64,000 nt of DNA from an uncultured Pelagibacteraceae bacterium (lineage in GTDB: Bacteria; Pseudomonadota; Alphaproteobacteria; Pelagibacterales; Pelagibacteraceae): NCBI GenBank assembly GCA_902592445.1, contig CACJEN010000002.1:1-64000 (forward strand), given 5' to 3'. The translations under genes were made by a program, and so were the position numbers. The notes under the pieces were generated by a model. That model saw only the letters and a list, made by a program, of their open reading frames with translations, made no database searches and was not told the DNA's origin. The stretch's first letter is position 1; each line of letters opens with the position of its first letter. Positions 1-64,000 of the stretch are shown one piece after another.

Positions 1-2260
1 AAATGTGCATGTAATTTCCTCAGATCCAAATATTTCAAGAATGATGGCTTATACAATTGGGCTTTATAAAGATATTGAGAAGGAATCTGGTCATTCAGTA
101 GGTTTCAAACCTAGTGGAGGATTTTATCTTGCATCAAATGAAGTTTGGGCCGATTATTTAAAAAGAGAGAGATCGAAAGCAAGATATATGGGCTTAGATC
201 AGGAATTTATATCTCTTGAGGAAGTTAAAAAAAAACACCCGTTAATTGACCCTTCTAGATATCTTTTAGCATTGTGGGATCCAATTGATGGAGAAGTTGA
301 TCCATCTGGAGTTACCTACGCTTTTGCAAAAGCAGCAAAAGTTCATGGTGGAAAATATTTCACTCACACTGTGGTTAAAGATACAAAACAAAAAGAAGAT
401 GGGACTTGGGATGTAATAACCGAGAAGGGCAATATCAATGCTGAAATAGTAATCAACGCTGGAGGATTATGGGCCAGAGAAGTGGGTCAACTTGCTGGAA
501 TAAATCTACCAGTTCAGCCAATGGAACATCATTATTTGATTACGGAGGCAATTCCAGAAATAGAGGCAATGGGTGATCAAAGACTACCAATAGGTACTGA
601 CTTTGAAGGGAATATTTATTTCAGACAAGAAGCAAAAGGAATGCTTCTTGGAACATATGAACCTAAGTCAACTCCTTGGAAAGTTGAAGGAACGCCAATG
701 AATTTTGGTCATGAGTTATTAGAACCAAAGCTAGATAACATTGAAGATAGATTAGCAATAGGTTTTGAGAGAATGCCTGCATTAGAGAAAGCAGGAATAA
801 AAAATATTGTTAATGGACCATTTACTTTTGGACCAGACGGATCTCCACTAATTGGTCCTGTGCCAGGAATGAAAAATTACTGGGTAGCTGTAGGTGTTAT
901 GGCTGGATTTTGTCAAGGAGGAGGAGTTGGAAAATGTATTGCTGAATGGATTATTGACGGAGAACCATCGATAGATGTTTGGGCAATGGATGTCGCAAGA
1001 TTTGGAGATTATGCATCACCACAATATGGAACAATAAAATCATCTGAAAATTATGAGAGAAGATTTATAATGACATTTCCAAATGAAACCTTACCTAAAG
1101 GAAGAAAGCAAAAAACGACAGCGCTCTATGATAGATTTGTAAATCAAGGTGCAGTTATGGGAGATAGTTTTGGTTTAGAAAATGTTTTGTGGTTTGCAAA
1201 TAATAAAGAAGATGCACATGAGGAACCAACTATAAAAAGATCTAGATCACATGATTATGTTTCGAAAGAAGTTATTAATGTAAGGCAGAATGTAGGCTTA
1301 ATAGAAGTAGCTAATTTTTCAAAACATGAATTTAAAGGAACTGATGCAAGAAAATTTTTAGATCACGTAATGGCAGGCAAGCTTCCAAAACCTGGCAGGA
1401 TATCTTTGTCTCCAATGTTATCTTATAGAGGAAAATTGTGTGGAGACCTAACAGTTGCTTGTCTTGATGAAAATGAATTTATGGTGTTTGGATCTGGTGC
1501 AGCCCAAGAAATGCATAGACGTTGGTTTGAAAGTCACTTGGATAAATTTGATGTTAATTACAAAAATAGATCTGATGAATTCCACGGCATATCTATAGCT
1601 GGTCCAAATTCAAGAAAAGTATTGGAAAAAATAGTAAGAGACGATGTATCCAATGAAAAATTCAAATTCAGAGACTCTCGAAGAATGTTTGTTGGTGGTG
1701 TTCCTGCAATAATAAACCGAATTTCATTTACAGGTGAACTTGGTTACGAAATTTATGTCGCGCCACACTATCAAATAAAACTTTATGAAGAGTTAATGGA
1801 AGCTGGAAAAGAGTTTAATATTAAACCCTTTGGAGGAAGAGCTCTAATGTCAATGAGATTGGAGAAAAATTGGGGAGCATGGACTTTAGATTATAGGCCC
1901 GATTTTACAGCAAAAGAAACAGGTTTAGATATGTTTATAAATTGGGATAAAGATTTTATTGGAAAAGGAAAAGCAAAATCAGAAAACAGTTCTAATAAGC
2001 TTACTCCATTAATTGTTGAAACAAATGATATTGATGTAACAAATAACGAAGCTGTAATGAATGGAGATCAAAGTATAGGTTATGTAACATCAGGTGGGTT
2101 TGCACACTTTGTAAATAAAAGTGTTGCTTTTACTTTTATTGATCAAAATAAAATTAAATCGGAAAATAAGATCCAAGTTGAGATCAATGGAGATTTATTT
2201 AATTGTTCAATAATTAAAGAGCCTCTTTATGATCCAAGCGGACAGAAAATGAGAAGCTAA
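1..2260 (+). CDS. FAD-dependent oxidoreductase / GcvT-fused demethylase (dimethylglycine/sarcosine dehydrogenase-like), 5' truncated by window edge
   Basis: ORF open from window start. DAO-type segment (INAGGLWAREVGQLAGINLPVQPMEHHYLITE) followed by GcvT-like C-terminus (FTGELGYEIYVAPHYQIKLYEELMEAG). The N-terminal GxGxxG region is missing, so the start lies upstream. Confidence 0.88.
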   Translation, partial: NVHVISSDPNISRMMAYTIGLYKDIEKESGHSVGFKPSGGFYLASNEVWADYLKRERSKARYMGLDQEFISLEEVKKKHPLIDPSRYLLALWDPIDGEVDPSGVTYAFAKAAKVHGGKYFTHTVVKDTKQKEDGTWDVITEKGNINAEIVINAGGLWAREVGQLAGINLPVQPMEHHYLITEAIPEIEAMGDQRLPIGTDFEGNIYFRQEAKGMLLGTYEPKSTPWKVEGTPMNFGHELLEPKLDNIEDRLAIGFERMPALEKAGIKNIVNGPFTFGPDGSPLIGPVPGMKNYWVAVGVMAGFCQGGGVGKCIAEWIIDGEPSIDVWAMDVARFGDYASPQYGTIKSSENYERRFIMTFPNETLPKGRKQKTTALYDRFVNQGAVMGDSFGLENVLWFANNKEDAHEEPTIKRSRSHDYVSKEVINVRQNVGLIEVANFSKHEFKGTDARKFLDHVMAGKLPKPGRISLSPMLSYRGKLCGDLTVACLDENEFMVFGSGAAQEMHRRWFESHLDKFDVNYKNRSDEFHGISIAGPNSRKVLEKIVRDDVSNEKFKFRDSRRMFVGGVPAIINRISFTGELGYEIYVAPHYQIKLYEELMEAGKEFNIKPFGGRALMSMRLEKNWGAWTLDYRPDFTAKETGLDMFINWDKDFIGKGKAKSENSSNKLTPLIVETNDIDVTNNEAVMNGDQSIGYVTSGGFAHFVNKSVAFTFIDQNKIKSENKIQVEINGDLFNCSIIKEPLYDPSGQKMRS

Positions 2261-2886
2261 TGGCACAAAAAGACGTCGGTAACAAAGTACCAATTTATAA
2301 ATTAAAAAAAACAGATGAAGTCATGGAGTACTATGATGAATGGGGTAAGAATAATAAATACGATCAAGACATGGTTGATTGGAATTATACTGGACCTAAA
2401 GAAACCTCTGAAGTTTTTATTAAGTACGAAAAAAACAAAGATGCCAAAATTTATGATGCGGGTTGTGGTACTGGGTTGGTTGGTGTTGAACTTAAAAAAT
2501 ATGGTTTTACCAATTTTTATGGTGCTGACCTTTCAAGAAAATTATTAGATTTAGTCCCAGCTAATCTGTATAAAAAATTAGATCAAGTAGACTTAAATAA
2601 AAAAATAGAAGAGGAAGATAATACATACGATGCAGTTCTATGCGTTGGCACTTTTACTTTTGGTCATGTAAAACCACCTGCACTGGATGAATTTATAAGA
2701 ATTACAAAACCAGGAGGGTATATTTGCTTTACAATAAATGAGGGTATTCACGAAGAATACGGATTTGATAAAAAAATAAATGAGTTAAACAATAATAATA
2801 AATGGCGTGAGATCGAATTCTTTAAATCTAATTATATTGCAAGCAAAGATGTTAATGCATGGTTAGGGCTTTATGAAGTCATATAA
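2260..2886 (+). CDS. SAM-dependent methyltransferase (class I)
   Basis: Motif I KIYDAGCGTGLVGVELKKYG; start overlaps the upstream stop (TAATG). Confidence 0.85.
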   Translation: MAQKDVGNKVPIYKLKKTDEVMEYYDEWGKNNKYDQDMVDWNYTGPKETSEVFIKYEKNKDAKIYDAGCGTGLVGVELKKYGFTNFYGADLSRKLLDLVPANLYKKLDQVDLNKKIEEEDNTYDAVLCVGTFTFGHVKPPALDEFIRITKPGGYICFTINEGIHEEYGFDKKINELNNNNKWREIEFFKSNYIASKDVNAWLGLYEVI

Positions 2887-2889
2887 ATT

Positions 2890-4068
2890 ATGTCTGAATT
2901 ATACAATATTATAGACAAAAAAAAATTAGATGTTGTAACTAAACCTATTTCGAAAGCCCATGGTTTGCCTAATGAGTGTTACATAAATAAAGACTATACT
3001 TTAATAGAGAGAAAAAAACTTTTTGAAGATAAATGGGTTGTTATTGGCGTAGCAAGTTCACTTCCAAACATAGGTGACACCAAACCTTATGATTTGTTAG
3101 ATCTACCTTTATTAATAGTTAGAAATAAACAAAATAAAATAAAAGTTTTTCATAATATCTGTAGTCATAGAGGAGTAAAACTTGTTCATAAAGAAGGAAA
3201 AATTAAAAATGTTATTAGATGCCCTTATCATTCATGGTCATATAATTTTGATGGGGAGCTTATAGCAACACCTCACATTGGTGGTATGAATAAACACGCT
3301 CATCCACAATTCAATAAATCAAAGAGTAATTTAAAAGAAATAAGATCTTATATTTGGTTAGATTTAATTATGGTTAATATTAGCAATAATGAAATGCCTT
3401 TTGATAAATACATAAAACCTTTAAGTGATCGATGGAGTAAATTTTGGAAAAATTCTGATAGAGATATGATCAAACATTCAAATGATTATGGATATTTTAA
3501 ATTAGAAGCTAAGTGTAATTGGAAGTTTGCAATTGAAAATTACTGTGAAAGTTATCATCTTCCCTGGGTTCACCCTGGTTTAAATTCTTATTCTAAAATT
3601 GAGGATCATTACCATATACAAGGGCTACCAAATCGTTTTGCAGGTCAAGGAACAGTTGTTTATAATCCAAGGCTTAAGGGGAAAGAAAAATTTCCATGTT
3701 TTCCAAAATGGCCAAAAAATAAGGAAAATATAGCAGAATACGTTGCATTATTCCCAAATGTTATGCTTGGCATTCATAAAGATCATTTTTATGCATATTG
3801 GTTAGAGCCAAAAAGTAACGATTTAACTTTGGAGCATATGGAAATATATTATGTAGGTGATAATGCAGCAAATTCGAAAAAGTTTAAATCTTTGAGAAAG
3901 CAAAACTTTAAACTTTGGGAAGATATACAAAAAGAGGACGTTGATATTATACAAGGAATGCAAATAGGTAGAAATTCCAATGTTTATAATGGAGGAAATT
4001 TTTCTCCTGTGATGGATAACCCTACACATCACTTCCACAAATGGGTTGTAACAAATATAGCTCAATGA
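2890..4068 (+). CDS. Rieske non-heme iron oxygenase alpha subunit (betaine/carnitine/aromatic ring-hydroxylating type)
   Basis: Rieske CSHRGVKLVHKEG...CPYHSW (CxH...CxxH) and mononuclear iron motif ENYCESYHLPWVHPGL. Confidence 0.9.
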   Translation: MSELYNIIDKKKLDVVTKPISKAHGLPNECYINKDYTLIERKKLFEDKWVVIGVASSLPNIGDTKPYDLLDLPLLIVRNKQNKIKVFHNICSHRGVKLVHKEGKIKNVIRCPYHSWSYNFDGELIATPHIGGMNKHAHPQFNKSKSNLKEIRSYIWLDLIMVNISNNEMPFDKYIKPLSDRWSKFWKNSDRDMIKHSNDYGYFKLEAKCNWKFAIENYCESYHLPWVHPGLNSYSKIEDHYHIQGLPNRFAGQGTVVYNPRLKGKEKFPCFPKWPKNKENIAEYVALFPNVMLGIHKDHFYAYWLEPKSNDLTLEHMEIYYVGDNAANSKKFKSLRKQNFKLWEDIQKEDVDIIQGMQIGRNSNVYNGGNFSPVMDNPTHHFHKWVVTNIAQ

Positions 4069-5300
4069 AATTTAGTAGAAAAATAAATCCAGAATATAAA
4101 ACTTTTACAAACTTTCTTTCTAAAAAAAGGATTAGAGAAGATGAAATTAACTTTGAAAAATTAAGAAGTTATCGACTTGATAGAGTTAAGAAAGAATTAA
4201 TAAAAAATAATTTAGAGGCATGCATTTTATTTGATCCGGTCAATGTCCGTTATGCATTAGATACGGTAAACATGAGTGTTTTCAACATGCACAATCTTTC
4301 TAGATATTGTTTTATTCCAGTGGATGGACCAACAATACTCTATGAATATTTTAATTGTGAAAAATTATCTGAGCATTTAAATTTAATTGATGAAATTAGA
4401 CCTGCAATAACTTGGGATTATTTCGCCCATGGAGATCAAGCTAGTTTACAATTAAAAAAATGGATCACAGAGATTAAAGATCTTTCAAATAAGTTTTTTA
4501 AATCAAAAAAAATTGCAATCGACGTTTTAAACGGCCCAGCGGTTACTGAATTAAATAAGTCTGGCATAGAGGTGGTGGATGCAAAATCTATATTGGAGCA
4601 AGCAAGAGTTATTAAATCATCTGAAGAATTAAAATGTATGAGGGCAGCAATAGAAGTTGCAGAAATCGGTGTAAGTAAAATGAGAGAAGAGCTTAAAGCA
4701 GGTATGACTGAGGACGAATTATGGTCCATACTTCATAAGACAAACATTGAAAATGGTGGCGAGTGGATTGAGTGTAGAATTTTATCATCAGGCGAGAGAA
4801 CCAATCCATGGATGCAAGAAAGCAGTAATAAAATAATTCAACAAGGTGAAATTGTTTCTTTTGATACAGATATGGTTGGTCCATATGGATATTGCGCAGA
4901 TATATCTAGAACATTTGTATGTGGAAATGATTTTAATGATAATCAAAAAGCACTTTATTCTATGTCTTTAGAGCAAATTAATCATAATTCTAATTTAATT
5001 AAAGCGGATATGTCTTTTAAAGAGTTTACAGAAAAATCATGGAAATTACCTGAGGAATATTACGGCAATAGATATTCAGTTATGGTTCATGGAATAGGAT
5101 TGTGTGATGAATGGCCTTCAATAAGATATCCAACTGATGGTGGAGATAAAAGTGGTAGATTTCTGAAAAATATGACTATTACTGTTGAAAGTTACATAGG
5201 AAAAGTTGGAGGCAAAGAAGGTGTGAAACTTGAACAACAATATTTAGTTGGAGACAATGGACTTGAATTAATGTCCCATCATCCGTTAGAAGATATTTAA
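4065..5300 (+). CDS. dddP-like: M24-family metalloenzyme, DddP-like (DMSP lyase family)
   Basis: M24 fold motifs. GGEWIECRILSSGERTNPW, EIVSFDTDMVGPYGYCADISRTF and HGIGLCDEWP resemble remembered DddP motifs. ATG at 4065 overlaps the Rieske stop (ATGA); the listed ORF start at 4041 is probably too early. Confidence 0.7.
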   Translation: MKFSRKINPEYKTFTNFLSKKRIREDEINFEKLRSYRLDRVKKELIKNNLEACILFDPVNVRYALDTVNMSVFNMHNLSRYCFIPVDGPTILYEYFNCEKLSEHLNLIDEIRPAITWDYFAHGDQASLQLKKWITEIKDLSNKFFKSKKIAIDVLNGPAVTELNKSGIEVVDAKSILEQARVIKSSEELKCMRAAIEVAEIGVSKMREELKAGMTEDELWSILHKTNIENGGEWIECRILSSGERTNPWMQESSNKIIQQGEIVSFDTDMVGPYGYCADISRTFVCGNDFNDNQKALYSMSLEQINHNSNLIKADMSFKEFTEKSWKLPEEYYGNRYSVMVHGIGLCDEWPSIRYPTDGGDKSGRFLKNMTITVESYIGKVGGKEGVKLEQQYLVGDNGLELMSHHPLEDI

Positions 5301-5318
5301 TAATAAATAAAAGATTTT

Positions 5319-5732
5319 ATGAAAATTATATTAGTCATGGGTCTACCAGGAGCAGGCAAAACAACATTAGCTGACAAATTAGCTCCAGAATTAAATGCAA
5401 AAAGACTTAATGCAGACGAAGTTAGAAAGGCTGCAAATGATTGGGATTTTTCAGAGGAAGGAAGAACTAGACAAGCAAAAAGAATGGCGGAATTCGCCTT
5501 AAAACTCAAGAGGGAAGGAAATTATGTAATTGCTGATTTTATAGCACCCACTCCAAAAGCGAGGAGTTTATTTCCTGCCGATTACATTATCTGGATAGAT
5601 ACAATTAAAGAAGGTAGATTTGACGATACAAATAAGATGTTTGTAAAGCCTGAAAAATATGATTTTCATGTTACAACACAGAATGCAGAAATGTGGGTAT
5701 CAAAGATACTTTATGATATTAAAAAAAATTAA
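5319..5732 (+). CDS. P-loop kinase, adenylylsulfate (APS) kinase-like
   Basis: Walker A GLPGAGKTTLADKL, then LNADEVRKAANDWDFSEEGRTRQAKRM and YVIADFIAPTPKARSLF, which are APS-kinase-like. Confidence 0.75.
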   Translation: MKIILVMGLPGAGKTTLADKLAPELNAKRLNADEVRKAANDWDFSEEGRTRQAKRMAEFALKLKREGNYVIADFIAPTPKARSLFPADYIIWIDTIKEGRFDDTNKMFVKPEKYDFHVTTQNAEMWVSKILYDIKKN

Positions 5733-7869
5733 AAAATTTTTAGTAATTTTTTTTTTTTTTATTTTTAGTTTTTTAATTAAAGATGCTAATGCGACTATTT
5801 TAGTTAGCGGAGATAACCTTTCTGGTTACAGAATTGATCGACCAGCAACCAATTTGATACTACAACTAAAAGAGACTTCTTTAAGAGGAATTACTTTTAA
5901 TAATGATGGATCAAAAATGTATATTATTGGGGAGGCTAGCGACTCTGTACATGAGTACAATCTTGCATCTAATTTCAATATAACCTCATTTTCATTTGTA
6001 CAAAGTTTTTCTGTTGCTGCAATAGAAAATCAACCTATCAGTGTTAAATTTAATAATAATGGATCAAAAATGTTTATAATTGGTAGACAAAGAGACAGGG
6101 TTCAAGAATATATTTTATCAAAAAACTTTGATGTATCGACAGCAGTTCATGAAAGTTTCTATTCTGTTAATGCGCAAGACAATACTCCTTTCGGTCTTGA
6201 TTTTAGCACAGATGGTAAAATGATGTATATGACTGGATTACAGAACCAGTCAATGCACCAATATTCATTAAATGTTGCTTTTGATCTTTCAGAGGGAGTT
6301 AATTTCTTACGAACAGAGGATTTACCGACTTTATTAGATAACGAAGGCGGAAATGAAGATGAACCAACTGGTATTGAATTTAGTCCTGATGGTACAAAAT
6401 TATTTATGGTTGGAACAAGAGGAAATGATGTTAATCAATATACATTGTCTACCGCATTTGATATATCAACTGCAACTTTTGATGGCGGTTTAGAATATGG
6501 TAGTAATCCCTCTGGAATACATTTTGGTCCCTCTGGATTAAAAATGTTTATTACAGGTACCACTGAGCATGTCAGGGAACATAATCTTCCATGTCCGTAT
6601 AATTTTTTTGCTGGAAAGTGTCCTTCAATTACATCTGATCCTGACAGAGCAGGTATTGCAGAAGCCCAAGTCGAATCGGCAAAAAGAGCTATTAATATGT
6701 CCACTAACTCAGCGTTAAATAGACTGAAGTGGATTAGAAGAAATAAAGACGAACAAAATTTAACTGATCAAAACGCTAAATTAAATTTTTCAGGAACAAT
6801 GTTCTCTTCCTTAAATCCATTACCTTTTGTGTCATTTAAGAAAATATCAAATCATATAACAAATAATAAATACAACAAAAGTTATTTTTATTGGAGTGAA
6901 GGAGATATTTCCTTAGGTAGAATAAGTAAAACTAGCAATTCTTCAAAAAAAGAGTCTCTAACTAATGCAATAACATATGGCGTTGATAGATTTAAAGATG
7001 ATAATGGAGTTGAGGGATTTGCTTTTAGGTATGGAATTGATGATATTGACGTTGGTTATGTTGGGAGCAACTTAGACACAAGAACATATAATATTACATA
7101 TTATAATACAACTCCCATAAAAAATGACACAAAGTATATTGATAAAATATTTGGAATAGGAAGAATTGAGTCAGACATCCTTACCAAGCTAGATGGTCTA
7201 AATATTACAGCAAGTAGAACTGGTCATCAAATATATGGAACACTAAAGTTAAAAGATGAATATAAAAAAAATGACCTAACATTTATTCCCTCAGGTCAAA
7301 TTGATTTAGGACATACTAAATTAGATGGCTATCAAGAAGTGGGTTCTGGGGCAATTCGAGTTAAAGATCAGCATGTAAAAACACAAAATTTAAGAGCCAC
7401 AATGGCAATAGTGGAGGATTTGTCAACAGATAAATATATTTTTAAAAGACATAGTAAAATAGAATATTTAGCAGACACAGATCGTTCTTCAAGGTTTAAG
7501 TATGACTATGTTATTGATAAAACTTCTAAGTTTAATGATACTTTAAAAACTGGAGCACTTCATAATTTTAATTTTGAAGCTGGTGTAGATATAATATTTC
7601 CAGAGCGGTTTAGTTTATTTCTAATTTATGAGAGAAATCAAGCATTAGACTATAGTGGAAGCACTGATAATTTATATTTAGCGATAGGATATTTACCTAG
7701 TAAAGATACTGAATATGCATTTTCGTTAAATGGATCAGAAAATTTATTATCAAAATTTGAAATTAAGAAAAATATTAATGATTACAATATTAACTTTAAC
7801 CTAGTAGAAGATTTAATGGATTTAGGAAAAGCCTCTGGCGCAAATATGTATATAAATAAAGTCTTTTAA
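5713..7869 (+). CDS. Secreted beta-propeller protein with C-terminal outer-membrane barrel-like region
   Basis: Signal peptide MILKKIKKFLVIFFFFIFSFLIKDANA. At least four blade repeats (GITFNNDGSKMYIIG / SVKFNNNGSKMFIIG / GLDFSTDGKMMYMTG / GIEFSPDGTKLFMVG / GIHFGPSGLKMFITG). Beta-rich C-terminus ending in Phe. Start refined from 5659 to 5713. Confidence 0.7.
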   Translation: MILKKIKKFLVIFFFFIFSFLIKDANATILVSGDNLSGYRIDRPATNLILQLKETSLRGITFNNDGSKMYIIGEASDSVHEYNLASNFNITSFSFVQSFSVAAIENQPISVKFNNNGSKMFIIGRQRDRVQEYILSKNFDVSTAVHESFYSVNAQDNTPFGLDFSTDGKMMYMTGLQNQSMHQYSLNVAFDLSEGVNFLRTEDLPTLLDNEGGNEDEPTGIEFSPDGTKLFMVGTRGNDVNQYTLSTAFDISTATFDGGLEYGSNPSGIHFGPSGLKMFITGTTEHVREHNLPCPYNFFAGKCPSITSDPDRAGIAEAQVESAKRAINMSTNSALNRLKWIRRNKDEQNLTDQNAKLNFSGTMFSSLNPLPFVSFKKISNHITNNKYNKSYFYWSEGDISLGRISKTSNSSKKESLTNAITYGVDRFKDDNGVEGFAFRYGIDDIDVGYVGSNLDTRTYNITYYNTTPIKNDTKYIDKIFGIGRIESDILTKLDGLNITASRTGHQIYGTLKLKDEYKKNDLTFIPSGQIDLGHTKLDGYQEVGSGAIRVKDQHVKTQNLRATMAIVEDLSTDKYIFKRHSKIEYLADTDRSSRFKYDYVIDKTSKFNDTLKTGALHNFNFEAGVDIIFPERFSLFLIYERNQALDYSGSTDNLYLAIGYLPSKDTEYAFSLNGSENLLSKFEIKKNINDYNINFNLVEDLMDLGKASGANMYINKVF
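5747..5760. repeat. 14-nt poly-T tract inside the signal-peptide coding region
   Basis: gtaa(T14)atttttag read directly. Confidence 0.9.
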
Positions 7870-7917
7870 TTTGTATTATTAAGAATAAAGTTTAATTTTT
7901 ATTAAAAGGAAATTTCA

Positions 7918-8292
7918 ATGAGTTATCAATGGGATAATAAAAAACCAACAGCACAAATGTTAGGAAGATGGCAACCTTTTCATGATGGACACTACACTTT
8001 ATTTAAAGAAATCATAAAAAAAACTGGCCAAGTTTGTATTCAAATTAGAGATGTTCAAGGAGTTGATGATAATCCTTTTGATTTTGAAACAGTAAAAAAA
8101 AAAATCGAAGAAAGACTTAATCCAGAGTTTGAAGGAAGATTTAAAATAATGTTGGTCCCAAATATTACAAATATTTGTTATGGTAGAGGAGTGGGTTACA
8201 ATATTGAAGAGATTGAACTTTCAAAGGAGATACAAAAAATTTCTGCGACTAAAATTAGAGCAAAAATGCGAGAGGACGGAGAGCTCAAATAG
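7918..8292 (+). CDS. Nucleotidylyltransferase-superfamily protein (adenylyl/cytidylyl transferase-like)
   Basis: GRWQPFHDGHYTLF (HxGH) and ISATKIRAKM (ISxTxIR) motifs. Confidence 0.8.
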   Translation: MSYQWDNKKPTAQMLGRWQPFHDGHYTLFKEIIKKTGQVCIQIRDVQGVDDNPFDFETVKKKIEERLNPEFEGRFKIMLVPNITNICYGRGVGYNIEEIELSKEIQKISATKIRAKMREDGELK

Positions 8293-8301
8293 TTTTGAAT
8301 C

Positions 8302-9075
8302 ATGAATGTAATTACAAAGACTTTCAAGAATGGAATTAAAAGTGTAATTATTAATGACCCTAAAACTTACAATTCTCTTTCATATAAGACCTTAGGAGAT
8401 TTAATTAAAGTATTTAAAAAATTAGATAAGGATAAGAATACAAAAGTAATTATTCTTGAAGGTTCTGGAAATGGATTTAGTGCAGGTCACAACTTAAAGG
8501 AAGTAAGAGGTCATAAGAATAGATCTAATCATCAAAAGCTTTTTAATTTGTGTTCAAAATTAATGTTACAAATAGTTGAAGGAAACAAACCGGTGATAGC
8601 AAAAGTGCATGGCGCTGCTTATGCTGCTGGCTGTCAGTTAGTAGCAAGTTGTGATCTTGCATACAGTTCAAATTCAGCTGTGTTTGCAACTCCTGGAGTT
8701 AACATTGGTTTATTTTGCAGCACTCCAATGGTGGCCGTTAGCAGAAAAGTTAATCGAAAACATATGATGAAGATGCTGTTGACAGGAGAACCAGTAAAAG
8801 CAAATTTTGCAAAAGATATTGGATTAATAAATGATTATTTTCCAAAAAATAAATTAAACAAAGAAGTATTAAAATTAGCAAATGTAATTGCGTCCAAATC
8901 TAATTTAACGATTAAAATTGGAAAAAAAGCTTTTTATAAGCAACTAGAGATGCCTCTAAAAAAGGCTTATCAATTTACTAGTAAAATGATGACATTAAAT
9001 ATGATGGCACAAGATGCAAAAGAGGGAATTTCTGCATTTTTAGAAAAAAGAAAACCTAAGTGGAAAAATAAATAA
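8302..9075 (+). CDS. Enoyl-CoA hydratase/isomerase family protein
   Basis: Crotonase motifs GSGNGFSAGHNLKE and KVHGAAYAAGCQLVASCDLAYSS. Confidence 0.88.
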   Translation: MNVITKTFKNGIKSVIINDPKTYNSLSYKTLGDLIKVFKKLDKDKNTKVIILEGSGNGFSAGHNLKEVRGHKNRSNHQKLFNLCSKLMLQIVEGNKPVIAKVHGAAYAAGCQLVASCDLAYSSNSAVFATPGVNIGLFCSTPMVAVSRKVNRKHMMKMLLTGEPVKANFAKDIGLINDYFPKNKLNKEVLKLANVIASKSNLTIKIGKKAFYKQLEMPLKKAYQFTSKMMTLNMMAQDAKEGISAFLEKRKPKWKNK

Positions 9076-9079
9076 AACA

Positions 9080-9547
9080 ATGAACGAAAGCCAAATAAAA
9101 GAAGTTCTGAAAAATTCAAAAACTATTGCGATGATTGGAGTAAGTTCAGAGAAAAAAGGAGAAGACAAAAATAATTTAAAAAGAAAACCTGCAAATGTTG
9201 TTATGAAATATATGCAAGATTTTGGTTATAAAGTTTATCCAATTAATCCTTTTGCAATTGGAGAAACTATTAACGGTGAAACAGTCCTAGGAAGTTTAGA
9301 TGATATTGAGGAGGAAATTGACATCCTTGATGTCTTTAGACCATCTAAAGAGGCACCAAACATTGCAAAAGAAGCGATCAAAAAAAAAGTAAAAGTTTTT
9401 TGGCTTCAGTATGGAATTCACAGTGATGATGCCGAGAAAATAATTAATGAGGCAAATATAAAATTCATTTCAAATAGATGTATTAAACAAGATTATCAAA
9501 AGATTTTTTTAAAATCTAATCCTGTATTTCCAGTGCTTAAAAATTAA
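9080..9547 (+). CDS. CoA-binding domain protein (YccU-like)
   Basis: TIAMIGVSSEKKG...VVMKYMQDFGYKVYPINPFA Rossmann fold. Confidence 0.85.
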   Translation: MNESQIKEVLKNSKTIAMIGVSSEKKGEDKNNLKRKPANVVMKYMQDFGYKVYPINPFAIGETINGETVLGSLDDIEEEIDILDVFRPSKEAPNIAKEAIKKKVKVFWLQYGIHSDDAEKIINEANIKFISNRCIKQDYQKIFLKSNPVFPVLKN

Positions 9548-9560
9548 AATAGCAAGATTA

Positions 9561-9986
9561 ATGAATAATAGTTTAGTAGATGATAAAATTAAAGAGTTAT
9601 TTGTAAGTTATAGAACTATTGCAATAGTTGGAGTAAGTGCAGATACTAACAAAACTTCTAACAGAATCATGAAATTTTTAAGAAATACTGGTTATAAAGT
9701 TTTTCCAATAAATCCGCATACAGATAATAAAATAATTAATGGTGAAAAAGTCTACAATAATTTAGAGGAAATAGAAGAGCATGTTGGAATAGTAAATGTT
9801 TTTAGACCAAGTGAAGAAACAATCGAAATTGCAAAACAATCAATAAAGATAGGCTCTAATGTATTTTGGTGCCAATTAGGTATTCATAATGAAAGTGCGG
9901 CAAAATTAATTTCTGAAAATAAAATTTATTATATCTCTAACAAATGTATCAAAGTAGAATATGAGAGATTATTTAGAAAAATTTAA
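9561..9986 (+). CDS. CoA-binding domain protein (YccU-like), tandem paralog
   Basis: TIAIVGVSADTNKTSNRIMKFLRNTGYKVFPINPH; parallel to the upstream ORF. Confidence 0.85.
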   Translation: MNNSLVDDKIKELFVSYRTIAIVGVSADTNKTSNRIMKFLRNTGYKVFPINPHTDNKIINGEKVYNNLEEIEEHVGIVNVFRPSEETIEIAKQSIKIGSNVFWCQLGIHNESAAKLISENKIYYISNKCIKVEYERLFRKI

Positions 9987-10462
9987 TGAACAAAAATTAT
10001 TTTAAAATATTTTTATTTTTTATTTTTTTTAACTTTATTATTTTAAGTAATTCATATAGCGATGTGTTGAAGCCAAATGTAAATATATCACCTAAAGAAG
10101 TTGTTGAAATTCAGCTTAACGCTTTAATGAAAAACGACAGTCCTTATAAAGATAGAGGAATTTTACAAACTTGGGAATTTGCTCACCCAAATAACCAAAG
10201 ATACACAGGTCCAATAGAAAGATTTAAAACAATGCTAAAAGGTAATTCTTTTTCAATGATGCTAAATCATAAAGAAAATAAAGTTGTTGAAATTTTTAAA
10301 AATGACGAGCTAGCAACATTTGAAGTCACCATTTTAGGTTCAGATAAAAATTACTTTAAATTTAAATGGCAGGTTGAAAAAAATACAATCGATGGCCCTA
10401 CCAAAGGTTGTTGGTTAACTACTGCCGTTTCACAACCTTATAATTTAGGCTCGTCCATTTAA
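9986..10462 (+). CDS. DUF4864-like exported protein
   Basis: N-terminal signal sequence; VVEIQLNALMKND..WEFAHPNNQRYTGP pattern. Confidence 0.55.
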   Translation: MNKNYFKIFLFFIFFNFIILSNSYSDVLKPNVNISPKEVVEIQLNALMKNDSPYKDRGILQTWEFAHPNNQRYTGPIERFKTMLKGNSFSMMLNHKENKVVEIFKNDELATFEVTILGSDKNYFKFKWQVEKNTIDGPTKGCWLTTAVSQPYNLGSSI

Positions 10463-10466
10463 TAAT

Positions 10467-10673
10467 ATGAAAAAGCTTCCAATGTACATAAAATACGCAA
10501 TTGTGATGTTTGTTTTGTGTTTTCCGCCAATATCATCAACTCAATTAGGATGGTACTTTTTTGGAAGCGAAGTTGGCATCAATATAGGTATGGTTGTTGG
10601 AGTGATTTCTGTCTCAGTAGCTGCATACTTGATGTATATATTGGGATGGCGTGACGCAGATGACGATGAATAG
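10467..10673 (+). CDS. Small membrane protein, unknown function
   Basis: 68-aa ORF with two hydrophobic helices, close spacing to upstream gene. Confidence 0.6.
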   Translation: MKKLPMYIKYAIVMFVLCFPPISSTQLGWYFFGSEVGINIGMVVGVISVSVAAYLMYILGWRDADDDE

Positions 10674-10716
10674 AATTTTGTTTCGTTCAATTTGAAAATT
10701 TAGTAGGAATCGCTAA

Positions 10717-13149
10717 ATGAAATCAAAAGCAAAAGTTGTTATTGTTGGTGGTGGCGTAGTAGGTGTAAGTGCACTTTACCATTTAGCAAAAAAAGGTTGG
10801 TCAGACGTAGTCTTAATAGAGAGAAAAGAATTAACATCGGGTTCAACATGGCATGCAGCAGGTCTTCTTCCATTATTCAACATGAGTTATTCAGTTGGAC
10901 AATTACATAAATATGCAGTCAATCTTTATAAAACATTAGAAGAAGAAACAGGAAAGAACGTAGGTTTCAGCGTTGTATCAAATATCAGATTAGCTAGCAC
11001 AAAAGATAGAATGGATGAGTATCATCAATATGCAGGAGTTGCTCAAACAATAGGTGTTGATGTAAAATTTTTATCTCCAGATCAAGTAAAAGAAATTTGG
11101 CCTTTGTGTAACACTTCAGATTTAGTTGGAGCAATACAACACCCAGAAGACGGATACATTCAACCAGCAGATCTAACCCAAGCTTTAGCAACAGGCGCAA
11201 GAAATAGGGGTGCAGAAATTTATAGAAATACAAGTGTAATCGGCATGAAACAAACTAAAGATGGCTGGGTTGTTGAAACAGATAAAGGAACAATAGAGTG
11301 TGAACATATAATTTCTTGCTCTGGAAATTTTGCAAGACAAACTGGAAAGATGGTAGGTTTAGATATTCCTGTTATACCTGTCGAACATCAATACATAGTT
11401 ACAGAACCACATCCTGAAATTCAAAAAAGAAAAAAAGAAGGACTTCCAGAAATGGGAGTTTTAAGGGATAGTGATAGCAGATGGTATATGAGAGAAGAAG
11501 CAGGAGGATTAATTCTAGGACCTTACGAAGATGGTGCACCCTGTTGTTATGTTGATGGACCCTCAAAAGATTCTGAGTACGAACTTTTTCAAGAAGATCT
11601 AGATAGATTAGCTCCACATATTGAAGGTGCAATTCATAGAGTTCCAGCTTTTGGTGAGGTTGGAGTTAAAAAAGTTTATAACGGTGCAATATGTTATACT
11701 CCAGATGGAAACCCAATTGTAGGACCTGCTTGGGGATTAAAAAATTTCTGGATTAATGAAGGTCATAGTTTTGGAATAACAGCAGCAGGTGGAGCTGGCT
11801 GGCAATTAGCAGAATGGATTGTAGACGGTGAACCAACTATTGATATGCTTGGAGTAGAGCCTAGAAGGTATGGTGATTATTGTTCTAAATCATATCTAAA
11901 AGAAAAAAATGAAGAAGCTTACAGAAATGTTTTTATTATTCATTATCCAGATGAAGAAAGAGGTGCAGCAAGACCTTTAAGAACAGCACCCTGTTATGAC
12001 AGAATGAAAAATTTAGGTGCTGTATTTGGTCAAAAATTTGGGTGGGAGAGACCAAACTTTTTTGCAACTGATGGAATGGAGCAAAAAGATGATTGGTCTT
12101 TTAGAAGATCTAAGTGGTTTGAAGCGATTAAAAAAGAATGCAAGAATGTTAAGGAAAATGTTGGTTTATTAGATATGACTGCATTTGCAAAATGTAGAAT
12201 AAAAGGACCTGGAGCTGAAGAATTTTTAGATAATTTAGTTGCAAATAAACTTCCAAAAAAAATAGGAAGAATAAACCTTTGTCATGCACTAAATACTAAA
12301 GGCGGTGTTCACTCAGAGTTTACAATTATGAGAGAGGCTGAAGATAGTTTTTATCTTGTATCAGCTGGAGCATTTCAAAGATTAGATCATGACTGGATAC
12401 ATAGATGGATGCCAAAGGATGGATCAGTACAATTTGAAAATTTGACAAATAGTAATGGCGTTCTTGTGGTTTCAGGTCCAAAAGCAAGAGAGTTAATGCA
12501 AAGAGTTTCTACTGATGATTTTTCTAATGAGAATTTCAAATGGTTGAGTGCAAAGATGGTTGATATTGGTTATGCTCCTGTAAATGCTATGAGAGTAAAT
12601 TTTGTTGGTGAACTTGGTTGGGAGCTTCATCATCCAATTGAATATCAAAATCATATCTTTGATAAATTAATGGAAGCTGGTCATGATTTAGGAATTAAAC
12701 CATATGGAATAAGAGCCATGAACAGTTTAAGAGTTGAAAAATCATATAAATTAATAGGAACAGAACTGTCTATTGAATATTCACCTTACGAAAGTGGTTT
12801 GGATCGGTTTGTTCACCCAAATAAAGGAAAGTTTATTGGTTTAGATGCCCTAAATCAATGGAGAGAAAAAGGATTTGAAAATAAACTAATTACTTTAGAA
12901 GTTCATAATACTACTGATGCAGATGTTTTAGGTAATAACCCTGTTTATGAGAATGGTAGCGTCATTGGAAGAGCAACAGGTGGTGATTTTGGATTTAGAC
13001 TAGATAAATCTATTGCTTTGGCTATGGTAAAACCAGAACTTGGAAATGTAGGACAAAAACTAAAAATAGATATTTTAGGAAAAATGCATGAAGCAACTGT
13101 TCTTGAAGAAAGTCCTTATGATCCTGAAAATAATTTATTAAGAGCATAA
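10717..13149 (+). CDS. FAD-dependent oxidoreductase / GcvT fusion (dimethylglycine/sarcosine dehydrogenase-like)
   Basis: [34 protein letters not shown]-terminal GcvT-like [26 protein letters not shown]. Confidence 0.92.
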
Positions 13150-13898
13150 TGAAAATACTAGTCGCTGTAAAAAGAGTAATTGATTATAACGTTCAAATCA
13201 GGGTTAAAGAGGATGGTAGCGGTGTGGTTACTGATAATGTTAAAATGTCAACTAATCCACCTGATGACAATGCTGTTGAGGAAGCTGTTAAAATAAAAGA
13301 GGCTGGGAAAGCAACAGAAATAGTTGCAATAACAGTTGGTGAGGAAAAAGCTCAGGAGACAGTGAGAAAAGCATTAGCGGTAGGCGCAGATAGAGGAATT
13401 CATGTTAAAGTTGATGGAATAATTGAACCATTAGCAGTTTCAAAAATTTTACAAAAGATTGTTGATAAAGAGAAACCCGATTTAGTATTTATGGGCAAAC
13501 AAGCAATTGATGATGATTGCAATCAAACAGGACAAATGCTTGCAGCACTTTTAAATTGGCCACAAGCTACATTTGCATCTAAAATTGAAGTCAAAGAAAG
13601 ATCTTTGGAAGTTACAAGAGAGGTAGACGAGGGTTTAGAAACAATTGAAGTTAATGTACCAGCTATTGTTACCTGTGATCTAAGGTTAAATGAACCTAGA
13701 TATGCATCTTTACCAAACATCATGAAAGCGAAGAAAAAACCAATAGAGCAAATAAATGCATCAGATTTAGGAGTTGATACAAATCCAAGAATCGAGCAAA
13801 TTAAGGTTGAAGAGCCCCCTAAAAGAAAAGCGGGAATTAAAGTCGCAAATGTCGAAGAATTAGTTCAAAAATTAAAAAATGAGGCTAAAGTAATTTAA
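13149..13898 (+). CDS. etfB: Electron transfer flavoprotein beta subunit
   Basis: [26 protein letters not shown]...[30 protein letters not shown]. Confidence 0.96.
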
Positions 13899-14851
13899 TG
13901 TCAGTTTTATTAATTGCAGAACATAACAATAAAGAAGTAAAACCTTTTACTTACAACGCTATAAATGCAGCTTCACAAATAGATCAAGATCTTCATGTTT
14001 TGGTAATAGGTTATAATTCAGATGAAGTCGCAAAGTCAATTTCACAAGTTCCAAATGTAAAAAAAGTAATTCAAATCGATAATGAAATTTATGCAAATTA
14101 TATTGCAGAAAATTATACAACTGCAATCATTAAACAAGCAGACAACTATTCACATATAGTTTGTTCTGCAAATACTTTTGGAAAAAATTTAATGCCAAGA
14201 GTAGCAGCTTTATTAGATACATCTCAGGTAAGTGATATCATTAAAGTAATATCATCAGATACATTCCTAAGACCAATTTATGCTGGAAATGCTTTTGCAA
14301 CTGTAAAAAGCAATGATCCAAAAAAATGTGTAACAATAAGACCAACATCTTTTGATCCTGCACCATCAACAGGTGGTTCCGCTGAAATAGTGAAAGCTGA
14401 TGCAGCTGATAAAACAGAAACAACTCAATTTGTGAAAAGAGAAGAGATCAAATCTGATAGACCTGAATTAGGAACAGCGAGAGTGGTAGTATCAGGCGGT
14501 AGAGGAATGCAAAGTGGTGAAAATTTCAAATTAATTCAACAAGTTGCGGACAAACTTAATGCTGCAATAGGCGCATCACGTGCTGCAGTTGATGCCGGTT
14601 ATATTACTAATGACCACCAAGTTGGGCAAACTGGAAAAGTAGTTGTACCAGATTTATATATTGCAGTTGGTATATCTGGTGCTATTCAGCATCTAGCTGG
14701 GATGAAAGAGAGTAAAGTAATTGTTGCTATAAATAAAGATGGTGAAGCGCCAATTTTTAGTGTTGCAGATTATGGATTAGAGGCAGATTTATTCGAAGCT
14801 CTACCACAGTTTCTATCGGAACTGAACAAATTAAACACTATACAAAAATAA
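13898..14851 (+). CDS. etfA: Electron transfer flavoprotein alpha subunit
   Basis: VVSGGRGMQSGENF...GASRAAVDAGYITNDHQVGQTGKVVVPDLYIAVGISGAIQHLAGM. Confidence 0.96.
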   Translation: MSVLLIAEHNNKEVKPFTYNAINAASQIDQDLHVLVIGYNSDEVAKSISQVPNVKKVIQIDNEIYANYIAENYTTAIIKQADNYSHIVCSANTFGKNLMPRVAALLDTSQVSDIIKVISSDTFLRPIYAGNAFATVKSNDPKKCVTIRPTSFDPAPSTGGSAEIVKADAADKTETTQFVKREEIKSDRPELGTARVVVSGGRGMQSGENFKLIQQVADKLNAAIGASRAAVDAGYITNDHQVGQTGKVVVPDLYIAVGISGAIQHLAGMKESKVIVAINKDGEAPIFSVADYGLEADLFEALPQFLSELNKLNTIQK

Positions 14852-14875
14852 CAAATACTGTAATAAAATATCATT

Positions 14876-16495
14876 ATGTCCAGAGAAGTGATGGAATACG
14901 ATGTAGTCATCGTAGGTGGCGGACCATCCGGACTTTCAACTGCGATTAAATTAAAGCAGTTAAATCCAGATATAAATGTCTGCTTACTCGAGAAAGCATC
15001 AGAAATTGGAGCTCATATTCTATCAGGTAATGTGTTCGAAACACGTGCCTTAGATGAGTTATTGCCAAATTGGAAAGAATTAAACTCGCCAATTAAAACA
15101 AAAGTTATTAAAGAAAAATTTCTATTTTTAGGAAAAGAAAAATCATTAAGCTGGCCAACTTGGTTACTTCCTAAAGTACAGCAAAATCACAAAAATTATA
15201 TTATTAGTCTTGCAAACTTATGTAGATGGCTAGGAGAACAAGCAGAAGCATTAGGCGTTGAAATTTTTCCTGGTTTTCCCGCAAGTGAGGTTTTGTATAA
15301 CGACGATGGCTCAGTTAAAGGTATTGCCACTCAAGACATGGGTTTAGATAAAGAGGGTAATAAAAAAGACAGTTATGAGCCCGGTATGGAATTACATGCA
15401 AAAGTAACTGTATTTGCGGAGGGGTGTAGAGGACATTTAGGTAAAGAATTAATAAAAAAATTCAATCTTAACGAGGGAAAAGACCCTCAACAATACGGAA
15501 TTGGATTTAAAGAAATTTGGGAGATAGATGAAAAAAATCATAAAGAAGGGCTGGTTATGCATACAGCTGGATGGCCATTAGACAACAATACGTATGGTGG
15601 TAGCTTTATGTATCATGCTGAGAACAAACAAATATTTTTAGGTTATGTAATTGGTTTAGATTATAAAAATCCACATCTTTCACCTTTTGATGAATTTCAG
15701 AGATTTAAGACTCACCCAGCAATAAAAAAAATAATAGAAGGTGGAAAAAGAATTTCATATGGCGCAAGAGCTTTAATAGAGGGTGGAATTCAAAGTTTAC
15801 CAAAAATGTATATGCCAGGAGCATTATTAGTTGGTTGTGACGCAGGAACATTAAATATGCCAAAAATAAAAGGTTCACATACTGCAATGAAAAGTGGAAT
15901 GATTGCAGCTGAAACTATTATTGATCATTTAAATTTAAAAAAAACTTTATCTATATACGAAGAAAAATTTAAAAATAGCTGGGTTTTCAAAGAGCTACAT
16001 GAAGCAAGAAATGTAAAACCTAGTTTTTCTTGGGGATTAATTATCGGAATAATATTTACCGGAATAGATCAGATATTATTCAGAGGAAAATTACCATTTA
16101 CTTTAAAACATAAACATGCAGATCATGAAACTTTAAAACCAGCAAATACTATGCCAAAAATTGAGTATCCAAAACCAGATAATGTAATTACTTTTGACAA
16201 AACTAGTTCAGTTTATTTAACAGGTACAAACCATGAGGATAATCAACCTGTTCATTTAAAATTAAAAGATCCAAATTTACCTATTAGTTACACTTTAGAA
16301 AAATTTGATGAGCCTGCACAAAGATATTGTCCTGCTGGTGTTTATGAAGTTCAGCAAGAAAATAAAATTAATAAATTTGTTATTAACGCTCAAAATTGTA
16401 TTCATTGTAAAACTTGCGATATAAAAGAGCCTTCGCAAAATATTACTTGGGTTACTCCTGAGGGTGGTGGTGGACCTAAGTATGGAAATATGTAA
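14876..16495 (+). CDS. Electron transfer flavoprotein-ubiquinone oxidoreductase
   Basis: FAD motif VVIVGGGPSGLSTAIKLKQ; C-terminal [4Fe-4S] NAQNCIHCKTCDIKEPSQNITWVTPEGGGGPKY. Confidence 0.95.
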   Translation: MSREVMEYDVVIVGGGPSGLSTAIKLKQLNPDINVCLLEKASEIGAHILSGNVFETRALDELLPNWKELNSPIKTKVIKEKFLFLGKEKSLSWPTWLLPKVQQNHKNYIISLANLCRWLGEQAEALGVEIFPGFPASEVLYNDDGSVKGIATQDMGLDKEGNKKDSYEPGMELHAKVTVFAEGCRGHLGKELIKKFNLNEGKDPQQYGIGFKEIWEIDEKNHKEGLVMHTAGWPLDNNTYGGSFMYHAENKQIFLGYVIGLDYKNPHLSPFDEFQRFKTHPAIKKIIEGGKRISYGARALIEGGIQSLPKMYMPGALLVGCDAGTLNMPKIKGSHTAMKSGMIAAETIIDHLNLKKTLSIYEEKFKNSWVFKELHEARNVKPSFSWGLIIGIIFTGIDQILFRGKLPFTLKHKHADHETLKPANTMPKIEYPKPDNVITFDKTSSVYLTGTNHEDNQPVHLKLKDPNLPISYTLEKFDEPAQRYCPAGVYEVQQENKINKFVINAQNCIHCKTCDIKEPSQNITWVTPEGGGGPKYGNM

Positions 16496-16870
16496 TTAGG
16501 ATAAATCTATTGCAAATTTTTTTAAAACTTCAATCGGTATAAGTTTTAAAGTTTTTTCATGTGTTTTTTTTAAAAAAACAGGACATCCCTTACCCGCCTC
16601 AACAGCTTTTGCATACCATCCTGCACATACACACCAACTATCTCCATCCTTTAATCCTGGAAATCCAAATTCTGGATGAGGAGTAATTAAATCATTTCCT
16701 GCCTCTTTACACCATTCTAAGAACTCATTATTTACTTTAGCACAAACAGTATGGATACCATGATCTTTGTCGTCTGTATTACAACAGCCATCTCTAAACC
16801 AACCAGTCAAAGGATTATTTGAACAATTCTCTAGATCCTCACCTAGAACATTTTTTTGTGTTTTACTCAT
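16496..16870 (-). CDS. DUF2237 family protein
   Basis: NVLGEDLENCSNNPLTGWFRDGCCNTDDKDHGIHTVCAKV...GDSWCVCAGWYAKA. Confidence 0.85.
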   Translation of the reverse strand: MSKTQKNVLGEDLENCSNNPLTGWFRDGCCNTDDKDHGIHTVCAKVNNEFLEWCKEAGNDLITPHPEFGFPGLKDGDSWCVCAGWYAKAVEAGKGCPVFLKKTHEKTLKLIPIEVLKKFAIDLS

Positions 16871-17471
16871 TAAATATACTTGATACTTTTTTATCTATTT
16901 CTAAATTGAAAGAAAATGATCTTCTTTCTCCGTCTATTTTAAATGGATATGCGGTATGCATCAAATAATTTGGAAACAATATTAGATCTCCAACTTTAGG
17001 AATATGATTATAAATACTGTTATTTAAAAACGATTTTGAGCCATAGATAAAGTCTATTGTGCCATGAGTTCTTATTTTTTTATCACCTTTTGTAATATTT
17101 TTTGGAATTTTTAAATAACCAACACCTGAAATATCTCCGTTATGAAAGTGAATGGGGTTATAGTCATTTTTGAATTGTCTTACTATCCAGAGATTTTTGA
17201 TTTTAATTTTTTTTGTTTTTTTGTTTATACTTTCTAGTAAATATTGATTTATACTTTTTTGAACATATTTCTTTAAATTTTTGTCTATGAATTTGTTTGA
17301 TAATTCTATTTCTTGACTTACTTGTCCGACAAGTTTTTTGGAATAATCTCTTTTTTTTACTAACTTTTTACTTAATAAAATTTTCTCAAATTCATTATTA
17401 ATTTTTTTAATTAATTTTTTTGGTATTTTAAGAACTGCAATTTTTGGACCGAAAGGATTTATTAATTTCAT
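16863..17471 (-). CDS. Putative 2OG-Fe(II) oxygenase-like protein
   Basis: NPIHFHNGDISGVGYLKIP...VGDLILFPNYLMHTAYPF..GERRSFSFN cupin pattern. Confidence 0.7.
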   Translation of the reverse strand: MKLINPFGPKIAVLKIPKKLIKKINNEFEKILLSKKLVKKRDYSKKLVGQVSQEIELSNKFIDKNLKKYVQKSINQYLLESINKKTKKIKIKNLWIVRQFKNDYNPIHFHNGDISGVGYLKIPKNITKGDKKIRTHGTIDFIYGSKSFLNNSIYNHIPKVGDLILFPNYLMHTAYPFKIDGERRSFSFNLEIDKKVSSIFNE

Positions 17472-17492
17472 ATTGTAATAATTAAATATTTT

Positions 17493-18125
17493 TTAATAAA
17501 CATTAAATGCTTCTTCATCAACTTTTGCATTAAAGGAAATTGATCTTCTTTCATCTTTAGTATTTTTAAATGGATAAACTGTGTGCATCATATAATGAGG
17601 GAACAAATAAAAATCTCCAACTTCAGGTGTAATTTTAAAAACGCTATCCGACAAAAATTGTCTCGTACCATGAATTAATTCTAATTTTCCACCATGATAT
17701 TGTTTATTCTGCTTATCTTGTGTATGTTTACCGAATGTTTCTGGTAGTTTTAAAAAACCTGCTCCGGAAATATGGCCATTATGCCAATGAACTGGATTAT
17801 ACTCATTTTGAAATTGTCTTACTACCCATGATCTCATCAAATTAAAATTTTTTATTTTTTTTCCTTCGTTAATTTCAATAAATATATTTGTACAATTTGC
17901 TATAAAATCTAACCACCCACACGATTTGGCAAACTCATTTTCTAAAAAAAATTCCTGTGTTACATCACCAGCAAGGGCCTCCCCTAAATTTAAATTTTTA
18001 CTTTTATCCTCATCTTTCACAACGTCATCAATATAATCATTTAATTTTTTTATAATTTCATCTGGAATTTTGACCTTTAAGACTGCTGGTCCAAAAATTT
18101 TGAGATTTTTGTACTGAATTTTCAC
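17493..18125 (-). CDS. Putative 2OG-Fe(II) oxygenase-like protein, tandem paralog
   Basis: NPVHWHNGHISGAGFLKLP...VGDFYLFPHYMMHTVYPF..ERRSISFN. Confidence 0.7.
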   Translation of the reverse strand: MKIQYKNLKIFGPAVLKVKIPDEIIKKLNDYIDDVVKDEDKSKNLNLGEALAGDVTQEFFLENEFAKSCGWLDFIANCTNIFIEINEGKKIKNFNLMRSWVVRQFQNEYNPVHWHNGHISGAGFLKLPETFGKHTQDKQNKQYHGGKLELIHGTRQFLSDSVFKITPEVGDFYLFPHYMMHTVYPFKNTKDERRSISFNAKVDEEAFNVY

Positions 18126-18129
18126 TTAA

Positions 18130-18624
18130 TTATATTTTGGTTGGATTAGGTTGACCTTTATATACTTTTTCTGGGTCAAATTTTTTTTTATCTTCCTCAA
18201 ATTTCATCTCTATGTTTCTTGCATTATCAATTTTTCCCATCGGTACTGATCTATAAAAACAGGATCTATATCCAACATGGCAACTTGCTCCATCGCCTAT
18301 ATCAACTGTAATCCAAATAGCATCTTGATCATCGTCAATTCTAATTTCTTTTACCTTTTGAACAAAACCACTAGTTTTTCCTTTATGCCAAAGTTGTTTT
18401 CTTGATCTGCTCCAATAGTGAGCCTCTTTTGTTTCAATTGTTAATTTAAATGCTTCAACATTCATGTAACCATGCATTAAGATTTCTTTAGTTTTTGAAC
18501 ATGTTGTAATTACAGGAATCAATCCATCATTATCGAATTTTGGCGAAAGTAACTTACCTTCCTCTATTTCAGCGACATTTTCTCTTTTTTTAAACATATA
18601 AAGTGCATTATCTAGCACATTCAC
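18130..18624 (-). CDS. hisI: Phosphoribosyl-AMP cyclohydrolase
   Basis: LIPVITTCSKTKEILMHGYMNVEAFKLTIETKEAHYWSRSRKQLWHKGKTSG plus CHVGYRSCFYR. Confidence 0.93.
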   Translation of the reverse strand: MNVLDNALYMFKKRENVAEIEEGKLLSPKFDNDGLIPVITTCSKTKEILMHGYMNVEAFKLTIETKEAHYWSRSRKQLWHKGKTSGFVQKVKEIRIDDDQDAIWITVDIGDGASCHVGYRSCFYRSVPMGKIDNARNIEMKFEEDKKKFDPEKVYKGQPNPTKI

Positions 18625-18675
18625 TAATATATTAAATATTTTAAAATTAAGTAAATATATATATAAAAACCGTTC

Positions 18676-19278
18676 ATGAAATTAGTAAAAAACGAAAACA
18701 ATAAAAACAAAGAAGAAATTTCTGATAAAGAAGCCCAAGAAGCTTTTATTAAAATTTTGAAATGGATAGGTGAAGATCCATCTAGAGAAGGTCTATTAGA
18801 AACTCCAAAAAGAGTTATGAAGGCCTTTAAAGAATATTTTAAAGGTTACCACGAAGATCCAAAAGCCGTTCTTGATAAAACTTTTGGAGATGTCGAAGGT
18901 TACAGTGATATGGTTGTTCAAAAAAACATTTCAGTACAAAGTCATTGCGAACACCATATGGCACCAATTATTGGAATTGCTCATGTTGCATATATTCCAA
19001 ATCAAAGAGTTGTAGGATTAAGTAAAATTGCAAGAGTAGTTGAAGTATTTTCTAAAAGATTACAAACGCAGGAAAGACTTACAGTTCAAATAGCAAATAC
19101 TTTAATGGAATCTTTAGATGCAAAAGGTGTTGCAGTGACTATAGATTCAACTCACCAGTGTATGACTATGAGAGGGATTAAAAAAGAGCAAGCAACAACA
19201 GTTACAAATTTTTATTTAGGTCAATTCAAGGACGATTTAAGTTATCAGAATAGATATTTGCGGTTTATCGCAAAATAA
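18676..19278 (+). CDS. folE: GTP cyclohydrolase I
   Basis: GEDPSREGLLETPKRVMKA, HCEHHMAPIIGIAHVAYIPNQRVVGLSKIARVV, TIDSTHQCMTMRGI. Confidence 0.97.
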   Translation: MKLVKNENNKNKEEISDKEAQEAFIKILKWIGEDPSREGLLETPKRVMKAFKEYFKGYHEDPKAVLDKTFGDVEGYSDMVVQKNISVQSHCEHHMAPIIGIAHVAYIPNQRVVGLSKIARVVEVFSKRLQTQERLTVQIANTLMESLDAKGVAVTIDSTHQCMTMRGIKKEQATTVTNFYLGQFKDDLSYQNRYLRFIAK

Positions 19279-19292
19279 TATTTATTAATTAC

Positions 19293-20297
19293 ATGTCAGA
19301 AAATTTCAAAGCTTTGGTGCTTAACCAAGACGGAGAAAATTTTACAAGGGAAATTAAATCAGTCGATAAAAGCTTTCTCAAACATGGCGATGTTACTGTT
19401 AAAGTTCATTATTCAGGTTTGAATTATAAAGATGCTCTAATTTTAAAAAATGGAGCAAGATTAGTTAAGGAGTTTCCACATATTCCAGGTATTGATTTTT
19501 CAGGAGTTGTTGAAGAAAGCAAACATGAGAAATTTAAACAAGGTGATGAAATAATTTTAACTGGTTGGAGAGTAGGAGAAATTTATTTTGGTGGATATTC
19601 TCAATACGCAAAAGTAAATGGTGACTTTTTAGTTAAGAAACCAAAGGACTTAAGTTTAAAACAATCAATGATTATGGGAACAGCAGGTTTTACAGCTCTT
19701 CAATGTTCATTTACAGCTAAGACAACAAGAGAGGAGCTTCTACTTGGAAAAAAAGTAGAAGAGGTAATTGTAAGTGGTGCTTCAGGGGGAGTAGGGAGTA
19801 TGGCTGTAATGATTTTAAATAAACTAGGTTGCAATGTGACAGCTGTTACTGGAAAAGAAAGTAATAAAGATTATCTAAAATCTATAGGAGCAAAAAACAT
19901 TATAAATACTAGTGAATTAACAAAAGATGCAAGACCTTTAGATAAAGGATTGTGGGATGGAGCTGTCGATACGGTGGGTGGTAAAGTTTTAGAAAATATT
20001 TTAGCAACAACAAAAGACAGTGGAATTGTTGCAGCTTGTGGAAACGCTGCTGATATAAAATTAAACACTACCGTTATGCCTTTTATAATAAGAGGTGTAA
20101 AATTATGGGGTATTAATTCTGTAAATGCTTCAATTCAAAGAAGACAATTCTTATGGAATGAAGCATCAAAGTTAATTGATTTTGAATTGTTTGGTAAATC
20201 TATTAAGGAAATTAGTTTAGAAGAACTAATTGATGTTTATCCAAAAATGTTAAAAGGCGAAACATCAGGAAGATATATAATTAATTTAGAAAAATAG
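19293..20297 (+). CDS. acuI: YhdH/AcuI-family MDR oxidoreductase (acryloyl-CoA reductase-like)
   Basis: HGDVTVKVHYSGLNYKDALILKNGARLVKEFPHIPGIDFSGVV, LTGWRVGE, SGASGGVGSMAVMILNKLG, WDGAVDTVGG. Confidence 0.85.
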   Translation: MSENFKALVLNQDGENFTREIKSVDKSFLKHGDVTVKVHYSGLNYKDALILKNGARLVKEFPHIPGIDFSGVVEESKHEKFKQGDEIILTGWRVGEIYFGGYSQYAKVNGDFLVKKPKDLSLKQSMIMGTAGFTALQCSFTAKTTREELLLGKKVEEVIVSGASGGVGSMAVMILNKLGCNVTAVTGKESNKDYLKSIGAKNIINTSELTKDARPLDKGLWDGAVDTVGGKVLENILATTKDSGIVAACGNAADIKLNTTVMPFIIRGVKLWGINSVNASIQRRQFLWNEASKLIDFELFGKSIKEISLEELIDVYPKMLKGETSGRYIINLEK

Positions 20298-20299
20298 TT

Positions 20300-21190
20300 A
20301 TGGATTGGGATAAACTAAAAATTTTTCATGCAGTTGCAGAAGCTGGAAGTTTTACTAGTGCAACAGTAATATTAAATTTAAGCCAATCTGCAATAAGTAG
20401 ACAAATTCAATCTTTAGAGGAAGATTTAAAAGTCAAATTATTTGAAAGGCATGCAAGGGGTTTAACTTTAACTGAAAATGGTGAATATGTTTATAAAACA
20501 GCTCATGAAGTTATCAGTAAATTAAAAGAGGTTGAAACTTCATTAGGGGACCAAAAACACAAAACATCAGGAAAATTAACAATCACAACAGTTAGAAGCT
20601 TTGGTACACACTGGCTTACTCCAAGAATTCAAGAGTTTATGCAACTAAATCCTGAAATAGAAATTGAGCTCATATTTGATGATAAAGAGTTAGATTTAAG
20701 TACTAGACAAGCAGATATTGGAATTTTTATGAGAAGGCCCAAGCAATTGAATTATATTCAGAAGAAATTGATAGATATTAATTATCATATATATGGATCA
20801 AATAGATATTTGGAGAAGTATGGAATTCCAAAAACTATTAATGATTTAAATAAACATAAGTTTATTTCATTTGGAAAAGGAGCACCTTCACCAGTTTATA
20901 ACCCCGATTGGGCATTAAAAATTGGCATGAAAGACAATAAAAAAAGAAAATCAGTAATGAAGGTAAATAGCGTTATGGGCTTACTTTTAGCAGTTGAGAG
21001 TGGAGTAGGTTTAGCGGCTTTACCAGATTACTTGGTATTTCAGTCTTCAAACTTAATAAAAGTATTACCAAAAGTAGAAGGACCAATAACAGAAGCACAT
21101 TTTGTATATCCTCAATCTCTTAAAAATGTAGCTAGGGTGTCCACATTTAGAAACTTTTTATATAGTAAAATCTCAGAGTGGAAATTTTAG
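20300..21190 (+). CDS. LysR-family transcriptional regulator
   Basis: N-terminal HTH MDWDKLKIFHAVAEAGSFTSATVILNLSQSAISRQIQSLEEDLKVKLFERHARGLTLTENG. Confidence 0.95.
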   Translation: MDWDKLKIFHAVAEAGSFTSATVILNLSQSAISRQIQSLEEDLKVKLFERHARGLTLTENGEYVYKTAHEVISKLKEVETSLGDQKHKTSGKLTITTVRSFGTHWLTPRIQEFMQLNPEIEIELIFDDKELDLSTRQADIGIFMRRPKQLNYIQKKLIDINYHIYGSNRYLEKYGIPKTINDLNKHKFISFGKGAPSPVYNPDWALKIGMKDNKKRKSVMKVNSVMGLLLAVESGVGLAALPDYLVFQSSNLIKVLPKVEGPITEAHFVYPQSLKNVARVSTFRNFLYSKISEWKF

Positions 21191-21212
21191 CCTAAGATGC
21201 GTCAATGTTGCA

Positions 21213-21232
21213 ATTGATAATCATTATCATTG
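21213..21232. promoter_or_regulatory. Putative Fur-box-like operator
   Basis: attgataatcattatcattg contains GATAATCATTATC, which closely matches the classical Fur box GATAATGATAATCATTATC. It lies about 50 nt upstream of the Fe(III)-binding protein gene. Confidence 0.8.
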
Positions 21233-21280
21233 CGAATAGTTACTAATTTCATTATAAACAGTGCGGGAAAAGGGAGAAAA

Positions 21281-22303
21281 ATGAGAAAAATAACAATAAT
21301 TGGAATACTTTTTGCATTCATTTCATCTTTCGCATTTTCTGCGGAGGTCAACGTTTTTAGTGCAAGACATTATGATTCAGATATTCAGCTGTATGAAAAG
21401 TTTACAGCTAAAACTGGAATTAAAGTTAATGTTGTATCAGGTAAAGATAAAGCTCTTCAAAAAAGAATTATGGAAGAGGGAGCTGATTGTGTAGGGGATT
21501 TATACATCACTGCTGACGCTGGAAGATTGGGTGCATTTCAAGCTAAAGGAATGCTTCAAAAAGCTGGGTGGTCAAAGGCAATAAAAAATGTCGTACCAAG
21601 TCAGTTTAGAAGTGCTCAATGGACTGGAATAGCTAAGAGAGCAAGAATAATTTATTATTCACCAGAAAGAGTAAGTGCAAATGAATTAAATGGTATGACT
21701 TATGAAGGTCTTGCTGATCCAAAATGGAAAGGTAGACTAGTTATAAGAAAATCAAACAATATTTATAACCAATCTTTAGTTGCATCTTTAGTCAAGAATA
21801 ATGGAAAAAATAATACAGCTAATTGGGCTAAATTAGTTGTTGCCAATATGGCAAGAACACCTAAAGGAAATGATAGAGCTCAAATTATGGCAGTAGCAGC
21901 AGGAGAAGCAGATATTGCTGTAGCAAATACTTATTATCATGCATTAATGCTATCTGGTAAAAAGGGTGCTGAGCAACAAGAAGCAGCAAAAAAGGTTATG
22001 CCTTTTTTTCCTAATCAACAAGATAGAGGAACACATATGAATATTAGTGGAGCTGGAATGTTGAAGCATGCTCCAAATAAATCTAATGCTGTAAAACTTG
22101 TTGAGTTTTTATTAACTGCTGAAGCACAAAACCATATCGTTAATAACACTTTTGAGTATCCAATGATTTCAGGAGTTCAAGCAAATGACTTAGTTCCAGG
22201 AAAAGATATGAGTTTTAAACAAGATAATAAAACCTCAGTTAAAACATATGGAGCAAAACAGGCTGACGCTTTAGAAGTTATGCTTGCAGCTGGATGGAAA
22301 TAA
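21281..22303 (+). CDS. fbpA: Fe(III) ABC transporter substrate-binding protein
   Basis: Signal peptide MRKITIIGILFAFISSFAFSAEVNVFSARHYDSD...; IIYYSPERV; NQQDRGTHMNISGAGM. Start refined from 21230 because SD agggag lies just upstream of 21281 and the Fur box overlaps 21230. Confidence 0.92.
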   Translation: MRKITIIGILFAFISSFAFSAEVNVFSARHYDSDIQLYEKFTAKTGIKVNVVSGKDKALQKRIMEEGADCVGDLYITADAGRLGAFQAKGMLQKAGWSKAIKNVVPSQFRSAQWTGIAKRARIIYYSPERVSANELNGMTYEGLADPKWKGRLVIRKSNNIYNQSLVASLVKNNGKNNTANWAKLVVANMARTPKGNDRAQIMAVAAGEADIAVANTYYHALMLSGKKGAEQQEAAKKVMPFFPNQQDRGTHMNISGAGMLKHAPNKSNAVKLVEFLLTAEAQNHIVNNTFEYPMISGVQANDLVPGKDMSFKQDNKTSVKTYGAKQADALEVMLAAGWK

Positions 22304-22310
22304 AAGAAAT

Positions 22311-22475
22311 ATGAACAAAAAATTTATGTCTAATATTGATTATAATAAATCTTCTACAGGATGTCCTGCATGTTCTATGGAGTGTAAAAAAATCAGTAAA
22401 AGAATAAATAATAGAAAACTAACAGAAATTAAAAACAAGGAGGTTCCGCACATCCTAAAAGTATTTAATTTTTGA
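22311..22475 (+). CDS. 54-aa Cys-motif microprotein, unknown function
   Basis: MNKKFMSNIDYNKSSTGCPACSMECKKISKRINNRK...; lies between fbpA and the permease on the same strand. Confidence 0.45.
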   Translation: MNKKFMSNIDYNKSSTGCPACSMECKKISKRINNRKLTEIKNKEVPHILKVFNF

Positions 22476-22486
22476 TTTTCTAGACA

Positions 22487-22524
22487 TGTGTCCATGCTAA
22501 GGTTTCTCCTTTCGCATGGACACA
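22487..22524 (+). terminator. Intercistronic hairpin between the fbpA region and fbpB (attenuator/mRNA stabiliser candidate)
   Basis: Perfect 11-bp inverted repeat TGTGTCCATGC (22487-22497) / GCATGGACACA (22514-22524), 16-nt loop. Confidence 0.8.
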
Positions 22525-22557
22525 TTTAGTTTTCATGATTATAAGGCGGATTATAAT

Positions 22558-24168
22558 ATGAGAATAAACACTTGGTACATTTCATCTTTATTAGTTTCAA
22601 TAGTTGTATCTATTCCAATATTAACTGTTTTCTCAAGTTTTTTTGAAGATACTTCAAATTACTTTCAAATTCTTAAAAGTACTTTTTTATACGAATATAT
22701 AATCAATTCATTTATACTTTTATTTGGTGTTTTAATATTTACACTAATAATAGGAGTTGGTTGTGCATATGTAGTCTCCTTTTATAATTTTCCTGGTGTT
22801 AAATTTTTTAAATGGGCTATAATATTATCTTTTGCAGTTCCAGCTTATATATATGCTTACTCATTAACAGCTTTTTTTGAAAACTTTGGAACTCTATATT
22901 CAATAATAAAATCTATTCTAGGACCAGGAGAATATAATAAATTAATTCCGAAATTTGATGGTATGCTTGGTGCTATTTTATCAATATCCTTCTCTTTATT
23001 TGGTTATGTCTATGTTTTAACAAGAGCATCCTTTCACTATCAATCTCAAAATCTTTTAGAATTGGGACAAAATCTTGGTTTTTCGAGATCAAAAGTTTTT
23101 TTCTCAATAATACTACCTTCAGCAAGACCAGCAATAGTTGCTGGATTAGCTTTGGTTGCTATGGAAACTCTATCCGAATTTGGAGCTGTATCCTTCTTTG
23201 GAATTTCTACTCTAACTACTGGAATTTATGATTCATGGATATCATTTGATGATTTAGCTTTTGCAAATCAATTATCATTTTTTCTATTACTATTTATTTT
23301 AGGATTATTTTTCATTGAACATATATCAAGAAGAAAAGCACAGTATCACTCTCCATCTAGGGGGGCAGTAAAACAAAAGAAAAAAATTAATCTCAAAGGT
23401 TCAAAATCTTTTTTTGCTTTCTCGGTTTGTTTTCTAGTTTTTTTCATAAGTTTTTTATTTCCAGTTTTGCAAATGTTTTACTGGACAATTATTTTTCCTA
23501 AAAATTTATTAGATTTAAATATTTTACAACTTTCATTAAATACAATTTATCTCGTATTTTTATCCAGTGTTGTGCTTATCATATTTTCATTTATTGCAAA
23601 TTATGGAAATAGAGTGACCAGAAGTAAATTTCTAAATTTTCTCACAATGTTTTCAATAACTGGTTATGCAATCCCAGGTGTAATTTTAGCTGTAGCGTTT
23701 ATAACTTTTGTTGCTTGGTTTGATAATAACATAATTAAATATTATGAATTAAGTTCTATAAAAAAAATATTTATTGGATCTATAATAGGTTTGGTAATTG
23801 TATATTTTATTAGATTTTATTCTTTAGCATACAATGGTTTAAAATCTGGTTATGAAAGAATTAATAGATCTATTGATGAAAGCTCTTATTTACTAGGTTA
23901 TTCAAAAATAAAAACATTTTTAGGTATTCATGTGCCATATTTAAGAAATTCTATATTTTTAATTGGAATACTTATATCTATCGAGATAATTAAAGAATTA
24001 CCTATTACCTTAATATTAAGACCTTTTAATTTTGAAACTTTTGCTACCACTGCTTATATATTTGCTTCTCAAGACTTATTAGAAGCAGCAGCTGTACCAT
24101 CATTATTTCTAATTTTAATTGCAAGTACTTTTATTTTGATTACATCTAGATATATATTGAAAGACTGA
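22558..24168 (+). CDS. fbpB: Fe(III) ABC transporter permease
   Basis: Two binding-protein-dependent permease EAA-type regions (LGFSRSKVFFSIILPSARPAIVAGLALVAME; YLLGYSKIKTFLGIHVPYLRNSIFLIG). Start refined to 22558, after SD aaggcgga. Confidence 0.9.
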   Translation: MRINTWYISSLLVSIVVSIPILTVFSSFFEDTSNYFQILKSTFLYEYIINSFILLFGVLIFTLIIGVGCAYVVSFYNFPGVKFFKWAIILSFAVPAYIYAYSLTAFFENFGTLYSIIKSILGPGEYNKLIPKFDGMLGAILSISFSLFGYVYVLTRASFHYQSQNLLELGQNLGFSRSKVFFSIILPSARPAIVAGLALVAMETLSEFGAVSFFGISTLTTGIYDSWISFDDLAFANQLSFFLLLFILGLFFIEHISRRKAQYHSPSRGAVKQKKKINLKGSKSFFAFSVCFLVFFISFLFPVLQMFYWTIIFPKNLLDLNILQLSLNTIYLVFLSSVVLIIFSFIANYGNRVTRSKFLNFLTMFSITGYAIPGVILAVAFITFVAWFDNNIIKYYELSSIKKIFIGSIIGLVIVYFIRFYSLAYNGLKSGYERINRSIDESSYLLGYSKIKTFLGIHVPYLRNSIFLIGILISIEIIKELPITLILRPFNFETFATTAYIFASQDLLEAAAVPSLFLILIASTFILITSRYILKD

Positions 24169-25226
24169 TGCCTGAAAATTTTTTTGAAATTGAAAATGTA
24201 TCTTTTACAGCTGGAGGAAAAAATAAAGTTAATAATGTAAATCTATCTATAGAAAACGAAGGTGATATTATTTGTCTTCTTGGTCCTTCAGGAATAGGTA
24301 AAACTACAATATTGCGAACAATAGCTGGTCTTGAAAAAATTAAATCAGGACAGATCAAATTAAAAAATAAAATTCTATCATCAAAAGACAAACATATAGA
24401 ACCTGAGTATCGTAACATAGCTTTATCATTTCAAGAAAATTCTTTATTTCCACATTTTAATGTTGAGAAAAATATTCACCTTGGATCAAATCGAAAAATT
24501 GGAAAAAAGAAAAAAATAAACCAAAAAGATGTAATTAAATTTTTAAATCTTAAAAATATATTAAATAAATATCCTCATGAAATAAGCGCTGGTGAAGCTC
24601 AAAGAGCTTCTCTAGCAAGGTCTTTAATTTCACAACCAGATTTATTGTTGTTGGATGAGCCTTTATCTAACGTTGACCAAAGTTTTAAAGAGGAAATACA
24701 AGTCGAATTAAAGCAAGTATTAAACAACTCAAAAATAACAACTATTATTGTTACACACGACTCTTATGAGGCTTTTTACTTAGGAAGTAAATGTGGGATT
24801 ATTTTAAACGGTCAACTAAAACAGTATGATGATCCTTATAATGTATACCACTTTCCAAATTCAATTGAGGTAGTAAACTTTTTAAATAGAGGAATATTAA
24901 TTCCAGCTAAAGTTACAGGTGAAAATAGTTTGGAAAATAAAGATCTTGGAACAATAAAGGGAAATTTTATAAAACATTATCCTAATGGATCTGATGTACA
25001 ATTGTTATTACAGCCAGAGGATTTAGAACATGACGATCAAAGCAACTTAAAATTAGAGGTTGTTGATAGAAAATTTAGAGGAACAAATTTTATTTATACT
25101 TTGAAAACTAATTCCAATTTACTGATTCCGGTCTTTGTTCATTCTCATCATATCCACCAGCATGAAGTAGATGAAAAATTTGGTATCAAAAGACCAATAA
25201 ACATTGATCACATTGTTTGTTTTTAA
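24168..25226 (+). CDS. fbpC: Fe(III) ABC transporter ATP-binding protein
   Basis: Walker A LLGPSGIGKTTILRTIAG, signature ISAGEAQRASLARSL, Walker B LLLLDEPLSNVD. Confidence 0.92.
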   Translation: MPENFFEIENVSFTAGGKNKVNNVNLSIENEGDIICLLGPSGIGKTTILRTIAGLEKIKSGQIKLKNKILSSKDKHIEPEYRNIALSFQENSLFPHFNVEKNIHLGSNRKIGKKKKINQKDVIKFLNLKNILNKYPHEISAGEAQRASLARSLISQPDLLLLDEPLSNVDQSFKEEIQVELKQVLNNSKITTIIVTHDSYEAFYLGSKCGIILNGQLKQYDDPYNVYHFPNSIEVVNFLNRGILIPAKVTGENSLENKDLGTIKGNFIKHYPNGSDVQLLLQPEDLEHDDQSNLKLEVVDRKFRGTNFIYTLKTNSNLLIPVFVHSHHIHQHEVDEKFGIKRPINIDHIVCF

Positions 25227-25309
25227 CTAATGGTTCATACTGGGTTATTTTTATAATTATCGAATATTAATAATTTTTTAATATCTCATGAGGTGTTATT
25301 GTTTATTTA

Positions 25310-27496
25310 GTGAGTGAACAAAAAAAAATTGATGAAAAAAAGACAAGCAAATCAAAAGAATTTCTTATAAAAATAAAAGAGGTTCTTTACAAAGTAATTT
25401 CTCATCCATTTGTTGATAAAAATTTAAATTATATATCTTTTTCAATAATTTTAATCCTTTTAATTTTTATAAGGCTACAAAATCCAGAATTTGTGAAATC
25501 AATTTCAAATATAAGCTTTGACTCATATCAAAAAATTTTTAAATACAATAACAAACAAGATGATATTGTAATTGTAGATATAGACGAACCAAGTCTCGCT
25601 AAATTTGGTCAATTTCCCTGGAGTAGAAATATTTTTTCAGAAATATTACAAAACATTAACCAAAATAATCCAAAAGCAGTAGGACTTGATATATTTTTTT
25701 CTGAAAAAGACAAACAGTCTCCAGAGGAAATTATTAAAACTTATTCAATAGATGATAGTTATACTTTAGATCTTCTTAATTCTATTGAAGGACATGATGA
25801 AAAATTTCAGAAAACTTTAAAAGAAACAAAATCAGTATTAGCAGTTTTTGGTAGCTTAGTTCCTACTAAAGGAACTTATGATCGAAAAGGAAAAGCAAGA
25901 ATTTTTGCAAAAGGAGGAAATGTTAAAAGTTATGTTTATAATTATGAATATTCTTTAGGTTCAATTCCGACGATAGAGAAGAATGTAAAAGGCCTAGGTT
26001 CTATAAACTATATTACACAAAGTGATGCTGTTGTGAGGTCCTTACCATTAATAATGGTATTTAATGAAAAATTATTTCCAACTTTCGGTCTTGAAATGAT
26101 TAGAGTAGGGGAGAAAAAAAGAACTATAATTACTAATTTAAATGAAAAAGGTATTAAAGATATTACTATTAGACCCTTTAAATTTAAAACCGATAAAAAT
26201 TCATTAATTTGGGTTAAATATAATAGGTCAATTAACAATAACTACATCTCTGCTGCAAAAGTATTTGATAAAAATTTTGATGAGAATTTCTTTAAAGATA
26301 AATATGTTTTAATTGGTGCTTCAGCCAAAGGTCTATTCGATACAGTAAAAATTCCAACAGGCGAAACTGTGCCCGGGGTACAAGTACATGCAAATGTAAT
26401 CGAAAATCTTCTAAATAATAATTTTTTAAAAAGAAATGATGGTATCTTTATCTTTGAAATAATTCTCTCAATTATAATTTCTATTGCTGCGTTTATAATC
26501 TCTCAAAAAATAAAACCAAAATATAGTTTAAGTATTATATTTGCAGGTTTAATTATTATTTTTGTTGTAGGATTGTCAATTTACAGATTTAGATCAGAAT
26601 TAATTGACGTCAGTTATCCAATGATAATGATCTCAATAACATTTTTAACTGGTCTTTATTTTAGATTTTTAGAGGAAAATAAAATTGCTCTCCAAAATCT
26701 TCAAAAGGAAGCAAAATTACTTAAAGAAAGAGAGCTTGCGGGTGGAGTTCAAAAAAGTTTGTTCCCAGATATCTCAGCATTTGAAAACTTTGTATATGCA
26801 AAAAATATTCCTGCAAGAGATGTATCGGGAGACTATTTTGATGTGATGAAAGTTGGACCAGAAGAATATTATTTCACATTAGCAGATGTATCTGGAAAAG
26901 GAGTTAAAGCTGGTATGTACATGGCAAAAGCCTCATCAATTTTTAGAACACTATCTAATCTCAAATTTCCCTTAGAAAGAGTTGTGTTTGGTGTGAACAA
27001 TGAAATAATTGAGGCAAAATTTAAAGGAATGTTCGTAACAGCAGTATTTGGAAAATTTAATCCAAAAACAGGAGATTTAACTTTTATAAACGCTGGTCAT
27101 GAAAGTATTATGCTTTTTGATAAATCCAAAAAATTCGAATTTATTAAATCAGATTTACCACCAATAGGTATTATGAAATATTTTGCAGAATCTATGGTTA
27201 AATCAAATACTATTAATATTAAGAATAAAACTTTTGTTGTTTATACAGATGGAGTAACAGAGGGATATCTTCCAAATGGAGAAGAATTTGGGGCAGAAGG
27301 TGTTGAAAAAGTTGTAAACGAAATGGAGACAATAACACCAAAAGATCTAGTTGAAAAAGTAACATCGACTTTGAATTGGGGTATACCAAAGCTAAGAGAT
27401 GATATTACATGTATGGCAATTAATTTTGATAATCCAAATGAAATCGAGAAGAAAAAGAAAAGACCTCCTGCACCTAAAAAAGAAAATAAAGAATAG
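25310..27496 (+). CDS. CHASE2 sensor with C-terminal SpoIIE/PP2C-type serine phosphatase
   Basis: GTG start. CHASE2 VIVDIDEPSLAKFGQFPWSRNIFSEIL...KAVGLDIFFSE; phosphatase PARDVSGDYFDVMKVGPEEYYFTLADVSGKGVKAGMYMAKA and VVYTDGVTEGYLPNGEEFG. Confidence 0.92.
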   Translation: MSEQKKIDEKKTSKSKEFLIKIKEVLYKVISHPFVDKNLNYISFSIILILLIFIRLQNPEFVKSISNISFDSYQKIFKYNNKQDDIVIVDIDEPSLAKFGQFPWSRNIFSEILQNINQNNPKAVGLDIFFSEKDKQSPEEIIKTYSIDDSYTLDLLNSIEGHDEKFQKTLKETKSVLAVFGSLVPTKGTYDRKGKARIFAKGGNVKSYVYNYEYSLGSIPTIEKNVKGLGSINYITQSDAVVRSLPLIMVFNEKLFPTFGLEMIRVGEKKRTIITNLNEKGIKDITIRPFKFKTDKNSLIWVKYNRSINNNYISAAKVFDKNFDENFFKDKYVLIGASAKGLFDTVKIPTGETVPGVQVHANVIENLLNNNFLKRNDGIFIFEIILSIIISIAAFIISQKIKPKYSLSIIFAGLIIIFVVGLSIYRFRSELIDVSYPMIMISITFLTGLYFRFLEENKIALQNLQKEAKLLKERELAGGVQKSLFPDISAFENFVYAKNIPARDVSGDYFDVMKVGPEEYYFTLADVSGKGVKAGMYMAKASSIFRTLSNLKFPLERVVFGVNNEIIEAKFKGMFVTAVFGKFNPKTGDLTFINAGHESIMLFDKSKKFEFIKSDLPPIGIMKYFAESMVKSNTINIKNKTFVVYTDGVTEGYLPNGEEFGAEGVEKVVNEMETITPKDLVEKVTSTLNWGIPKLRDDITCMAINFDNPNEIEKKKKRPPAPKKENKE

Positions 27497-27497
27497 T

Positions 27498-27950
27498 CTA
27501 ATAATTATCTAAGATAATTTTTTTATTTTTTTCACTGAATAATTTATAGTTTGAAATAAAATATTTTTTAAGATCTAGATTTTTCGATTGATTATTTTTG
27601 CTTAATAAGAATGAATTTATAAATGATTTTTCAAAATCTTTATTTTTTTCTTTAGAGTAGTTGTCTATTATTAAATTATAATTCCAATAGTTTATATTAA
27701 GCACATTCCTTGAAGAGTTTTTTATTAAACCTTCTTTAATAAAGTCTCTATTTGTTGCATTTAAAAGAGATAAGTTTTTAAGATTATTTGGATAGTTTAC
27801 TAAGTATTTGTAATCATAAGGCATCATATTCCAAAGGCTATATTTCAAGCTTTTAAAGGGCAAAAAAAGGACTAATAATGAAATAATATTATATAAAATT
27901 AATATTATTAGTGAGTATTTTAAATACTTAAAACTATGAATGTTAGTCAT
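27498..27950 (-). CDS. Hypothetical membrane-anchored protein
   Basis: Single N-terminal hydrophobic helix YLKYSLIILILYNIISLLVLFLPF, 150 aa. Confidence 0.6.
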   Translation of the reverse strand: MTNIHSFKYLKYSLIILILYNIISLLVLFLPFKSLKYSLWNMMPYDYKYLVNYPNNLKNLSLLNATNRDFIKEGLIKNSSRNVLNINYWNYNLIIDNYSKEKNKDFEKSFINSFLLSKNNQSKNLDLKKYFISNYKLFSEKNKKIILDNY

Positions 27951-30900
27951 AAAAAGAATACTTTAAATTATAGAAATTTTTTTTTCAAAATATTTTTACT
28001 TTATTTTTTTTCAATCAATATAGCTTTTTCAGAAGGCAATAAAATTGGCTCAATTACTGAAATTGATGGTGAAGTTATTGCAATTACAGAGGAAGGTGAT
28101 GAAAGAATTTTAGATGTATATGATGAAATATTTTTAAAAGATGAAATTCTAATTGGGGAAAGTTCGTCTGCAACAATTCAATTTGATGATAATACCACAA
28201 TAGTGATGAAAGAATTAACGTCACTTAATGTAAGTGAGTTTGAGAAATCAGGCGCAAAGCAGAAATTCCAAGCAAAAGTTGGCAAAGGTAAAATCATAAT
28301 TGAAACAGGAGCTATTGCCAAAAATGCTGATGGTGAAATGTTGATAGATTTATCAAATATGTCTCTTGGTATTAGAGGTACAAGATTCAATGCAAGTGTT
28401 AAACCTAATGGGAATTCTGAGGTAGCTCTTGCAGAAGACAGCTTTGGTAGTGTTGGTCAAATTGAAATCTCATCTGAAGGTGAGACAACTAGTTTAACAT
28501 CTACTGACCAAGTTATTGAAGTAACAGAGACAAGAGAAATTGCACAACGTGCACAATCTGAGGAAGAGAAACAAGAGTTTAAATCTGTAAATGAAACTTT
28601 AGTAAAAGTTTCAAAAATTGATGAAAATGAATTAACCCAACAACTTGAAGAAAAACTTGCTAAAGGAAACCTTCAAGATGCAAATAATGACGGAGTTGTT
28701 GATATAAGTGACGTTGAAGCTGCAAAAGAAATTATAAAAGAGGAAAAAAAACAAAAAATAGATTTTATTGTTGAAAATAGTAATGACGATAATACCACTT
28801 TTTTATCTGATGTAATTGATCAATCGGATGACCAAAATATTGGTGAGACAATTGAAAAAATAATTGAAACAAAAGATACATTAGTTGAAGGAGTAGTTGG
28901 TAATTTATCAGACAAAGATAACGAGTTCATAACAACTTCCACCTCAGAAAGCGCAGGTTTAATTAAAGAAAAAATGTTTGAGACAATTGTTGCAAAAGAA
29001 ACAGACAAATCTGCAGAAGTATTAAGTAAAGTAATGGCAAAATCGGATGAAGCAACCATTAACTCCGTTATTAATAATATAACAGAAAAAAATACAAACG
29101 AAGAATCGAAATTGTCATTAAAAGTAATGGCAGATTTCTCTGAGAAATCTCCAGAAAAACTTCAAACATTATCTGAAACGAATAAAGATCAAATTGATAA
29201 ATTAGCCGTTTCTGCAGTTGAAAAAGCATCCACTTCGAATGAAGATGCAAATTTAATTGCAAAAGTTGTTTCAGTAGCGAGTGATGAACTAGCAAACAAA
29301 GTTGTTGAGGAGGTAAGTAAAAATAATACAGATGAAAAACAAGATCTTTCTGCAAAGGTTCTTAAGGCAATTGTAGAAACACAGCCAAATAAAATTGAAA
29401 TAATAAAAGATGAAATAAAAGACGTCGTGATCAAACAAACTGTTGAGGCAGTGAAAACTCAACAAGAAACAGAAATAAACGTAGCTATTGAAGATGATTT
29501 AACTGATGCGGTGGCATCAATCATTGTAAGCACTGATAATGATACAGCATCAAAATTAATTGAAGAGGTTTCAAACATTGAAACTGAAACGAACTTGTCT
29601 CTAAAAGTAATGTCTGGAATATCAGAAAAAGACTCTGATAAAATTAATAATTTAGCTGAGCTTAATAAAGAAAGTATAGACAAATTAGCAGAAAAAGCAG
29701 TCCAATCTGCAAAAAGTACAAAAGAAGATAGTGAATTAATTGCAAAAGTTGTAGCTGTTGCTAGTGATGAAATAGCAAACAAAGTTGTTGAGGAAGTAAG
29801 TAAAAATAATACTACAGAAAAACAAGACTTGTCAGCAAAGGTTCTTAAAGCCATTGTTGAGTCTCAACCAAGCAAAATTGATATTATTAATGACGAAATA
29901 AAAGATATAGTAATTAAACAAACTGTTGAGGCTGTAAAAACTCAACAAGAAACAGAAACAAACATAAATATTGAAGATGATTTAACCGATGTTGTTGCAG
30001 AAATTATTGTAAAAACAGATAATAATACTGCATCTAAATTGATTGAAGAAGTTTCTAATGTTGAAACTGAAACTAATTTATCTCTTAAAGTAATCGCAGG
30101 TATTTCTGAAAAGAGTGCAGAAAAATTCACAGAATTAACTGAAACAAACAAAGAACAAGTTGAAAAACTGACTATTTCAGCAATCCAAAAAGCAGAAAAT
30201 ACCACAGAAGATAGTCAACGTATTGCTAATGTTGTAGCAATCGCGAATGATGAACTTGCAAATAAAGTTGTCGAAGAGGTAAGCAAAACAGCTGTTGAAG
30301 AAAAAAAATCATTATCTATTAAAGTGCTAAAAGCAATTGTTGATACAGAACCTGAAAAAATTGAAATTATCAACGAAGATATTAAAGAAGATTTAATTGA
30401 AAAAGCAATTGATGCAACTAAAGATCAAAAAGAAGGTAATCTTATAGAGCAAGAGGATCTAACTGATGCAGTAAGTGAGATAATTGTCAAAACAGATGCA
30501 ACTACAGCCGCAAAAGTGATTGAAGAAATAAACGAAATTGATACTGAAACCAATCTATCTTTAGAGGTAATTTCAGGAGTCTCAGAAAAAGATTCTGAAA
30601 AATTGAATGAATTATCTGAAAATAACAAGGAACAAATAGATGAGCTTACAATAGATGCAGTTCAAAAAGCTGAAAATACATCAGAGGACAGTGAATTAAT
30701 TGCTCAAGTCGTGTCAGTTGTAAATAATGATTTAGTAAATGTAATGATTGAGGAAGTAAGTAAAGTTTCAACTGATGAGAAACAAACTTTATCAGCAAAG
30801 GTCCTACAAAAAATAGTTGATACAGAACCTGATAAAATGGAGATAATTAATGAAGAAGTAAAAGATGTCATGATTAAACAAACCGTTGAATCTGCTAAAA

Positions 30901-32432
30901 ATCAAAAAGAAGGAACAGGTGCTGTAGAGGAAGAGAATTTTACTGACATTGTATCTGAAATCATTGTTAAAACAAATACCGAAACTGCTAGCAAATTGAT
31001 AGATGAAATAAACGAAATCGACACAGAAACAAATCTATCTTTAGAGGTAATTTCAGGAATTTCAGAAAAAGATTCGGCAAAACTAAATGAGCTTTCTGAA
31101 AATAATAAAGACCAAATGGATGAATTAGCGACAGATGCCGTTCAAAAAGCTGAAAATACTTCAGAAGATAGTCAATTAATTGCAAACGTTGTTGCAGTTG
31201 TTAATGATGATTTAGTTAATAAAGTAGTAGAAGAAGTTAGTAAAAATTCAACTGATGAGAAACAAACGTTATCAGCTAAGGTTTTAAAAGCTATTGTAGA
31301 TACAGAGCCAAGTAAAATAGAAAATATTAATGAAGAGACAAAAACAACTATTATCAAACAAACTTTAGAAGCAGCTAAAAATCAGGAAGAAGGTCAGATT
31401 ACAGATGATGAAAATCTTTCAGATGTCGTTGCAGATATTGTAGTTAAAACAGATGTTGATACTGCATCAAAAATTATTGAGGAAGTTAACAATACAGAGA
31501 CAGAAACTTCTTTATCTCTAAAAGTTATGTCAGGAATTTCAGAAAAAGACGCTGATAAAATTAACGAACTTGCAGAAAATAATAAAGAAAATATTGATAA
31601 ATTAACTGAAAAAGCAGTTCAATCAGCCACAAGTTCAGATGAAGATAGCGAATTAATTGCAAAAGTAGTTTCAGTTGCAAGTGATGAAATTGCAAATAAA
31701 GTTGTTGAAGAAGTTAGCAAGACATCAACTGATGAAAAACAAGATTTATCTGCAAAAGTATTAAAAGCAATTGTTGATACAGAACCAAGTAAAATTGAAA
31801 CACTTGATGAGGAGATTAAAGAAAAAGTTATTGAACAAGCAATTGACGCAGCAAAAGATCAACAGGAAAACTTAACTGAAGGACAAACTTTGTCCAATGA
31901 GGAAGACTTAACTAATGTTGTTGCTGATATTGTTACCAAAGCAGATAATGATACAGCTGCAAAAGTTTTAGAAACTTTAAATGAAGCATCAGAAGATACA
32001 GATTCCAAGCTTTCTTTAAGTGTTGTTGAAAATTTAACAAAGAAGGAAAATTATGAGGAAAAAATAGAGATATTGTCTGTGACATCAACTGTTGTGGACG
32101 AAAGTATTAGTAAAATGATGGAAAAAGCAGTTGAACAAGCTGAAACTGAAAACGACATCGAGAAAGTTAAAAATATTGTAGAAAATAGCAAAGGCACATT
32201 ATCGAATAAATTAATAGACAGTGCTAATAAAAATGAAGAGAGTAAGAAAAAGATTACTGAGGTAATAGTAGATATTGTTGAAGAAAATCCCGAAAAGGCA
32301 GTTGAAATTATTGAAAAAAATGAAAACACTACAACTGTTACTGAAACAATTAAAACCAAAATTGAAAATGACGAAGCTGTCACATCTGAAGATTTTGAAG
32401 ATGTGTTTGATACAAATGTTTCTCCTAACTAA
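27936..32432 (+). CDS. Secreted FecR-domain protein with EF-hand/dockerin-like loop and ~160-aa repeats (1498 aa)
   Basis: Signal peptide; FecR-like GSITEIDGEVIAI...LSNMSLGIRGTRFNASV; repeats on the LIAKVVSVASDELANKVVEEVSKNN theme. Confidence 0.88.
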   Translation: MNVSHKKNTLNYRNFFFKIFLLYFFSINIAFSEGNKIGSITEIDGEVIAITEEGDERILDVYDEIFLKDEILIGESSSATIQFDDNTTIVMKELTSLNVSEFEKSGAKQKFQAKVGKGKIIIETGAIAKNADGEMLIDLSNMSLGIRGTRFNASVKPNGNSEVALAEDSFGSVGQIEISSEGETTSLTSTDQVIEVTETREIAQRAQSEEEKQEFKSVNETLVKVSKIDENELTQQLEEKLAKGNLQDANNDGVVDISDVEAAKEIIKEEKKQKIDFIVENSNDDNTTFLSDVIDQSDDQNIGETIEKIIETKDTLVEGVVGNLSDKDNEFITTSTSESAGLIKEKMFETIVAKETDKSAEVLSKVMAKSDEATINSVINNITEKNTNEESKLSLKVMADFSEKSPEKLQTLSETNKDQIDKLAVSAVEKASTSNEDANLIAKVVSVASDELANKVVEEVSKNNTDEKQDLSAKVLKAIVETQPNKIEIIKDEIKDVVIKQTVEAVKTQQETEINVAIEDDLTDAVASIIVSTDNDTASKLIEEVSNIETETNLSLKVMSGISEKDSDKINNLAELNKESIDKLAEKAVQSAKSTKEDSELIAKVVAVASDEIANKVVEEVSKNNTTEKQDLSAKVLKAIVESQPSKIDIINDEIKDIVIKQTVEAVKTQQETETNINIEDDLTDVVAEIIVKTDNNTASKLIEEVSNVETETNLSLKVIAGISEKSAEKFTELTETNKEQVEKLTISAIQKAENTTEDSQRIANVVAIANDELANKVVEEVSKTAVEEKKSLSIKVLKAIVDTEPEKIEIINEDIKEDLIEKAIDATKDQKEGNLIEQEDLTDAVSEIIVKTDATTAAKVIEEINEIDTETNLSLEVISGVSEKDSEKLNELSENNKEQIDELTIDAVQKAENTSEDSELIAQVVSVVNNDLVNVMIEEVSKVSTDEKQTLSAKVLQKIVDTEPDKMEIINEEVKDVMIKQTVESAKNQKEGTGAVEEENFTDIVSEIIVKTNTETASKLIDEINEIDTETNLSLEVISGISEKDSAKLNELSENNKDQMDELATDAVQKAENTSEDSQLIANVVAVVNDDLVNKVVEEVSKNSTDEKQTLSAKVLKAIVDTEPSKIENINEETKTTIIKQTLEAAKNQEEGQITDDENLSDVVADIVVKTDVDTASKIIEEVNNTETETSLSLKVMSGISEKDADKINELAENNKENIDKLTEKAVQSATSSDEDSELIAKVVSVASDEIANKVVEEVSKTSTDEKQDLSAKVLKAIVDTEPSKIETLDEEIKEKVIEQAIDAAKDQQENLTEGQTLSNEEDLTNVVADIVTKADNDTAAKVLETLNEASEDTDSKLSLSVVENLTKKENYEEKIEILSVTSTVVDESISKMMEKAVEQAETENDIEKVKNIVENSKGTLSNKLIDSANKNEESKKKITEVIVDIVEENPEKAVEIIEKNENTTTVTETIKTKIENDEAVTSEDFEDVFDTNVSPN
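28677..28712 (+). other. EF-hand/dockerin-type calcium-binding loop coding segment
   Basis: DANNDGVVDISD fits DxNxDGxxDxxD. Confidence 0.7.
29110..32000 (+). repeat. Long protein-coding tandem repeat, about six units of 159-161 codons
   Basis: The L(I/R)AxVVxVxxD motif recurs at 29253, 29736, 30219, 30696, 31176 and 31653 (spacings 483, 483, 477, 480, 477 nt). Confidence 0.9.
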
Positions 32433-32434
32433 TA

Positions 32435-33763
32435 ATGCATCTATCGAAAAATAAAAAGTATCAGTATTTATTTTACTTAATTTTCTCTATTTTAACAATT
32501 TTTAATGGGGGAAACACAAACTTATTTATCCAATTAAACTTTATTTTCTTAAGCTTATTTTTTTTAGTTTGTTTAAAAGATAAAAATTACAGCCTTCATC
32601 TCAAAAATTTTTTTATAAACAATAAATGGTCGATCTCATTATATATTGTATTTTTAGGTTATTTAATTTTGCAGATTATACCATTTCCTTTAAATTTATT
32701 AAAATTTTTTTCTCCAGAAAAATATAAATATATAGCCCTACTTGGAAATAATTCATATTCACCAATAAGTCTTGATCCCTCAAATTCTTACTTCCAATTT
32801 TTAAATTATGTATCTTTATTATTGATAATATTTATATGCAAAATGATTTTTTATACTGAAAGACATAAGTATAGATTTTATTACTATTTATCATTAATTG
32901 GATTTATCACATCATTTATTGCTATATTATTTTACCTATATGGTAATCCAGATATCCTCATTTTTAAAAATTCTTATTATAAAAACTCTTCTACTGGTTT
33001 TTTTATTAATAGGACTGCTTTAGCGGTTTTTCTCATTTTTTGTCTAATAGCAAGTTTTGAGTTGCTAAAAAATTACGAAGAAAATAAAAATATTCAAAAA
33101 AATGATTATTTTATTCAAAAACTTTATATACGCTTATTTGTAGTATTTATATCCATTGGCATCATCACTTCTTTTTCTAGAATTGGAAATTTTTTACTTT
33201 TAATTACTATATTATTTTATTTGTTATATGAAATTTTTTATACTGAGAGAAAAAATTATTCCTTTAGAATTATAATTCTTTTGATAATACTTTTTGATGT
33301 ATTAATTTTAGGTATTTATTTTGGTAGTTCTGAAATAATAAATAGATTTTACTTTTTAAAAGAGGAATTTACAACAATATCTGGAGAAATTAGTAGTACT
33401 AAAAGATTTGATATAATCAAATTTGGAATTTCAGAATTAAATAATTTTATTTTTTTTGGTTACGGAGCGGGAGGATTTGAAAACTTATTCAAATTAAAAT
33501 TTTTCAATACCTCAAGTCAATTCGCAAATCACGCTCATGCAGATATTATAGAATTTCTTGGTGAATTTGGATTAATTGGTTTTTTCTTACTTTTAAGTAG
33601 TTTTTTTAAGTTTTACTTAGATAAACAGAGCTATAGTTTTGTAAATATCTTATTAATATTTTATTTAATTATAATTTTAACATTTGATTTTACCTTGCAT
33701 ATACCAGTTGTTCAAATTTTATTTGTTATTTTTTTTATTTTAAATAAAAAATTATTCAGTTAA
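32435..33763 (+). CDS. O-antigen ligase/polymerase family membrane protein (WaaL/Wzy-like)
   Basis: Polytopic; FFGYGAGGFENLF...NHAHADIIEFLGEFGLIGFFLLL is the typical Wzy_C pattern. Confidence 0.85.
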   Translation: MHLSKNKKYQYLFYLIFSILTIFNGGNTNLFIQLNFIFLSLFFLVCLKDKNYSLHLKNFFINNKWSISLYIVFLGYLILQIIPFPLNLLKFFSPEKYKYIALLGNNSYSPISLDPSNSYFQFLNYVSLLLIIFICKMIFYTERHKYRFYYYLSLIGFITSFIAILFYLYGNPDILIFKNSYYKNSSTGFFINRTALAVFLIFCLIASFELLKNYEENKNIQKNDYFIQKLYIRLFVVFISIGIITSFSRIGNFLLLITILFYLLYEIFYTERKNYSFRIIILLIILFDVLILGIYFGSSEIINRFYFLKEEFTTISGEISSTKRFDIIKFGISELNNFIFFGYGAGGFENLFKLKFFNTSSQFANHAHADIIEFLGEFGLIGFFLLLSSFFKFYLDKQSYSFVNILLIFYLIIILTFDFTLHIPVVQILFVIFFILNKKLFS

Positions 33764-34945
33764 ATTTGCGTTTGAGCCATCCTTTACTCCACTTTGAATT
33801 ATAGGATTGTAGGAATTAAATAAATCAGTTTGTGGAAGAAGAAGACTTATAGTTCTATTCCACTTAACAATTTCTGTGGGTGGAATAAAAATTATATCCT
33901 TAGCTTGAAGCATAAATTTTCTTCCTGCAATTAAATTTACAGGATTTCTTATATCCAACTGAAAAACATCAACTTCTAAAAATGTGTCAAACTTTTCTCT
34001 GATTACATAAACTTTCTTTGCATTTGCGGTTATTTGATTTAAACCACTAGTTGAAATTAATTCTGTTAATGAATAACCTATGTTAGGAAAATAAACACCA
34101 GGTTTACTTACTTCTCCAAATACGTGTATTGCATCTGAATTTCTGTCAATAAATATTACATCATCTTTTTTTAAATAAAAATTTTCCCTTTCATCAGTTC
34201 CACTAAAAGCATTTGCTAAATTTATTTTATATACTTTATTGTCTCTTCTTAAAAATCCCTTAGTTCCAAATAATTTATCTTCTGCACTAGGATTAAAGTT
34301 TGCTTCAATCGCAGCCTCAATAAGTTTCACTGGTTTTTGATCCAATTTAATTGTTTTTTGATTTCTTACTGCCCCTACAATATAAACTTTACTACTATTA
34401 AACTCCTCAATCTTTATTTGAAGATCAGGATTTTTGTAAAAATCTTTTATTATATCTACTAAAATATTTTGTGCTTGATTTAAAGTTAGTCCATCTAGTT
34501 TTATTTTTCCTATAAATGGTAGATCTATCATACCCTCTTGATCTATAAGATATGTATTGTCCAAATCATCAGTATCAGTTAAATTAATTGAAATAGAGTC
34601 TGCTGGACCTAAAATATACTCGTAGCTATAATTATAAATGGTAGAAAATTTTTTAACTTTATAATCTGCTTCTTCAATTTTCGTTTTATTATAAAAATCA
34701 ATATCATTCTCTGATAATTTATTAATTTTAACGACATTTATACCGACATCTTTAATTGAGTATTCACTTTCAATAATTTTTTTATTTGGTTTTTTTTTAC
34801 TTGGAGATTTGTTGATACCTGGTAATGAAACACAGCTATTCAAAAAAAATAATGCTATTAACCAAAATTTAAATATTTTTTTTACTTTGGACATATTGAT
34901 AGTAATATAATAAACAATTAATCCTTCAAATAATTTGACTAACAA
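33752..34945 (-). CDS. Polysaccharide export outer-membrane protein (Wza-like)
   Basis: Lipoprotein-like FLNSCVS; YILGPADSISINLTDTDDLDNTYLIDQEGMIDLPFIGKIKLDGLTLNQAQ; SLBB-like repeats. Confidence 0.9.
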   Translation of the reverse strand: MLVKLFEGLIVYYITINMSKVKKIFKFWLIALFFLNSCVSLPGINKSPSKKKPNKKIIESEYSIKDVGINVVKINKLSENDIDFYNKTKIEEADYKVKKFSTIYNYSYEYILGPADSISINLTDTDDLDNTYLIDQEGMIDLPFIGKIKLDGLTLNQAQNILVDIIKDFYKNPDLQIKIEEFNSSKVYIVGAVRNQKTIKLDQKPVKLIEAAIEANFNPSAEDKLFGTKGFLRRDNKVYKINLANAFSGTDERENFYLKKDDVIFIDRNSDAIHVFGEVSKPGVYFPNIGYSLTELISTSGLNQITANAKKVYVIREKFDTFLEVDVFQLDIRNPVNLIAGRKFMLQAKDIIFIPPTEIVKWNRTISLLLPQTDLFNSYNPIIQSGVKDGSNANLTE

Positions 34946-35031
34946 AAATGAGTTAAATTATGGACATTTTTACCAGATATTTAGCAAATTATTGAATTTA
35001 TTGTATAAAAGAAATAAAAATCAAATTAATC

Positions 35032-37158
35032 ATGATTGATAGAATTAATTCATTAATTAATATATTTGATGTTGGAGATTTAAAATTTTTCTTTTTAGTA
35101 GCGAAAAAAAATTTAAAGAATCTTATAACCTTATCTCTAATTTTTTCTTTATTGGTTTTTTTAATTTCATCAAATCAAGAAAAAAAATTCCTAAGTAAAG
35201 CAACAATTGTTATTGAGCCAGATGATAATAAAATTGTAAATATCGAAGAGGTTTATTCAATTGAGGCCCAAAGCAATAGAATTAACAATCAAATGGCAAT
35301 TCTAAAAAGTGATGAAGTTCAAGAATATATAGTCAAAGATAAAAAAAATTCAATGAAATTTAAAAATTTATATTCTGAGAATAAACAGAATTTTTTTCAA
35401 AGAATTTTAACTAAAAAGAAAAATATTGATGAAGATTTTTTAAAATCAATTCTCACTGAAAATTTTTCAGTTAGAAATATACCTAGAAGCGACGTTCTTG
35501 AATTATCTTTTGTATCTACAAATCCAAAAATTTCTCAACTTGCCTTGATTTCTATCATAGATTCTTATCAAAGATATGAAATTGACAGCAAAATTCAAAT
35601 AACAAATTATGCAAATCAAAAAATAACTGAAAGACTAAAAGAATTGGTTGCACAAATGGATGTAGCTCAAAAAAAGTTATCTGATTATAAAAGAGAGAAT
35701 AACTTAGTTGATACTGGAAACGTGAAAGAACTTAAAATAAAAGAAATACAGTCAATATCCTCTAGGATAGTGGATGCAAAAAAAAATTATCAAGAACAAC
35801 AAAATGATTTGCTTTCTATTAAAGTTGCTGATGGAGATGTAGATGCTTTGTTAGCAATTAAGGATTTGAGATCAAGAGAAGAAATATCAAATATCAAAGC
35901 AAGTTTAAATGCTAATGAGAGCAACATTCAATCTCTGTCTTTAATATATACAGACAAACACCCAAAAATAATACAAGCTCACGATTTAAATGAAAACTTG
36001 CAGTCACAATTAAAAGATATTTTAGATGAAAACATTCAACAAAAAGCTTTTGAATTAAGTAATTTGGATAATTTTATAAAATTATCTGAAGAGGAACTTC
36101 AAAAAGCAACAGATGAGCTAAGAATTATAGAGGAAAAAGAGGCTGGTATGCTAAAATTTTCAAGAGAAGTTGAAAGTAGCAGAAAGCTATACGAATCTTT
36201 TTTACAAAGAGTTAAAGAAACTAATGAAGCGCAAAACCTACAAGTATCAAAACTAAAAGTAATTGAGACACCAAACTTACCATTAAGTCATTTCTCACCA
36301 CAACCAGCAAAAAATTTTATTTTAGCTTTCTTAATTTCTTTTTTTGCTGTTTACGGATTGCTATATTTTAGAGAAATGAATTCATCTGTAATTAAAAGTC
36401 CAGAAGCAATAGACTCATTAAACATTCCACAAATTGGCATACTTCCTAGAGTAGATAAATTAAAAAGAGGATTTCATATACTACAAATGTTTGTTGAAGA
36501 TGGTGCCTCAAGCTTTGCTGAAGCAATAAGATCCTCTAGAGCAACTATAGAGTCTAAATTTTCAAAAAATAGAAGTTATATGGTTACTTCATCAAATCCT
36601 TCTGAGGGTAAGACAACATTCGCTTTTAATCTCGCACTGTCGTTAGAAAAAGCAAACAAAGTATTATTTATTGAGGCAGACATTCGAAGACCGTCAGTAT
36701 TAAATGGATTTTATCAATTCGATAGAGAAATTTTAGGTTTAGGAGAAATAATTACTGGTACTGCACAATTAAATGAAGCTATTTTCAAAGTTCCAGGTAC
36801 AAATTTAGATATTATTACGTCTGGTGAAAAAAGATTTGATATGTCGGACATTGTAAATAAAGAACAAATAAAAAAATTTTTAGATGTTTTAAAAATGGAA
36901 TATGATTATGTAATCGTAGACTCACCCCCAGTTCAACCTGTTTCTGATACGCTAATTTTAACACAAGCTTCTGATTATAATTTGTTTGTAATAAGATCTG
37001 AAGAAACGAGAACAGCCTCGTTTATGTCTTCAATTAAAAAAATTCAAAATGTCGGTGCTAAAATTAATGGTATAATTATTAATGATCTTGATACATCAAA
37101 AGATAGTTATTATAGTTATTATTACAGTTATTCACCTGAGTATTACACAAAAAACTAA
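35032..37158 (+). CDS. Polysaccharide chain-length determinant / BY-kinase (Wzc-like)
   Basis: Wzz domain, Walker A TSSNPSEGKTTFAFNLALSL, LFIEADIRRPSVL, YVIVDSPPVQPVSDTLIL, Tyr-rich C-terminus DSYYSYYYSYSPEYYTKN. Confidence 0.93.
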   Translation: MIDRINSLINIFDVGDLKFFFLVAKKNLKNLITLSLIFSLLVFLISSNQEKKFLSKATIVIEPDDNKIVNIEEVYSIEAQSNRINNQMAILKSDEVQEYIVKDKKNSMKFKNLYSENKQNFFQRILTKKKNIDEDFLKSILTENFSVRNIPRSDVLELSFVSTNPKISQLALISIIDSYQRYEIDSKIQITNYANQKITERLKELVAQMDVAQKKLSDYKRENNLVDTGNVKELKIKEIQSISSRIVDAKKNYQEQQNDLLSIKVADGDVDALLAIKDLRSREEISNIKASLNANESNIQSLSLIYTDKHPKIIQAHDLNENLQSQLKDILDENIQQKAFELSNLDNFIKLSEEELQKATDELRIIEEKEAGMLKFSREVESSRKLYESFLQRVKETNEAQNLQVSKLKVIETPNLPLSHFSPQPAKNFILAFLISFFAVYGLLYFREMNSSVIKSPEAIDSLNIPQIGILPRVDKLKRGFHILQMFVEDGASSFAEAIRSSRATIESKFSKNRSYMVTSSNPSEGKTTFAFNLALSLEKANKVLFIEADIRRPSVLNGFYQFDREILGLGEIITGTAQLNEAIFKVPGTNLDIITSGEKRFDMSDIVNKEQIKKFLDVLKMEYDYVIVDSPPVQPVSDTLILTQASDYNLFVIRSEETRTASFMSSIKKIQNVGAKINGIIINDLDTSKDSYYSYYYSYSPEYYTKN

Positions 37159-37160
37159 TA

Positions 37161-38573
37161 ATGTTTCGGCTTGAAAAAGTTTTTCAAAATGACGACTCTG
37201 GTTATGTTTTATTTTCGAACTTTATAAAATCTTTTATACTTTTAGCCACAGCCTATATATTTGTAATATTAAGCGATAATTCAATTTATGAATTAACTGA
37301 TTTTAAAATATTTAAAAGTTCCAACTTTTTTTTTTATTCTATTTTATTATCAATCACTTTTTTTATATTTTCATTCTTTTTAGGAAATAAAAAGGAATAT
37401 AAAAAAAATTTCTTATCATTTTTAATGGAGGATGTTTGTAATTTTATTATTTCAGTAATTTGTGTGTTTGCTACGATTTTTATTTTCAGAATTAATTTCA
37501 GCTTAGAATTAAAATTTATTTATTTGTTAACTACCCATATCGTTGTTTTATTTTTAATAAAATTATATTTCAATAATCTTTACCAAAAACTAATTGATAA
37601 AAATATAATACAAAAAAATATTATGATTGTTGGCACCTACAATGATGTCAAAAAAATATTATCAGAAAAATTCGAAAAAATTTTAATTTTTAAATGCTGT
37701 ATGATTACCGATTTAAGTAATTTAAATCAAAAATTAATTAAAAGTGAAATTAAATTTCCTATATTTAATGAAAATGAAGATATAAGATCTATATTGGAAT
37801 ATCATTCATTAGGACAAATTTGGATTTTAAATGGGGATAAAGATAAAACCAATGTTTTGTCAAAAATTTTTAAATATTCTGTCGATACACTTAATATTAA
37901 ATTAGAGGAAGTTCCAAATATCAAGGGAAAAAAGCTTTTAGCTAATAAATATGATTTTGAATTTTATGAGATGTCAAGATTTTATGGTATTAATTTATTT
38001 CTTAAAATTTTAATAGACAAATTTCTTTCATTAATTTTTTTAATAATAGCTTCTCCAATTTTAATTTTTTCTGCAATAGCAATTTATATTGAAGACGGCT
38101 ATCCTATTTTGTTTACTCAAAATAGAACTGGTTGGGATGGAAGAAGATTTAAAATTTATAAATTAAGATCATTAAAAAAGGTATCTTTTGATAAAACATT
38201 ACAAGTTACTAAAGATGATAAAAGACTTTTGAAAATTGGCAAATTAATAAGAAGATATAGTATTGACGAGCTTCCTCAATTTCTTAATGTATTAAATGGA
38301 GATATGTCAATAGTTGGCCCTAGGCCACATATGGTCGAACACGATATTCATTATTCATCTTTATTTAATAATTTTTTAAAAAGACATAAATGTAATCCTG
38401 GTTTGACAGGCTGGGCTCAGGTGAATGGGCTAAGAGGAGCAACACCAAAACCAGAGATTATGGAAAAAAGAATGGATTATGATTTGTGGTATTTAAATAA
38501 TTGGACGATATGGCTTGATTTTTACATAATTTTAAAAACTTTTTATGCTTTAATAAAGTATAAAGGGGATTAG
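37161..38573 (+). CDS. Undecaprenyl-phosphate sugar-1-phosphate transferase (WbaP/WcaJ-like)
   Basis: ILFTQNRTGWDGRRFKIYKLRSL...IDELPQFLNVLNGDMSIVGPRPHMVEHD...GLTGWAQVNGLRG. Confidence 0.93.
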   Translation: MFRLEKVFQNDDSGYVLFSNFIKSFILLATAYIFVILSDNSIYELTDFKIFKSSNFFFYSILLSITFFIFSFFLGNKKEYKKNFLSFLMEDVCNFIISVICVFATIFIFRINFSLELKFIYLLTTHIVVLFLIKLYFNNLYQKLIDKNIIQKNIMIVGTYNDVKKILSEKFEKILIFKCCMITDLSNLNQKLIKSEIKFPIFNENEDIRSILEYHSLGQIWILNGDKDKTNVLSKIFKYSVDTLNIKLEEVPNIKGKKLLANKYDFEFYEMSRFYGINLFLKILIDKFLSLIFLIIASPILIFSAIAIYIEDGYPILFTQNRTGWDGRRFKIYKLRSLKKVSFDKTLQVTKDDKRLLKIGKLIRRYSIDELPQFLNVLNGDMSIVGPRPHMVEHDIHYSSLFNNFLKRHKCNPGLTGWAQVNGLRGATPKPEIMEKRMDYDLWYLNNWTIWLDFYIILKTFYALIKYKGD

Positions 38574-38587
38574 CTTAAATTTGATAT

Positions 38588-39310
38588 ATGGATTTTAAAC
38601 TTTTTACACAAAATTTTTTAACCTATCTGGGTTTAGATGTTAAATCTTATAACTTAAAAAACAGTTTTAATTTTAGACTAAAACATTTTTTAGATTTAAA
38701 GCAGATAGATTGTGTTTTAGATGTGGGTGCAAATAGCGGTCAATTTGCTCTTAATTTAAGAAGAATTGGATATAAAGGGCAAATAATTAGTTTTGAGCCA
38801 ATAACGTCTGCTTATAATGAATTAAAAAAAAATTCAAAAAAAGTAAAAAATTGGGAAGTTTTCAATTTTGCTTTGGGTGATATTGAAGAAGAAACCGAGA
38901 TTAATATTTCACAAAATTCTTTAAGTAGCTCAATTATGAATATGGAAAAAGAGCATTTAATATCTGAACCAAAATCCAAATATATCAGAAGAGAAAAAAT
39001 ATCAATTAAAACTCTTAATAATTTAGATAATGAGATTTTAAAAAAATTTAAAAATATTTATCTCAAAATAGATACACAAGGATATGAGGAAAAAGTACTA
39101 AACGGAGCAACTAATTTAATTAGATTGATAAAAGGATTACAATTAGAAATGAGTATTTATCCAATGTACGAAGGACAATTATTATTTAGTAAGTTTTATG
39201 AAAATATAGAAAATCTAGATTTTGAACTTTGGGACATAAAAAGAACATTTTCAAATCCAGAGACTGGAAAAATTTTACAAATAGATGCAATTTTTTTTAA
39301 AAAAAGTTAA
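38588..39310 (+). CDS. FkbM-family methyltransferase
   Basis: VLDVGANSGQFALNLRRIGYKGQIISFEPITSAYNEL...YLKIDTQGYEEKVLNGA. Confidence 0.92.
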   Translation: MDFKLFTQNFLTYLGLDVKSYNLKNSFNFRLKHFLDLKQIDCVLDVGANSGQFALNLRRIGYKGQIISFEPITSAYNELKKNSKKVKNWEVFNFALGDIEEETEINISQNSLSSSIMNMEKEHLISEPKSKYIRREKISIKTLNNLDNEILKKFKNIYLKIDTQGYEEKVLNGATNLIRLIKGLQLEMSIYPMYEGQLLFSKFYENIENLDFELWDIKRTFSNPETGKILQIDAIFFKKS

Positions 39311-40569
39311 TTCAAAGTATTAAATATTTTTTTTATTTCTAAATTATTTTTTTCTTTTAATAAATTTGTGAGACATATACCTAAAATAATCCATATTAAT
39401 GCATTCAGATAATTAAAAGCAGGTATATTTTCAATACTCATAAAAAAAAAATTACTTATACATATGTAAGATAAATTATGGATGTAAGTATTTTTAACTT
39501 TTGTTAAATTTTTTGCTAAATAAAAATATATTAAGCTAATTAATATTATATAAAATAATCCCCCTTTTAGTAACATTTGTAGAAACCCTACCTCAACTTT
39601 TGATCTTACATAAAAATCTGCACTTGCATAATTATCGTAAGATATAAGATTCAAGAAATAATCGCTGAAATAACTACCCATTGATCCTAAACCTAATATT
39701 AAATCATTATTTTTTTTTAATTCATTATATGTTTCTGTAAATAAAAAAGTTCTTGTATCAACAAATAAATTTTGATTATTTTTATTTTCAATTTCAGCAA
39801 TTAATTGGAAAATGTTTGGACTATTATTTAGCACATCATAGAAAATGAATAATGGAAATAAAAATAAAAATAGAATAAAAAAAATTTTTAGTATTCTAAT
39901 TTTCTGATAAACAATTAACACACAAAATAATGCTAAAAGAATTCGTAATACACCGGATCTGTATTCTTCAGAAAAAAATACAATAATAGATATACAAATC
40001 CCCAATATAATCCAAATTCTTCTTTTATTATTTGAAAAAGAAAAACCTGCTAACAAAGTAAATGAAGATATAAAAAATACATATGGAACATTAAAATTAA
40101 ATAGGAGTGATAATAAAAATAAAATTACACCTACTTGAATTACATTAAGTGAGATTTTTTCGAACCAATAAATAGAATTTTTATTGATACCCCAAAAAAT
40201 AAAAAAAGGCACAATAAACATTGGTCCATACCATATGTTTCCAAATCTTGCATAGATTGGGTTGGAAACGTACAAGTCTGTATTAACAGGAGAAATACGG
40301 AATAGTTGAAATAAACTATAAAATAATAAAATAAATAATAGGAAAACTAAATAATTCGAATTAAATTTTTTTATATCCATTAATTGAAATCCAAAAATTA
40401 AAAAAAAGACCGAAAGATAAATATGAGAGTGAACAATTAATTTTAACAGTGAACCTGCAGAGGCATCTGTAAATTTTAAATATGAGATAAATATTTCACC
40501 TATTATGACTATTATAAAAGATATAAAATAATAATGATTAAAAATATCTTTCTTTAAACGAAATGACAT
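39307..40569 (-). CDS. Polytopic membrane protein, probable O-antigen polymerase (Wzy-like)
   Basis: About ten hydrophobic helices; LGLGSMGSYFSDYF loop; in the polysaccharide locus. Confidence 0.65.
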   Translation of the reverse strand: MSFRLKKDIFNHYYFISFIIVIIGEIFISYLKFTDASAGSLLKLIVHSHIYLSVFFLIFGFQLMDIKKFNSNYLVFLLFILLFYSLFQLFRISPVNTDLYVSNPIYARFGNIWYGPMFIVPFFIFWGINKNSIYWFEKISLNVIQVGVILFLLSLLFNFNVPYVFFISSFTLLAGFSFSNNKRRIWIILGICISIIVFFSEEYRSGVLRILLALFCVLIVYQKIRILKIFFILFLFLFPLFIFYDVLNNSPNIFQLIAEIENKNNQNLFVDTRTFLFTETYNELKKNNDLILGLGSMGSYFSDYFLNLISYDNYASADFYVRSKVEVGFLQMLLKGGLFYIILISLIYFYLAKNLTKVKNTYIHNLSYICISNFFFMSIENIPAFNYLNALIWIILGICLTNLLKEKNNLEIKKIFNTLN

Positions 40570-40628
40570 ATTTATTGTTAATGCATAATATTAAAAATAT
40601 AAAGTTAATATTTAAACTTGATTAATTT

Positions 40629-41534
40629 GTGAAAAACAAAAATTTTAGAAAATTGTTGAATATTAATTTAAAAAATTTTGAGTTAGAAAAAATAATAAAA
40701 AAAGAATTAAATAAATATATAATAATTATTAAATCAAGGAACCAAGGATTAAAATATATAAACAAAATTCATTTAAGTAAATTTTCAATTAAGCTAGGAC
40801 ATAATGAGAAAAAGGGGTACATATTTTTTAAAAAAAAAAAAATAAATAAAATCAGAGTTCCAAAATATAAAACCATAGTAAGCTTATCAAAAAAATATGT
40901 ATCAAAAATAGATTATATAAAAGGAATAGATGTAAATTATCTTGATATTGAAGCACTAAAATATCTTCTTAAATATTCTGTAAAAACAAAAAAGAAAATT
41001 TGTATTAAACAATATCTAAATATAATTAATGATAATTTTAAATCAATTTATTCATTTGATATATCAAAAGAATTAATCATTGATTGGTCAAGAATAATTA
41101 GAAAAATTAAACAGGACATTTTTATTAGTTCGAGTCATGGTGATTTTACACACAAAAATTTAATCAAACAAAAAAATAATTATTTCTTGATAGATTTTGA
41201 ATTTTTTTCAAAGAGAAGGACATACCTCTATGACTCAATTCACTGGTTAATTCCTCCATTATTGAAAAGAACTAATAATTTTCTAATGAGAAAAATAAAT
41301 TTTAGTTTTTTATTTATATTTTATTTAAAAATGTTTTATAGGTTAATTGGATATGATATTAATAAAAATGAAGTTAAGGTTAATTTAATTCTTTATTTTT
41401 TAGAACAGAAATTTTTTTATAAATTACCAAATATTTTAACTAAAGAAAAAAAATTGTTATCTCAAAAAAGAATAAAAGAAAGCAAATATCTCTCAAGGAT
41501 TTATTCAAGACAATTAAATTATTTATTAAAATAA
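40629..41534 (+). CDS. APH/choline-kinase-fold phosphotransferase-like protein
   Basis: SSHGDFTHKNLIKQKNNYFLIDFEFFSKR resembles HGDxxxxN...IDFE kinase motif. Confidence 0.65.
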   Translation: MKNKNFRKLLNINLKNFELEKIIKKELNKYIIIIKSRNQGLKYINKIHLSKFSIKLGHNEKKGYIFFKKKKINKIRVPKYKTIVSLSKKYVSKIDYIKGIDVNYLDIEALKYLLKYSVKTKKKICIKQYLNIINDNFKSIYSFDISKELIIDWSRIIRKIKQDIFISSSHGDFTHKNLIKQKNNYFLIDFEFFSKRRTYLYDSIHWLIPPLLKRTNNFLMRKINFSFLFIFYLKMFYRLIGYDINKNEVKVNLILYFLEQKFFYKLPNILTKEKKLLSQKRIKESKYLSRIYSRQLNYLLK

Positions 41535-41536
41535 AA

Positions 41537-42571
41537 ATGAAACTTGAAAAATTCCTTATTTATTTATTTAAAGAATTTGAAAAAAAAAAAATTAATTACT
41601 GTATCCTCAGAAACTACGAGACTTTACCAAAAAAATTAAATTCAAATGATATAGATATTTTAATAGAAAAAAAAAATATTAATTTAATAATTAGCATTAT
41701 CCAGAAAATAAAGAAAATTTTATTATTTCATCAAAGGGATTATTTAACATCTATAACTGTAGGTGATGTAATAAATAATAGAAAAAATTTTGTAAAAATT
41801 GATTTTTTAAATAAAGTTTGCTGGAAAGGAATACCTTTTTTAGAAAACAAAGATATTTTTTCTAGCAGAAAAAAATTTAAAAAAATTTTCTTTATACCGG
41901 AGAAAAACCATGAGGCTATAATCACTTTCTTTTCAAGTTATCTTGTTGGAGGTTGGATAAAAAAAAAATATCAAGAAAAAATTAAAAAGATTTTTATTAA
42001 TAATTCAAATCAAGTAGAAAATATTTTTTCAAAAAAATTTTCATTTAAAACATCTAAGGACATAGTTGAAGGTGTAAAGAAAAATAAATTAAAATTTTTA
42101 TTACAAAAATTAATTACAGTAAAATTTGAATTATTCTATGGACAATTCTCAAATAATTTTTTTAAATGTTTTTATATTTTATTTATCTATTTTTTATATG
42201 AAATAAGAATGAAATTTAGCCAGTATTCTTTAATTTATCTAGAAATAGAATATGAAAATTTAAAAATAAAAAAAAAAATAGACCAAGTTATAAATAAAAG
42301 AATAAAATTATTGTTTAATAAAACGTCTATCTTAAACAATTTTTCGATTTTTAACCAATTAATTTTAAAATTTTACAATCCAATAAAAAATCAACATCTT
42401 TTAGTTAAATATAAAATTAAAAATTTAAATTCTACAAATGGAATTTTCTATGTTGCGAGGCCAGATTATAAAATAATCTTTAATGATAAGAAAGGCGAAA
42501 GCTTAAAATATTGTGAAAAAAAAATACATAATATTTTAAATAGAATAGCTAAAAGAAAAATAAATCAATGA
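41537..42571 (+). CDS. Nucleotidyltransferase-fold protein (polysaccharide-locus type)
   Basis: NYCILRNYETLPKKLNSNDIDILIEKKN (xDxDhhh-like signature). Confidence 0.6.
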   Translation: MKLEKFLIYLFKEFEKKKINYCILRNYETLPKKLNSNDIDILIEKKNINLIISIIQKIKKILLFHQRDYLTSITVGDVINNRKNFVKIDFLNKVCWKGIPFLENKDIFSSRKKFKKIFFIPEKNHEAIITFFSSYLVGGWIKKKYQEKIKKIFINNSNQVENIFSKKFSFKTSKDIVEGVKKNKLKFLLQKLITVKFELFYGQFSNNFFKCFYILFIYFLYEIRMKFSQYSLIYLEIEYENLKIKKKIDQVINKRIKLLFNKTSILNNFSIFNQLILKFYNPIKNQHLLVKYKIKNLNSTNGIFYVARPDYKIIFNDKKGESLKYCEKKIHNILNRIAKRKINQ

Positions 42572-43830
42572 ATTTTCAATTTATAAAAGATTTTCTTTCA
42601 AAAAAAAAATTAAATTTAATTTTTTTTGAACAGCTTATAACAAGTGGTACTAGTTTTATTTCAACAATTGTAATAATCAATTTGATAGGCTTGCATAGTT
42701 TTGGTATTTTTACTTTTTATTGGATATTTTACTTATTAATTAATTCCATACAAAATTCTTTAATTATTTCACCAATGATGACAAATATTGCTTTTTACAA
42801 AGATAATGAAAAAATGTTGTTTGTTGGATCTGTTTTATTACAACAAATAATATTTTTGTTATTAATTATTATTTTTATAAAAATACTTTTTATTATTCCA
42901 TTTATTAGTCTAGAGCTTATACAAAAAGAATACATAAATAGTTTTATATTCCTAATTTTAAGTTCTCAAATTTATCAATTTTTTAGAAGATATTTTTTCT
43001 CACAAAAAATGTTTTTTTATTCTCTATTTACAAGTTTTTTAGTAGGTTTAACTTTATTTGGATTATTACTTTACAATTACATTTTAAATCAAATTAATAT
43101 TAAAGAAATTTTTTATTGTTACATTTATTCATTTTCTATTACTATTTTATTTTGTTCTATCTTTTTAAAAAATTTTAGATTTTCAATTCATGCTTTTTTA
43201 GTTTCAATTAAAGAAAATTTTAAAATTTCTAAATGGCTTTTTTTAACAGCAATATTACAGTGGTTTTCTGGTAATTTATGGATTTTAAATTCAGGATTAA
43301 TCTTAGGTCCAGTTTTTCTTGGCGCTTTTCGTGCTTGCCAAACAATTGTTAATATAGTCAATATCTTTTTTCAGTCACTAGAGAATTACTTTCCTCGAAA
43401 AATTTCTGAAATATATAGAGACAGTTCAATTTATAATATGAAAAAGTATATTAGCACAATAAACAAAATTGGATTTGTATTTATTTTGGTAATCTCAATA
43501 ATTTTATCTATCTCCTCTAAATTTATTCTAAGTCTTATTTATGAGGAAAATATAGTAAGTTATTATTATCTTTTAATAATATTAAGTTTTTTATTACCTT
43601 TAATGTTTATAAATTATTTTTATAGCTTCGGTTTAAGAACTTTAAAAAATACCAAGCCAATTTTTATTTCATATTTATTTAGTAGTAGCTTCGCTTTAAT
43701 TGCTTCAAATACAATAATATCAAATTTTGAGGAAAAAGGGTTTGTATTTGGAATTATTTTGTCACAATTATTTATATCTATTATTACATATTTAGGTTTT
43801 TATTTATCAACAAAATCTAGCAAATTATGA
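42568..43830 (+). CDS. Oligosaccharide flippase / polysaccharide biosynthesis membrane protein (Wzx-like)
   Basis: Polytopic; FFEQLITSGTSFISTIVIINLIGLHSFGIFTFYWIFY...GPVFLGAFRACQTIVNI. Confidence 0.82.
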   Translation: MNFQFIKDFLSKKKLNLIFFEQLITSGTSFISTIVIINLIGLHSFGIFTFYWIFYLLINSIQNSLIISPMMTNIAFYKDNEKMLFVGSVLLQQIIFLLLIIIFIKILFIIPFISLELIQKEYINSFIFLILSSQIYQFFRRYFFSQKMFFYSLFTSFLVGLTLFGLLLYNYILNQINIKEIFYCYIYSFSITILFCSIFLKNFRFSIHAFLVSIKENFKISKWLFLTAILQWFSGNLWILNSGLILGPVFLGAFRACQTIVNIVNIFFQSLENYFPRKISEIYRDSSIYNMKKYISTINKIGFVFILVISIILSISSKFILSLIYEENIVSYYYLLIILSFLLPLMFINYFYSFGLRTLKNTKPIFISYLFSSSFALIASNTIISNFEEKGFVFGIILSQLFISIITYLGFYLSTKSSKL

Positions 43831-44405
43831 AATTAAAAAAAAAAATAAATGTAATAGCAGTTATGGGTCCCGATGGGTCTGGTAAGACTTTTTTCATTAA
43901 TGTTTTAATTAAGAAATTAAAAATTAAAAATTTAACCATTAAAAGAATTCATTTAAAACCCTCTTTATTCAATTCAAATATAACAAATGTTTCTAACCCA
44001 CATTCAAAAAAACCAAGAAATGTTATCTTTTCTATTTTAAAATTATTATATTGGTTACAGATTTATTATTTATTTACTTTATTAAAATATTTTCAAAACA
44101 AAAAAAAAATTTATATTTTTGATAGATATGTTCACGATGTATTAGTTGATCCATTAAGATATAGAGTGAAATTGAATTTTATAATTAAATTTATTATTAA
44201 TTTCTTTCCAAAACCAGATATCTGGCTATTTATGAACCCAAACATAAAGACTATTTGGTCAAGAAAACGAGAGATAAAGTATGACACATTAATCAAGCAA
44301 TTAATTTATTATAAAAAACTTAAAAAAAAACTTAGTAACTCTTTTTTAATCTCTAATAAATTTGATTATATCAAAATTTTAAACTTAATAAAAAAAAACT
44401 ATTAA
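43827..44405 (+). CDS. Thymidylate-kinase-like P-loop kinase
   Basis: VMGPDGSGKTFFINVLIKKLK...IYIFDRYVHDVLVDPLRYR. Confidence 0.75.
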   Translation: MKLKKKINVIAVMGPDGSGKTFFINVLIKKLKIKNLTIKRIHLKPSLFNSNITNVSNPHSKKPRNVIFSILKLLYWLQIYYLFTLLKYFQNKKKIYIFDRYVHDVLVDPLRYRVKLNFIIKFIINFFPKPDIWLFMNPNIKTIWSRKREIKYDTLIKQLIYYKKLKKKLSNSFLISNKFDYIKILNLIKKNY

Positions 44406-44408
44406 ATT

Positions 44409-45614
44409 ATGAAAATATTACTTTCAGCATACGCATGTGAACCAAATACAGGGTCTGAACCAAATGTTGGATGGAATTGGGCATTAGGATTATCAGATTT
44501 AGGACACAATGTAACTGTGATTACTAGAAAAAATAATGAGAGTAAAATCAAAAGATTTCTTTCCAATAAAAAAAAAAAAAAGATTAAATTTTTATATTAT
44601 GATTTACCATCCTGGCTACAATATTTAAAAAAAAAAAATTCTTTCTTTTTATATATCTATTATTATCTTTGGCAGTATCTATCTTTTAAAAACTACAAAC
44701 ATATTGCTTACAAGCATGATTTAGTTCATCACATAACTTTTGGCACTTATAGATTTCCATCATTTTTTTCAAAAATTAATAGACCATTGATATTTGGTCC
44801 TGTAGGTGGTGCAGAAACTACTCCTATAAATATAATTAAAACTCTTTCTTTAACACAACAACTCAGAGAATACTTAAGATATATAAGTAATTTTATTTTA
44901 GTAAATTTTAATTTTCAATTAATTTCATGTGTTAAAAATTCATATTTGGTTATATCAAGAACTGAAGAAACCAAAAAAGTTATTCAAAGATTAACAAAAA
45001 ATTATATACCCGTCATTTCTGAAATAGGAATTAATAGATCTTTTAAAAAAAAAATTTCAAATTCAAAAAATACTAATTATTTATTTGTAGGTAGACATAT
45101 TTACTGGAAAGGAGGAAGTTTAGTTATTCAATCATTCAATGAGGCACTAAAAAAAAATAAAAATATAAGGTTAAATTTTGTTGGGGATGGACCTCAAAAA
45201 AAAGAATGGATGAGTTTAGTTAAAAAATTTAAAATTCAAAAATTTGTAAAATTTCATCCATGGCAAAAACTTGCAAATATGAAGAATTTTTATAAAAAAA
45301 ATGATGTTTTTATTTTTCCTAGTTTTCATGATTCTGGTGCTGGGGTTGTAAACGAAGCTTTATCTTATTCATTACCGGTAATTTGCTTAGATTTAGGAGC
45401 CCCTGGTGCTAAAGTTGATTATAAATGTGGTTTTTTAATAAAAAGTAAAAAATTAACCTTAACGATAGATTTTTTAATTAAACAAATATCAAATAAAATT
45501 TTAATTCTTTCTCAAAATAAATCTTTGCTTAAAGAATTAAGCAATGGGGCATATATTAAATCAAAAAGCTTCACTTGGAAAAAGATCATCAAAATGGCCT
45601 ACAAAAACGTATGA
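44409..45614 (+). CDS. Glycosyltransferase family 4/1
   Basis: CEPNTGSEPNVGWNWALGLSDLGHNVTVIT...LFVGRHIYWKGGSLVIQSF...VFIFPSFHDSGAGVVNEALSYSLPVICLDLG. Confidence 0.9.
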   Translation: MKILLSAYACEPNTGSEPNVGWNWALGLSDLGHNVTVITRKNNESKIKRFLSNKKKKKIKFLYYDLPSWLQYLKKKNSFFLYIYYYLWQYLSFKNYKHIAYKHDLVHHITFGTYRFPSFFSKINRPLIFGPVGGAETTPINIIKTLSLTQQLREYLRYISNFILVNFNFQLISCVKNSYLVISRTEETKKVIQRLTKNYIPVISEIGINRSFKKKISNSKNTNYLFVGRHIYWKGGSLVIQSFNEALKKNKNIRLNFVGDGPQKKEWMSLVKKFKIQKFVKFHPWQKLANMKNFYKKNDVFIFPSFHDSGAGVVNEALSYSLPVICLDLGAPGAKVDYKCGFLIKSKKLTLTIDFLIKQISNKILILSQNKSLLKELSNGAYIKSKSFTWKKIIKMAYKNV

Positions 45615-46444
45615 AATCATCTCGAAAAATTTCTATTATTACCCCTTCATATAATCAAGGTAATTTTATTGAGGATGCAATCATATCAGTTATGAAACAA
45701 GGTTATTCAAATTACGAGCATATAATAGTTGATGGCGGTTCAACTGATGAAACACTTTCAATACTTAGAAAATATCCACATTTGATTTGGATATCTGAAA
45801 AAGATAAAGGTCAAACAGATGCTCTTCAAAAAGCACTACAAAAAGTTTCTGGCGATATAATTGGTTGGCTTAATGCAGATGATTATTATGATAAAAATAT
45901 TTTTTTTAAAGTTGAAAAAGAACTTAACATTGAAAATGTTGACGCTATATACGCGAATTTAAAATATGTTGATATAAACAAACTTTTAATTAGAGAAAGG
46001 ATTTCAAAATCATCTTATTTTTTAAGTAATAAATTTGTATCGAAGTTTATTTGTTTTATCCCATCAACTACATTTTTCTTTAAAAGAGAAATATTGAATG
46101 AAAAAATTTATTTTGATAAAAATATAAATTTTGGAATGGATAAAGATTTTTTTGCAAATATTTACCATAATAATTTTAAAATTAAAAAAATTGAAACAAA
46201 CTTTGCCTTTTTTAGATTACATGAAAATAATAAGTTTGAACACAAAAGAAATATTAATAATTTAATCAATGATACAAAAGAGGGCATTTTGATTTATAAT
46301 AAATATTCCAAACTCAAATTACCAAAAAACATCTTTGGATTTACAACATACTTAGTTATAAGATTTTTTATCAAAATATTAGGATTTTTAATATTTAACT
46401 TTTCAAAAAAAAAATTGAAATATGAAAATATTACAAGTTCATAA
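45611..46444 (+). CDS. Glycosyltransferase family 2
   Basis: SIITPSYNQGNFIEDAIISVMKQGYSNYEHIIVDGGSTDETL...GWLNADDYY. Start refined from 45575; overlaps upstream stop (ATGA). Confidence 0.92.
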   Translation: MKSSRKISIITPSYNQGNFIEDAIISVMKQGYSNYEHIIVDGGSTDETLSILRKYPHLIWISEKDKGQTDALQKALQKVSGDIIGWLNADDYYDKNIFFKVEKELNIENVDAIYANLKYVDINKLLIRERISKSSYFLSNKFVSKFICFIPSTTFFFKREILNEKIYFDKNINFGMDKDFFANIYHNNFKIKKIETNFAFFRLHENNKFEHKRNINNLINDTKEGILIYNKYSKLKLPKNIFGFTTYLVIRFFIKILGFLIFNFSKKKLKYENITSS

Positions 46445-47546
46445 CGAATACATTTACAGAGGTGGTGAAGAAACTGTATTAGAGGCTGAGAAAGAATTGC
46501 TTACTAGAAATGGACATGCTGTATATCAAATAATTAGAAGCAATAAAGTAGAGATAAAAAACTTATTTGATGTATTTAGAACATTAAGTCAAATCGCTTA
46601 TTCAAAAAAAAGTTTAAATATACTAGAGGAAAAAATTAACCAAAGAGATCTTCCAGATATTGTACATATACATAATATTTTTCCATTATGGACTTACTCA
46701 ATAATAGATTATTTTAATAAAAAAAATATTCCAATAGTAATGACATTACATAATTATAGATTAATTTGGGATACAATTAGTTTTTTTGATAAAGAGTTTT
46801 CTAAATTTGGCCTTTTCAAAAATTCAAGAATTTTAACATACATTGTATCTCGTATTTTTAATAAAAAAAAAAAATTAATTAAGAATGTTGATAAATTTAT
46901 TACATTTACAAATTTTACAAGAAATAAAATTTTAAGATCTGGTTTGTCTAAATCGAAAATTGAAATTAAACCTAATTTTCTTGTTAATAAGTTTAAAAAA
47001 AATAAACCTTTTTCAAAAAAAGAAAATGCAATATATGCATCAAGAATATCAAAAGAAAAGGGAGTAATTACATTATTGCAGGCTTGGGGCGATATTGATT
47101 TAAAACTTAATGTTTATGGAGATGGACCATTGTTTAAATTTTGTAAAACAAATCAAAATCAAAACATCAATTTTCATGGCAATAAAAAACGTGAATACGT
47201 CAATAAAAAAATTTCTAATTCTAAAATGTTAATCTTTCCATCTGAGTGGTATGAATGTATGCCAATGACAATACTTGAAGCTTTTAATGAAGGCACACTT
47301 GTAATAGCATCAAATATTGGAAGTATTTCAAATATTATAAAAAACTTTCATAATGGCATACTTTTTGAACCTGGTAATTCTAATGACTTGAATAAAAAAG
47401 TGAAATGGGCTCTGAAAAATCCAATACAATGTAACAAAATAGCCGATAATGCTAAAAAGATCTTTTTAGCTAAATACTCTGAAAACGTAAATTATAAATC
47501 GTTAATAAGTATTTATAGAAACACTATCAAGCAAAAGAAATTGTAA
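46422..47546 (+). CDS. Glycosyltransferase family 4/1
   Basis: MKILQVHNEYIYRGGEETVLEAEKELL...IVHIHNIFPLWTYSI...YASRISKEKGVITLLQAW...MTILEAFNEGTLVIASNIGS. Confidence 0.92.
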   Translation: MKILQVHNEYIYRGGEETVLEAEKELLTRNGHAVYQIIRSNKVEIKNLFDVFRTLSQIAYSKKSLNILEEKINQRDLPDIVHIHNIFPLWTYSIIDYFNKKNIPIVMTLHNYRLIWDTISFFDKEFSKFGLFKNSRILTYIVSRIFNKKKKLIKNVDKFITFTNFTRNKILRSGLSKSKIEIKPNFLVNKFKKNKPFSKKENAIYASRISKEKGVITLLQAWGDIDLKLNVYGDGPLFKFCKTNQNQNINFHGNKKREYVNKKISNSKMLIFPSEWYECMPMTILEAFNEGTLVIASNIGSISNIIKNFHNGILFEPGNSNDLNKKVKWALKNPIQCNKIADNAKKIFLAKYSENVNYKSLISIYRNTIKQKKL

Positions 47547-47548
47547 AA

Positions 47549-48646
47549 ATGCCGAGAATTATTCACTATCTTCCGGAGTTCTTTCTGACACACCACGGCG
47601 TAACCGAAGCAATTCTACACATGATTAAAGCAAAAGAAAAATTAAAAAAAAAATTCAACATTTTATGTTCTAACGAAGAATTAAAAATAAATCATTCTTA
47701 TAAAAAACATAGATTGCCAATTAAACATTTATTTAGAAAAAAATTTTCTTTTCCCTTATTTTCAGGATTAGATTTTGAAAAATATAAAAATGATTTATTT
47801 ATTATCCATAGCGTTTTTACTTTACAAAATTATGTTTTGAGCAAATATTTGAAGTTTAATAATATAAATTATGTATTAATACCCCACGGCGGATATATAC
47901 ATAGAAATCTAAAAAAAAATTTTTTTACATTTATTTTAAAAAAAATATGGATTTTTTTTTTTGAAAGTGAAATTTTAAAAAATTCCAAACATATAATAGC
48001 ATTAACCAGTCGTGAAAAAAAAGATATTTTAAAAAATTTTAATATTTCAACAAATCATGTAAAAATTATAGAATATCCAATATTATTTAATAATTATCAA
48101 AGAGTCAAAAATAAAAAAAATATTATTTCGTCAGTATGTAGAGCGGATATATTTCACAAAGGATTGGATATTTCTCTTATAGCATTTGATTTATCTAATT
48201 TAAAAAATTTTGAATTTAGACTTCATTTAACACAATATTCAAAATCAAAAAATAAAATAGAAACAATAATTTCAGCACTTAAAAATAAAAAAAAAGTAAA
48301 AGTATTAAAACCAATTTATAAAAATAAAAAGATAGAATTATTAAAAAATTCAAAGATTGGACTGTTTACCTCAAGATATGAGGCGTTTGCAAGTAGTCTT
48401 TGGGAATCTTTATGGTATGGGCAAGAATGTGTCGTGTCAAATGATATGAATGTTGCACCATTGTTGAAAAAATTTAATATTGCCCATGTTTGTAAAAATA
48501 AACCCGAAATTTTGGCTAAAAATTTAATTATAGCATCAAATAAAATTAAAAACACTTCCTATAGAAGAAAAAAATTATTTAAATTTTTATCTCAAGAACA
48601 ATATGTAAAAAAAATTTTTAAATTAATTAATGAAGATATTAAATAA
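47549..48646 (+). CDS. Glycosyltransferase (GT4-like)
   Basis: LIPHGGYIHRNLKK...SVCRADIFHKGLDISLIAF...SKIGLFTSRYEAFASSLWESLWYGQECVVSNDMNVAPLL. Confidence 0.82.
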   Translation: MPRIIHYLPEFFLTHHGVTEAILHMIKAKEKLKKKFNILCSNEELKINHSYKKHRLPIKHLFRKKFSFPLFSGLDFEKYKNDLFIIHSVFTLQNYVLSKYLKFNNINYVLIPHGGYIHRNLKKNFFTFILKKIWIFFFESEILKNSKHIIALTSREKKDILKNFNISTNHVKIIEYPILFNNYQRVKNKKNIISSVCRADIFHKGLDISLIAFDLSNLKNFEFRLHLTQYSKSKNKIETIISALKNKKKVKVLKPIYKNKKIELLKNSKIGLFTSRYEAFASSLWESLWYGQECVVSNDMNVAPLLKKFNIAHVCKNKPEILAKNLIIASNKIKNTSYRRKKLFKFLSQEQYVKKIFKLINEDIK

Positions 48647-49394
48647 TAGAATTAAAATAATAAACTATTTTATTAACTCTATATCTATAGAAGATGTTTT
48701 AAAATATATTCTTAATTTTAGTAAAAAAAAAAAATCAAAATTCATTTGTCTTTCGAATGTACATAGTTGTATCGAAAGTTTTAAAGATAATAAATTTAAG
48801 AAAGCACATAATTCTGCAGATTTAGCTTTAGCAGACGGAAGACCGATTTTTTGGGCATTGAGATTGTTAGGTTCAAAAAATGCAAAACATTTACCTGGTT
48901 ACTACGTCACAGAAAAGTTATGTGAACTTGCGCATAGAAAAAAACTAAATATCGGTTTTTATGGATCTACTGATGATAATTTAAATAAAATAAAAATAAA
49001 TTTAAAAAAAAAATATAAGAAACTTAAAATCAAATATGTTTTTTCACCACCATTTAGAAAATTAAAAAATGCAGAAAGTAAAAAAATAATTCTACAAATT
49101 AATAAATCTAAAGTTGATATTCTTTTTGTTTGTTTAGGTTGTCCCAAGCAAGAATTGTGGATGTATCAACATAGAAATAAACTAAACTGTACTATGCTCG
49201 GTATAGGAGCTGTTGCTGATTTTTTATCAGGCAACAAAATTTTACCTAATAAGTTTTTTGAATATTTGGGTTTGGCATGGTTTATAAGATTAATTACTGA
49301 GCCAAGACGGCTGTTTTGGCGTTATTTTTCAACAAACTTTCTTTTTATTTTTTTGTTCTTTCTTCAAATCACTGGATTAAAAAAATTCAAATAA
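48630..49394 (+). CDS. WecG/TagA/CpsF-family glycosyltransferase (GT26)
   Basis: SADLALADGRPIFWALRLLG...IGFYGSTDDNL...LFVCLGCPKQELWMYQHRNKLNCTMLGIGAVADFLSGN...LAWFIRLITEPRRLFWRY. Confidence 0.93.
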   Translation: MKILNNRIKIINYFINSISIEDVLKYILNFSKKKKSKFICLSNVHSCIESFKDNKFKKAHNSADLALADGRPIFWALRLLGSKNAKHLPGYYVTEKLCELAHRKKLNIGFYGSTDDNLNKIKINLKKKYKKLKIKYVFSPPFRKLKNAESKKIILQINKSKVDILFVCLGCPKQELWMYQHRNKLNCTMLGIGAVADFLSGNKILPNKFFEYLGLAWFIRLITEPRRLFWRYFSTNFLFIFLFFLQITGLKKFK

Positions 49395-49482
49395 TTTTTT
49401 CCTTCACTAAAAAAATGAGTCAAAATGCTCTATTTTTTAACCTAGACAATAAATTTAAAATAAATAAACCTATGGTTGTATT

Positions 49483-50262
49483 ATGACTATTAAATCTTTA
49501 AGTTACGATTTTAGAGAATTAAGTGACGATCTTAACCAAAGAATAAAAGTTTTTAAATTAAATCAGCATCAAAAAGAACAAAGTTTTTCTTATGAGCAAA
49601 ACCAATTCGATATATATTTGTCTAATATTTTTGAAATCTTAATAAAAGTTATATTGTTTACTGCTAAAAAATTAGAGGTAAAAAAAATATCAATTGAAAT
49701 TTTTAAAATGATAAAAACATTATTTGACAAATTAATTTATAATATTTCAAAAGTTAATGAAAACTCGAATAAATTTATTTTAAAATCAAAAGCATTAGAA
49801 AAAAAATTAGAAGATCAAGAGAGCTTTATAAAACTAAATATTCAAGAAAATAAAGAACTTAAAAATGAGATTGGTAAAATCAATTCAGCACTATCAAAGA
49901 TATTAGATAATCCTGAAAATTTAGTAAAAAATTCTGTACCAGAAAATTTAGGTCATAATTCAATTTCAAAAGTTGATTTTTATCAAGAAGAAAATGTAAG
50001 ACTTGGAAGTGAATTAGTTGAAACAAAGAAAAAGTTCGAAATATTAAAAAGTGAAATAGAAAAATACGAACAACAAAGAAGCAATTTAATAACAAAAATA
50101 AATTCTGTTAATGATGCCTTAAATGACACAAATGTTTTAACAAATGTCTTTAGCAATGATATTAAACCAAAAGTAAATGTTATTGATCACAAAAAAATTG
50201 AGACTAAAAGTAATATCGATTTAAACGAACAGGTTAAAAATATATTTTCAAATAAAAGTTAA
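49483..50262 (+). CDS. Coiled-coil hypothetical protein
   Basis: 259 aa, predicted coiled coil (ALEKKLEDQESFIKLNIQENKELKNEIGKI...), no recognised domain. Confidence 0.65.
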   Translation: MTIKSLSYDFRELSDDLNQRIKVFKLNQHQKEQSFSYEQNQFDIYLSNIFEILIKVILFTAKKLEVKKISIEIFKMIKTLFDKLIYNISKVNENSNKFILKSKALEKKLEDQESFIKLNIQENKELKNEIGKINSALSKILDNPENLVKNSVPENLGHNSISKVDFYQEENVRLGSELVETKKKFEILKSEIEKYEQQRSNLITKINSVNDALNDTNVLTNVFSNDIKPKVNVIDHKKIETKSNIDLNEQVKNIFSNKS

Positions 50263-51251
50263 TAATTCTTATTTATTTTCTTTTCCCAATTAATAGCACT
50301 TAGTATAATTTTTTTGATATTATTATGCCTAGGTTTCCAATTTAATAATTTTTTAAATTTTTTCGTATTTGAATAAACTTGAGCTATATCACCAGGCCTT
50401 CTATTTAAATATACCACTGATACATTTTTTTTAATTCTTTTAAAAATATTTACAATTTGTTCAACTGAGTAACCTTTTCCATACCCGCAATTTAAAATAA
50501 ATGATTTTTTATTTTTCTTTAAGTAATCTAATCCTTTAATATGAATATCTGCAAGATCTGTTACATGAATGTAATCCCTAATACATGTACCATCTTTAGT
50601 TTTATAATTATTTCCAAATATTTTAACTTTTGAATTTTTTTTTAAACTTTGTATTGCTAAATTTTTTATTAAGTGTCCATGAGAGGTTTCGATTTCACCA
50701 ATTTTTCCAGAAGGACTTGCACCAGCAACATTAAAATATCTTAAAATTCCAAAATTATAATTATATTTTTTTTCAAATTTTTTTAATAATTCTTCACCTT
50801 TGAATTTTGTATAACCATAGTATCCACCTGGATCAGGTTTTTTATATTCACTTACGGCTCCTTTAACATTTCCGTAAACTGCACACGATGATGAAAAAAT
50901 TATATTTTTAACTGATGAATTTTTACAGGCTTCAATAAGATTTTTTGTTCCTATAACATTATTATTATAATACTTTTTTTTATTTTTTTCTGCCTCACTA
51001 ACATTTAAGTAAGCAGCCAGATGAATTATTGAGTTAATATTGTTGTTCTTTATAATTTTTATGAGTTCCCTCTTTTTTTTGATATCACCTTGAATAAATT
51101 TGGCCTTTTTATTAATTAATCTTTTATATCCAGTTACCAAATTATCTAAGATTATTACTTTATTTTTAGTTTTAACTAAATTTTCAACAATATGGCTTCC
51201 AATATATCCAGCGCCACCCGTAACTAAAATATTTTTATGATTATTTTTCAT
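50259..51251 (-). CDS. galE: UDP-glucose 4-epimerase
   Basis: NILVTGGAGYIGSHIVENL...SSSCAVYGNVKG...YYGYTKFKGEELL...YFNVAGASPSGKIGE. Confidence 0.93.
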   Translation of the reverse strand: MKNNHKNILVTGGAGYIGSHIVENLVKTKNKVIILDNLVTGYKRLINKKAKFIQGDIKKKRELIKIIKNNNINSIIHLAAYLNVSEAEKNKKKYYNNNVIGTKNLIEACKNSSVKNIIFSSSCAVYGNVKGAVSEYKKPDPGGYYGYTKFKGEELLKKFEKKYNYNFGILRYFNVAGASPSGKIGEIETSHGHLIKNLAIQSLKKNSKVKIFGNNYKTKDGTCIRDYIHVTDLADIHIKGLDYLKKNKKSFILNCGYGKGYSVEQIVNIFKRIKKNVSVVYLNRRPGDIAQVYSNTKKFKKLLNWKPRHNNIKKIILSAINWEKKINKNY

Positions 51252-51293
51252 TTATAAAAACAATAATCTATAATTATAATAAATTAAAATTTA

Positions 51294-52028
51294 ATGAATA
51301 AATTAATATTTGAAAAAATTACCTTTGTTAATTTAAAACACAAAGAATTAAACGAAATATTTAAACATGATGGGTTATTTTTGTTTCCATCAGCTCCTGG
51401 TTTAGCAAGTATTATTGATAAGAAAAAATACTATAATTCACTTCAAAAGGCAGATTTGGTATTTTTTGATAGTAGTTTTTTTATCTTACTTCTTAGACTT
51501 TTTAAAAATATATCTCCAATAAGAGTCTCGGGATACAAATTTTTAGAACTATATTTTAATTTTTTGAGAAAAAATAAAAAATCTAAAATATTTCTAATAG
51601 ATCCCTCAAAAAAAAAATCAGTTAATAACAAATTGCTAATAAACAAATTAGGTATAAAAAATAATAAAATTTTTAGTTTTGTAGCACCTTTTTATAATCC
51701 AAATAATTTAAATGACAAAAATTTGTTGAAATACATACATAAATTTAAACCAAACGTAATATTAATAAATATTGGTGGAGGAACACAAGAAATTTTGGGC
51801 AGTTATTTGAAAAGTAAAATAAAATTTAAGTGTAAAATAATTTGTACTGGTGCTGCCATCTCATTTTTTACAAAAGACCAAGCTCCAATTAATAATTTTA
51901 TAGATAAATTTTATCTGGGTTGGTTGATTAGATCAATTTTTAATCCATTTTCTTTTCCAAAAAGATTAATTTATGCATTAAAACTTATAAAAATTGTTAA
52001 AAATAGTAATTGTAAAATAATAAAATAA
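51294..52028 (+). CDS. Divergent WecG/TagA-family (GT26-like) glycosyltransferase
   Basis: FDSSFFILLLRLFKNISPIRVSGYKFLELYF...NVILINIGGGTQEILGSYLK...CTGAAISFFTKDQAPINNFIDKFYLGWLIRSIFNP. Confidence 0.75.
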   Translation: MNKLIFEKITFVNLKHKELNEIFKHDGLFLFPSAPGLASIIDKKKYYNSLQKADLVFFDSSFFILLLRLFKNISPIRVSGYKFLELYFNFLRKNKKSKIFLIDPSKKKSVNNKLLINKLGIKNNKIFSFVAPFYNPNNLNDKNLLKYIHKFKPNVILINIGGGTQEILGSYLKSKIKFKCKIICTGAAISFFTKDQAPINNFIDKFYLGWLIRSIFNPFSFPKRLIYALKLIKIVKNSNCKIIK

Positions 52029-52029
52029 T

Positions 52030-54471
52030 ATGGAAAAAAAATTACCACAATCTTGCAAAGTAGTTGTCATTGGTGGTGGAGTTGTAGGAACCTCTTGCGC
52101 ATACCATTTGGCAAAATTTGGGTGGAAAGATGTTATATTATTAGAAAGAGATCAACTTACTTCTGGCACTACTTGGCATGCAGCTGGATTAGTAAGTCAA
52201 TTAGGTCCATCTGCAGCAATTACCAAAATTAGAAAATACACATTAGATTTGTATAAAGAACTTGAAAAAAAAATTGATCATTCCCCAGGATTAAGATTAA
52301 ACGGTGCACTTTCAATTGCAGAAAATAAAGGTAGATGGCAGGAACTGCAAAGGCAAGCAACTACAGCACAGCTCTACAATGTAGATGTACAAATTTTAGA
52401 TAAAGATCAAATTAAAAAAAAGTATCCAATAGTAAATACAGATGAAATCATAGGTGGAATTTTAATGCCTGGTGATGGTGCAGCTGATCCATCTGGCGTG
52501 ACTCATATGTTAGCAAAAGCTGCAAAGATAGAGGGAGCAAAAATTTATGAGAAATCTCCAGTTAAAGAAATCATAACAAAAAATGGAAGAATTTCTGGAG
52601 TAAAAGTTGATAATCATATTATTGACTGTGAATATATTGTTCTAGCATCAGGAATGTGGTCTCGACAAATCGGTGAAAAAGCTGGGGTAAGTATTCCTCT
52701 TTATCCAGCAGAACATTTTTATATTATTACTGAACCAATTAAAAATCTCTCAAATAGTTTACCTGTAATAAGAGATTTTGATAATCGTACATATATTAAA
52801 GAAGATGCTGGTAAAATATTAGTTGGAATCTTTGAGGGAAATTCAATACCTGCATGGAATAAAACCAATGTTGTGCCAGAAGATTTTTCTTTTGGAGAAT
52901 TTCAAGAAAATTTTGAACATTTCGAACCTTATCTAAATTCTGCAATCAAAAGATTTCCAGTTTTAAAAACAGCAGGAATAAGAAAATTTTTCTCTGGTCC
53001 AGAATCATTTACACCAGACACAAATACTCTTTTAGGAGAAGTCCCTGAGATTAAAAACTTTTTTGTATGTTGTGGTTTAAATAGCATTGGAATTGGAAGT
53101 GGGGGTGGTGTTGGAAAAGTAACAGCTGAGTGGTTGATCAATGGTCACATCAACGAGGATATATTTTCATATGACATTAAAAGATTTCAGAATTTTCATT
53201 CAGAATTGGGTTTTATAAAAGAGAGGATTACCGAAACGTTAGGAGATTTATATGGTATGCATTGGCCTTTTAAACAGCATAAAACATCAAGAAATCAAAA
53301 AATTACCCCTTATCATGATGAAATGCGAAAAGCTGGAGCTTGCTTTGGAGTTACAGGTGGATATGAAAGACCAATGTGGTTTGCAACTAATGGTGAGAAA
53401 CCCGAGTATCAATATTCATATAATTATCAAAATTGGTATCCAGCAGTAGAGCATGAAACAAAAAATACAAGAGAAAATGTTGGTTTATACGATCTCACAG
53501 CTTTCTCTAAATATGATTTAAAAGGTAAAAATGTTCATTATGAACTCCAGAGACTTTGTACTGCTAATATCAAAAATGACCCAGGCAAAACATCATACAC
53601 TCAAATGTTGAATGAGGATGGTGGTATAGAAACTGATTTAACGGTTGTTTGTATAACAAAAGAACATTTTAGAGTTATTACCTCTGCTGCAAACCGAGAG
53701 AGAGATAAATTTCATATTTTAAGACACCTATCTAATGAAATAGATTTTAAAGATGTGACTGATGATATTGCATGTTTTGGTTTATTTGGTCCAAAAAGCA
53801 TAGATCTTCTTCGAAAATTAACAAATGATGATATCTTAAAAGATAGTATTAATTATGCATCATTTAAAAAAGTACAAATAGATAACATAGATATTTTGGC
53901 ACAAAGATTATCTTATGTTGGCGAACATGGTTTTGAACTTTACATGGATATCAATAATTCCAAAAAAATTTTTAATTTGATTTATGAGACTGGAAAAGAA
54001 TTTAATTTATCTTTATGTGGAATGCATGCATTGGATACAATGCGAATGGAAACAGGATTTTTACATTGGGGTCATGATATATCACCAGAAGAGAATCAAT
54101 ATCAAGCAGGATTGAATTTTGCTATTAGTTATAAAAAAAATATAGATTTTATAGGAAAAGATAAATTATCCAAAATTAAAGATAAAACTCTAGATAAAAG
54201 AATGATGATGTTTACATTAAAAGAAAGTAAACCAGGTGAACCATTATTACTTCATGATGAACCAATATACTTAGAAGATAAAATTATAGGTAGAACAACA
54301 TCTGGAAATTATTCATTTTGCTTTAATAAAAACTTATCATTTGGATACGTAAACTCAGGAAATACAAAGGAAACATTAAAAAATAAAAAAATTTATATTG
54401 AAGTTGAAAAAAAGAAATATCCAGTTGAAATATTAGAAAAACCTTTAAACCAAAAAAATTTCAGGAATTAG
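52030..54471 (+). CDS. FAD-dependent oxidoreductase / GcvT fusion (dimethylglycine/sarcosine dehydrogenase-like)
   Basis: VVVIGGGVVGTSCAYHLAKFGWKDVILLERDQLTSGTTWHAAGLVSQLG; GcvT part YVGEHGFELYMDINNSKKIFNLIYETG. Confidence 0.92.
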   Translation: MEKKLPQSCKVVVIGGGVVGTSCAYHLAKFGWKDVILLERDQLTSGTTWHAAGLVSQLGPSAAITKIRKYTLDLYKELEKKIDHSPGLRLNGALSIAENKGRWQELQRQATTAQLYNVDVQILDKDQIKKKYPIVNTDEIIGGILMPGDGAADPSGVTHMLAKAAKIEGAKIYEKSPVKEIITKNGRISGVKVDNHIIDCEYIVLASGMWSRQIGEKAGVSIPLYPAEHFYIITEPIKNLSNSLPVIRDFDNRTYIKEDAGKILVGIFEGNSIPAWNKTNVVPEDFSFGEFQENFEHFEPYLNSAIKRFPVLKTAGIRKFFSGPESFTPDTNTLLGEVPEIKNFFVCCGLNSIGIGSGGGVGKVTAEWLINGHINEDIFSYDIKRFQNFHSELGFIKERITETLGDLYGMHWPFKQHKTSRNQKITPYHDEMRKAGACFGVTGGYERPMWFATNGEKPEYQYSYNYQNWYPAVEHETKNTRENVGLYDLTAFSKYDLKGKNVHYELQRLCTANIKNDPGKTSYTQMLNEDGGIETDLTVVCITKEHFRVITSAANRERDKFHILRHLSNEIDFKDVTDDIACFGLFGPKSIDLLRKLTNDDILKDSINYASFKKVQIDNIDILAQRLSYVGEHGFELYMDINNSKKIFNLIYETGKEFNLSLCGMHALDTMRMETGFLHWGHDISPEENQYQAGLNFAISYKKNIDFIGKDKLSKIKDKTLDKRMMMFTLKESKPGEPLLLHDEPIYLEDKIIGRTTSGNYSFCFNKNLSFGYVNSGNTKETLKNKKIYIEVEKKKYPVEILEKPLNQKNFRN

Positions 54472-55506
54472 CTATCTAACAAAAGTATCGTTAAATTGTT
54501 TAGTTACCCTTACAAATGTAGTACATTTACTTAATTGTTTTAATGACGGGGCTCCAACATAAGTACAGCTACTTCTTATTCCACCCAATATATCTTTTAT
54601 TGTATCATTAATTTTTCCTCTGTATTTTACTCTAACAGTTCTTCCTTCGCTGCTTCTATAATCTGATAATCCACCGTAATGTTTTTTATTTGCTGTTTCA
54701 GAACTTGATCCATAAAACTCTATGTATTTTGATCCATTAGATTTAACTAATTTACCTTTTCCTTCATCATGACCTGCTAACATTCCACCCAACATTACAA
54801 AGTCAGCCCCGCCACCAAAGCCTTTTGCGACATCACCTGGACAAGTACAACCTCCATCAGCAATTATATGTGCACCTAAACCATGGGCTGCGTCTGAACA
54901 TTCAATTACCGCGCTTAGTTGTGGATAACCCACGCCGGTTTGTAATCTAGTGGTACATACAGAACCAGGTCCAATTCCGACTTTAACAATATCAGCACCT
55001 GACAAAATTAATTCTTGTGTCATATCAGCCGTTACAACATTTCCAGCAATGATTGTTTTTGTCGGATATTTATCTCTAACTGATTTTAAAAATTTCGAGA
55101 AATGCTCTGAATATCCATTTGCTACATCAATACAAATAAATTTAATAAAACTATATTCTTTTAAAATTTTGTCTAAATTATCAAAATCATCTTTTTTAAT
55201 TCCTATTGAAAGTGCAATATTTGGATGAATAGATTTAATTTTTTTGAAAGCTTTTATTTTTTTAAGATCATGCTGTTTTGTAAGGCAAGTAATCATTTGA
55301 AATTCTGATAACTTTTCAGCAACACCTAATTCACCAACTCCATCCATATTAGCAGCAATAATTGGAATTCCTGACCATTCGTTATTTGAGTATTTAAATC
55401 TGTAGGTTCTTTTAAGATTTACATCTTTTCGGCTTTGAAGGGTACTTCTTTTAGGTCTAAAAAGTACATCTGAATAATCTAACTTTAGTTCTTCCTCTAT
55501 TCTCAC
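54472..55506 (-). CDS. guaC: GMP reductase
   Basis: GTG start giving [102 protein letters not shown]. Confidence 0.92.
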
Positions 55507-55562
55507 AAGGGCAAAGATATACATTCATTTTTATGAAATTCAATTTAATATTGGTTCAATAT

Positions 55563-56981
55563 ATGAGAGCCTTTTTAATTATTTTATTAATTGTACTTCC
55601 AATCCATGGACAAACTAAAGATTTTTTCTTGGATATCACTCAGCAAATTCAAGATAATGAATTAAGACTTAGTTATGGTGTGTCAGTTACAGATGTAAAT
55701 AAGGATAATAAATTTGATTTTGTTGTAACTGGTTTTGGATTTAAGAATTTAGCTCTAACACACAAAAAAGGAAAGCTAGTAAATATAATTAATGATGAAA
55801 TTTTTTCAGACTCCTCTAGAAGAACAATCGGCGTTGCATCATGTGATATTGATAAAGATGGTTATGAGGAAATATATTTTCTAAATACTGATACTTATAG
55901 TGGAGACAAAATCTATTCTGATAGACTTTTAGACTTAAAAAAAAACAAATTTTTAGATCTATTTGAAATAGAAAAAAATAAGTCTGAATTAAATTTGACA
56001 GCTGGAAGATCTGTTGTCTGCGTTGATAGAAATGGAAATGGTCAGTATGGTATTTATGTTGCAAACTATGGTGGTCCCACAAGGTTTTATGAATTTAATG
56101 ATAATAGGATAAAAGATAAAGCTGTAAAATTATCAATTAATAAAATTACCGGGGGAAGAGCAATAGTTTCAGGACACATATTGTCAGACAGATCTGATAT
56201 TTTTGCTGCTAATGAAAGAGGAGATAATTTTCTATATTATAATATCGATGGCTCTTTTACTGATGTAGCTCAAGATTATCAAATAGAGGATAGATATGAA
56301 AATGGACGAGGAACAGCCTTAAGTGATATTTTATACAGAGGACGATTAGATATTTTGACATCAAATTGGGACGGAAATCATAGGGCCTATGTTCTCGATG
56401 GTGATCAGTTTAAAGATATTGCACAACCTTCTTATAGTGATCCAACAAAAATAAGAACGGTTATTTCAGCAGATTTTGATAATGATGGTTATGATGAAAT
56501 ATTCATGAATAATATTGGAGAACCAAATAAATTATTTAAGATTTTAGAAAATGGTAAGTTTAAGGAAATTAAAATTAAAAATGGTTTAGAAACATTTGGA
56601 TTGGGAACTGGTGCAGCCGTTGCAGATATTGATGGAGATGGAATTTTAGAATTACTGGTATCTCATGGAGAAACAGGATTGCAGCCACTTACATTGTATA
56701 AAGCTGACATTAATGAATTTAATTATTTAAGAATTAAACCTTTAAGCAAATATGGTGCACCTGCAAGAGGAGCAACTGTAACATTGAAAAGCAATATGAG
56801 AATTCATTCTAAAACTATTGATGCTGGATCTGGATACTTATGTCAGATGGAACCAGTAGCTCATTATGGAATAAGACAAAATGAAAAAAATATTCAAGTC
56901 GAAATTAAATGGACTGACGGATCTACTAAAAGTTTAAATATTGATGATTTAAATAAAACTTATGAAATTAAACAAAATTAG
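55563..56981 (+). CDS. Secreted FG-GAP/VCBS repeat protein with ASPIC/UnbV-like C-terminus
   Basis: Signal MRAFLIILLIVLPIHGQT; DVNKDNKFDFVV, DIDKDGYEEIYF, DFDNDGYDEIFM, DIDGDGILELLV; GSGYLCQMEPVAHYGIRQ...VEIKWTDGSTKSL. Confidence 0.85.
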   Translation: MRAFLIILLIVLPIHGQTKDFFLDITQQIQDNELRLSYGVSVTDVNKDNKFDFVVTGFGFKNLALTHKKGKLVNIINDEIFSDSSRRTIGVASCDIDKDGYEEIYFLNTDTYSGDKIYSDRLLDLKKNKFLDLFEIEKNKSELNLTAGRSVVCVDRNGNGQYGIYVANYGGPTRFYEFNDNRIKDKAVKLSINKITGGRAIVSGHILSDRSDIFAANERGDNFLYYNIDGSFTDVAQDYQIEDRYENGRGTALSDILYRGRLDILTSNWDGNHRAYVLDGDQFKDIAQPSYSDPTKIRTVISADFDNDGYDEIFMNNIGEPNKLFKILENGKFKEIKIKNGLETFGLGTGAAVADIDGDGILELLVSHGETGLQPLTLYKADINEFNYLRIKPLSKYGAPARGATVTLKSNMRIHSKTIDAGSGYLCQMEPVAHYGIRQNEKNIQVEIKWTDGSTKSLNIDDLNKTYEIKQN

Positions 56982-57033
56982 TAGGACAATAGAACCCACA
57001 TATAAAGATTGAATAATAAAAATACAATTTTAT

Positions 57034-57186
57034 ATGAATATTATGACTATTTGTTCTTTCACGTTAGTAACTATAGTATTAGCTGGATTATTAATATTTG
57101 CTCTTAGAAAACCTTCCAAAGAAGAGATAAAAAAATTTAAAAGTAAAGCCCAGGATAGAATTAATTGGTCAAATATGGGTTTCTAA
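57034..57186 (+). CDS. 50-aa single-TM small protein
   Basis: ORF absent from the track: MNIMTICSFTLVTIVLAGLLIFALRKPSKEEIKKFKSKAQDRINWSNMGF. Confidence 0.5.
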   Translation: MNIMTICSFTLVTIVLAGLLIFALRKPSKEEIKKFKSKAQDRINWSNMGF

Positions 57187-57198
57187 TATCAAGCCATA

Positions 57199-57897
57199 AT
57201 GAAAATAAAAAAAAAACTAAATTTTTTTTTTATATTTATTTTGATATTATTTTCATTCAATAATTTAAATGCTCAAGAAAAAAACTATTATCAAGACATA
57301 GTAAATGATTGGGACAAAATTTTCCCTGATAAAAATAGGAACGCTGCTGGACCAAAATTTTTTAAATATATTTTAGATAAAAATATTACTTATAAGGATT
57401 TTGTTGAATATAATAAATTATATTGCGCTGTATCAGGTTCATTAATAAGTCCTAACTCGACACCAGAGTTTGTATATTTAAAAGAGAATGTTACAGAGAA
57501 GAAAATTTGTGGAGCCTACTACAGATGTTGTATTCCATGTAGTTGTGATTTAATGAAGTATTCAAAAACACAAAAAATGAAACACAAATTTCAAGATATA
57601 GAGAAAGAATTTTATGTTTTAACAATTGATAATCCATGTGGAAAAAAAGATTTCCCAATTCAAGTAAATAGAAATTATTTCTGTAGCGATAATGATCTTG
57701 ATAAGTCACAAGTAAGTGTATTAGATAATAAATTAGTGATCGGTTATTTGCATGAAAGTAGACCGTGTTTATCCACTGATTTAGACTACATTAATTCGCA
57801 TCAAGTGACTGGTAAGTTTTGTGAGTTACGAAATAATACCCCGTTAGATCAATTAAAATCTGGAATGGGTGATATTTTCATAAAACTTGCAAGATAA
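57199..57897 (+). CDS. Secreted Cys-rich hypothetical protein
   Basis: Signal peptide; CGAYYRCCIPCSCDLMKYSKTQ and further Cys residues. Confidence 0.7.
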   Translation: MKIKKKLNFFFIFILILFSFNNLNAQEKNYYQDIVNDWDKIFPDKNRNAAGPKFFKYILDKNITYKDFVEYNKLYCAVSGSLISPNSTPEFVYLKENVTEKKICGAYYRCCIPCSCDLMKYSKTQKMKHKFQDIEKEFYVLTIDNPCGKKDFPIQVNRNYFCSDNDLDKSQVSVLDNKLVIGYLHESRPCLSTDLDYINSHQVTGKFCELRNNTPLDQLKSGMGDIFIKLAR

Positions 57898-57929
57898 TTT
57901 TTTAATTTGTATAAGAATATTCAATTAAT

Positions 57930-58006
57930 GGCGGGGTAGCTCAGTTGGTTAGAGCGCGGGACTCATAAGCCCGAGGTCAGTGGTTCGATCCCACTTCCCG
58001 CTACCA
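57930..58006 (+). tRNA. tRNA-Met (CAU), CCA encoded
   Basis: GGCGGGG-TA-GCTC...GAGC-G-CGGGA-CTCATAA-GCCCG-AGGTC-AGTGG-TTCGATC-CCACT-TCCCGCT-ACCA. Acceptor pairs with terminal G.U pairs; anticodon CAT. Confidence 0.95.
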
Positions 58007-58007
58007 T

Positions 58008-58535
58008 TTAATGTCCAGGAAATTCAATTAAATTTTCAACTTTATAATTATTTTGAATTAATTTTTCACATCCTCCAAGATCAAATAAATTGATTACAAA
58101 TATGAATGCAGCAACTTTCCCTTTTGAAATTTCTACTAATTTTGCAGCAGCTTCTGCCGTCCCTCCTGTAGCAATTAAATCATCAATTATTAAGACATTG
58201 TCCATTTCATTAATCGAGTCTTTGTGCACTTCTATTGTGGCTGTTCCATATTCAAGCTCAAAATCAACAGAATGTACATCAGCAGGTAATTTATTTTTCT
58301 TACGTAGCATGATGAAGGGTTTTTTTAAGAGATATGAAACTGCAGATGCAAAGACAAATCCTCTAGATTCAATTGCGGCTATTTTATCAACCTTATATTT
58401 TTTTGATCTTTCAATAATTTGGTTAACTGTTTCTTCAAAAGCTTTTTCGTTTTTAATGAGAGTTGTTATGTCTCTAAATAAAATGCCTTGTTTAGGATAG
58501 TCAGGTATTGATCTAATATATTCTTTTAAATCCAT
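58008..58535 (-). CDS. apt: Adenine phosphoribosyltransferase
   Basis: IRSIPDYPKQGILFRDITTLIKN...AAIESRGFVFASAVSYLL...VLIIDDLIATGGTAEAAAKLVE. Confidence 0.95.
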   Translation of the reverse strand: MDLKEYIRSIPDYPKQGILFRDITTLIKNEKAFEETVNQIIERSKKYKVDKIAAIESRGFVFASAVSYLLKKPFIMLRKKNKLPADVHSVDFELEYGTATIEVHKDSINEMDNVLIIDDLIATGGTAEAAAKLVEISKGKVAAFIFVINLFDLGGCEKLIQNNYKVENLIEFPGH

Positions 58536-58575
58536 ATTACTTAATTATAACTATTAAATAATTAATTTTTTAAAT

Positions 58576-59454
58576 ATGGCAAATAATAAATTAGCTATAA
58601 TTGGTGGAAGTGGTCTCTATGATGTAGAAGAATTTAAGGATAGAGAAATGTTGAGTGTAGATACAGCTTGGGGAAAGCCATCCGATCGAATTTTAAAAAC
58701 AAAATATAATAACAATGAAGTATATTTCTTACCTCGTCACGGCAGAGGTCATTTTATATCTCCATCAAAAATAAATTTTAGAGCCAATATAGATGCATTA
58801 AAACAACTTGGTGTTACAGATATTGTATCCATTTCTGCAGTAGGATCTTTGAAAGAAGATCATTCTCCAGGTAAATTTGTAATAGTTGATCAATTTATAG
58901 ACAGAACATTTGCAAGAAATAAAACTTTTTTTGATGATGAAATAGTAGCCCATGTATCAATGGCCCATCCAACTTCAAATGGTTTAATGAATGCATGTGA
59001 GGAAGCAATTAAATCAGAAAATATTAATTATCAAAGAGGTGGAACTTATGTAGTAATGGAGGGGCCACAATTTTCCACATTAGCAGAGTCTAACTTATAT
59101 AGATCATGGAAAGCTGATGTGATTGGAATGACAAACATGCCTGAAGCAAAACTCGCAAGAGAAGCCGAAATAAGATACGCCTCCGTGTCAATGGTAACAG
59201 ATTATGATTGTTGGCATCCAGATCATGAAAATGTTGATGTCCAACAAGTTATAAAAGTACTTTTAGATAATGCTGCAAAAGCCAAAAATATGATTAAAAA
59301 TTTGATCAAAAATTTTGAAAATCACATTGATCCAAATGATCCAACTAATAATTGTTTAGATGTTGCAATTATTACCGCTCCTGAAAAGAGATCCCAAAAA
59401 ACAATTGAAAAATTAAAGTATATCGCTGGAAGAGTATTAAATAATGAGAATTGA
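58576..59454 (+). CDS. mtnP: S-methyl-5'-thioadenosine phosphorylase
   Basis: LAIIGGSGLYDVEEF...WGKPSDRI...FLPRHGRGHFISPSKINFRANIDALKQLGV...GTYVVMEGPQFSTLAES...DVIGMTNMPEAKLAREAEI. Confidence 0.95.
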   Translation: MANNKLAIIGGSGLYDVEEFKDREMLSVDTAWGKPSDRILKTKYNNNEVYFLPRHGRGHFISPSKINFRANIDALKQLGVTDIVSISAVGSLKEDHSPGKFVIVDQFIDRTFARNKTFFDDEIVAHVSMAHPTSNGLMNACEEAIKSENINYQRGGTYVVMEGPQFSTLAESNLYRSWKADVIGMTNMPEAKLAREAEIRYASVSMVTDYDCWHPDHENVDVQQVIKVLLDNAAKAKNMIKNLIKNFENHIDPNDPTNNCLDVAIITAPEKRSQKTIEKLKYIAGRVLNNEN

Positions 59455-60520
59455 GGGAAAGAATTATAAAACTATCTGGTTTGATCAAAATTTAAAAAAT
59501 GTCAAAATAATTGATCAGACAAAATTACCTCATGAATTTATTATTAAAGATTTAGAAACTGTTGATGATGCGATTAATGCAATAAAAGTTATGGAGGTAA
59601 GAGGGGCTCCATTAATTGGAGCGACAGCAGCATTTGGTATTGTTTTAGCCATCAAAGAAAATAATGATTTGAATTTTATAAAAAAAAGTGCTGAAGATTT
59701 AGTTAAAGCAAGACCTACTGCTATTAATCTTCAATGGGCCGTTCACAGAATGAATAATAAGATTTCTATGGTTAAATCTGAAAATCTATTTGATGTTGCA
59801 TTAAATGAAGCTGAGTTAATTTGTGATGAAGATGAAACATTTTGTGAGGATATAGGAAAAAATGGTCTCAAGTTAATAGAGGAAATTTATAATAAGAAAA
59901 AAAGCACTATAAATATACTAACACATTGTAACGCTGGGTGGTTAGCAACGATTAATTGGGGTACGGCTACATCTCCAATATATCATGCACACAAAAAAGG
60001 AATACCAATACATGTTTGGGTAGATGAAACAAGACCAAGAAATCAAGGTGCAAATTTAACCTCATACGAACTTAATGAAGAAAAAATTCCAAATACAATT
60101 ATTGCAGATAATACTGGTGGAATTTTGATGCAAAGGGGACAGGTCGACATGTGTATTGTTGGTACTGATAGAACATTGTCTAATGGAGATGTCTGTAATA
60201 AAATCGGAACTTACCTTAAAGCACTTGCAGCAAATGATAATAATGTCCCTTTCTATGTTGCATTACCTAGCTCAACAATTGATTGGAATTTAAAAAATTC
60301 AAAAGATATTCCAATTGAAGAGAGAGATCCTAAAGAGCTTTCTCATGTAGATGGAATAATAGGAGATAAAAAAATTGATGGAATTCAAATTTATCCTAAA
60401 AAAAGCAAAGCATTAAATTTAGCTTTCGATGTTACACCAGCAAAATATGTTACTGCTTTAATTACAGAGCGAGGAATATGTGAAGCATCTGAAGATGGCC
60501 TTAAAAGATTATTTAAATGA
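59444..60520 (+). CDS. mtnA: S-methyl-5-thioribose-1-phosphate isomerase
   Basis: VMEVRGAPLIGATAAFGIVLA, ILTHCNAGWLATINWGTATSPIYHAHKKGIPIHVWVDETRPRNQGANLTSYEL, NGDVCNKIGTYLKALAA. Confidence 0.96.
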   Translation: MRIEGKNYKTIWFDQNLKNVKIIDQTKLPHEFIIKDLETVDDAINAIKVMEVRGAPLIGATAAFGIVLAIKENNDLNFIKKSAEDLVKARPTAINLQWAVHRMNNKISMVKSENLFDVALNEAELICDEDETFCEDIGKNGLKLIEEIYNKKKSTINILTHCNAGWLATINWGTATSPIYHAHKKGIPIHVWVDETRPRNQGANLTSYELNEEKIPNTIIADNTGGILMQRGQVDMCIVGTDRTLSNGDVCNKIGTYLKALAANDNNVPFYVALPSSTIDWNLKNSKDIPIEERDPKELSHVDGIIGDKKIDGIQIYPKKSKALNLAFDVTPAKYVTALITERGICEASEDGLKRLFK

Positions 60521-61149
60521 AAAAACTAAAGTCAGAAATAATTAAATTTTCAAAGTTGTTAAATAGCAGAAAATTATCAGCTCTTAGATCTGGCAATATC
60601 TCAGTAAGGTTTAAAAAAGGTTTTTTTATTACACCTTCTGGAAAGAAATATTCATCTCTTAAAAACAAAGATATTGTTTATGTAAGTTTAAATGGAAAAT
60701 TTGATAAAAAATTAGGAATACCATCCTCTGAGTGGAAATTTCATCAAGATATTTATTTAAAAAAGAAAGAAGCTAATGCAATAGTGCATTCACATTCAAC
60801 TAATGCCACTGCATTATCAGTTCATAAAAAATCAATTCCAGCTTTTCATTATATGGTAGCTTTAGCAGGAGGAAATGACATCAAATGTGCAAACTATGCA
60901 ACCTATGGTACTAGAAAGCTTTCAGTAAATATTTTAAAAGCATTAAAAAATAGAAAAGCATGTTTGATTTCAAATCACGGTCAAATTGCATATGATGATA
61001 ATTTATCCAAAGCTTTTGAATTAGCTGAAGAGGTTGAAAATCTTTCTTTGCAGTATATAACAGCACTCAAGATTGGTAGGCCAAAAATTCTTTCAAATGT
61101 CGAAATGAATAAAGTGTTGGCAAAGGCTAAAAATTATAAGAGAGGATAA
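60517..61149 (+). CDS. Class II aldolase (FucA/AraD/MtnB superfamily; Ald2-like candidate)
   Basis: SGNISVRFKKGFFITPSGKKYSSL...EWKFHQDIYLKKKEANAIVHSHSTNATALSVHKKSIPAFHYMVALAGG...ISNHGQIAYD. Confidence 0.88.
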   Translation: MKKLKSEIIKFSKLLNSRKLSALRSGNISVRFKKGFFITPSGKKYSSLKNKDIVYVSLNGKFDKKLGIPSSEWKFHQDIYLKKKEANAIVHSHSTNATALSVHKKSIPAFHYMVALAGGNDIKCANYATYGTRKLSVNILKALKNRKACLISNHGQIAYDDNLSKAFELAEEVENLSLQYITALKIGRPKILSNVEMNKVLAKAKNYKRG

Positions 61150-61152
61150 TTT

Positions 61153-62193
61153 ATGACTAAAGTAGGAGAACACATTACTTTAGATATAATTGGTACAAAT
61201 AAAGAGTACGAACCTGCTTTCTTTGAAAAATTAGTTTATAAAATAGCAAAGGTTGCAAAAGTAACAGTTTTAGAAATTTCAAAATATAAATTTGAACCTC
61301 AAGGCTTTACACTTGTAGCACTTCTCGCCGAAAGCCATATAAGTTTTCACACTTTTCCAGAAAAAGGTATAATTAGTTTTGATTTCTTTACGTGTGGAAA
61401 AGTTTCACCTTCTGTTGCATTGAAAATTATTAAAGAGGAAATTCAACATACAAATATAATTAAAAAAGAATTCAATAGAGATACAATTGATCTTTACCAT
61501 GATAATTATAGCTCACCTGGTTTAAACAAAGCATATGTAGTAAATAAAGTTTTAGAAAATTTTAAATCTAAAGTTGGTCAATATATTGAAATTCTTGATT
61601 TGGAACAATTTGGAAAAGCATTATTTATTGATAATGAAATACAAGTAGCAGAAAGTGATGAACATCTTTATAGCTCAACATTCGTTAATTCTGGGCTCAA
61701 ATTAAATTCAAAAAAAGAAAAGGCAGCAATTATTGGAGGAGGAGATGGTGGAGTTGCAAGAGAATGTATTTCACAAAACTTTGGTTTTATAGATTGGTTT
61801 GAATTGGATCCCGAGGTAGTTGATGTATGCGATAAACATTTGAGCAAAATAGGTGAAAAGGCTACTGAAAAAAATTCAGTAAAGTGTGTATGGGGAGATG
61901 CTTTTGAAAGCATAAAATCTATTAAAGATGATACTTACGATCAAATATTTGTTGATTTAAATGATGATCAATTTTGTATAGATCTAGCAGCAAAAAATAT
62001 GGAGTCTTTAGTGAGAATTTTAAAACCTAAAGGAGTTATTACAGCGCAGGTTGGAAGCCAAGATAAAAAACCAAAACAGGTTGATAGTTGGTTAAATGTT
62101 TTTAATGAAAATTTTGGAAATACACAACTTTCAAGAGTTTATATCCCAAGTTTTGATTGTGCTTGGAACTTTTCTTCATCAATAAATCATTAA
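61153..62193 (+). CDS. Fused S-adenosylmethionine decarboxylase (SpeD)-spermidine synthase (SpeE)
   Basis: N-terminal SpeD LLAESHISFHTFPEKGIISFDFFTCG; C-terminal SpeE AAIIGGGDGGVARECI...FELDPEVVDVCDKHL...YDQIFVDLNDD in one ORF. Confidence 0.9.
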   Translation: MTKVGEHITLDIIGTNKEYEPAFFEKLVYKIAKVAKVTVLEISKYKFEPQGFTLVALLAESHISFHTFPEKGIISFDFFTCGKVSPSVALKIIKEEIQHTNIIKKEFNRDTIDLYHDNYSSPGLNKAYVVNKVLENFKSKVGQYIEILDLEQFGKALFIDNEIQVAESDEHLYSSTFVNSGLKLNSKKEKAAIIGGGDGGVARECISQNFGFIDWFELDPEVVDVCDKHLSKIGEKATEKNSVKCVWGDAFESIKSIKDDTYDQIFVDLNDDQFCIDLAAKNMESLVRILKPKGVITAQVGSQDKKPKQVDSWLNVFNENFGNTQLSRVYIPSFDCAWNFSSSINH

Positions 62194-62252
62194 TTTTTCT
62201 TTTTAAATATCAATATTTGTGAAATAATAAATTTTATTATTTTGGAGGAAAA

Positions 62253-63104
62253 ATGAATAAATTTAAAACATTAGGATTAGGAATTTTAATTTCCTTTTTC
62301 TTAACTATCTCTTCAAATGCAGACTCTATTAAAATTGGAACAGAAGGTGCTTACCCTCCTTGGAATTCTAAAGATGCTTCCGGAAACCTAATTGGTTTTG
62401 AAGTTGAGCTTGCAAATGAACTATGCAAAATCATGAAAGCTGAGTGTACAATCGTCGAACAGGATTGGGATGGAATGATACCAGCTCTATTAATGAGAAA
62501 ATTTGATGCGATCATGGCCGGTATGTCAATTACTGCAGAAAGACAAAAAACAATTACTTTTTCTCAAGGTTACGCTGATGAAGTTGCTTCTTTAGCAGTA
62601 ATGAAAGGATCTGATCTTGAAGGAATGGATACGCCAGAAGGTATAAATTTATCTTTAGGTGGATCTGATGTTAAAAAAGCTCTTAAAACACTTACAGGTG
62701 CATTAGCTGGTAAAACAGTTTGTGTACAAACAGCTACAATTCACCAAAACTTTTTAGATTCAGGTGATGTAGGAAGTGTAAATGTAAGAACTTACAAAAC
62801 ACAAGACGAAGTTAATCTAGATCTAGCATCAGGAAGATGTGATGCTGCATTAGCAGCTGCTGTTGCTTTTACTGATTACGCTGATAAATCTGGTAAACCG
62901 GTTGTTCTAGTTGGACCTACTTTTTCAGGTGGTGCATTTGGAAATGGAGTAGGTGTTGGAATTAGACAAGGCGGAGATGATGCTATCGGAAAAAGAGATG
63001 CTAAACTTCTAAAAGATTTCAACAAAGCAATTGATAAAGCAAGAAAACAAGGAATTATTAGCAAACTTGCTATTAAACACTTTGGTTTCGACGCTTCTAT
63101 GTAA
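62253..63104 (+). CDS. Basic/polar amino acid ABC transporter substrate-binding protein (ArgT/HisJ-like)
   Basis: IGTEGAYPPWNSKDASGNLIGFEVELANELCKIM...WDGMIPALLMRKFDAIMAGMSITAERQKTITFSQGY; SD ggagg upstream. Confidence 0.92.
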   Translation: MNKFKTLGLGILISFFLTISSNADSIKIGTEGAYPPWNSKDASGNLIGFEVELANELCKIMKAECTIVEQDWDGMIPALLMRKFDAIMAGMSITAERQKTITFSQGYADEVASLAVMKGSDLEGMDTPEGINLSLGGSDVKKALKTLTGALAGKTVCVQTATIHQNFLDSGDVGSVNVRTYKTQDEVNLDLASGRCDAALAAAVAFTDYADKSGKPVVLVGPTFSGGAFGNGVGVGIRQGGDDAIGKRDAKLLKDFNKAIDKARKQGIISKLAIKHFGFDASM

Positions 63105-63114
63105 ATATTTCAGA

Positions 63115-63143
63115 TTTGGCGACTATATATTATAGTCGCCAAA
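63115..63143 (+). promoter_or_regulatory. Intercistronic perfect hairpin between substrate-binding protein and permease genes
   Basis: 13-bp inverted repeat TTTGGCGACTATA (63115-63127) / TATAGTCGCCAAA (63131-63143), 3-nt loop, ending 4 nt before the permease ATG. Confidence 0.85.
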
Positions 63144-63147
63144 ATCT

Positions 63148-63840
63148 ATGGAACTTCTAGCATTTGGTAAAACTGGTTGGGGTGATGAGTTATTTTATGC
63201 AACCCTAATGACTTTAGCTGTTTCAATAACAGCTATGTTAATCGGATTTTTCTTCGCACTTATTTTTACTCCTTTAAAATTATCAAAACACAAATCACTA
63301 AATTTAATTGGTAATTTTTACACTACAGTTATTAGAGGTGTTCCAGAATTATTGGTAATTTATCTTTTCTTTTTTGGTGGAAGTGGAGCAATAATGTTTG
63401 TTGCTTCTATGTTTGGTTATTATGAATATATTGAAATTAACGCATTTATTACTGGTTCGTTTGCAATAGGTATTATTTCAGGTGCTTATTCAACTGAAGT
63501 TTTTAGAGGAGCCATACAATCAATAGACAAAGGTCAGTTTGAGGCTTCAAAAGTTTTGGGGATAAAAAAACATATTCAATTTTATAAAATTATCCTTCCT
63601 CAAATGTTAAGACTTGCAATCCCAAATCTAAGCAATGTTTGGCAAATTACATTAAAAGATACCTCTTTAATTTCAGTAACTGGGTTAGTTGAAATTATGA
63701 GACAATCATACATTGCAGCTGGATCAACAAGAGATCCTTTGTTTTTTTACTCATTTGCAGCAGTTCTGTATTTATTATTAACGTACTTGAGTATGAAACT
63801 AATAAATAAATTGGAAATTAAATACAGTAGAGGATTTTAA
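63148..63840 (+). CDS. Amino acid ABC transporter permease (HisQ-like)
   Basis: FYTTVIRGVPELLVIYLFFFGGSGAIMF...GAYSTEVFRGAIQSIDKGQFEASKVLGIKKHIQFYKIILPQMLRLAIPNLSN. Confidence 0.92.
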   Translation: MELLAFGKTGWGDELFYATLMTLAVSITAMLIGFFFALIFTPLKLSKHKSLNLIGNFYTTVIRGVPELLVIYLFFFGGSGAIMFVASMFGYYEYIEINAFITGSFAIGIISGAYSTEVFRGAIQSIDKGQFEASKVLGIKKHIQFYKIILPQMLRLAIPNLSNVWQITLKDTSLISVTGLVEIMRQSYIAAGSTRDPLFFYSFAAVLYLLLTYLSMKLINKLEIKYSRGF

Positions 63841-64000
63841 ATGGATTTTGAATTGATGATTGGTAGCTTTCCTAAGTTATTAAGTGCAACTGTAATTACT
63901 CTGAAGCTTTTGTCATTATCCTTATTTTTTGGATTATTTATTGGTTTATTTTTTGCAATTTTAAGGATGAATAAAAATCCAATTGTAAATAAATTTGCAT
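63841..64000 (+). CDS. Amino acid ABC transporter permease (HisM-like), truncated at window end
   Basis: MDFELMIGSFPKLLSATVITLKLLSLSLFFGLFIGLFFAILRMNKNPIVNKFA; starts directly after the upstream stop. Confidence 0.8.
   Translation, partial: MDFELMIGSFPKLLSATVITLKLLSLSLFFGLFIGLFFAILRMNKNPIVNKFA

Follow-up and report, generated by a model that had tools for sequence, protein, structure and literature searches.

What are two kinase-like enzymes and a nucleotidyltransferase-like enzyme doing around the flippase gene of an exopolysaccharide (EPS) locus? The window analyzed here, a 64,000-nucleotide stretch of DNA from a 1.1-Mb alphaproteobacterial genome, holds such a locus, and four of its genes fill positions 40,629 to 44,405 of the forward strand in the order APH-like kinase, nucleotidyltransferase (NTase), Wzx and TMK-like kinase, all pointing in the same direction. 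The APH-fold kinase (40,629 to 41,534; 301 aa, GTG start) is recognized by its catalytic motifs and by phmmer homology, and the pol-beta-type NTase (41,537 to 42,571; 344 aa) by a profile match and by AF2 modeling combined with Foldseek. The Wzx-type MOP flippase (42,568 to 43,830; 420 aa) matches MatE at 25.6 bits (cut-off 24.9) and the TMK-fold P-loop kinase (43,827 to 44,405; 192 aa) matches Thymidylate_kin (PF02223) at 33.3 bits (cut-off 27); Wzx and the TMK fold are the only Pfam matches in this interval. A first-pass annotation had placed three such reading frames around Wzx, with the motifs HGDFTHKN...IDFE, NSNDIDILIE and GPDGSGKT, and all three are present there with their motifs confirmed. 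Genes in the trio region are separated by 2-3 nt or overlap by 4 nt, and the gene for a GT4 glycosyltransferase of the 'SAYACEPNTGSEP...GW' type (GT4-a; 44,409 to 45,614) begins 3 nt downstream of the P-loop kinase, so we read the region as a single operon. The same strand goes on to encode a GT2 glycosyltransferase of the same operon (Glycos_transf_2; 45,614 to 46,444), a second GT4 glycosyltransferase of the 'RGGEE' type (GT4-b; 46,422 to 47,546) and a WecG/TagA-family glycosyltransferase (PF03808, 161.6 bits; 48,630 to 49,394). G+C content drops to 0.19 at 40,629 to 44,405, compared with about 0.30 in the flanks, and the NTase gene was not found in the 200 relatives searched; the stretch therefore behaves like a strain-variable island.

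The P-loop kinase had been described as dTMP-kinase-like, which holds for its fold but not for its identity as an enzyme. Foldseek with the model of a relative that carries the domain (L057) and a PDB profile search of the TMK domain both return TMK matches, and the module kinase shares with thymidylate kinase (PF02223/TIGR00041) the fold, the P-loop GxDGxGK[ST], the DR[YH] motif and an Arg-rich lid region. In the window protein GPDGSGKT lies at residues 14-21, and the residues in question are G14xDGxGKT, D99-R100-Y, D104, D108, R111 and R146-K-E149; the P-loop, R100 and R146 are each kept in all 68 aligned TMK-domain members. Against the TIGR00041 equivalog cut-off of 83.25 bits, however, the window protein scores 21.1 and its relatives 34-36. 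The thymine/dTMP motif DRxxxSxxAYQ occurs in 0 of the 68 family members, the AYQ region being replaced by a conserved D104...(V)D108P-x-R-Y-R (R111), and the housekeeping tmk of the window genome is found elsewhere (G000:C8), with the motif DRFSDSTVAYQ. Together the sub-equivalog score, the loss of the motif in 68/68 members and the separate canonical tmk rule out a housekeeping dTMP kinase. The module kinase also differs from thymidylate kinase in its setting, as it sits in EPS loci and is fused to the NTase.

The window APH carries HGDFTHKN at residues 170-177, with HK where HGDFxPWN commonly has PW, and IDFE at residues 188-191; H170, D172, N177, D189 and E191 are invariant in all 51 aligned members, the window copy included, and K46/E60 of the N-lobe are conserved. 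By phmmer it is independently homologous to APH genes from further trio loci, at E-values of 1.2e-6 and weaker. The window protein falls below the Pfam threshold for PF01636 and gives no match, and four orthologues (L043, L120, L057 and L015) pass that cut-off. When the APH profile was compared with the PDB, the matches were APH enzymes and choline kinases, including 4r77, which we take to be pneumococcal LicA. With the APH/choline-kinase superfamily (PF01636; choline kinase 4r77; APH(2'')) the module APH has the HGDxxxxN and DxE motifs and the fold in common, but it is a subfamily of its own, many members of which are extended at the N-terminus, and it is tied to Wzx and NTase-TMK. In three loci (L014-L016) it bears an additional N-terminal domain that, judged by eye, is Rossmann/methyltransferase-like. 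In the NTase, NSNDIDILIE spans residues 35-44 and the NTase domain covers residues 1-225 of 344, over which the AF2 model has a pLDDT mostly above 90. The top Foldseek match of this domain is the lincosamide adenylyltransferase LnuA (4fo1, probability 1.00), followed by Pol mu and a small alarmone synthetase. It has the NTase fold, the two adjacent aspartates and the distal third aspartate of the pol-beta superfamily, and D38, D40 and D89 (window numbering) are kept in 73, 73 and 71 of 74 aligned members, respectively. The D-x-D, the distal Asp and the fold are thus shared with LnuA-type/pol-beta nucleotidyltransferases and PF14907 (NTP_transf_5), but the module NTase is set apart by its fusion to a TMK-like kinase and by the lack of a Pfam or NCBIfam model: none matches the NTase of the window or of its split relatives, and PF14907 gives a sub-threshold match in the distant relative L041 only (17.7 bits, cut-off 31.2). 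The concern, likewise from the first-pass annotation, that the catalytic residues might be degenerate is answered by this conservation, with sites intact in the NTase (71-73/74), the P-loop (68/68) and the APH (51/51), which rules out a set of degenerate enzymes.

That the NTase and the TMK-like kinase belong together became apparent from their relatives. A class-wide search with the window TMK-like protein picked up a handful of genomes with a protein of about 450 aa that has the TMK domain as its C-terminal half and aligns with the window NTase over its N-terminal half; Wzx and the APH kinase adjoin it in some, and the same NTase-TMK arrangement is found on Leisingera and Legionella plasmids. 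A profile built from five NTase-TMK fusions of other bacteria, with no window sequence in it (A1), was run on 398 genomes and, in the window's own genome, matched both the TMK reading frame (E 3.4e-32) and the NTase reading frame (E 2.0e-9), so the two genes correspond to the halves of a usually single-chain protein. NTase and TMK usually make up one protein, and the window shows the less frequent, split arrangement. The matches L006-L008, like most weak A1 matches, were P-loop noise and were left out. At least 207 relatives came out of a search through GTDB species genomes, of which the 80 kept for analysis span about 18 phyla. Marine carriers of the module include Leisingera aquimarina, Zobellia uliginosa and Microbulbifer guangxiensis. 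In the records examined, genes of the trio are annotated as 'hypothetical protein' or 'phosphotransferase'. Searching plasmids by tblastn with the NTase and APH of the window yielded nothing useful, nor did a phage search. The TMK-domain tree has a patchy cross-phylum distribution with repeated splitting of the NTase-TMK fusion, and the exact place of the window TMK in it is unsure because the protein forms a long branch. A decayed TMK, considered for the C-terminus of the window NTase, is shown for one split relative only (L108; 72.7 bits, P-loop lost), the profile comparison being not significant for the other split NTases.

Fusions extend well beyond this pair. NTase-TMK is the commonest, found in 69 of the 80 loci kept out of at least 207, and NTase-TMK-APH chains occur in Aquificales (L057:7992-10409), Bacillota (L068) and Binatota (L071). 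A model of the three-domain chain reaches a pLDDT of 90.5 and a pTM of 0.79. A longer NTase-TMK-APH chain (L016) is a single draft-genome case, and the reversed order, APH-NTase-TMK, is represented by a single chain on a complete Hymenobacter plasmid. Wzx is fused to the APH in two betaproteobacterial lineages (L067 and L119) and to the TMK in L079, and L100 has an APH-GT4-a fusion, the latter two again being single draft-genome cases; a Bradyrhizobium-type Wzx bears a different kinase-like domain (HGDLTLDNIL). Between them, these fusions leave no part unlinked, tying together Wzx, the APH, the TMK, the NTase and GT4-a.

Gene neighborhoods point the same way. An APH of one subfamily lies no more than 1.5 kb away in 52 of the 80 loci (again, 80 kept of at least 207), usually as the next, overlapping gene. 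We compared 54 of the 80 loci, each with more than 15 kb of sequence, with 40 polysaccharide loci of similar size centered on the sugar transferase PF02397, the controls being alphaproteobacterial and the test loci spanning phyla. The APH profile has a match within 8 kb in 42 of the 54 NTase/TMK loci and in none of the 40 controls (Fisher p 4e-16). A detectable APH is absent from the remaining 12 of 54, where it may be non-obligatory or replaced, a possible example of replacement being the HGDLTLDNIL kinase-like domain on the Bradyrhizobium-type Wzx. Because the controls are alphaproteobacterial and the test loci are not, we also ran the search in reverse, starting from the APH, which answers this bias in part: among 398 Pseudomonadota genomes 27 matched at E <= 1e-6, only five of them above 100 bits, and in 5/5 of these the APH adjoins an NTase-TMK. 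In one of the five (G692) the NTase-TMK is too divergent for the forward NTase-TMK search to have detected it there. At 60 bits or more, the Wzx subfamily occurs in 25/54 test and 0/40 control loci, GT4-a in 44/54 and 0/40, and GT4-b in 38/54 and 2/40. Both GT4 glycosyltransferases and the Wzx subfamily are members of the module. GT2 is more weakly associated (9/54 and 0/40), and WecG (30/54 and 4/40) less specifically so. Chance juxtaposition, raised in the first-pass annotation as the outcome that would undo the link, is ruled out by the A1 matches, the fusions among the trio, the co-occurrence (42/54 against 0/40) and the 5/5 of the reverse search. An anti-phage system was also considered and rejected, as PADLOC gives weak P-loop matches only and the context is EPS.

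With its three parts and Wzx in one EPS operon and its catalytic residues kept, the window interval fits an NTase-TMK-APH EPS module. There is good support for the view that the APH, NTase and TMK-like genes represent one functional unit of a particular type of Wzx/Wzy-dependent EPS pathway, as shown at the sequence level by homology, intact catalytic residues, co-localization, fusions in several orders and chains shared with the flippase and with a GT4 enzyme. What this unit acts on is a harder question. The families that recur among 107 neighbor proteins from ten loci are GT4 glycosyltransferases, epimerases/dehydratases, Wzy and WecG, and no small-molecule synthesis pathway is conserved among them; considering also that the kinases are fused to the flippase and to a GT4 enzyme, we favor action on the growing or finished lipid-linked unit. 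We propose, with a probability of roughly 0.4, that the trio acts before flipping to modify the lipid-linked repeat unit, a reading for which we infer the substrate, the order of steps and the product. An assembly with three active sites would have Wzx and the GT4 enzymes as its neighbors at the inner leaflet. There, the APH-fold kinase would phosphorylate a sugar hydroxyl, the TMK-fold kinase would phosphorylate that phosphate in the manner of an NMP kinase, or else a bound nucleotide, and the NTase would transfer a nucleotidyl (or phosphoryl-alcohol) group. This Wzx subfamily would then recognize the repeat unit in its phosphorylated or nucleotidylated form. It is tempting, if doubtful, to go further and envision a 'tag-then-flip' scheme, in which the trio writes a phosphate or nucleotide tag on lipid-linked units, a co-evolved Wzx subfamily reads it, and the resulting EPS, nucleotidylated or diphosphorylated, would be of a novel kind.

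A somewhat unlikely competitor is a soluble precursor pathway resembling LicA/LicC, in which a sugar or small alcohol would be phosphorylated by the APH and turned into an NDP compound by the NTase, the TMK-like kinase would recycle or charge the nucleotide, and a transferase would decorate the glycan. Choline kinases, 4r77 included, are among the PDB matches of the APH profile, a kinase plus a nucleotidyltransferase is the classic activation pair, and the NTase fold is confirmed, with the LnuA adenylyltransferase nearest. But the neighbors lack conserved genes for small-molecule synthesis, the kinases are fused to a flippase and a GT4 enzyme rather than to a precursor enzyme, and the NTase is of pol-beta type, unlike a Rossmann-type sugar nucleotidyltransferase, to which class LicC presumably belongs. 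These points also divide the first-pass proposal of phospho-/nucleotidyl-activation of an unusual glycan substituent: its transfer chemistry fits the folds, but activation of the substituent as a soluble precursor is at odds with the missing conserved precursor genes and with the flippase and GT4 fusions. Direct fusions of Wzx to the APH, to the TMK and to another kinase, and the co-conservation of the trio with a Wzx subfamily, would suit a regulatory or licensing complex, whereby nucleotide-dependent binding and phosphorylation of Wzx, the glycosyltransferases or the lipid-linked unit gates flipping and the final polymer is left unmarked. We consider this less probable still, as the conserved active sites number three, each complete and different from the others, seemingly more than a gate needs, and no conserved phosphatase or receiver partner lies nearby among the 107 neighbor proteins of the ten loci. 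It is very improbable that these are unrelated accessory genes of a recombining EPS island, with the TMK-like protein a spare nucleotide kinase. The low G+C and the NTase missing in 200 relatives do give the region the look of a variable island, but the fusion and co-occurrence statistics contradict this explanation, and a spare kinase is hard to square with the canonical tmk elsewhere in the genome and with DRxxxSxxAY in 0/68 members.

The module has partial parallels in known glycan-modifying systems. In the LicA-LicC-LicD phosphocholine system and in the fukutin/FKRP/POMK modification of dystroglycan, a protein-kinase/APH-fold kinase and an NTase-fold enzyme act on a glycan; to our knowledge, neither includes a TMK-like enzyme or a flippase fusion. 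A LicA/LicC/LicD-type phospho-decoration would call for a dedicated cytidylyltransferase and a CDP-dependent phosphotransferase with a known small alcohol; no such partners, and no alcohol-synthesis gene, are conserved among the 107 neighbor proteins of ten loci. The nearest precedent in logic for the trio is the MeOPN modification of the Campylobacter capsule, where a kinase, a nucleotidyltransferase and a P-loop kinase make a phospho-substituent. The folds there differ from those of the trio, being PEP-synthase-like, Rossmann cytidylyltransferase and APS-kinase-like, plus dedicated transferases; we know of no homology between the two sets of enzymes, and we compare them by pathway logic and fold alone. 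The chain-terminating kinase/methyltransferase WbdD likewise has a kinase that works on a lipid-linked glycan yet to be exported, and resembles in this respect the L014-L016 APH with its methyltransferase-like domain, but it belongs to an ABC-transporter pathway and has no NTase or TMK, unlike the module.

A search of 5.4 million open-access papers found no description of the trio, and a paper on Sphingomonas EPS (PMC11340318) held nothing useful on it. Each fold by itself is familiar, and surface glycans are known to be decorated in nucleotide-dependent ways. The usual reading of a polysaccharide locus is glycosyltransferases plus Wzx/Wzy; in this case, about 18 phyla have three conserved and catalytically intact nucleotide-using enzymes within the export core, in some instances fused to the flippase. 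The single-chain, three-enzyme versions are well suited to biochemistry. If our reading is true, common environmental exopolysaccharides would contain a hidden phosphate or nucleotide chemistry, and the module would provide a genetic marker for it.

At L108, one of the relative loci, the nucleotidyltransferase (NTase) is followed by a decayed thymidylate-kinase-fold (TMK) domain (L108:6570-7967; 72.7 bits) whose P-loop reads LDPDGSYNAE, and a separate intact TMK gene adjoins it; here the TMK was duplicated and one copy then decayed. In the Bradyrhizobium-type genome G717, Wzx and a different kinase-like domain (HGDLTLDNIL...FVDAG) form a single protein (L221:8463-10904) that adjoins an NTase-TMK fusion, and it is possible that this domain replaces the APH-fold kinase. 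The APH kinases of L014, L015 and L016 (loci from genomes of one family, f195) bear an N-terminal extra region of ~110-130 aa. Judged by eye only, this region appears Rossmann/methyltransferase-like, a layout that would recall WbdD, a kinase-methyltransferase.

Within the window, the last ~118 residues of the NTase (42212-42568) form an unassigned part of the protein, mostly of low confidence in the AF2 model. The exopolysaccharide locus holds two distinct WecG/TagA-family glycosyltransferases, at 48630-49394 (161.6 bits) and 51294-52028 (58.6 bits). Immediately upstream of the locus lies a FecR-domain protein (PF04773; 1498 aa; 27936-32432), whose gene contains a tandem repeat of ~483 bp (2.1 copies reported, 78% match), and immediately downstream is a dimethylglycine/sarcosine-dehydrogenase-like FAD oxidoreductase-GCV_T fusion (52030-54471).

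Further, more distant fusions of an NTase with a P-loop kinase occur at L019, L022 and L041, and two or more of these loci are of polysaccharide type. The L041 fusion matches PF14907 (NTP_transf_5) weakly, hinting that there may be a larger NTase-kinase superfamily.
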